Shown piece after piece: positions 1 through 36,877 of a stretch of DNA of 36,877 nucleotides. The notes beneath the pieces are model-generated. The model was not told the origin of the DNA and did no database searches. It saw nothing but the letters and a program-made list of their open reading frames with translations. Every line of letters begins with the position of its first letter. Position 1 is the stretch's first letter. Source of the stretch: Microcaldota archaeon (GTDB lineage Archaea > Micrarchaeota > Micrarchaeia > Anstonellales > SKW190); NCBI GenBank assembly GCA_026414265.1, contig JAOAJI010000011.1, positions 1 to 36,877 of the forward strand, read 5' to 3'. A program made the position numbers and the translations under genes.

Positions 1-88
1 CGGCTACCCTGGGCTTATCGCAGCTTGCCACGGCTCCGTGCATTGCTCCAGCCGAGTCATCCACTACATGGGTTATTAGTAGCAGACT
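1..88 (-). rRNA. 23S rRNA, 5' end (partial, runs off window start)
   Basis: Reverse complement reads CTGCTACTAATAACCCATGTAGTGGATGACTCGGCTGGAGCAATGCACGGAGCCGTGGCAAGCTGCGATAAGCCCAGGGTAGCCG, matching the conserved archaeal 23S 5' region (GGCUACU..GGUGGAU..CUCGGCU..GUGGCAAGCUGCGAUAAGCC). Exact 5' end is approximate. Confidence 0.93.
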
Positions 89-239
89 CTCAGACTAGTG
101 AACTCTAGAGTTTCTCACTTCGTCCTCTCTTGCTCCCTCAAAAAGAGAGAGTGCATGAAAACGTCTAAACTAAAAGAAATTTAGACAAACCACATAAATG
201 GTAACCATACTATTAACAGAAAAAATTTAAAAATGTTTG

Positions 240-2042
240 TTAACCGGTCTTACTAGAATTTAAAGTACCAGAAGTGTTTTTGACCCTCCAAACCCTAAAT
301 TCTCTCTTCAATTCTTCTAGTTCGAGGCATTCCGGAAATTCTTTAAGTGACTTTTCTATGACTAAAGTGTAGTTGTGTTTTTTTATGAAATCACAGTCTA
401 TCGTCCCGTTTTGAAGTAATAGTTTCATATTTTTGTACTGATCTGTGTTGAGTGTAGCGATAGAAGGGCCAGGAGTTAGTTTAACATTTTCAGACTCGTA
501 AACTGTTCTGTAAGAAATTTGCATCATGTCAGTAAATATTTTGTTATTATCATATTTTAATCCCAAATCAAATGAATCGACAAAACTCTTTAAATAAAAC
601 AAGTAAGAAAATATTAACAATGCACAAACTAAAATAACCCTGGTATTGAAATTTCGGAAATATGAAGATACTTTATCATAATTAAGAGTAAATAGTATCA
701 AAGGAAAAAGATACTCTATAAACCTTATCTTATTCAGTGCTAATGTTGCTAATACTATAAGTAGATATTTACGATCACCAAAATAAGCATACAGTACTAA
801 AGGAATCAAATAGTATCCTGATTGAATTGTAGTGCCTATCAATGAACTTAACTCATATATAGGGAATGTATATTCATTCTTTTCTGTTTCCGTTATAAAA
901 TATATTAGATCGTGTACATAAGTACCGCTTGAAATCCAATTCCAAAATAAAAAACCGATTAATAATGTTAATATGTGCTCTCTTCTGTTGAAGATTAACA
1001 GAATTATGTACATAGGCCAAAAATAATAAGTAATAACTATTAACAATCCTAAAACAACTGAAATTATAGTATTTGGTATCAGAAGCGAAACAACAAATAA
1101 TAAGGACACAAAAATTGAAGGCCTGCCTAACAAAAATCTTGGATTCAACACTGCTGCTAAATATAGAAATATTACAATTATTAGCAAGCCATCCTTTTTC
1201 ACGTGTTTTTTCATAAAGAAAAAGAAAACTAAGGTATATAAGATAAGTGCTAAACTTTGTACTATCGGAATACTGTAGTCATTAAACGTCTTATGAAGAA
1301 ATCCATAAATCTCGTCAAAGCCAAGATAAATTCTGTAGCCATTGAATAACCAAGTATCTGGATAAACTCTAGAATAGTCATAATCATATTTGTATGCAAC
1401 TAAATGTCTAAGTAGATCATCGTGTGGATATGTTATGAAAAAAAAGTTGTTAAACACACCCATGCAGCATAAAAGCAAACCAAAAAGTAACCAAAAATTG
1501 TGGTCGTCAGATGGAGAAATACCTTTGTAGTAAATACCTATTAGACCTTTTGCTGTAAATCTAAAGTACTGGCTGCTTTGTTCTAGGTATTCTTTTATAC
1601 TCGTTGAAGACGCTTTTTTCAAAGCTAATAATAAATGATCTGTTGTTGGATTCACAAAAATATAAGAATTACTGCTTTTTATCGCAGAAATGATTTTAGA
1701 ATCGTACACTTCATTGTCCTTTTCCTTGATGCATACAAATAGATCATAATTTTTTATATCAATACTATCAAGATCGTTGACATCCTTTATTAAATTTAAT
1801 TCATGTCTTTTATTTATATAATCTATTAAAAAATTGCTTACTTCGCCTACAACAAGTACTTTCATTTTATTTTTATTTTTATATTCTATATCTTTTATTG
1901 CATCATAAATTTGTAAAGAATACTCATCCAAGAAAAGCTTTAAAGCTAGTTCCCTCAATTTACTCAGGAAAATCATTATTAATTCAAAAAATTTCAATTT
2001 CCAATTACCATATAAATTAAACACGCCAAGCATATTAATCAT
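240..2042 (-). CDS. Multi-TM membrane protein, possibly GT-C-like glycosyltransferase
   Basis: 600 aa ORF, many hydrophobic helices, acidic DD pair in a putative first external loop (YPHDDLLRH), N-terminal soluble segment. Confidence 0.75.
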   Translation of the reverse strand: MINMLGVFNLYGNWKLKFFELIMIFLSKLRELALKLFLDEYSLQIYDAIKDIEYKNKNKMKVLVVGEVSNFLIDYINKRHELNLIKDVNDLDSIDIKNYDLFVCIKEKDNEVYDSKIISAIKSSNSYIFVNPTTDHLLLALKKASSTSIKEYLEQSSQYFRFTAKGLIGIYYKGISPSDDHNFWLLFGLLLCCMGVFNNFFFITYPHDDLLRHLVAYKYDYDYSRVYPDTWLFNGYRIYLGFDEIYGFLHKTFNDYSIPIVQSLALILYTLVFFFFMKKHVKKDGLLIIVIFLYLAAVLNPRFLLGRPSIFVSLLFVVSLLIPNTIISVVLGLLIVITYYFWPMYIILLIFNRREHILTLLIGFLFWNWISSGTYVHDLIYFITETEKNEYTFPIYELSSLIGTTIQSGYYLIPLVLYAYFGDRKYLLIVLATLALNKIRFIEYLFPLILFTLNYDKVSSYFRNFNTRVILVCALLIFSYLFYLKSFVDSFDLGLKYDNNKIFTDMMQISYRTVYESENVKLTPGPSIATLNTDQYKNMKLLLQNGTIDCDFIKKHNYTLVIEKSLKEFPECLELEELKREFRVWRVKNTSGTLNSSKTG

Positions 2043-2113
2043 TTACAACTATGATTAAAAAAGCTCAAGCTTAAAAACATTTTCCCATTTTATATAACAT
2101 TAAGGTGACCGGT

Positions 2114-2545
2114 ATGAAACTAACTTCAAAAAGAACTAATTTAGACTCTACTAATGTAAATAGGCAATTAAAAAAATTAGTGCCTCTTTTAGAGTCTTTT
2201 TCTGTAATAGGTAGCTCTACGGTAATGGTAAAAAACAGCTTACTTGGCAAACAGCTTGAGGATACCATTTATTACACCATTTATACATACAGAAATGCAA
2301 TATTAAGAACCTCAGAAAAAAACAGCGATGCCCAACATTCCTTCAAAAAGGTGGCAGAAGTAACTTTTAAACAAAAAACTGCAATTATCATTTATGAAAA
2401 AATCAACTCTTCAGAATCATTATATATAGCCTTACCTGAAAAGAGAATCGCTATTAGGATACCCATATCTTGTAATCAAATCAAGAATGATATCACAATT
2501 TCCAGAAATGAAGATGGCGCGCTTAAATATAACGTGATTTTATGA
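2114..2545 (+). CDS. Hypothetical protein
   Basis: ORF; ATG at 2114 preceded by AAGGTGAC SD-like and TTTATATAA TATA-like box at about 2088-2096; overlaps next ORF by 4 nt. Confidence 0.7.
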   Translation: MKLTSKRTNLDSTNVNRQLKKLVPLLESFSVIGSSTVMVKNSLLGKQLEDTIYYTIYTYRNAILRTSEKNSDAQHSFKKVAEVTFKQKTAIIIYEKINSSESLYIALPEKRIAIRIPISCNQIKNDITISRNEDGALKYNVIL

Positions 2546-3177
2546 ATAAATTTAATGCATATAATAGACCCTCAAATAGAGTAATCTACAAAAAATATTA
2601 CGGAAGAAGTAAAAGAAAAACTACTGAACTTAAAAAATTTTTTCTTAGCGCAGCAGTTATTGCGGGATTGGCAGCCACCACATATTTCGGAATTTCATTA
2701 TACAGAAACTACCAGCATCAAGTAGAGATGCATGAAAGAAAATTGTTAAAAAAGATAGATGTCTGTGTTAATTACAGAAACAATAATAAACATAAAGAAG
2801 CATCTCATTTGTTCATCGCTCAAGAAAACGAGCTTGAAAAGAAGTTTATGGAATTAGTAATGACTGTAGCTGCAAGAAATAATACCCCAAATACACGACA
2901 AATAGCAATACAACAACTAGAGAAATTCCTTGAATGCAAACCGGAAATTAACAAAGAGGTATATGAAAAAGGTTTGGATATAATAATGGCAGACATTCAA
3001 AAATCAGAAAATAGAATAAAAGCAGCAAAAAGCCCATTATATCCATTATTCACTATTTTTGATCTAAGTGCTCCAACCGCCTCAGAACGTATAAGGAATG
3101 AAACAGAAAGAATCAATAATAGAAAGTCAATTGTAGAAAAACTCAAAAAAATCGTTCAAAAAGAAAGCATAGAGTGA
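2542..3177 (+). CDS. Hypothetical protein with N-terminal TM helix
   Basis: ORF overlapping the upstream stop (ATGA coupling); FFLSAAVIAGLAATTYFGISL hydrophobic segment. Confidence 0.7.
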   Translation: MNKFNAYNRPSNRVIYKKYYGRSKRKTTELKKFFLSAAVIAGLAATTYFGISLYRNYQHQVEMHERKLLKKIDVCVNYRNNNKHKEASHLFIAQENELEKKFMELVMTVAARNNTPNTRQIAIQQLEKFLECKPEINKEVYEKGLDIIMADIQKSENRIKAAKSPLYPLFTIFDLSAPTASERIRNETERINNRKSIVEKLKKIVQKESIE

Positions 3178-3221
3178 AGTGATACAATTTATTATTTATA
3201 TTATTGCATCATCTTCTCTTG

Positions 3222-3461
3222 TTAGCTCTTTTGTTCATTTTTAAAAGCAAGTAATCTTAAATTCCCAATAAGTATTGAATAAAATTCTTTACCGTCTTTT
3301 GTTTTTCTTATCCACATACCGCCTACGCGTTTGAGAATCTTTTTACCTTCTTTTGAGATATCTGGTTGTAAAATAACTAAATCTGGTCGGTTACTCTTCT
3401 CTTCTTTAGGCTTTTCTTCTTCTAATTCTAATTCCTCAACTATGTTATCATCATCTACCAT
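3222..3461 (-). CDS. Small protein, acidic N-terminus, possible DUF736-like C-terminal strand pattern
   Basis: 79 aa; VEELELEEEKPKEEK then GGMWIRKTKDGKEFYSILIGNLRLLAFKNEQ. Family assignment is weak. Confidence 0.55.
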   Translation of the reverse strand: MVDDDNIVEELELEEEKPKEEKSNRPDLVILQPDISKEGKKILKRVGGMWIRKTKDGKEFYSILIGNLRLLAFKNEQKS

Positions 3462-3624
3462 GTCAAAAACCCCCTTTTGGAAAATAAATATGAAAATTAT
3501 TAATGTTATAAGTATTTAAATTGGAAGCAGACTAGGTTTCCATTGAATTGAGCTCCTAATGAATTAACCAAAGATTAAAAATATTAACATCCGAATATTA
3601 TTCGCCTAATGTATTGTGATTATA

Positions 3625-5700
3625 ATGTATCAACGTCAAAAGATAGTAACTGTATTATTAATTTTGGCTTTATTTGGTTCCTCTGTTAATGCCTTCAATT
3701 ACTCACAATATATAGAAAAAAGAGACCTTGCAAATACAAAAATAGAAACATTTGACTATCTGAACCAATCATATTCAATTATATTCGTAAATAATAACCC
3801 AACTTTTCTTGTTAGAACATTGAAAAATGGGACACATGAGTTGGTATTGGAAAATGATAAAGACTTCTCAAACATTGTTGAGGCATACGTAGAATATAAA
3901 ATGAACTATAGCGACATGGAAGTTGAGAAGTTAAAAACATTGATTGACAAATATAACGAATCTCTTCACAACAAAGCGACTATTCAATCTATGGAATTTC
4001 CTGATCCATTTTTCTTTTGCGGAAGACAATTTGGCATAGATATCTATCAGAATAAAGACTGCACGTCTAAAGCATCTTGTCAAACTATTGTCTCTGTTTA
4101 TTGTGCCGCCAGACCAGGTTACTGTCCAGACATTAGTGAATTGTCTAACAACTTGTTCCAATTTATAGATGCTGGAAGAAGCATTCTCAAAAATTTAGTC
4201 CTGTTCAAGCAAAAATTAAATAACATTAATGTAACAAGTAAAACGTTCAAAAGCCAGGTAAATGAACTAATTAATATAACAAAGACTCTTCAGATGAATA
4301 GTGACACCATTTTAAAATCAAAAATGCGCTTTCCTGAAAAAGGCATATCTGAATGCCCCGATTGCTATGGAACATGCCCTTACGTTCCGATTAATAAAAC
4401 CACGCTCGTAGAGATAGAAAAAATCTTAACCAGATGGAAAAACTCAACAGTTGATAGAGAAACTATAGAAACTCTCCTCTATCTTGGGCTAGAAAAGGTC
4501 AGAAAAATTGATAAGGAAAGAAAAATTGCTGAGTTAAAGATATTAATCAACGAAACTGAAAAAAATAATAATGCAGAAGAGTTACTACAAAAAACTAATC
4601 AGCAATTAAACAAAGTTGACGATGCAGAACTTAAAGCACTTAATCAAAACGTTTTAAACTTAAAAGCTGAAGTGGAAAATTCTGCTTCTTTTGCTCAAGA
4701 AGTTACGTTCAAAATTAAACTTTCTGAATATGAAGAGGCTTTAAAAAAGCTTTCTGGATATGACTTTAGTAAGTACGACCAAAAAATTGATACAATTAAA
4801 AAAAATGATCAACTGATAGTTACAGCACTCTATTACTTAGAATACCTAAAATCCGAGAACTTAAATCAATACAAATCAAAATACTTGATTGTTTATAATA
4901 TAACTTCATTTCCTATAAAAGCTGAAGTAATTGACCAAGCAATTGATGCACAAAAACTTCTGCTTTCTCAAATGTTAAATGAAATTGAAATGAGAAGAGA
5001 AGAACTACAAAACTCAGTGGCCATTAATTACTTCTCTTCTTCAATTGCGCTTGCAAGCCCTCTGATTAAAACTGCATTTAAAGACAATGACCTTCAACCA
5101 CAAAGATATCTGGCTATTGTGACAGCATCCATGTTTTTAATATCTGGAATTGCATTAATCAGTATAGGCTCAGGTGTAATATTGTTATCTTTGTTTTTTT
5201 GGTATGGCTTTGTGAAAAAATTCTCAAAAAATTCACTTTTGTGGAAGATTGTTTATGGAATTCTGGTTGTGATTTTACTTGGAGTTGTTTTTTCACTTGA
5301 TACTTTTATAACACTAAAATTGAGTAATGTCTTACAGCAAAATAATCCAACTGCTTTCATCAAGTTTATGAACGATAATCAAAAAGCTGTGATTATCATA
5401 GCATCAAATTCACAAGAGGTAAATAGTTGTGCGCAAAAACTGTTTTCCAATCTGCCTTATCAAGAAAAATACTTAATAAACCTAAATAATAATCAGTGCA
5501 CATATAACCAAAATCCTAATATCAATCCAGAAATTTGTTTACAAAAAGTAAGGGAATTAGATTATCCCACTATAACATTTATGGCTGACCAAGTAGAAAG
5601 CTATTCTTTCACGTTATTTCCAAAGCCTTATGCACAATTAAAACATAATTTAGAATACTATAAGATCTGTGTGCCGGAAAAGCTCTTCACCTTAAGATGA
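3625..5700 (+). CDS. Secreted/membrane protein with coiled coil, Cys-rich region and TM segments
   Basis: Long ORF; GTGAT SD before ATG 3625; signal-like N-terminus; CPDCYGTCPY and other Cys motifs; hydrophobic segments near residues about 500-560. Confidence 0.8.
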   Translation: MYQRQKIVTVLLILALFGSSVNAFNYSQYIEKRDLANTKIETFDYLNQSYSIIFVNNNPTFLVRTLKNGTHELVLENDKDFSNIVEAYVEYKMNYSDMEVEKLKTLIDKYNESLHNKATIQSMEFPDPFFFCGRQFGIDIYQNKDCTSKASCQTIVSVYCAARPGYCPDISELSNNLFQFIDAGRSILKNLVLFKQKLNNINVTSKTFKSQVNELINITKTLQMNSDTILKSKMRFPEKGISECPDCYGTCPYVPINKTTLVEIEKILTRWKNSTVDRETIETLLYLGLEKVRKIDKERKIAELKILINETEKNNNAEELLQKTNQQLNKVDDAELKALNQNVLNLKAEVENSASFAQEVTFKIKLSEYEEALKKLSGYDFSKYDQKIDTIKKNDQLIVTALYYLEYLKSENLNQYKSKYLIVYNITSFPIKAEVIDQAIDAQKLLLSQMLNEIEMRREELQNSVAINYFSSSIALASPLIKTAFKDNDLQPQRYLAIVTASMFLISGIALISIGSGVILLSLFFWYGFVKKFSKNSLLWKIVYGILVVILLGVVFSLDTFITLKLSNVLQQNNPTAFIKFMNDNQKAVIIIASNSQEVNSCAQKLFSNLPYQEKYLINLNNNQCTYNQNPNINPEICLQKVRELDYPTITFMADQVESYSFTLFPKPYAQLKHNLEYYKICVPEKLFTLR

Positions 5701-5740
5701 TAAGATAAACATATAATAACATATTTCTATTTTAAATTCT

Positions 5741-6298
5741 ATGAAAAATCTTGATCCTAACAAAACAAAAATTATAATAATTGTGATTTTGCTGTTGGTT
5801 TTTTTGTTTTTAGTAATTATGAATTTTGATATCATAAAGTTTGAAAATAACATTGAGACTAATAAATCAACTGACTTAAAAACTGCGCTCATTGGACTCC
5901 AAAATGCCAAAAAAGTATTTCTGATTCAACAACTAGACTCTAATACTGCCTATGTGTACAGAACTGCAATTATAAACTGTGCAGTCGACTTAACTACATC
6001 TATGATAACAACAAATGTAGTGTCAGAAAAAAATATGATATTCATGGCATTTGAAGATGACAAATGTATAATAAGCAATGACGAGTATAGTGTAAAAAAC
6101 GAAACTGATCCTGATCAAAAGCAGATGACGAATTTGACAATCCAAGACTGTGAAAAACTAACTAAAGAAGAAAAGGCATTCACTATTCATCTAAAACCTA
6201 AAAAGAATAATGAAGTCAATTATTATTCAGAAAATAAAATGATTATTTATGTTCCTTCAAACTATACGCAAAAATGTTACATCTCACTTACTTCATGA
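5741..6298 (+). CDS. Hypothetical protein with N-terminal TM helix
   Basis: 185 aa; IIIIVILLLVFLFLVIM; Cys spacing resembles the C-terminal part of the upstream ORF. Confidence 0.75.
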   Translation: MKNLDPNKTKIIIIVILLLVFLFLVIMNFDIIKFENNIETNKSTDLKTALIGLQNAKKVFLIQQLDSNTAYVYRTAIINCAVDLTTSMITTNVVSEKNMIFMAFEDDKCIISNDEYSVKNETDPDQKQMTNLTIQDCEKLTKEEKAFTIHLKPKKNNEVNYYSENKMIIYVPSNYTQKCYISLTS

Positions 6299-6318
6299 AC
6301 TAAAGTTACCAATTAGCT

Positions 6319-7593
6319 TTAAGCCATGGTCTTGTATCTCAAAATAGCGCCTATGCCCCTAAACGCCTGAAGAAACTGCTGGCCCTCATTAAAATTAGAA
6401 GAAATAAATTTGACGTCCAAGTTGTTATCCCTAGCAATAGATACTATATATTTAGGTAAAAAATAGTATTCACAAAAATAAGATTGTTTATTACATTTTG
6501 AACAAACTAAGTTCTCTGAATAACTACTAAAACTAACAACATCTGTTTGATCGCTAAACTTGCTCATAAACTCATCTTTTTTAAGCAATACCTGCTCAGC
6601 GTTATTACAATTCGAACAACGACATATCTTAATGTAATAATCAAGATCCTCTGATAACAATACTACTTCTACGTTCCTTGAATTAATAGCGTCTATTACT
6701 TGTTTGTAACCGTAAGTCGCCAAACCGTCTTTAACTATTTCCTTGATAAATCTATCATAGTATTTTCTCTGTTCATTCAATTCCAAATTTTCAATAAACT
6801 GTTCACTCTTCTCCAATATCTCTTTTACACCTTGTTCGTCTGTATAACCAGTATCAACTACTCCTATAATCTTGTGCTGGTAGTTAAAAGGCTTCATCTT
6901 TAAGAAGTCTTCTTTTGCTGGGCCTGGACCGCCTACAAGAATTCCTTTTATACCCTTACCCAATAAAAGCTCGTCCATAGCCTCGCCAATCCGTTGATAA
7001 TATTTTTCAATACTTTCCTCAATTAGCCTTGCATAACGATTGGCAGATTGGCCACCTTTTCTAATCTTAGAATGAGCAGTAGAATTGAGTCTCTTTAAGA
7101 TTCTTATATCTGTGCCTATTACCTTGGCTATTGTAGCTTCTTTTCCGTCCATCGCGATTACTCCATAAGCGTCCTTTTCTTCCAGCATTTCTTCTAAAGG
7201 CTCAAGGAAAAAAGAAGAATCACATCTATAGGTAGTAATTTTTATTGGCAAATATGGTTCTACCGTAAATAATCTTATGTCTGTCTTACTTTCATCATTT
7301 GAGATATTTCCACAAAAAATTGCAAGTCCGTTCTTTGGAGTTTCTCTGTAGATTTTCATGTGATGTATTATTTTCTCGAGAGCTTCCTGCACGTTCTTTC
7401 TAGTGGATTTGGATTTGATATTGCCTGCTTGTCCGTATTCGTTTTTTAACTTGTTACTCATATCGTAAATGTTTGCTCCTTGTGCAATGTACACTGAAAT
7501 CAGTTCTGTTCCTGAACCATGAAATTTCTTAAGCGAATCTACCATTTGCTTAAGTTCATATTTCTTATCATCAAATACCATTTTCTTTTTCAC
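6319..7593 (-). CDS. prf1: Peptide chain release factor aRF1
   Basis: NIKS motif (GNIKSKSTRKNV) and GGQ motif (RKGGQSANRYARL). Confidence 0.97.
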   Translation of the reverse strand: MKKKMVFDDKKYELKQMVDSLKKFHGSGTELISVYIAQGANIYDMSNKLKNEYGQAGNIKSKSTRKNVQEALEKIIHHMKIYRETPKNGLAIFCGNISNDESKTDIRLFTVEPYLPIKITTYRCDSSFFLEPLEEMLEEKDAYGVIAMDGKEATIAKVIGTDIRILKRLNSTAHSKIRKGGQSANRYARLIEESIEKYYQRIGEAMDELLLGKGIKGILVGGPGPAKEDFLKMKPFNYQHKIIGVVDTGYTDEQGVKEILEKSEQFIENLELNEQRKYYDRFIKEIVKDGLATYGYKQVIDAINSRNVEVVLLSEDLDYYIKICRCSNCNNAEQVLLKKDEFMSKFSDQTDVVSFSSYSENLVCSKCNKQSYFCEYYFLPKYIVSIARDNNLDVKFISSNFNEGQQFLQAFRGIGAILRYKTMA

Positions 7594-8300
7594 TTCTTTT
7601 TTAGATCATCCAAGCCAGTTTGAATGTTGTCAGTAATGACTATTTCGTACTTACCATCAATTAATTTTGAATAAATCAATGAAGTCAATGTGACTTCTCC
7701 AGTAACTAAATCGAAAAACGCACTTGCCAGTAATAGATTACTTTCAAGAACGTGCTTCCTGATCTCTTTGTTTTCCAAAAGCTCAAGTATACCAAACTTG
7801 GCATGCTCCTTTGCAGTTAAATCAGGATCGAAATTTGTTGTTGATGATATTGCTTTCATGTGCTCAAGTAAATCATCGAGTTCATTTCCAAATAATTCTC
7901 CTGATTTTCTCATTGTACACGCAGCCTTGGCAGCACCACATGAAGAATGAGCAACATTTATCACTACTCTTGTATTCAAATAGGTTATAGCATACAGTAC
8001 CGATGCTACTACGTTATCGTCAATTCTATTACCTGCTAAAGCCAGTCTAAACAAGTCCCCTATTCCTTGATCAAAGATGAGCACACTAGGCACTCTTGAG
8101 TCACTGCATTCTATTACCACAGCCTTAGGATCCTGGCCGCCTATTACTGCTTCACGCTCTTGTCTCATGTCCCTATCTAACATTTTGTTCTCTCTAAACC
8201 TCTTATTACCCAGCATTAGACGTTCTATAACCTTGTATGGAATCCTTCTCTCTTCTCTGTTTAGCTTATACTCCAAATATTTTATTCCTTGACTAGCCAT
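7590..8300 (-). CDS. Beta-class carbonic anhydrase
   Basis: ECSDSRVPS and HSSCGAAKA zinc-site motifs. Confidence 0.92.
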   Translation of the reverse strand: MASQGIKYLEYKLNREERRIPYKVIERLMLGNKRFRENKMLDRDMRQEREAVIGGQDPKAVVIECSDSRVPSVLIFDQGIGDLFRLALAGNRIDDNVVASVLYAITYLNTRVVINVAHSSCGAAKAACTMRKSGELFGNELDDLLEHMKAISSTTNFDPDLTAKEHAKFGILELLENKEIRKHVLESNLLLASAFFDLVTGEVTLTSLIYSKLIDGKYEIVITDNIQTGLDDLKKK

Positions 8301-8355
8301 ACTATCACCATAAATGAATTAATTCTTATAACATAAAATTTTATTATTTTATCTT

Positions 8356-9498
8356 TCAACGTTTTGAAAACAACTCATAAAATTCTTTGTAAGAAAAATT
8401 ACCTTTAATCCCGTACTGTGAAAAAGACGTTTCTTTTGCTAAGAACCCTTTTTGTAACAATCTTGATTTTATTATCCTTGTTGGAAGTAGAGACAATTTG
8501 TTAACACTACAAAATTTATGAATGTCGTAAAATAATAAACATAGATTATCGTTTTGATAAAGTGCTATTTTTTTTTCTAGTTCATTAGTTTCTTGATGTG
8601 AGAGATATGGCATTTTTCCAATACTCAAGTTTTTTTTAATGCTTTCAAGGAGCTCTGAATCATTTAGTTCAGATAGCCAGATAGGTCCTAAAATGACGGT
8701 GTTTTTAGAACTACAGTTTTGACATTCAGACAATTTGCCTAAATTATAAACTTCATAATAATGACAATTATTACAAAATACTACATACCCTATCTTTTTC
8801 AGACTTTCATCAGCTTTTTTACTTCCATTTACTAATTTACATAAAACCTTCACATAATGTCGGTCAGAAATACTCAACAAAGGTTTCATTCCTTTACCTT
8901 GCTCAATCGCCTTAAGAGCGATAACTTTAAGGAGTATTCTAACAGCTAATTCGTGACACAAAAAATTGTTCAGAGATTTACTTCCATAATACCTCTTACA
9001 AGCTGAACTGTTAGAACCACATAAGACTTGAGTATCAGTTGCAGTAACGGATAGATAACCATTCTCATTCAATGAATGAATAGCAGACTCCAGATACGGA
9101 AGAGGAGAGCCAAAAGGATCTATCTCGATGAAATCAAACTTACTTTTAAAAAGTCTCAAAAATCTATTAAACTCTTCATTATGAAACTCTATTTTTACAT
9201 TTTTTTTAATGCTAGTTTCGTTGAGTTTTATGTTGTTTGATAATACTCCTTCAACTCTATCATCTACATCCACGAAATAAAGTTCAGAAACTTTGTCAGT
9301 TTCAATTAAGTATCTCAAGCCACGTATGCCTGTAGAACAGAACCCATCTAAAAGAATTAAATCAGCGCTATTAATAGACATCAAACCTAAAGTAAACAAA
9401 TTTCTACAGAATTTCATTTCAGGGTTGTAGAATAAATTATCAACATGAATTTTAACTTTTCCTTCAGTTTGAATTGAATCCATATATTTGTTCAACAA
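8356..9498 (-). CDS. trm1: tRNA (guanine26-N2)-dimethyltransferase Trm1
   Basis: DGFCSTGIRGLRY, IDPFGSPLPYLESAI, Cys pairs CNNCHYYE / CQNCSSK. Confidence 0.94.
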   Translation of the reverse strand: MLNKYMDSIQTEGKVKIHVDNLFYNPEMKFCRNLFTLGLMSINSADLILLDGFCSTGIRGLRYLIETDKVSELYFVDVDDRVEGVLSNNIKLNETSIKKNVKIEFHNEEFNRFLRLFKSKFDFIEIDPFGSPLPYLESAIHSLNENGYLSVTATDTQVLCGSNSSACKRYYGSKSLNNFLCHELAVRILLKVIALKAIEQGKGMKPLLSISDRHYVKVLCKLVNGSKKADESLKKIGYVVFCNNCHYYEVYNLGKLSECQNCSSKNTVILGPIWLSELNDSELLESIKKNLSIGKMPYLSHQETNELEKKIALYQNDNLCLLFYDIHKFCSVNKLSLLPTRIIKSRLLQKGFLAKETSFSQYGIKGNFSYKEFYELFSKR

Positions 9499-9545
9499 TT
9501 AAAGGCTTTAAAAAGTGTTTTGTTGATATTTATAGTAAGAAATGT

Positions 9546-10421
9546 ATGTGGTACCACAACAAACCTCAAAATCAAGAAAAAAACAATCAACTTCCAAATA
9601 GAGTTAGAGCATTTAATCCTTTAAACGAAGTAAGTACTCCTAATAAAAGAATGTATCCTGTTTATGATACTTCAATCGACGTGATTTCTGATTTCTTTGG
9701 TATCAACATACAAGGTTTAATAAAAGCTTTACTAAAAAAACATAATAAGTTGATTGTCTACGACTGGGGATTCGGAAATGCAAGAGCATTAAAAGAACTT
9801 GAACTATTTTTTCAAAAAGAAGTAGAGAACAAACGATTAGTTCTTGCAGGTTGCAGTCTAGAACAACCCAAATATGAATTGAAACGCAACGAACTGTTGT
9901 TTGTAGGCGATATTACTCAAGCCCCAGAAAAAATTCCAGCTGATTTAAATATCGTATACAGCTATAGCTCAATTCATCACATAATTTATAGAAATTATGC
10001 AAAGACCTGTCATTTAGGAGGTTTAAACCTCACAAAACACGTTAACGAAATATGTCAAAAAAAGTCAAACGAATTTTTCTTGTTTTTATTTACATTACCT
10101 ATTCCTTTATACTTCCCTCAAGGAATAAACCACGACGAACTATTACATACTATGGTTAATCATTCTATTCACAATAAACTAATACCTTATGGGATTATTC
10201 CATATCATCCTGATATTGACAATGTAAATATACCTGTATCACTATATTGTCTAATATTTGGCAGCATGAGCTTTGAACAGTTGATGTCTATGGAAAAATC
10301 TATATGGTATGAAAGCAATCTAATCAGAAATGTTTTTTTCTTAGAAAATCAATTTGACGATTTTCTAAAACGAATTTACGAAATACAAGAAACATACCTT
10401 AGAGGAGTTTATGGTAGTTAA
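9546..10421 (+). CDS. Possible Rossmann-fold methyltransferase-like protein
   Basis: ORF (track start 9474 overlaps trm1; Met at 9546 likely); KLIVYDWGFGNARALKEL resembles a SAM motif I, IVYSYSSIHHI resembles a post-motif strand. Confidence 0.55.
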   Translation: MWYHNKPQNQEKNNQLPNRVRAFNPLNEVSTPNKRMYPVYDTSIDVISDFFGINIQGLIKALLKKHNKLIVYDWGFGNARALKELELFFQKEVENKRLVLAGCSLEQPKYELKRNELLFVGDITQAPEKIPADLNIVYSYSSIHHIIYRNYAKTCHLGGLNLTKHVNEICQKKSNEFFLFLFTLPIPLYFPQGINHDELLHTMVNHSIHNKLIPYGIIPYHPDIDNVNIPVSLYCLIFGSMSFEQLMSMEKSIWYESNLIRNVFFLENQFDDFLKRIYEIQETYLRGVYGS

Positions 10422-10488
10422 AAATGAAATTTATAATATTCCAACAGCATAATCTAATTGCTTAACCACTACGTTCTTATTATCATTT

Positions 10489-11514
10489 CTAAGTTTTAAA
10501 CACTTTAATAACTACTCTAAACTTAGACTCAAAAGCAGAATATGAATCTATTTCTTTTACTTCAATGATGTTAATCTTTTCTGCTAATGAAATGTTAGAC
10601 TTTAATATGTCATACAACACAGTACGATATTCTTTTGTTGGCAAAAATAGATAAGCTATTATTATACCGCTATCCTTGAGTATCTCTATTGCCTGGTCAA
10701 AATACAGTTGACACTCCTTTGGTAACGGCATGATAACACAATCAAAATCATAACCTATGAACTCTTTATACTTGTCTTTAACATCCCCCAAAAAAGGATG
10801 TACGTTAGTTAATTTATTAAGTTCCACGTTTTTCTGAAATAGCTCATAAGCCCTTTTATTTAATTCTATCCCGTAGAACTCTGTGTTTTTATTGTATTTT
10901 GCTCCAACTATACAATAAGGGCCTATGCCAGCAAAGAACACCATGACCTTCTTAAAACCGTTTAAATTAATGTATTCTGCAACGTGTTTCCGCTCGTTAC
11001 TAGCTCTCGGAGAAAAAAACGTGTTTTTGACATCTACCAAAAACCTCAAACCGTTTTCCCTGTGCTCGACTACTTCTACATCTGGACCGTAAATTAGTTT
11101 CAAATCATATAACCTATATTGACCATGTCTACCAGAGCCCTTAGAATATATAGTTTTTATATTTTTGTGAATCCTAACTATGCCTTCAGCAACGACTTTT
11201 TCACTAAGCCCTTCAGGAATTTCGACTATGGCCACACTTCCAATGATATCGAACGATTTTACATAATCTTTATAGCCTTTTTTTAGTAGGTAATCTCTGA
11301 GACTCAAAGCTTCTCGGTGGTTCTCCTTTAGTTCACAGTCATAATCTATAATTTCATAGTTATCTTTCAAAAATTTATCAACACCTTTTTTCAATGGAAT
11401 GTAGACGTAGCAAGCATCGTAGGAAAAAGAATATGATTCGTCAATAACGCCTATGTCTTTCAAATTAAATATTATCTCCTCGGCAAAGCGCTTCTCAATC
11501 CTAACACATTTCAT
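10489..11514 (-). CDS. trm5: tRNA (guanine37-N1)-methyltransferase Trm5
   Basis: RASNERKHVAEYINLNGFKKVMVFFAGIGPYCIVGAK, YGIELNKRAYELFQKNVELN, VIMPLP. Confidence 0.92.
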   Translation of the reverse strand: MKCVRIEKRFAEEIIFNLKDIGVIDESYSFSYDACYVYIPLKKGVDKFLKDNYEIIDYDCELKENHREALSLRDYLLKKGYKDYVKSFDIIGSVAIVEIPEGLSEKVVAEGIVRIHKNIKTIYSKGSGRHGQYRLYDLKLIYGPDVEVVEHRENGLRFLVDVKNTFFSPRASNERKHVAEYINLNGFKKVMVFFAGIGPYCIVGAKYNKNTEFYGIELNKRAYELFQKNVELNKLTNVHPFLGDVKDKYKEFIGYDFDCVIMPLPKECQLYFDQAIEILKDSGIIIAYLFLPTKEYRTVLYDILKSNISLAEKINIIEVKEIDSYSAFESKFRVVIKVFKT

Positions 11515-11588
11515 CTTAGATACACTCTTTCTTAAGAATACAGAGAGGAAATAAACTCTTAAAAATTAAAAAAAGACTGAATCTAAGA

Positions 11589-12380
11589 CTATCCTGTATT
11601 TTCTTTCTTTTCTTGTTGAATAGGCTCTGATTGTACTAATGATTCCTCTTTTTTTTTCCTTGTCAAGAAAAATACAGCTACACCAACTACAAGAATAAGT
11701 AAAACTACTCCAACTAAAATTAAAGTTAAGTCAAATTGCTGGGGTTTTAAAACTGAACTTTTAACAGTTATTCCCTTTTTCTTTATCATCAAATCTATTA
11801 AGTCGAACTCGACAGTTGAATTATCAATTAATCTACCACCTTCATAGTAAGTCAGATTTCCAGGCATCTTGATAACGTAGTTCATTTTTATGCCAAATTG
11901 CTTCATTTGAGTAAGCTGTTGCTCTGCATCACTACCATTATTTGTTTTCAAAAGATTGACTGTTGTTAAGTAATATGTGGAACCACCAGATAAAGTAGTA
12001 TTAGCGCCAATAACAGGAACCTCCTCCAATGACAAATAATAAACTGTTTCGTTAGCACTTTCATTATTAATTTGAACTCTAATAGGTGTGGATAGTACCT
12101 TTTCATCAAACTCAATCATGAGTTTACTATCCTTAACCGTACAAGTCATTTGTGGATAGGCTCTAGTTAAGTTCCTACAACTATCTTGCAACTGCTCGTA
12201 AAGTTTTGTTCTTTGCTCTTGAGTAACAGAGGTACCAGAAAGAGCAGAAGAATAATCATACTCTTGCACAAACCTTGATTTGCCTTGTTCATCGACTATT
12301 TGATAAACAGTAAAACTAATACAACCTGAGACAACTAATAACCCTATCAACACAAAAAACAAACTTAATTCTTTTTTCAT
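11589..12380 (-). CDS. Putative lipoprotein / membrane-anchored protein
   Basis: N-terminal signal with lipobox-like VVSGC, C-terminal TM helix followed by RKKK. Confidence 0.7.
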   Translation of the reverse strand: MKKELSLFFVLIGLLVVSGCISFTVYQIVDEQGKSRFVQEYDYSSALSGTSVTQEQRTKLYEQLQDSCRNLTRAYPQMTCTVKDSKLMIEFDEKVLSTPIRVQINNESANETVYYLSLEEVPVIGANTTLSGGSTYYLTTVNLLKTNNGSDAEQQLTQMKQFGIKMNYVIKMPGNLTYYEGGRLIDNSTVEFDLIDLMIKKKGITVKSSVLKPQQFDLTLILVGVVLLILVVGVAVFFLTRKKKEESLVQSEPIQQEKKENTG

Positions 12381-12414
12381 TAAAAAACCTCCCTGCTGGT
12401 TTTATATTAATTTA

Positions 12415-15192
12415 TTATTTAATAATTATTGCTGGCTTTAGTGGCATTGCGTTAGCTGCTTTCAATTCTTTAGAACTTTCTTCAATTTCTATTAAAATGC
12501 TTGATTTGTCAACAGAATATTTTTTTGCTAAATAGTTTATACCGTCTTTGATTATAGAGATTTCGTCTTCTTGTGAAATTTCGTAGTCAGGATACCAATC
12601 TATATTCTGGATTATTTTTTTTCCTAACTTCGATACTTCGTTTAACCTTGTTTTTAAATCAGGCATGGACTTGGCTGACTTAATCACATTGTTTAAGTCT
12701 CTGTGCTCTTTGAACAAAGAAATTAGTTTTCTCTTCCAATTCGCAGAAACAATTAATTTAATTTCTTTAACTTTTTGTAACTTAAGTAGACTTAATATCT
12801 CGTTTATGTCGTTATCTATTCCTATCAAAAGCTCCTCTAGTTTGTCAAACTTTTCAGAGATAAGTTTTTCATCGTGTGAAGGCAGCCCTATATTCTCAAA
12901 TTCTTTTAGCGATTTTATACAATATAGTTTTTTACTCCAATGGTAACAAACATGTGGCATGAAAGGATACATTAAAATTACAAAACTTTGAAGAGCTAAT
13001 TTTAGTTCATGTGTATCTATTTTACCGTCCTTTCTTACTTCATACCACTTGAGAGAATTATAAAAATCATAAAAGAGTAGTTGACTGATCTTCCTAATTT
13101 CTACATCCTCATACAGCTCTTTCACGCTTTTTATCATTCTGTTAACTCTATTAAGCAGCCATTTATCAACCAACGAACCACTAATTGTAACTTCTTTTTT
13201 AGAAATGTTGTCAATCAAATAATTGAAATATTCCATCCTTGATTTAATGCCATCTATAGATTTTTCATTGAAATCAGTGTCAGAATCAAGATCTGCCCCG
13301 TTGACAATAGCAAATCTTACTACATCTGCTGAGTATTTGGATATGGCCTTTCTTAGAGGCAGAATGTTGCCCAAACTTTTGCTCATTTTCTTGCCTTCCA
13401 TGAGAACAAAGCCATTAGTGACTATCTGCTTTGGCCAGTGCTTTTGAGGAAATACTGCGACGTGGTTGAAAATGAAGAAAGGTAAATGGTTCCTGACCAA
13501 ATCATAACCCGAATGCCTCGAATCCAAAGGATACCAATACTCAAATGATTTCCTAAGCTCATCATGAAGGTTATCTACAGGTTTTCCTTTGCCATAAAAG
13601 ATATAGTCAAAGAACTCCTCTGTCAGTTGTTCTGGTTTGTATCTGGTTATCTTATCTGAAATTGTATAAAATGCCATGTAAATTGTTGAGTCAGATAAGG
13701 CCTCTATCATCTTGTTTCTGTCAAAAGGGAATCTTGTACCTAAACCTTTTTCTCTTGTACATGCTTTTTTCTCGAGCCACTCAATGGTATCTAAATAAAT
13801 CTTTCTGCTTTCCTCAGGTAATATTTTCATCATTGACAAACATTTTTTTGTCTCTTCTTTCCAGGATTTATTACCATAGTCTATAAACCACTGGTCCTTG
13901 ACTAGTTTAACTCCTGCTAAATTGTTGCATCTGCAATAAACTGGGTGGTTGGCTATTATGTATAAGTTAATGTGGTCCTTTGATTTTGATAAGTGCTCTT
14001 TCACTCTCTGCCTCGCCATTTCCACAGGCAAACCATCAAATTTATTATCAGAAACTCTCATCTTTCCTTTGAGTAGTTCTAATCTGTAAACCTCTTTTGT
14101 AGCATCTTCAGCTTTTTGATCTTTTTGGTCCTTCACGTTCAATTTTTCACAAACTTCTTTGGCAGGTACTTCAAAGCCTTCAATGTTGATTATTACCTTT
14201 AATTTGATACCCTTAGGAAAACCTAAATCTCTTAAAGCCAGATAATCATAAGGTGCATGTGCAGGTACACTCATTACGATACCTGTTCCGAAACTCAGGT
14301 CAATAAAAGTCGCAGGTAGCAGAGGCACTTCTGTGTTGTCTATTGGATTGATTACCGTATACTCTAACAATTCCTTTCCTGTTATTGAGCCATAAGGCTC
14401 GTATTCATACTGCATTCCTATGTTCTGTAAACTCTCTTTTGAAACTATCACTTTCTTACCTTGAAGTTTAATAATCTGATAATCGCTATTTTCCACCACC
14501 CAGATGTTAGTTACTCCAAATATGGTCTCTGGCCTGTAAGTCACTACTCCTAGAAACATGTCCTTTGATTTGATTTTAAAAAACAAAACTGACACTTGTT
14601 CTATTTCTGGATCCTTGTCGCCCTTAGTATCATGAGCACCAAGAGCGTTGTTACATTTACTGCACCATGGGACAGGATGCTCTCCCTTGACTAAATAACC
14701 TTTATCATACAGCTTTTTGAAATGCCATTCTATGAACTTGTTGAAGTGCTTGTCAAAAGAATAAAATTTTCTGGTCCAATCAATGGAATAACCCATTTCC
14801 TTCATGCCTTGCTCTATTTCTCTAGAAAAGTACATGACAAGTTTCTCTGGGTCACTGAGCTCTTCGAGCTTTTCCTCAGGAATTCCGTAAATCTTTGTGA
14901 ATATTTCAATCAGTTCCTTGTCCTTTTCCTTTAGCCTGCTCGCCATCGCTATAATAGGTGTTCCTGTCACGTGAAAAGCCATTGGAAACAATACATTATA
15001 GCCTTTAAGGCGCATGAACCTCGCGTAGATATCTGTGGTAGTATATGTTCTACCGTGGCCTATGTGCTGAGGCGAATTAGGATATGGAAAAGCAGGCGCT
15101 ATGAAGAATTTTTTTCTTTCGTAATCTATATTACTGACACTTGATTCCAGTAGCTCTTTGTTCACTTCTAATTCAATTTTTCTAATATCCAT
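12415..15192 (-). CDS. leuS: Leucyl-tRNA synthetase (archaeal type)
   Basis: PNSPQHIGHGRTYT (HIGH), GKKMSKSLGN (KMSKS), 925 aa. Confidence 0.96.
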   Translation of the reverse strand: MDIRKIELEVNKELLESSVSNIDYERKKFFIAPAFPYPNSPQHIGHGRTYTTTDIYARFMRLKGYNVLFPMAFHVTGTPIIAMASRLKEKDKELIEIFTKIYGIPEEKLEELSDPEKLVMYFSREIEQGMKEMGYSIDWTRKFYSFDKHFNKFIEWHFKKLYDKGYLVKGEHPVPWCSKCNNALGAHDTKGDKDPEIEQVSVLFFKIKSKDMFLGVVTYRPETIFGVTNIWVVENSDYQIIKLQGKKVIVSKESLQNIGMQYEYEPYGSITGKELLEYTVINPIDNTEVPLLPATFIDLSFGTGIVMSVPAHAPYDYLALRDLGFPKGIKLKVIINIEGFEVPAKEVCEKLNVKDQKDQKAEDATKEVYRLELLKGKMRVSDNKFDGLPVEMARQRVKEHLSKSKDHINLYIIANHPVYCRCNNLAGVKLVKDQWFIDYGNKSWKEETKKCLSMMKILPEESRKIYLDTIEWLEKKACTREKGLGTRFPFDRNKMIEALSDSTIYMAFYTISDKITRYKPEQLTEEFFDYIFYGKGKPVDNLHDELRKSFEYWYPLDSRHSGYDLVRNHLPFFIFNHVAVFPQKHWPKQIVTNGFVLMEGKKMSKSLGNILPLRKAISKYSADVVRFAIVNGADLDSDTDFNEKSIDGIKSRMEYFNYLIDNISKKEVTISGSLVDKWLLNRVNRMIKSVKELYEDVEIRKISQLLFYDFYNSLKWYEVRKDGKIDTHELKLALQSFVILMYPFMPHVCYHWSKKLYCIKSLKEFENIGLPSHDEKLISEKFDKLEELLIGIDNDINEILSLLKLQKVKEIKLIVSANWKRKLISLFKEHRDLNNVIKSAKSMPDLKTRLNEVSKLGKKIIQNIDWYPDYEISQEDEISIIKDGINYLAKKYSVDKSSILIEIEESSKELKAANAMPLKPAIIIK

Positions 15193-15259
15193 AAGACAAT
15201 AATTAAAAAAGAAGAGAATTTAAGTTTAAGCAAAAAACAAAAAAATTTATTTTAAGATT

Positions 15260-16228
15260 TTAGTTGTAAGAATTCTCTAACAATTTCCTGATCCTTTTGT
15301 AAGTAGGAGGATGTGTGTAAAAAAGTTCAAGAATTCCAGTAGATTTCTGCTCTCTCTCCATCATCTTTAACAGTGTTTGCGGATCTATCTGATAATTTCC
15401 AGAGCTTCGCATATGACTTGCAAGCTGTTCTGCTATGAACATGTCACTTGCATTAGGTGTAGAAATGTAAAATGCATTCATCATGGATTTGCTACCGTTC
15501 ATCCCGTAAGCGTCTCTGTAAGACACTAAATTGAGATATGAGATCTTTGCAAGAGCACTTGCCAAAGCAGCTGGTTTGTTCGTAATCCTTTTCGCAAATG
15601 CATCAGCGTCAAACTCTCTTAACCTCGACAAATAAAGGACTATCAATTGGCCTATCAATCTTGCTATGAACGCACCAATCATACCTATGATAACTGTGAC
15701 TATTGTTCTTCTGTCGTCTCTTCCAACAAGGAAATAGTAAACAGCATAGTACATTATTATAGGAATTAGTGAAGCTATCGTCATTATCATCGTGTCCCTG
15801 TTTTTAATGTGACCGATTTCATGTGCTATCACAGTTTCAAGCTCGTCCCTTGTCAATATAGATAATATTCCTGTGTGGAATGCTACTGAAGAATTGCCTT
15901 GTGTAGTACCAAACGCAAAAGCATTAGGACTAGGGTCTTCAACTATGTAAATGTTAGGCGTTTTTGGAAGATTTGCCCTTCTTGATACGTCTTCAACCAT
16001 TCTGATTAGTTCAGAATGATATCTAGGATCAGCTGGCTTGCAGTTAGTCACCCATTTAATGATCGTAGGTGACAAGAAAAACTCTATGGCTAAAATTATC
16101 CCGTATACTAAAATGATACCGACTAAGCTATCTAACAACCCAAGAAAAAAGGCAATAACAAAGACGAACATTGAAATAAAAGCGAATATCAAACCTATAG
16201 TCAATACTTTGACCCAGTGCATTCCCAT
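15260..16228 (-). CDS. htpX: HtpX-like M48 membrane metalloprotease
   Basis: VIAHEIGHIKNRD, multiple TM helices, RLREFDADAFA. Confidence 0.95.
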   Translation of the reverse strand: MGMHWVKVLTIGLIFAFISMFVFVIAFFLGLLDSLVGIILVYGIILAIEFFLSPTIIKWVTNCKPADPRYHSELIRMVEDVSRRANLPKTPNIYIVEDPSPNAFAFGTTQGNSSVAFHTGILSILTRDELETVIAHEIGHIKNRDTMIMTIASLIPIIMYYAVYYFLVGRDDRRTIVTVIIGMIGAFIARLIGQLIVLYLSRLREFDADAFAKRITNKPAALASALAKISYLNLVSYRDAYGMNGSKSMMNAFYISTPNASDMFIAEQLASHMRSSGNYQIDPQTLLKMMEREQKSTGILELFYTHPPTYKRIRKLLENSYN

Positions 16229-16255
16229 CTTCTCACCTTTATTTATTAGAATTAA

Positions 16256-17152
16256 TTAATCTAATCTAAAATACATGTCAATAGGCTTGGCATAAAACGT
16301 TATTCTGGAAGTACTGATAAAGTCTATACATTTATTATTATACTTTTCACAGTTTTTAATAGTTATACCACCAGAAACCTCTATCAACAAACCTCTATAC
16401 TTGGTCTTTAGTTTCTTGGCAAGCTTGATTGCAGTTTTGTGATCAAAATTATCTAACATTACTATATCAGCTCCAGCTTGGGCTGCGATTTCCGCTTCTT
16501 CCTCGGTCCTTACTTCAGCCTCAATAAAAAAATACTTTTTGTTAGATTCCCTGTGTTTTCTACACAATTCAATTGAGTCTTTTAATGCTTCTAAATATGT
16601 AATCTTTTTCATTTGCGAATATGCTTCTACGTAAAAAGGCTTTAGCAAATAGCCATCTGCTAAACTTAATCTGTGTGTGTTTCCTTTCCCTATTGAAACT
16701 GCTTTTTTTTCTAAAGATCCTAAACATGGATACACTTTCCTTACAGCTGTGATTTTTTTACCTATCTTTTTATGAAATTTTCTTGTTAGTGTAGTTATTC
16801 CAGACATGAGCATCATAACGTCTAAAGCAGTTCTTATTATCCTAAAAATAGTTCTTGAGTCACCGAATACTTCGACTATCGGAGTGTCTTTTTTTATAAA
16901 TGCACCATCTTTATGAAACGCGTTTACTTTAACATTGTTTTTCTCAAACAAGTATTTGACTTCCTCTATACCTGAAACATAACATGCCTTTGAATTAAAT
17001 ATCCTACCACTAACATTAGTAGCTAAACCTAAAGCATCTGAGGTTATGTCAAACATGGCATCTAATTCAAGTGCTTTTAACAAAACTGTGTTTATTTCAT
17101 CCTGATTGACATCTCTTCTTAATAAATTGCTATTCTTATTTTCCCTTACCAT
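16256..17152 (-). CDS. nadC: Nicotinate-nucleotide pyrophosphorylase-like (NadC)
   Basis: QPRTase-like pattern: EAEVRTEEEAEIAAQAGADIVMLDNF, LLIEVSGGI; overlaps nadA. Confidence 0.85.
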   Translation of the reverse strand: MVRENKNSNLLRRDVNQDEINTVLLKALELDAMFDITSDALGLATNVSGRIFNSKACYVSGIEEVKYLFEKNNVKVNAFHKDGAFIKKDTPIVEVFGDSRTIFRIIRTALDVMMLMSGITTLTRKFHKKIGKKITAVRKVYPCLGSLEKKAVSIGKGNTHRLSLADGYLLKPFYVEAYSQMKKITYLEALKDSIELCRKHRESNKKYFFIEAEVRTEEEAEIAAQAGADIVMLDNFDHKTAIKLAKKLKTKYRGLLIEVSGGITIKNCEKYNNKCIDFISTSRITFYAKPIDMYFRLD

Positions 17153-18182
17153 ACGCTTTCAGTTTTCTTATTTCTTCGGTTAGCTCGAACATTCGCTTTA
17201 AAGGCAAATACGCACTTTCAATCACTTCTTCTGAAAGTATGATTTCTTTATCCATTGGTAACTCCTTTAAAACTTCGTAGATTCCAGCCAAAGAGTTCTT
17301 TTTCATATACGGACAAAGAACACAACTACCGTAGAATTCTTTTTCAGGAAACTCTATCCTCAATCTGTCCGCCATACCGCATTCAGTTACTATCATAAAC
17401 TTTTTATCCTTACTGTTTAAAACGTAATTTCTAATTCCTTCAGTGCTGCCTGAATAATCTGAACTCTTAACCACTTGAGAATTACATTCTATGTGCGAGA
17501 GTACTTTCAAATCAGGATGCAATCTCTTCCATTCATGTATCGAATTTTCATTAAATTCCTCATGAACTATACACGTTCCGTCCCACGAAATCAATCTCTT
17601 CCCTGTAAGATCTTCGAGATTTTTTGCCATTAGCTTGTCAGGCAAAAAAATGAATTCTCTATCAGGCAAATACTCAATAATGTCTTTGGCGTTTGAAGAA
17701 GTACATATAATGTCGCTCTCTGCTTTTACCTCGGCCGTTGTATTTATGTACGTTATTACTTTTAGTTTAGGAAATTTTTTTCTAAGTTTTATTACATCTG
17801 ATGCTTTTATGCTATCTGCTAAACTACATCCAGCATCTTTTGAAACAATAAAAACACGCTTTTCCTTGTTCAAAATCTTAGCAGTTTCTGCCATGAAAAT
17901 TACTCCTGCAAAAACAATCACATCTTTATTTGTATTTCTTGCTTCCTGACTGAGCTTCAAAGAGTCACCAACAAAATCAGCAACTCCAAATATGATGTCA
18001 GGAGTCATGTAAGTATGTGCAAGAATCAAAGCATTTCTTTCTTCTTTGAGTCTATTAATTTCCAAAGTGAGTGAAGCATACACTTTGCACAAACTTTTAG
18101 AATAACCATTGTATTTGAGCTTTTGATAAAGTCTTTCCGCTTCTTTTTCTATTTCTAAATCTGAAAAAATGTAGCTCTTCAT
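17136..18182 (-). CDS. nadA: Quinolinate synthase NadA
   Basis: LILAHTYMTPDI, VGDSLKLSQEA, TYINTTAEVKAESDIICTSSNA, CxxC near C-terminus (CVLCPYMK). Confidence 0.94.
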   Translation of the reverse strand: MKSYIFSDLEIEKEAERLYQKLKYNGYSKSLCKVYASLTLEINRLKEERNALILAHTYMTPDIIFGVADFVGDSLKLSQEARNTNKDVIVFAGVIFMAETAKILNKEKRVFIVSKDAGCSLADSIKASDVIKLRKKFPKLKVITYINTTAEVKAESDIICTSSNAKDIIEYLPDREFIFLPDKLMAKNLEDLTGKRLISWDGTCIVHEEFNENSIHEWKRLHPDLKVLSHIECNSQVVKSSDYSGSTEGIRNYVLNSKDKKFMIVTECGMADRLRIEFPEKEFYGSCVLCPYMKKNSLAGIYEVLKELPMDKEIILSEEVIESAYLPLKRMFELTEEIRKLKAYGKGK

Positions 18183-18258
18183 GAAGTTTCACTATTGTAA
18201 CTCGTAATTGCTGCTCAATAATGATATTATAACCTACAACCTATAACCTATGCTATGC

Positions 18259-18942
18259 CTATTCAGACTTTTTTGTTATCTCCATGATCCTTTTTTCAAG
18301 ACTTTTTCTTAATTCAGAAGAAACGTCTCTTTTTGTTGTATAATCAACCCTTATAGCCATAGATAGTTTTGTAGCTATTGCTCTCGCAATCTTACCTCTT
18401 AATTTCTTTGAAGCTCGGGTTATAAATGGGTGTGAAAAAATAACCCCGTGCTTTGGTGATTTTGCACCTTTCCTCAAATGTTTAAACAAACTCTTCTCTG
18501 CACCCAAAACCTGTATCGTAGAGGCAGGATACTTGAACAATTTTTCAAACGAGCCTGCTTTAGCCAATAAATTCGCAGCAATCGTTTCTCCAACAAGACT
18601 ACATGTGTTTGGCATCAGCTCCTTGATAGTAGAATTGATGTATTCCAAAGTTTGTTTTCTCAGCTCCTGTAAGCTCTTTATTTGAATGGCTATCAGTTTC
18701 ATGTGCTGGTTTTCTTTAGTAGAATCATCTAACGATTCTATCTGCTTTAAAATATTCGGATCTGCTTTCATCTTCTTCATACCTTTAAAATACCAAATAG
18801 TCAGTCTTTCTGATAATAAGTTTATCACTTCATTTAGGTCGTTGACTAGAGCAACTGCGTTTATGATAGCTATGTCCTTTTGCTCTAAGCGCTTTGTAGC
18901 CATCTCCTTTGCTTTTTTTATTGCCAACTCTCTTTCAATCAT
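18259..18942 (-). CDS. Nop5/Nop56-58 family protein, N-terminally short
   Basis: Nop domain with GAEKSLFKHLRKGAKSPKHGVIFSHP; only 227 aa. Confidence 0.9.
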   Translation of the reverse strand: MIERELAIKKAKEMATKRLEQKDIAIINAVALVNDLNEVINLLSERLTIWYFKGMKKMKADPNILKQIESLDDSTKENQHMKLIAIQIKSLQELRKQTLEYINSTIKELMPNTCSLVGETIAANLLAKAGSFEKLFKYPASTIQVLGAEKSLFKHLRKGAKSPKHGVIFSHPFITRASKKLRGKIARAIATKLSMAIRVDYTTKRDVSSELRKSLEKRIMEITKKSE

Positions 18943-19034
18943 AAATAAGTTTAAAACAGAAGAGTATTAAATATGTTATGAATTATGAAGTACATATCCT
19001 ATACGAAACGTGAGCCAATAAAAAATGTGATGCC

Positions 19035-19457
19035 ATGAATAAAGAAGACTATGAAAAAATGCTAGAAGAGTTATACACCAAAATGCCAAAAAAAAGCATA
19101 ACGAAAGAAAGGTTTGAAATACCAGTATTAGATCTGTTTATTCAAGGGAATAAGTCTATATGCAAAAATTTCTATCAAGCTTGTGATAAGATCAGAAGAA
19201 GCCCAGAAGTTGTTTCAAAATACTTGTCAAAAGAATTAGCTGCACCTATCAGTCTCAGCGAAGGAAGAATGGTCATAAGCGGAAAAATCAACCAAAAATT
19301 ACTGAATGAAAAATTTACTGATTTTGTTAAAGAATTTGTTATTTGCAATCAATGTGGAAAACCAGATACAAATATAATCGAAGAAAAACACTTCTACTTC
19401 CTCGTCTGTGAAGCGTGTGGCTCTAAAAAAAGCGTAAGAAACCCTAACTTCAAATAA
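19035..19457 (+). CDS. Translation initiation factor aIF2 subunit beta
   Basis: C-terminal zinc ribbon CNQCGKPDT..CEACGSKKSVR; GTGAT SD. Confidence 0.93.
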   Translation: MNKEDYEKMLEELYTKMPKKSITKERFEIPVLDLFIQGNKSICKNFYQACDKIRRSPEVVSKYLSKELAAPISLSEGRMVISGKINQKLLNEKFTDFVKEFVICNQCGKPDTNIIEEKHFYFLVCEACGSKKSVRNPNFK

Positions 19458-19505
19458 CTTTTTTAAGAGTGAATGCTATACTCATGATTGACTAATGGTG
19501 AGAAT

Positions 19506-19820
19506 ATGTCTAAAGATAATGAAAATGAAATTAATATTCAAGAAGAAATAAGAAGAACAAGAATACCTAAAGGAAAAGAAGTTATAGGCAAAGTGATAGG
19601 CATGCTAGGAGCAGCTAGAATGAAAGTAGATTGCCAAGACGGTAATGAAAGAACCTGTAGAATTCCAGGAAAAGTGAAAAGAAAGATTTGGGTCAGAGAT
19701 GGCGACTACGTAATAGTTGAACCTTGGGAAATTAATGGAGACAAAAACGGAGATATTATCTGGAGGTACTCTAAGATACAAGTTGATTACCTTAAACAAA
19801 AAGGTATTATAAAAATCTAG
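19506..19820 (+). CDS. Translation initiation factor aIF1A
   Basis: GKVIGMLGAARMKVDCQDGNERTCRIPGKVKRKIWVRDGDYVIVEPWE; GGTGA SD before ATG 19506. Confidence 0.95.
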   Translation: MSKDNENEINIQEEIRRTRIPKGKEVIGKVIGMLGAARMKVDCQDGNERTCRIPGKVKRKIWVRDGDYVIVEPWEINGDKNGDIIWRYSKIQVDYLKQKGIIKI

Positions 19821-19829
19821 GTGTTCTGT

Positions 19830-21266
19830 ATGAGTGGGTTTAGCCATAGAACACATAACAAGACTAAAGTATTGTGTACCATAGGACCAGCTTCAGAATC
19901 CAAAGAAGTAATGCAAAAACTAGTTGAAGCAGGTATGGACGGGATAAGAATTAATACTGCTCACGGTGATTTTGAACAATACAGCCAAATAATTAAAACG
20001 CTAAGAGAAATAACTGAAGAAATCCCAATTTTGATAGACATTAAAGGCCCTGAATTGCGAGCCAAACTTATTGCTTCTCCACTGATTTTAAGAAAAAACC
20101 AAGTGATTAGAGTTGGTTTTAAGAGTGGCACGGATATAACCATAACCTATGACTTTTTTGATGATGTAGATTTAGGAGACATCATATTATTCTATAACGG
20201 ACTGATAAGAACTAAAGTTATTAAAAAATACCACGAAAATAGAACCCTAGACGTAAAAGTCATGACTGACGGCACTCTTGAAAATAACAAAGGAGTCAAT
20301 GTGCCTAATGTGACTCTTAGCCTACCTCCATTGAGTGATAAGGACATCAAAGCATTGCATTGGTGCAACGATAACGACATTGATTTTGTTGCCCTGTCTT
20401 TTACCAGAAACAAAAAGGACATATTGAACGTCAAAAAATATCTTAGGAACGATATTAAGATAATTGCAAAAATAGAAAACTTGCAAGGAATTAAAAACAT
20501 AGACGAAATTATTGAGTATTCAGATGGAGTGATGGTTGCTAGAGGAGATTTAGGTGCTGAAATAGGCATAGAAAATGTACCTATAATCCAGAAAAAAATA
20601 ATCCAAAAATGTATTAACGTTGGAAATTTGTCGATAACAGCTACTCAAATGCTTGAAAGCATGATAAATAATCCTATACCTACAAGGGCAGAGGTTACTG
20701 ACGTAGCTACTGCTGTATTAGACGGCTCTGACTGTGTAATGCTCTCAGGAGAAACTGCAATGGGCAAATACCCTGTTGAAGCAGTTAAAACCATGGTAAA
20801 GATATGTAGAAGAATTGAAAAAGAAATAGAGCCAAAAAAGATCGTTGACGAGAATCTAAAAAAACAAGTTCTAAAAACTATATCAGAGTCTGTAACAAGG
20901 GCTATACCTGAACTGACTAAAGCTGTAAACGCTTCAAGCATAGTGGCTTTAACAAGAAGCGGGTATACAGCAATCATGGTCTCGAGATTCAGATTGAATG
21001 CCAATGTTTTTGCCATAACTGCAAATAAAAAAGTGTTTAGACAACTCAACCTCTATTTCGGAATTAAACCCATAATAATGCCTGATACTTTACAAACAAT
21101 ATCTCATGTCTCAGAGTACTTGCTAAAACACAAACTAGTTAACAAACACGATACTGTAATATTTTCATCAGGTACCTTTAAGAACAGAAGCCATCATTCA
21201 AACATGATCGAAGTCCATAATCTTGGTGAAATTTGCAAGAACGGAAAATGTACTTTAGGCAAATGA
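19830..21266 (+). CDS. pyk: Pyruvate kinase
   Basis: TKVLCTIGPAS, GMDGIRINTAHG, IAKIENLQGI, VMVARGDLGAEIG, TATQMLESMI. Confidence 0.96.
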   Translation: MSGFSHRTHNKTKVLCTIGPASESKEVMQKLVEAGMDGIRINTAHGDFEQYSQIIKTLREITEEIPILIDIKGPELRAKLIASPLILRKNQVIRVGFKSGTDITITYDFFDDVDLGDIILFYNGLIRTKVIKKYHENRTLDVKVMTDGTLENNKGVNVPNVTLSLPPLSDKDIKALHWCNDNDIDFVALSFTRNKKDILNVKKYLRNDIKIIAKIENLQGIKNIDEIIEYSDGVMVARGDLGAEIGIENVPIIQKKIIQKCINVGNLSITATQMLESMINNPIPTRAEVTDVATAVLDGSDCVMLSGETAMGKYPVEAVKTMVKICRRIEKEIEPKKIVDENLKKQVLKTISESVTRAIPELTKAVNASSIVALTRSGYTAIMVSRFRLNANVFAITANKKVFRQLNLYFGIKPIIMPDTLQTISHVSEYLLKHKLVNKHDTVIFSSGTFKNRSHHSNMIEVHNLGEICKNGKCTLGK

Positions 21267-21362
21267 TAAGTCAGTTTGCTATTTGATATTTCATTGCAAT
21301 CCTCAAAAGAATTTTAAGACTAAGTTGAATTATTATACTGCTTCAAACTGACGTGATATCTA

Positions 21363-24300
21363 ATGGCAGTCATAGAAAAAATTGTTCTTCATAACTTTAA
21401 GTCATTTAAAAAAGCCGAATGCTTTTTTGGGAATGGCGTTATAGAAATAACTGGACCTAATGGCTCTGGTAAAAGCAATATCGTTGATGCAATAAAGTTC
21501 TGCCTTGGAGAAATGAACATGAAAAGCCTGCGAGCAAAATCAATAAAAGACTTAATCAATGAAAATGCCAACATAGCCAGTGTATGTATCAAATTCAGTA
21601 ACCCTAACATGGAAGTAAAAAGAATTATGAACAGAGAAGGAAAAGTTGTATACAGAATCAACGATGAAAAAGTAAGAAGATCGGACATAATAAACTTCTT
21701 GTACAATATAGACCTCGACCCTTCTTTTTATAATGTAATCCCACAAGGCCAAGTACAAAAAATAGTCGAAATGGAGCCAAAAAAAAGGAGAGAGTTGATA
21801 GACGCTTTGGCAGGTATTGCTGAATACGAAGAAAAGAAGAAAGAAGCATTAAGGGAATTGGAAACCGTGCAAAATAGAATTAACGAAGCCCAACTAATAC
21901 TTGGTGAAAGAACAGCGTACTTGGACTCTCTACAAAAAGAAAAAGAAATAGCAGAAAAATACATACAAGCAAAAGAAGACTTCACTAGATGCAGGCTAAG
22001 TATAATCAAAAAAGAACTCATGACCTTCGAAGAAGAACTAAAACACAATCAAGCTAAAAAGAATTCTCTTACAGAACAACTGAAAAATAATGAAAACGAA
22101 CTAAAATCATTAGAAAGTAAACTTAAGAACATTGAAGAAAAGAAGAAAAACTTCGTAGATAAAATCAATGATTTGACGAAAAAAGAACAACTTTCAAAGG
22201 AATTAGCTAATTTGAATGCAGAAGTAAAAATAATTGAAAAAGACATTGCTTCTCTAACAGAAAAAATCAATCTATGTCAGAATGACAAGGCTATGGTTCT
22301 AAATAAACTAAAAGAACTCGACATCGAATCAGAGACTATGAATAAAGAAATAGTCACAAAAACAAATCAACTTAAATCTTTAGAACAAGAATCTACAAAA
22401 ATTGAAAAAAATGATTCACTGTTTAAGGAATTGAACGATTTGAAAACTAAGCTAAACGAATTAGATAATCAAATTTCGTTATTTGCACAGAAAAAATTCG
22501 AAATTGTAAATGAAATAACAAAACTAAATGAAAAATCTAATTTAATCAAATCAGAATTAGACAGTATTCATTTAAAACTAAATCAAAGTGGTCCTTCAAA
22601 AGAAAACTCTGTAAAAGAACTCATGATACAAAAATCAAAAACAGAATCTATGATTAAAACTTTATTTCAAGAAGAAAAAAACCTAAACAACGAATTACCC
22701 GAACTGGATAAAAAAATTCTGGAACTCAAAGAAAAAGTTGCTGAATTGAGAATTAACACAAAAACTAATCCATTCCAATCAATTATATCTGACCTCAAAA
22801 CTAAAATAAATGGGATCCATGGCTTTGTTTATGAACTAATAGATTACGAAGAAGAATACTCGGAAGCTGTTTTTGCAAGCGGAGGTAATAGAATAAATTA
22901 CTTGGTTGTAGACGATCTGGATACCGCAAAACAATTGTTTGAATTTCTGAAAAGAAACAAATATGGAAGAATTACGTGCATACCTCTAAAAGAACTTAGA
23001 ATTAACGAAATACTTAACATAGAGCAATCAGCATTAAAAGAAAGTCTTGGCCTTGTTAAAGATTACATCAAAACGAAAGAGAAATATAGAAAAGTAGTAG
23101 ACTTTGTTTTCGGTAACACCATACTCGTAAACGATTTTGAAAACGCTAAAAAGTTCCTTAAACTTAATATTAGAATCGTAACATTACAAGGCGAATTGTT
23201 TGAGCCTTCAAATGTAGTTTCAGGAGGCTTTGCAAAAAATCTACAATTTAACCTCAATAAACTAGAAAAACTCGAAAAAGAACTTACATCTTTAATTGAA
23301 AGAAAAAAATTTGTTTTTTCGGAACTTCAGAGGATAAGAAACGAAATGAACGAACTTAGACAAAAAAGAACTGAAACAGACATTAAATTAAAAGAGCACG
23401 AAGTAATGGACAAACTAAGAGATGACGAAATAAAAGCCTTAGCAAAAAGAAAACAAGATCTGAATAACGAATTAGAAGTAATACATAAGCAGTTAGAAAA
23501 AACTAATCAAGAGTTAGTTGCTGTCAATCAACATACAGAATCAATTGCTAAACGTAAATCAGAAATAATCAACTTGATCAGTGAATTAGAAGAAAAACAA
23601 AGAAAATTATACGAACAATCAGTAAACAAATCAGAAAAACTAGATTTGATAAGTAAACTAAAATCAGAGGTAGAAGTAATAAAAGAAAGAATGAATTCAA
23701 ATGAAAAATATAAAAAAGAACTCAATCAAAAGTTTGAAGAAATTGAGAAATCAACTAAAACAATTCAAGAAGAGTTAAATAATTTCTATAATCAGAAAAA
23801 GACGAAGATATTAGAAATTGAAAATATACAATCATTGATAAAGCAATTAGATGAAGAACTAGGAAAAAAGTCAAAAGAATACAAATTACTTGAGGAAGAA
23901 TACCAAAACATTTCTAATGAAAGAGGCAAACTAATACTTTTGAGAGAAAAGTTAATGAACGAACTCCAAAAAATTGAAGTAAAGCTAGCTCAGACTGAAA
24001 CAAAGTACAAAGATTTGGAACTGGAATTAAAAAGAGAAGACGTAAGATTTGAATTCCTTGACTTGCCTAAAGAAGAACTCGAAAATAAGATGAAAGAAGC
24101 AGAGAAGATACTAAATGAATATGGAAGCGTAGTCAACTTAAAAGCCCCTGAGATGTATGCTGAAAAAGCTAAATCTGTTCTTGAAGCCAAAGAAAAAGTA
24201 GATAAGCTAAATGAAGAAAGAGAAGCAATAATTAAGTTCATCAGCGAAATCGAAGAAAAGAAAAAAGATATATTCATAACAACTTTTTCAAACATAAACG

Positions 24301-24716
24301 AAAACTTCAGAAAAATATTCAGATTAATTTTTCCTAATGAAGAAGGCTTTTTAGAACTGGACAAACCAAACAATCCCTTTGAATCTGGATTACACATCAA
24401 AGTAATTAGAGACAACAAAAAGAAAAACTTGGAATCACTTTCTGGAGGAGAAAAGTCTATGCTTGCTATCCTTTTAATTCTTGCAATGCACGCAACTAAA
24501 ACAGCGCCATTCTATATCTTTGATGAAGCAGATGCTGCTTTAGACAAAGAAAACAGCAAAAAATTCGGACAACTGATAAGAGAATTGGCAAAAACAACAC
24601 AGATCATTGTTATAACTCATAATGACATAGTACTGAAATACTCAGACAAAATAATAGGTGTGACAAAAAATCAGAACGCAATATCAGAAGTCTATGGAAT
24701 AGCTATCAAATCTTAA
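21363..24716 (+). CDS. smc: Chromosome segregation protein SMC
   Basis: Walker A GPNGSGKSNIVDA, coiled coils, hinge, LSGGEKSM signature, YIFDEADAALD Walker B. Confidence 0.97.
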   Translation: MAVIEKIVLHNFKSFKKAECFFGNGVIEITGPNGSGKSNIVDAIKFCLGEMNMKSLRAKSIKDLINENANIASVCIKFSNPNMEVKRIMNREGKVVYRINDEKVRRSDIINFLYNIDLDPSFYNVIPQGQVQKIVEMEPKKRRELIDALAGIAEYEEKKKEALRELETVQNRINEAQLILGERTAYLDSLQKEKEIAEKYIQAKEDFTRCRLSIIKKELMTFEEELKHNQAKKNSLTEQLKNNENELKSLESKLKNIEEKKKNFVDKINDLTKKEQLSKELANLNAEVKIIEKDIASLTEKINLCQNDKAMVLNKLKELDIESETMNKEIVTKTNQLKSLEQESTKIEKNDSLFKELNDLKTKLNELDNQISLFAQKKFEIVNEITKLNEKSNLIKSELDSIHLKLNQSGPSKENSVKELMIQKSKTESMIKTLFQEEKNLNNELPELDKKILELKEKVAELRINTKTNPFQSIISDLKTKINGIHGFVYELIDYEEEYSEAVFASGGNRINYLVVDDLDTAKQLFEFLKRNKYGRITCIPLKELRINEILNIEQSALKESLGLVKDYIKTKEKYRKVVDFVFGNTILVNDFENAKKFLKLNIRIVTLQGELFEPSNVVSGGFAKNLQFNLNKLEKLEKELTSLIERKKFVFSELQRIRNEMNELRQKRTETDIKLKEHEVMDKLRDDEIKALAKRKQDLNNELEVIHKQLEKTNQELVAVNQHTESIAKRKSEIINLISELEEKQRKLYEQSVNKSEKLDLISKLKSEVEVIKERMNSNEKYKKELNQKFEEIEKSTKTIQEELNNFYNQKKTKILEIENIQSLIKQLDEELGKKSKEYKLLEEEYQNISNERGKLILLREKLMNELQKIEVKLAQTETKYKDLELELKREDVRFEFLDLPKEELENKMKEAEKILNEYGSVVNLKAPEMYAEKAKSVLEAKEKVDKLNEEREAIIKFISEIEEKKKDIFITTFSNINENFRKIFRLIFPNEEGFLELDKPNNPFESGLHIKVIRDNKKKNLESLSGGEKSMLAILLILAMHATKTAPFYIFDEADAALDKENSKKFGQLIRELAKTTQIIVITHNDIVLKYSDKIIGVTKNQNAISEVYGIAIKS

Positions 24717-24724
24717 TAGTTAAC

Positions 24725-24735
24725 TTTAAAAAAAT
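24725..24735 (+). promoter_or_regulatory. Candidate TATA-like element for leader/DAHP synthase transcript
   Basis: TTTAAAAAAAT about 25-30 nt upstream of the leader ORF SD/start. Confidence 0.4.
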
Positions 24736-24757
24736 TATTTTGCAATTTTGTGATACT

Positions 24758-24856
24758 ATGGAAAGAGCTAAACCAAAAACCATCAACTACTTCTATTATT
24801 CTAGATTCTTTTGGTTTAGCTTTTTCTATTACTATTTCCGCTTTTTCTGGTTCTAA
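24758..24856 (+). CDS. Putative aromatic-amino-acid leader peptide (MERAKPKTINYFYYSRFFWFSFFYYYFRFFWF)
   Basis: ATG preceded by GTGAT (24750-24754), the same SD form used by neighbouring genes; 18 of the last 22 residues are F/Y/W; TAA stop at 24854; located upstream of a DAHP synthase. Confidence 0.85.
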   Translation: MERAKPKTINYFYYSRFFWFSFFYYYFRFFWF

Positions 24857-24963
24857 TTAACTGCTTGGGTCCAGAAAAAGTCCTAAAAAAATTAAAATCT
24901 AGTTCTCTTTTTCTGGCTCAAGCTTTATGTTAATTGCTACCCTAAACTAAAGGAGGTAAAACC
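24758..24963 (+). promoter_or_regulatory. Putative ribosome-mediated attenuator with mutually exclusive RNA pairings
   Basis: 24841-24850 CTTTTTCTGG and 24907-24916 CTTTTTCTGG are both perfect complements of 24871-24880 CCAGAAAAAG; 24806-24819 is complementary to the DAHP synthase SD region 24942-24955, while overlapping 24809-24829 is complementary to 24758-24778. Confidence 0.75.
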
Positions 24964-25797
24964 ATGAAACAAAAAATGATTGAAAAAAAATTGGATGAAG
25001 AAAAAAACAACAAGAATCAAAACATAAAAAGGATTTTAAGAAAAAGACCTTTGCTGATAGCTGGCCCTTGTGCAATTGAAGACAAAGAATCGCTTTACGA
25101 GATCGGAAAAGCAGTAAAAGAATCTGGTGCACATGTATTAAGAGGCATGGCATTCAAACCAAGAACCAAACCTGAAAGTTTTCAAGGCCTTGGCGAACTA
25201 GGCTTACAAATACTGGCAGAAGTAAAGAGAACATTATCTATCCCAGTGGTAAGCGAAATTGTTGATACTAAACATATTGATTTGTTCTACAAATACGATG
25301 TAGATATATTGCAAATAGGTAGCAGAAACATGGACAACTACGAGCTATTGAAGGAAGTAGGGAAAACTGATAAGTTTGTTTTGTTAAAAAGAGGATACGC
25401 GTCGACACTTGAAGAATTCTTGGGCGCAATAGCTTACTTGAGAAACGCAGGAAACAATAACATTATCCTGTGCGAAAGAGGGATTAAAGCGTATGCTAGC
25501 TCAACTAGAAACATACTGGACCTTGGAATAGTTAACATACTAAAAACTTTGGATGAAACTAAAGACCTGACAATAATAGTAGACCCAAGCCATGCAGCAG
25601 GAAGAAGAGACTTGGTAATTCCTTTTGGTTTAGCTGCTTTAGCTGCTAATGCAGATGGGTTAATTGTGGAAGTCCATAATAAACCTGAAACTGCTTTGTC
25701 TGATAAAGACCAACAAATAACTTTGGAGGACTTTAAGTCATTAGCAGTGAAAACAAATAGATTGATTAGTACTAGCAAACTGCTTAATAAGTTTTAA
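24964..25797 (+). CDS. aroF: 3-deoxy-7-phosphoheptulonate (DAHP) synthase, type I-beta
   Basis: LIAGPCAIED, RGMAFKPRTKPESFQGLGELGL, LQIGSRNMDNY, VDPSHAAGRRDLV; strong SD GGAGGT at 24952-24957. Confidence 0.94.
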   Translation: MKQKMIEKKLDEEKNNKNQNIKRILRKRPLLIAGPCAIEDKESLYEIGKAVKESGAHVLRGMAFKPRTKPESFQGLGELGLQILAEVKRTLSIPVVSEIVDTKHIDLFYKYDVDILQIGSRNMDNYELLKEVGKTDKFVLLKRGYASTLEEFLGAIAYLRNAGNNNIILCERGIKAYASSTRNILDLGIVNILKTLDETKDLTIIVDPSHAAGRRDLVIPFGLAALAANADGLIVEVHNKPETALSDKDQQITLEDFKSLAVKTNRLISTSKLLNKF

Positions 25798-25812
25798 AAT
25801 GATATTCTTGCA

Positions 25813-25819
25813 TTTTTTT
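25813..25819 (+). terminator. Candidate archaeal oligo-T terminator after aroF
   Basis: T7 tract 16 nt after the aroF stop; archaeal termination commonly uses U-tracts. Confidence 0.35.
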
Positions 25820-25846
25820 AGTATTTGATTTTTATTGGTTAGCAAA

Positions 25847-25918
25847 GCCACGGTAGCTCAGGGGGAGAGCACTCGGCTGAAGACCGAGGGGCCGCAGGTT
25901 CAAATCCTGCCCGTGGCG
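25847..25918 (+). tRNA. tRNA-Phe (GAA)
   Basis: Cloverleaf: GCCACGG/CCGTGGC acceptor, GCTC/GAGC D-stem, CTCGG-CTGAAGA-CCGAG anticodon arm, GCAGG-TTCAAAT-CCTGC T-arm. Confidence 0.96.
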
Positions 25919-25996
25919 AAATCATGATCAGAATAAACATATCGACAGTATGAATAGTTTTTTAAGAAGTTCTTTCATACACATGAATTGATATTC

Positions 25997-26248
25997 ATGA
26001 AAGAATACGAAGTCGTAGCTATCATAAAAGGAAAACCTCTTGCAAAAGACCCTGAAGGAGAGACCATAAAGAAATACTTGGTTGAAAAAAAAACAAACTC
26101 TGTTAAAAAAATAAGAACAGCCAAGATGCTCGTTTTTTATATCCAAAGTAACTCAGAAAAAGAAGCTGCTGAAGAAATCAAGAAGATTTGTAATGAGCTT
26201 AGAATATTTAATCCTCTGTCACACGAACTCGAGGTCTATGTAAAATGA
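25997..26248 (+). CDS. purS: Phosphoribosylformylglycinamidine synthase subunit PurS
   Basis: Short PurS-like ORF directly overlapping purQ; KGKPLAKDPEGETIKKYL. Confidence 0.85.
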   Translation: MKEYEVVAIIKGKPLAKDPEGETIKKYLVEKKTNSVKKIRTAKMLVFYIQSNSEKEAAEEIKKICNELRIFNPLSHELEVYVK

Positions 26249-26886
26249 GCATTGCAATAATAAAGTTTCCTGGTACACAGTGTGAAGAAGAATCTCTGCG
26301 CGCATGCAGAAAATTTGATAATGATAGTAGAATCGTCTACCACACAGACTTGGAAGAAAAATATGATGCATACTTCATACCAGGAGGGTGGAGCTACGGA
26401 GACCATTTAAGGGCTGGCATAATAGCAGCAAATACTGAATGCATGGGAATAATAAAAAAAGAAGCACAAAAAGGGAAAAAAATTTTAGGAATATGCAATG
26501 GCTTTCAGATCTTGTGTGAATCACAAATTCTTTCTGGTGCACTTCTTAGAAATGAGAGCTTGAAATTTGTTTGTAAATTTGTGCATATAAAAATAGAAGA
26601 GAACTGCTCTTTCCTAAACAAAATAAATAAGCAGGTGTTAAAGATACCTATAGCACATGGCGAAGGTAGGTTCGTTACAGACAACTTAGAAGAACTTGAA
26701 AAAAATAAAATAATAGTAGCCACTTATCAAAACGAGAATCCTAATGGATCTATGAATAGCATAGCAGGGATATGTAACAAAAAAGGTAACGTTGTTGGAA
26801 TGATGCCACACCCAGAAAGAGCCGTAGATTTAGTTTTGGGAAGCAAAGACGGTTTAAAAATAATAGAATGTTTTGCTAAATATTAA
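26245..26886 (+). CDS. purQ: Phosphoribosylformylglycinamidine synthase subunit PurQ
   Basis: Class I amidotransferase: IPGGWSYGDHLRAG, GICNGFQIL, PIAHGEGRF, MMPHPERA. Confidence 0.95.
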   Translation: MSIAIIKFPGTQCEEESLRACRKFDNDSRIVYHTDLEEKYDAYFIPGGWSYGDHLRAGIIAANTECMGIIKKEAQKGKKILGICNGFQILCESQILSGALLRNESLKFVCKFVHIKIEENCSFLNKINKQVLKIPIAHGEGRFVTDNLEELEKNKIIVATYQNENPNGSMNSIAGICNKKGNVVGMMPHPERAVDLVLGSKDGLKIIECFAKY

Positions 26887-26945
26887 ATATTATAGAAATC
26901 TTAAAACGTTATTAAAAAATAACTTGATTATTTATATATAATATT

Positions 26946-27935
26946 ATGAATAAAAAAAGTTCAAGCAGATCTGTAAAAGAATTTATAGAAGAAAATTACA
27001 AGCATTTTAACTCTCTTCAACTTAAATTAGCAGCTAAAGAGTTACTCGCGCACTTGAAAGCTAACGGAAAACTAATTGTAACTATTGCAGGGGCTATGAG
27101 CACTGCTGAATTAGGAATTTCTTTGGCAAAAATGATAAGAAAAAACAGAATTCATGCAATAAGTTGTACAGGTGCAAATCTAGAAGAAGACCTATATAAT
27201 CTGATAGGAAACAAAGATTACAAAAACATAACGAATTACAAAGAACTTAGTAAAAATGACGAAGAAACACTGTTAAAAGAAGGATTTAACAGGATAACAG
27301 ATACTGCGATACCTGAAAAGATATTTAATATCGTTGATAACGAATTACTTAAATTATGGAAAAAAGCAGAAGAAAGAAATGAAAGAAAATTTCCTCATGA
27401 ATATTTCTATGAAATAATTAATTCGAAATGTTTAGAAAATATGTATTGCATACCAAAAGAAAATTCCTGGCTCTACGAAGCGGCTAAAAGAAACTTGCCG
27501 CTCTTTGTTCCAGGTTGGGAAGATTCAACTTCAGGTAATTTTTTCGCTGCTAAATGCATGAAAAATGAAATAAAAAATGCGAATATAATAAAATGTGGCC
27601 TCGAGTACATGATGGAATTGATTAAATGGTACAAAAAGAATTCTGAAAAGAGTAACATAGGATTTTTTCAAATTGGCGGAGGCATAGCAGGGGATTTTGC
27701 TGTGTGTGTAGTGCCTCTAATAAAGCAGGACATGAAAGAAGATGTTAAAGAATTTTCTTACTTTTGCCAAATTTCAGATTCAACAACAAGCTACGGCAGT
27801 TACTCTGGAGCTGTTCCTAATGAAAAAATTACTTGGGGAAAATTGTCAAAAAACAGCAAAACTTTCATGATCGAATCAGACGCAACTATAGTGGCACCTT
27901 TGATTTTCGAATACGTCTTAGCTGAAGAGTTTTAA
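26946..27935 (+). CDS. Deoxyhypusine synthase family protein (DHS or DHS-like/SpeY-type)
   Basis: GWEDSTSGNFFAA, IGGGIAGDFAVCVVPL, QISDSTTSYGSYSGAVPNEKITWGKL. Confidence 0.9.
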   Translation: MNKKSSSRSVKEFIEENYKHFNSLQLKLAAKELLAHLKANGKLIVTIAGAMSTAELGISLAKMIRKNRIHAISCTGANLEEDLYNLIGNKDYKNITNYKELSKNDEETLLKEGFNRITDTAIPEKIFNIVDNELLKLWKKAEERNERKFPHEYFYEIINSKCLENMYCIPKENSWLYEAAKRNLPLFVPGWEDSTSGNFFAAKCMKNEIKNANIIKCGLEYMMELIKWYKKNSEKSNIGFFQIGGGIAGDFAVCVVPLIKQDMKEDVKEFSYFCQISDSTTSYGSYSGAVPNEKITWGKLSKNSKTFMIESDATIVAPLIFEYVLAEEF

Positions 27936-27966
27936 ACATATTTGAACAAAAAATCTTTGTGAAATC

Positions 27967-28392
27967 ATGTCAAACAAAAGTAGGAAAACTAAACAAAAAG
28001 AACTACTTTACAAAATAATATCTAAACAAAAAAGGTTATTTAGCGCAAAAAACATTTATGACCTTTGCAAAAAGAATAAGATTGGTTTTTCCACTGTTTA
28101 CAGGTTCATTAATTCACTGGTTAAAAAAGGGGTTCTGCATAAATTTTATTGTAACGAAGAAGCACTTTATTCCTTGTCAAGTAAATCACACACTCATTTG
28201 ATCTGCGAAAATTGTAATTCCATTTTTCATCTAAAGGAGCCAGAAATCAAAATAGACGCTTCACATTTCAAAAATGACTTGAATGAGTTTCAGATATGTC
28301 ACATTCAAATAGACATGTTTGGAATTTGTAAATCATGCTTAAATAAACAAACATTAACAATCAGTGATAAAAATGAAAAATCAAGAGTCTGA
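27967..28392 (+). CDS. Fur-family metalloregulator
   Basis: wHTH FSTVYRFINSLVKKGVLHKF, SHTHLICENCNSI, CKSCLN. Confidence 0.9.
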   Translation: MSNKSRKTKQKELLYKIISKQKRLFSAKNIYDLCKKNKIGFSTVYRFINSLVKKGVLHKFYCNEEALYSLSSKSHTHLICENCNSIFHLKEPEIKIDASHFKNDLNEFQICHIQIDMFGICKSCLNKQTLTISDKNEKSRV

Positions 28393-29374
28393 ACCAGACA
28401 AGAACGAGATCGAATTTGAAGCAGATAATGTCATTGTTACAGGCGGAGCTGGTTTTATAGGAAGTCATCTGGTAGAAAGGTTATTAGAGACAGAAAAAAC
28501 CAAGGAAAACATTAACATGTACGTAATAGATAACCTACACACTGGAAGCTTGAATAACCTGAAAAAAGTAAAAAATAAAATTAACTTCATCTATGGTAAT
28601 GCTGGAGAAACAAAAAACCTCAACATTAAAACTAACATTATTTTTCATTTAGGGATTTATTCATCATCTCCTATGTACAAAGAAAATCCAGAACTTTGTT
28701 CTGTAGTAATAAAAGACTTCATTAACTTGTTAGAGTTTGCAAGGAGAAATGATGCAAAAGTAGTTTTTTCCTCTTCATCATCAATTTACAATTTACTTGA
28801 ACCGCCTCACAGTGAAGACATGCACATAATTCCTACAGACTACTACACAGAGGCAAGATACTTTATGGAAAGACTTGGAGAACTCTACAATAAACTGTAC
28901 GGCGTAGACGTTGTAGCTTTGAGACTTTTCAGTGTTTATGGACCAAATGAACTTTATAAAAAAGAGTATGCTAATTTGGTCAGTCAGTTTCTCTGGTCGA
29001 TTTTAAAAGATAAAGAAATTATAATTTTTGGCGATGGTAAACAGAAAAGAGATTTCATCTACGTAGACGACGTAGTCCGTGCCTTCCTCTTAGCTGCCAC
29101 AAAAAAAAGTAATTCAAAGATATTTAATGTAGGAACAGGTATCAGCTATGAGATAAACGAAATGCTAAAAATTCTAGAAAAAGTTATAGGTAAGAAAGCA
29201 CGTGTCAGATACGTCGAAAATAAAATTAAAAACTACGTATACAAAACTCTAGCAGATACAGCAAAAGCTGAAAAAGAACTCAATTTCAAGGCAAAAATAC
29301 CTTTAGAACTAGGAATAAGAAAATTAGTTGAACACTACAAGAACATGCATGAGTTTGCGGGAGAAGGGATTTGA
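28373..29374 (+). CDS. NAD-dependent epimerase/dehydratase (nucleotide sugar, SDR family)
   Basis: VTGGAGFIGSHLVERLL, SSSSIYN, YTEARYFMERL (variant YxxxK-like region), RLFSVYGPNE, KRDFIYVDDVVRAF. Confidence 0.92.
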   Translation: MKNQESEPDKNEIEFEADNVIVTGGAGFIGSHLVERLLETEKTKENINMYVIDNLHTGSLNNLKKVKNKINFIYGNAGETKNLNIKTNIIFHLGIYSSSPMYKENPELCSVVIKDFINLLEFARRNDAKVVFSSSSSIYNLLEPPHSEDMHIIPTDYYTEARYFMERLGELYNKLYGVDVVALRLFSVYGPNELYKKEYANLVSQFLWSILKDKEIIIFGDGKQKRDFIYVDDVVRAFLLAATKKSNSKIFNVGTGISYEINEMLKILEKVIGKKARVRYVENKIKNYVYKTLADTAKAEKELNFKAKIPLELGIRKLVEHYKNMHEFAGEGI

Positions 29375-29441
29375 ACCCTTGAACCCACTAAGGGACCAGA
29401 CCCTGAATCTGGCGCATTTGACCAGGCTTTGCTACTCCCGC
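29356..29441 (-). tRNA. tRNA-Leu (CAG)
   Basis: Reverse complement GCGGGAG..CCAGATTCAGGGTCTGG..long variable arm..GGGTTCAAATCCC..CTCCCGC-A; anticodon CAG. Confidence 0.95.
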
Positions 29442-29533
29442 ATAGCATGATATAAACATGTTTGCTTTTTAATGTATTAATTAGCTAAAAACCTTTATAG
29501 ATATAAAATTTCTAAAAATAAAACCGAAAGAAG

Positions 29534-29980
29534 TTAAGAAAAAATCTCTGTGTAAATGTTTTTGTCAGTGGTATTATAAAATATCCTTATGATTATTTCA
29601 TCATCTACTCTGCTACTTGGATTATCATAAAAAAAAGGTTTTACATTTGATGGCAAAGTAGCTACAAAATTTGAATTTTGGTTGTCTATCTTCATACTCG
29701 CATTTAATACGGTCAGTGAACCAGAATTATCGATGGAGAATCTGCTGCTAGTTGGTATTAATACCTTGGCCTTGACTTCGCCCTTTGTCAAAAAAACTTC
29801 AGTGTATTTGTCTTTTAATGTCGATACTAAATATCTAAGCTTGATAATCTTTAGATCTTCCAAAGCCTCGTTTGTTTTAGTGTAGCCAATATAAATTAAC
29901 GGCAATACAGCTATCATTATAAGACCCAAGGTTAAAACAAATTCAAAGCTCAGCTGAAGTTTTAATTTTTTTATGACCAT
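29534..29980 (-). CDS. Type IV pilin-like protein with class III-like signal peptide
   Basis: KLQLSFEFVLTLGLIMIAVLPLIYIGY: Q(+1)xSxE(+5) before a hydrophobic helix, typical of archaeal class III pilins. Confidence 0.65.
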   Translation of the reverse strand: MVIKKLKLQLSFEFVLTLGLIMIAVLPLIYIGYTKTNEALEDLKIIKLRYLVSTLKDKYTEVFLTKGEVKAKVLIPTSSRFSIDNSGSLTVLNASMKIDNQNSNFVATLPSNVKPFFYDNPSSRVDDEIIIRIFYNTTDKNIYTEIFS

Positions 29981-30070
29981 GATAGAAATATGATTTTATC
30001 GATTTAAATTACTTATCAATCCTGGATTTATAATAAAAAAATTCCTAATATATAATTGAATCGTGGTTTG

Positions 30071-31291
30071 ATGAAAATAGGAATAGTTTCAGACACCCAT
30101 TTTGGTTATAAAAGATTCTATGACGATGCCTTTGAACAAGGCAAACACGCGTTTATCAAAGCAGCTGAACTTTGCGATGTTATTCTCTCTCCAGGAGACG
30201 TATTTGACTCCAGAATTCCTAGCCTCGATACTTTGATAAAAACAATCGATATATTTAACCAAGTTAAAAGACTGAACAAAAGAATATATGTAATACCAGG
30301 CACACACGAAAGAAGGTCCAAAGAACTTTCTAATCCAATTGAAATACTCGAAAAAGCGGACTTAGTAATTAACGTACATAACAAAACAGAAATATTTGAA
30401 AAAGAGAATGAGAAAATTTCAGTATCTGGATTAGGAGGAGTACCAGAGGAATTTGCTAAAGAAGCATTAAAACATTTGACGATAAAAACTTACAAAGACT
30501 GCTTCAATATATTTATGTTTCACCAAACTATTCAAGAATTCATGCCCGTACCGATGCCAGAAATGATGAGCTTAGAAGACTTACCTAAAGGATTTGACTT
30601 GTATGTGTGTGGGCACTACCATAAAAATAGAACAATTATTGACAAAGAAAGAAATTTCAGGTTTGTCATACCAGGTTCTACAGTACTAACACAACTGAAA
30701 GAAGAAGAACAAGGACCTAAAGGTTTTTACATCTACGATACTAAAAAAGATGAATTTGAATTCGTAACTATTCCATCTAGAAATTTTTTTGTGATTAAAC
30801 TGAATTTTGATAAAGTTACAAACACTCAAATTAATAAAGCGTTACATGATAAATTGGAAGAGTACTTAGATTCTGAAAATTTCACAAAAGCTCATGAAAA
30901 AACTATTGTAAATGAGAAACAAAAACCGATTATTAAAGTTATTCTTAGCGGAACTTACAAAAAAAATGAGAACATACTATTGGAAATAAACAACTTCTCA
31001 GATCGTGCGTTGATCGAGGTTCAGAATAATTTGGTAGAAGAAGGGAATACTTCTAATATGAATAAATATCTACAAGAAATGAAAAACTACAGCACAAACA
31101 TTATCAAAGAAATTATTAAGGATTCTTTTAAGGGCCAAATTGAACTAGAACAATTAAGTAGAGATATAGATTTGACCAACGTAATTGATGTGTTTGCTGA
31201 TGATGACCAACAAGAGCATCAAAGAATAATAGATGCAATATTGAACAACATAGTAAAAGACGAAGAAAAAACTAATAACCAAGACAATTAA
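30071..31291 (+). CDS. Mre11/SbcD-like metallophosphoesterase
   Basis: SDTHFG, PGDVFD, PGTHERR, FMFHQT, CGHYHKN motifs. Confidence 0.85.
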   Translation: MKIGIVSDTHFGYKRFYDDAFEQGKHAFIKAAELCDVILSPGDVFDSRIPSLDTLIKTIDIFNQVKRLNKRIYVIPGTHERRSKELSNPIEILEKADLVINVHNKTEIFEKENEKISVSGLGGVPEEFAKEALKHLTIKTYKDCFNIFMFHQTIQEFMPVPMPEMMSLEDLPKGFDLYVCGHYHKNRTIIDKERNFRFVIPGSTVLTQLKEEEQGPKGFYIYDTKKDEFEFVTIPSRNFFVIKLNFDKVTNTQINKALHDKLEEYLDSENFTKAHEKTIVNEKQKPIIKVILSGTYKKNENILLEINNFSDRALIEVQNNLVEEGNTSNMNKYLQEMKNYSTNIIKEIIKDSFKGQIELEQLSRDIDLTNVIDVFADDDQQEHQRIIDAILNNIVKDEEKTNNQDN

Positions 31292-31301
31292 ATTAAACTT
31301 G

Positions 31302-31373
31302 TGGACCTGGAGGGATTTGAACCCTCGGCCTCCCGCACGCCAAGCGGGCACTCTACCACTGAGCTACAGGCCC
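31302..31373 (-). tRNA. tRNA-Ala (GGC)
   Basis: Reverse complement GGGCCTGTAGCTCAGTGGTAGAGTGCCCGCTTGGCGTGCGGGAGGCCGAGGGTTCAAATCCCTCCAGGTCCA; G3:U70 pair present. Confidence 0.96.
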
Positions 31374-31502
31374 TTTTTATATGACAATCAACGTGTGAAA
31401 TAATTCTCTTTTAATGATTTTTTCAGTAAAAGCACGTTATTAAGAAGTAAGTATTAAACAAAAATTAAAAATATTTCTTAATCAAGTTATTGATTTCCTA
31501 AC

Positions 31503-32036
31503 CTAATCTTCTTCTTCATCTTCTTCGTGGTCTTTTTTAGCGCTCTTACCGTATCTGTAGTCTATTAGAAGTAGTTCTTTGGTGTCGTTCTGCGCCAAAG
31601 TTAATAGATCCACCAGTGTTCTCGTAACTTCTTCTTCTTCTACTTGTTCCTTTGCAAACCACAAAAGCAATTCCTTAGCAGCTGGGTCATGAACATCGTC
31701 AGCAAGCTTGTATAGATCGTTAATCTGCTTAGTAACTTTAACTTCGTGATTGTAAGCTGCTTTGGCTGCTTCTAAAGGACTCTTGTAGTTCGAGTTGACT
31801 GCCTCTATTTGGTGAAACGTTATTCTCTCGTTTCTGTCAACTAAATGCCTGTAGAATTTCATAGCATGCTCTATTTCTTCTTTTGCATGATGAAGCATCC
31901 ATTTAGCCAACCCTTTTAGTGCCATGCTTTCAAAGTATTCTGACACACCTAAATACAGATATGCTGCGTGTAATTCATTTCTAATCTGCTCACACATCTT
32001 ATCCTTCAACTTTTGATCTACTGCCATATAAACCAC
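31503..32036 (-). CDS. Ferritin-like protein
   Basis: ELHAAYLYLGVSEYFE, MLHHAKEEIEHAMKFYRHL, KEQVEEEEV; acidic C-terminal tail. Confidence 0.93.
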   Translation of the reverse strand: MVYMAVDQKLKDKMCEQIRNELHAAYLYLGVSEYFESMALKGLAKWMLHHAKEEIEHAMKFYRHLVDRNERITFHQIEAVNSNYKSPLEAAKAAYNHEVKVTKQINDLYKLADDVHDPAAKELLLWFAKEQVEEEEVTRTLVDLLTLAQNDTKELLLIDYRYGKSAKKDHEEDEEED

Positions 32037-32094
32037 CTGAAAAAATATTATGTTAAAGCTAGATTAAAAAAATATATTAAAATAGATTAAAATG

Positions 32095-32574
32095 TCATTT
32101 GTTTATAGAATTTATATGCTCTAAAACCTGTTTAGCGTGATTTTCTGGTTTTACATTTTCCCATACTTTTAGGACAGTTAGATTTTTATCAACCAATATC
32201 GTAGTCCTTGTTATTCCTTCGTACTTTTTTCCCATAAAGCTCTTTTCACCAAGTATACCTAGTTCTCGAGTCATAACTTTTTGCTTGTCACTCAGTAACT
32301 TGACCTTTAAATTATACTTATCACAGAACTTCTTGTGTGAAGCCTCATCATCGTTGGAAATCCCTATGACTTCAGCTTTTGCTTCATGAAACTTCTCTAG
32401 ATGCTGAGAAAATTCTTTTGCTTCAACAGTACAACCAGGGGTATCGTCTTTAGGATAGAAATATATAACCAGGTAGTCTTTTATATGCTTAGACAACTTC
32501 GTAGATTTTCCGCTCATATCAGTAAGTTCATAGTCTTTTATTTTCTCTCCTTCTCTCACTTTAACGTAGCCCAT
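32095..32574 (-). CDS. bcp: Peroxiredoxin, Bcp/PrxQ type
   Basis: YFYPKDDTPGCTVEAKEF, GISNDDEASHKKFCDKY. Confidence 0.95.
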   Translation of the reverse strand: MGYVKVREGEKIKDYELTDMSGKSTKLSKHIKDYLVIYFYPKDDTPGCTVEAKEFSQHLEKFHEAKAEVIGISNDDEASHKKFCDKYNLKVKLLSDKQKVMTRELGILGEKSFMGKKYEGITRTTILVDKNLTVLKVWENVKPENHAKQVLEHINSINK

Positions 32575-32697
32575 AATACCACCTAAATTTTTAGGAATGA
32601 AAACACTTTTTAATAAGTTTCAGTTTTGAATAACCATTCTATGTAGATTCTATGTAAATTATGTAAAGCAAGGTAGTTTAGACACATGTTTGAAAAG

Positions 32698-34164
32698 TCA
32701 ACCAAGAAATCTTCGAAGAGCTGCAGCCGATGTAATCAATTCAGTTAAGTTCTCAAAAGAATAATTTTTGATAGCTATTATGATTTTGTCAGTTATCTCT
32801 TTGTGCTTTTTGTCGATTTCGTAATCTACTAAGTCTTCAATCTTTTTCTTTACTTCTCTGTGAACAAAAGGACTATGTGGATTGAAGAACTTTAGAGCAC
32901 ATTTTAAATCATAATCAAAGTTGCTGTAGACTTTCCTGACTTCATGGAGATAAGTATCGTCAATTACATTTATTGCCAAGAGCTCTGGAGGATAGCCTAT
33001 GGAATACATAGCTGCAGCGAAAGTTATTGCCCTTGGCAGTTTAACCTTACCTGTTTCCCTTGAATAACCGAACAAACCTATGTGGAGCTTTCTTCTTCTT
33101 CTTTTAGGTATGTATTTAGAGATTAAGTTAACAACATTAGCAATTTGACCTACTTGCTTCGCATACTCTTCAGAATACTTTTCTATGATTTCATAATACA
33201 CATCGTCATCAATGATTTTCGGAGACTGTGTCTGCTTATGATTTAGTTTTTTAACTGAGTCAACAACAGAGTTAACATCGTTATCGTACTTGAATGAACT
33301 TTGTAGAGTAAAAGTATGTGTAAAAGGATATCCTTTCATCAATTGGTCTACAGTTTCAGGCCTCATGTTACCTCTAAATGGAGCTGAACCAACTCCAATT
33401 ATAGGATAGATTTTTATTTTTGTTTCTTTCTGAAGAAGCCATAGCTTATACATGCCTATTTTGTTCATCAATACTGCAGATAAATTACCGTAATTCAAAG
33501 CAGGATCAGACCTTGCTAAGAAAACTCGCTGATACTCTAATTCTTTATTTTCTAAAAAACCCTTAACAATTCTGTCACAGTTAAGTATCTGCTCCTTTGT
33601 CTCAAATAACGGAATAACATTGATTTGTTCAGGATTGAAATCACCAATCCAATCAATTACTTTCATTCCTGTTTTGTCAATAAGCTTTGTTTTTTTGCCT
33701 ACAACAAAATCTTTGTAATAATAAAAGATTGCGTTCAAAGATTTGACATCAGACGTCATTGGTAATATTACTTCAAAAACAGGAGTCACGTCTCTGTTGT
33801 AAAAAAGTTTTGCCACATCGTAAAATCTTGGAATGCTTTCAAGTGTTTCAATCAATAATTTTGCCTCATTTTTCTCAACTACAGGATTGGGCACTCTCAA
33901 GGTCAAAAACTTGTCTTCTCCAAGAATAGTTTCTTTGAAGTAGTCACCATACCTAGTAAAAAGTTTTTTGACAACTTGGTTATCAACCTCCTTACCTTCA
34001 TAATCCCACATCTGCTCTTCTATACCCATATGAGAGAATACATAATAGGCTTCCTGAATCTCGTCCTCTGCAGCCATATCGTGGTAATTGGCAAAGAAAG
34101 GTATGTTAACATTATCAGGATGCTGTGTACTCATCGTTTTAGGCACGTTTACCCTTAGTGTCAT
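32698..34164 (-). CDS. ppcA: Phosphoenolpyruvate carboxylase, archaeal type
   Basis: PKTMSTQHPDNVNIPFF, ARSDPALNYG, GVGSAPFRGNMRPE; about 488 aa. Confidence 0.94.
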   Translation of the reverse strand: MTLRVNVPKTMSTQHPDNVNIPFFANYHDMAAEDEIQEAYYVFSHMGIEEQMWDYEGKEVDNQVVKKLFTRYGDYFKETILGEDKFLTLRVPNPVVEKNEAKLLIETLESIPRFYDVAKLFYNRDVTPVFEVILPMTSDVKSLNAIFYYYKDFVVGKKTKLIDKTGMKVIDWIGDFNPEQINVIPLFETKEQILNCDRIVKGFLENKELEYQRVFLARSDPALNYGNLSAVLMNKIGMYKLWLLQKETKIKIYPIIGVGSAPFRGNMRPETVDQLMKGYPFTHTFTLQSSFKYDNDVNSVVDSVKKLNHKQTQSPKIIDDDVYYEIIEKYSEEYAKQVGQIANVVNLISKYIPKRRRRKLHIGLFGYSRETGKVKLPRAITFAAAMYSIGYPPELLAINVIDDTYLHEVRKVYSNFDYDLKCALKFFNPHSPFVHREVKKKIEDLVDYEIDKKHKEITDKIIIAIKNYSFENLTELITSAAALRRFLG

Positions 34165-34215
34165 TTATTGCACACCTCAACTTTAAGGAATTCAGAAATA
34201 ATTAGATATATAGTA

Positions 34216-35328
34216 TCAATCATCATTTATTTTTGGCTGTTGCATCGTAATACAATGAATCCCACCCAGACCGTATACAAGTTCTTTGCTCTTAATCATT
34301 ACTATTTCTCTGGTAGGAAATGCTTGAGCAAGTATCTCAATTGCAGTAGTATCGTGTTTACTATCAAAAACAGGGAGTAAAACTATTTTATTAGCAACAT
34401 AGAAATTTGCATAAGATGCAGGAAGCCTTTTGTTATCGGTATCGTACAAAGGATCTGGCATCGGTAAATTTTTTATCTCATAATCTAGTTCTTCAGACTC
34501 AACAAATTTTGTTAATAACTTTAAGTTCTGGTTAAGGATATTGTTGTTTTCGTCTAGCCAATTGCGTTCATGCGCTATTAAAATACATTTTTCAGAAAAC
34601 CTGCAAAAATCATCAACATGACCGTCAGTATCATCTCCTACAATACCGTTTCTTAACCAAACAATTTTTTGCACATTTAAATAATTCTTGAGCTTTTCTT
34701 CTATTTCTTCTTTTGTTAAATGTGGGTTTCTATTTTTGTTTAGTAAACATTGTTCTGTAGTAAGTAAAATGCCTTTTCCATCACAATCTATCGAACCGCC
34801 TTCTAATACCATATCTGGGAAAAAAAGCTCTGCCTTTTCACTGCCCTTACTTTCGTATATGCTTCTTGCTACTTCAATTCCGCTTATGTTATCAGGTATT
34901 AAGTCATCGTACTTGTTACCCCATGCATTGAAAACCCACTTTACAATCCCCAGCTTATCCATTTCACTTGAGACAAGAAAAATAGGTAAATAATCCCTGG
35001 TCCAAACATCTTGACTCTTGATTCTGTAGAACTCAACATTGGAATTGTATGCTGAATTAACTTCTAATAGTCTTTCCACCTCTTGCTCATGTTTTTCATC
35101 ATCAACCAATATTCTTACTTTCTCGTAATGAGACAAAGCAGAAATTATTTCACAATAAGTTTTCTGAACTTTTCTGATAATACTGCTTGGAAACGTCAGC
35201 TCGTTCTTTGGGAATGACAACCAAGTGGCTTCGTGCTCCTCAAACTCTGCAGGTAAACGATAATCGTAGTTTTTATGAACTTCAGAAAACTCTTCAGCCA
35301 TTAAAACAACTCTGAAAGCAGACATCAA
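34216..35328 (-). CDS. aguA: Agmatine deiminase
   Basis: EEHEATWLSFP, WTRDYLPIF, LEGGSIDCDGKG, VGDDTDGHVDD, GLGGIHCITMQQP. Confidence 0.95.
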   Translation of the reverse strand: MMSAFRVVLMAEEFSEVHKNYDYRLPAEFEEHEATWLSFPKNELTFPSSIIRKVQKTYCEIISALSHYEKVRILVDDEKHEQEVERLLEVNSAYNSNVEFYRIKSQDVWTRDYLPIFLVSSEMDKLGIVKWVFNAWGNKYDDLIPDNISGIEVARSIYESKGSEKAELFFPDMVLEGGSIDCDGKGILLTTEQCLLNKNRNPHLTKEEIEEKLKNYLNVQKIVWLRNGIVGDDTDGHVDDFCRFSEKCILIAHERNWLDENNNILNQNLKLLTKFVESEELDYEIKNLPMPDPLYDTDNKRLPASYANFYVANKIVLLPVFDSKHDTTAIEILAQAFPTREIVMIKSKELVYGLGGIHCITMQQPKINDD

Positions 35329-35336
35329 TTAAAAGC

Positions 35337-36209
35337 TTAATCAGATATGCCTTTGTACGTTTTAGGCCTCCTGAACTTCATGAACCCCCAGCCTTCTCTG
35401 ATAAAGTGTGTCAGTGATAGGTCAACCTCACACGTCATAAGCATTTCTCTTTTTTCGGCTTTTGCTATGATCTTACCGAAAGCATCACAGACAAATGAAC
35501 TACCCCAAAAGTCCATGGAATGCTCTCTTCCCACTCTGTTTACTGCTACAACAGGAATAGAATTGGAAATAGCGTGACCACGCATAACATTTACCCATGC
35601 ATCGTGCCAATCGCCCTCTTTCTGTTCTATTCCGTCAACATACCCTATAGCAGAAGGATAAAACAAGATCTCTGCACCTTTAAGAGCCAAGATTCTTGCA
35701 GGTTCAGGGAACCATTGGTCATAACAAATCAGAACACCTATTTTGGCTTTTGGAGTGTTTATTACATCATAGCTTGAGTCGCCTTCCCTAAAATAGTTTC
35801 TTTCATAGAAGCACACATCATGTGGTATGTGCGCCTTCCTATATTTGCTCAATAAATTACCTGTTGGACCGTAAACCAAGCATGTATTGTATTTTGTTTT
35901 CTCGTCAACATGCTCGTAGATACTACCACCTATAACAGTCAAATTATTCTCTTTAGCAATACGTGACAAAAATTCTGATGTTCTTCCAGGGATTTTTTCA
36001 GAATAATCGACATCTACTTTTTCAAATTGAGGGAAATATTCAGTAGAAAAAAGTTCAGGATAACATAAAATATCTACCTTTTTTTCAGCGGCTCTTTTTG
36101 CCATCCGTTCAGCCTGCTCAAGGTTTTTGTTAATGTCTTTCGATATCTCCATCTGCGCCAAACCAATTACCACTCTGTTCGATCCGTTACCGTTAGGACT
36201 ACTACTCAT
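35337..36209 (-). CDS. aguB: N-carbamoylputrescine amidase (nitrilase superfamily)
   Basis: CYPELF, KYRKAHIPHD, ICYDQWFPEPAR; adjacent to aguA. GTG at the track start (36224) looks like the SD, so ATG 36209 is preferred. Confidence 0.94.
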   Translation of the reverse strand: MSSSPNGNGSNRVVIGLAQMEISKDINKNLEQAERMAKRAAEKKVDILCYPELFSTEYFPQFEKVDVDYSEKIPGRTSEFLSRIAKENNLTVIGGSIYEHVDEKTKYNTCLVYGPTGNLLSKYRKAHIPHDVCFYERNYFREGDSSYDVINTPKAKIGVLICYDQWFPEPARILALKGAEILFYPSAIGYVDGIEQKEGDWHDAWVNVMRGHAISNSIPVVAVNRVGREHSMDFWGSSFVCDAFGKIIAKAEKREMLMTCEVDLSLTHFIREGWGFMKFRRPKTYKGISD

Positions 36210-36400
36210 CTTATTTATCACCAAAACAGATAACGTTTACAATGTTTACAATGAATTATGTTAAACTGATAATAAAAATTTTTGGTTTTTTGATTCAAAT
36301 TCTGTTCATAGCATAAAAAATAAATTCCAAATTGCTGTTATTTAGGATGTAATGATAATTAATTATAATGTATGATTCTGATTAAGCAGAAGGTGATACA

Positions 36401-36877
36401 ATGAAACTTGATCCAAGTATTAATGATTATTCTGATGATGACTTCGGTCTATCCTCAGAAAAAGAAAATAAACCCAAACATCCTTCAGAAGATTATGGAC
36501 TCAAACATAGGATGTATTCAAGAATGATTAATGAGATAATCTCACAAGAAAAAAAACTGAATAATATTCTGAACAACAGACTTGACCTTAAGAAAATAGC
36601 TCAGAAATTGGACTACACGCAAATTAACAAAAAAGCCAAACTAACAAGAGAATTGCTAAAAATACTAACAAGTGAATTGAACGAATCAAGAATAGATTAT
36701 GATTTTGTAATTGATCTATGTAATGTATTATCACCAAATCTACAGATACAAGATAAAAGACAATTGATAGAAAAATTGTTCCATAACGACTATAACGTAA
36801 TTAGAGTAAACGACTTTTTTGATGAATTAGAAAGAGACAACTTAAATATTGCTATCGAAGTCATAAATCCTTTAGAC
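36401..36877 (+). CDS. Hypothetical protein (partial, runs off window end)
   Basis: Open frame of 159 codons with AGGTGAT SD upstream of ATG. Confidence 0.75.
   Translation, partial: MKLDPSINDYSDDDFGLSSEKENKPKHPSEDYGLKHRMYSRMINEIISQEKKLNNILNNRLDLKKIAQKLDYTQINKKAKLTRELLKILTSELNESRIDYDFVIDLCNVLSPNLQIQDKRQLIEKLFHNDYNVIRVNDFFDELERDNLNIAIEVINPLD

Follow-up and report, generated by a model that had tools for sequence, protein, structure and literature searches.

Leader-peptide attenuation is a textbook bacterial mechanism. Attenuators of the trpL, pheL and hisL type (related comparative study: PMC1262725) combine a short leader open reading frame (ORF), which has its own Shine-Dalgarno (SD) site and codons for the end products of the pathway, with a stop codon beside alternating hairpins, ahead of a biosynthetic operon. 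Arrest peptides of the tnaC and erm type also let a ribosome stalled on a leader ORF decide downstream expression, but what they respond to, by way of the nascent chain, is free tryptophan or a drug. In the archaeal literature found, regulation of aromatic amino acid synthesis is described only via DNA-binding proteins, namely TrpY with its TRP box, the trp repressor of Methanothermobacter, and Tar/TK0271 of Thermococcus, which bind at promoters (PMC6737238). Upstream ORFs are stated in general terms to regulate in archaea too (PMC10219788). No characterized archaeal leader-peptide attenuator was found in the open-access literature, an absence that is weak evidence. Archaeal terminators use U-tracts as their signal and do not strictly require a hairpin; the minimum binding site of the archaeal terminator factor aCPSF1 is two U4 tracts (PMC8716108).

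The locus described here has the anatomy of the bacterial trpL, pheL and hisL leaders. It differs from these in that the host and its RNA polymerase are archaeal, that no common sequence or Rfam model connects it to them, that the would-be terminator hairpin often competes with the SD block of the leader itself, that the position of the U-tract is variable, and that the leader precedes both DAHP synthase operons and AroA'/AroB' operons. As with TrpY and Tar/TK0271, an archaeal pathway for aromatic amino acids is the apparent target, but the signal would reside in the transcript. As with arrest peptides, a stalled ribosome would decide downstream expression, although the runs of aromatic codons suggest that it is tRNA charging that is sensed. 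In nearly all copies, one U-tract of at least four residues, and often two, can be seen after the leader stop, and these would serve as the termination signal known from aCPSF1; regulated, ribosome-controlled termination at U-tracts, as proposed here, is not described for that system (PMC8716108).

The window, meaning the whole 36,877-nucleotide stretch of DNA analysed, encodes aRF1, aIF-1A and aIF-2 beta, in agreement with the archaeal host that had been claimed. All features given below lie on its forward strand. The leader ORF (24758–24856) has 32 codons, 18 of them aromatic, and translates as MERAKPKTINYFYYSRFFWFSFFYYYFRFFWF followed by a stop; its last 22 residues comprise 10 F, 6 Y and 2 W. 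It is preceded by an SD-like GTGAT (24750–24754), which is GTGRT in the relatives aligned with it, and 107 nt separate its stop codon from the ATG of aroF (24964–25797; SD site AAGGAGGT at 24950–24957). These are the ORF, composition, SD site and spacing of the original prediction, which had also named the downstream gene correctly: matches to NCBIfam TIGR01361 (302 bits vs. a cut-off of 268) and PRK08673 identify it as 3-deoxy-7-phosphoheptulonate (DAHP) synthase, the proposed regulated gene. The richness in aromatic codons far exceeds that expected by chance. Within the 600 nt upstream of aroF, up to 10 aromatic residues occur in a stretch of 12 codons, compared with 7 or fewer in 400 dinucleotide shuffles (p<0.003). 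A TATA-like element (TTTAAAAA..., 24725–24736), located by motif scoring, is a candidate promoter for the leader and aroF. Most relatives likewise have TATA-like boxes, ~20–46 nt 5' of the SD block, and these support a candidate promoter ahead of the leader.

The window's family has no other genomes in the set, and conservation was therefore assessed at the level of the order and beyond. An aroF gene was found in 30 of the 84 genomes of the same order, in 31 loci (protein ~50% identical). Upstream of 26 of these 31 loci is a short leader whose last residues form an aromatic run, typically FFSF(S/G)Y (e.g., MVSNGEAKYYSWFGFFSFSYNQ, MKITEVAKTNVFSFGFFSFSYWY, MSNKAKVNNKVFYFFSFSFWY and MLQNQKINTTLFLFSFFSFGFWF). 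Twenty-five of the leaders are complete, and for one (L012) only the tail is present, at a contig end. Five of the 31 loci (L005, L006, L022, L024 and L025) have no leader of this type upstream of aroF. The 4.5-kb contig with aroF at L022 (G012:C42) looks bacterial; it has, by eye, a LysR-like reading frame upstream, and an unrelated short ORF rich in aromatic residues, MLRISASVTEFYFYYFTYGKAGFAVMR, lies 482 nt 5' of aroF. Leaders at aroF occur in other orders too, in families f22, f24, f25 and f27 (FGFSFGYYQ, FWFSFGYFG, FFYSFSY, FSSFSFDYFYW and others), and are missing ahead of the genes for DAHP synthase in families f20 (9 genomes), f21 (3) and f26 (1). A search for aromatic short ORFs ahead of aroF in relatives had been suggested as a check, with a lack of conserved aromatic richness named as the outcome that would speak against the leader; the 26 loci and the four families elsewhere show that this richness is conserved.

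The conservation is specific to one reading frame. Over the last 12 codons of the 25 complete leaders, there are 0.52 aromatic residues per codon in frame and 0.06 and 0.11 in the other two frames. Counted from the start codon that follows the GTGRT block, the AGCTTYRGCTWT motif lies a whole number of codons away in 13 of 13 scorable loci (45–60 nt), a count that ignores kinship. The combined aromatic enrichment against shuffles has p ~3e-27, a strength that is overstated, as related genomes were treated as independent.

The aromatic codons in these last 12 positions are TTC (52), TAT (45), TTT (44), TGG (11) and TAC (5). Sensing of all three aromatic amino acids, as originally proposed, is consequently plausible in the window copy only; with TGG at 11 of 157 aromatic codons, the relatives would mostly sense Phe and Tyr. 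The low share of TGG fits a separate control of Trp. No such leader was found in the regions upstream of the trpE genes of the same order. Several of the trpE promoters carry TGTACA, sometimes as a tandem pair, directly before a TATA-like TTTAAATA (L151, L153, L156, L159, L160, L167 and L168), a motif that we take to resemble the TRP box of TrpY. If it is a TrpY-type operator, the trp and aro genes of one genome would be under different control mechanisms. No TGTACA was found in window positions 24700–24963, where a TrpY-type operator was sought. The hisG upstream regions contained no His-rich leader, which says little, as hisG is usually not the head of its operon.

The leader is not confined to aroF. 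In the AroA'/AroB' route, dehydroquinate is formed from aspartate semialdehyde with no DAHP synthase, and the first genes of its operons are thus non-homologous to aroF. In G090 (family f13, locus L217), the leader MRNAKVCISGNSFFFSFSYY, ending in a stop, precedes a lysC-asd-aroA'-aroB' operon encoding aspartate kinase, aspartate-semialdehyde dehydrogenase, ADH synthase (AroA', TIGR01949) and dehydroquinate synthase II (AroB', PF01959), which continues with aroD, aroE/K, aroA/C, pheA, an aminotransferase and prephenate dehydrogenase. This operon was found through one exact-type match to a degenerate DNA pattern of the motif, whose matches are otherwise dominated by chance. In G175 (family f20, locus L225), the leader MEIAKASLRSCRSASYFSSFSYGSY, again ending in a stop, precedes aroA'-aroB'. 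Four other genomes have aroB' matches. No clear leader was found in two of these (G016 and G095), and in the other two (G096 and G098) the sequence is cut off too early to judge. The occurrence of the same leader before a non-homologous operon implies that it tracks the pathway rather than the gene.

The RNA of the window region 24730–24963 is predicted to be strongly folded (−62.2 kcal/mol vs. −36.8 in shuffles, z = −6.0), a feature that the original prediction had not mentioned. Segment 1 (24758–24778), which contains the start codon and first codons of the leader, and segment 2 (24809–24829), which contains the aromatic codons for FWFSFFY, form the arms of a 21-bp pairing within the ORF; the two 21-nt arms are 90% complementary, and the remainder are G-U pairs. 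Downstream of these, the sequence CTTTTTCTGG occurs twice, as segment 2' in the last leader codons (24841–24850) and as segment 4 (24907–24916, with U5 at 24908–24912). Each copy is complementary to segment 3 (CCAGAAAAAG, 24871–24880), and the hairpins 2':3 and 3:4 are therefore mutually exclusive. Their calculated energies are similar, approximately −16.5 kcal/mol for 2':3, in which 2' is the proposed antiterminator arm, and approximately −15.6 kcal/mol for 3:4, the proposed terminator side. We assumed that a ribosome covers ~14 nt beyond its A-site, a value from bacterial ribosomes. With this footprint, a ribosome at the leader stop codon would mask 2' and end before segment 3, and 2' would stay free if the stall came at one of aromatic codons 1–10 of the 18. 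The predicted stall and stop positions in the window thereby select different hairpins, which is the geometry of a bacterial attenuator.

Pairings of this kind are supported by covariation in an alignment of 12 relatives (A2) that leaves out the window. The 3:4 hairpin is paired in 95.6% of cells, with 6 double-change cells, compared with 44–58% when the arms are slid. The leader SD block (segment A) pairs with segment 3, and this pairing together with 1:2 is paired in 89.4% of cells, with 13 double-change cells, compared with 36–50% when slid. Because both use segment 3, A:3 and 3:4 cannot coexist. Sequence comparison of the relatives thus yields two mutually exclusive conformations with a common segment, both supported by covariation. 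Across 25 loci, most leaders have a 3:4 hairpin at their stop codon (combined p ~5e-18, with related sequences treated as independent). Families of other orders have the same layout with different sequences (L122, for instance, has AGGGTTAGCTCCC-ATG, GGGAAAAACCC and GGGTTTTTCCC).

A covariance model (R1) built from the 12 relatives of A2, without the window sequence, matches the window genome once only, at the leader (24747–24849, E = 4e-4), and all its strong matches in other genomes are at aroF. Weak matches away from aroF (in G067, G033, G007, G036, G020 and G028) were inspected one by one and are not leaders. A conserved A-rich stretch, loosely TTAGTGnTAnTRATA, was also seen between segment 4 and the aroF SD site in most relatives (e.g., L011, L018, L013 and L034).

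We consider it likely that the leader is a ribosome-mediated attenuator that turns aroF on when charged Phe- or Tyr-tRNA, and in the window copy perhaps Trp-tRNA, is scarce. That it would belong with the bacterial type of attenuator leader was part of the original prediction, and is supported by the conservation of the leader and by covarying exclusive hairpins that the prediction did not contain. From the anatomy of the locus, we infer transcription and translation of the leader, stalling, termination and an OFF state formed by 3:4, as follows. A promoter just 5' would give a transcript with the leader as its first ORF. With ample charged tRNA, the ribosome would run to the leader stop (24854) and cover 2', leaving segment 3 free to form with segment 4 a terminator-like hairpin that, with its U-tract, would end transcription before aroF. 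With scarce charged tRNA, a stall on the aromatic codons would leave 2' free to pair with segment 3, blocking 3:4, and aroF would be transcribed. The U-tracts after the leader stops and the retention of 3:4 are the reason for proposing termination as the outcome.

In most relatives, the competitor of 3:4 would be the leader SD block (A:3) or the stalled ribosome itself, instead of 2'. Their last aromatic codons lie 4–12 nt before segment 3, unlike in the window, and a stalled ribosome may thus mask segment 3 directly, or A may pair with it around the ribosome. A 2'-like arm is apparent by eye in L009. This lack of uniformity in the competitor, A:3 in relatives and 2':3 in the window, counts against the attenuator model, as do the leaderless DAHP synthase genes of f20, f21 and f26 and the late pathway genes missing from the window assembly. 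That archaeal terminators can do without a hairpin (PMC8716108) also counts against the model, in which 3:4 would stop RNA polymerase. With a conserved ORF, reading frame and codons, with exclusive pairings and with a position beside aromatic operons, the leader resembles a bacterial attenuator in its anatomy; its membership in the strict sense, that of termination controlled by charged tRNA, is putative.

The best surviving alternative, though a doubtful one, is that the leader encodes a TnaC-like nascent arrest peptide, in which FSF(S/G)Y would stall the ribosome in response to free Phe or Tyr, not to uncharged tRNA, with the stall being passed on through the same hairpins. Across orders, the leaders retain both the Ser/Gly positions and the order F-S-F-(S/G)-Y, and sensing of codons alone would not need these Ser and Gly residues. 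The constant AGC codons are, however, accounted for by 1:2 pairing, and the aromatic residues interchange among F, Y and W. Moreover, the window copy has no FSF(S/G)Y yet is richer in aromatic codons, and a stall at high Phe or Tyr would have to switch the operon off, that is, with the opposite wiring.

It is also possible, if unlikely, that the same leader is read out differently, either with A:3, whose long hairpin precedes the first U-tract, as the OFF state and 3:4 as the ON state, or through a switch in RNA stability or in the translation of aroF. The polarity of the switch could indeed be reversed, and in many copies it is between segments 3 and 4 that the first U-tract is found. In the minimum-energy fold of the window, the aroF SD site is paired with leader sequence, and the leader UAUUUCC can pair with it. 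Against a different readout, segment 4 is usually well upstream of the aroF start, and the spacer is A-rich and variable. Furthermore, nearly all copies retain 3:4, whereas the arm that competes with it is A in most relatives and 2' in the window, making 3:4 the likely effector.

A riboswitch or a T-box-like sensor of tRNA, with the ORF incidental, might be considered from the strong and conserved structure. It is very improbable, as the conserved part consists of codons in one frame and 1:2 lies inside the ORF; searches against the Rfam leader, riboswitch and T-box families gave no match, the only hits (at E up to 1 and 0.5) being tRNA-Phe and chance matches. Chance, by which a T-rich, terminator-like region after an upstream gene yields a functionless Phe/Tyr-rich frame, is the least credible explanation: the U-richness of archaeal terminators and the position of the window region after the smc stop codon speak for it, but it is at odds with the frame specificity, conserved starts, in-frame spacing and covariation, and with a restriction to aromatic operons that includes a non-homologous one while nothing similar is seen ahead of trpE in the same genomes.

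An operon with aroF as its first gene is present in at least one relative (G060), in the order aroF-aroB-aroD-aroE/K-aroA-aroC-pheA-tyrA-aminotransferase. By searches that were positive in 14 of 14 control genomes, the window assembly (90.7% complete) was found to lack chorismate synthase, prephenate dehydratase and TrpE. For this reason, the window aroF may be an orphan, or the remainder of its operon may be unassembled; a single missing contig could account for two of the three absent genes, since the aro genes clustered in G060 include those for chorismate synthase and prephenate dehydratase. A gene for tRNA-Phe (anticodon GAA, 25847–25918) lies ~50 nt 3' of aroF on the same strand. AroF and this tRNA, possibly the one sensed by the leader, could be on a common transcript. 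The window genome (G000) has IlvC, which is rare in the order, as well as aroF and the leader; no convincing leader was found in the upstream region of its ilvC.

Phe/Tyr leaders thus occur across several orders of one class, before two non-homologous first steps of the pathway, and archaea have probably evolved ribosome-mediated attenuation or share it with bacteria. If so, transcription and translation would be coupled in these archaea and termination at U-tracts would be under the control of the ribosome, or, more generally, the position of the ribosome would control transcription or the fate of the mRNA. The leader would also link two non-homologous routes to dehydroquinate by their regulation. 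The leader ORF and the covariance model provide a bioinformatic handle for further archaeal attenuators, and such a natural switch would make the coupling of transcription and translation in archaea testable.
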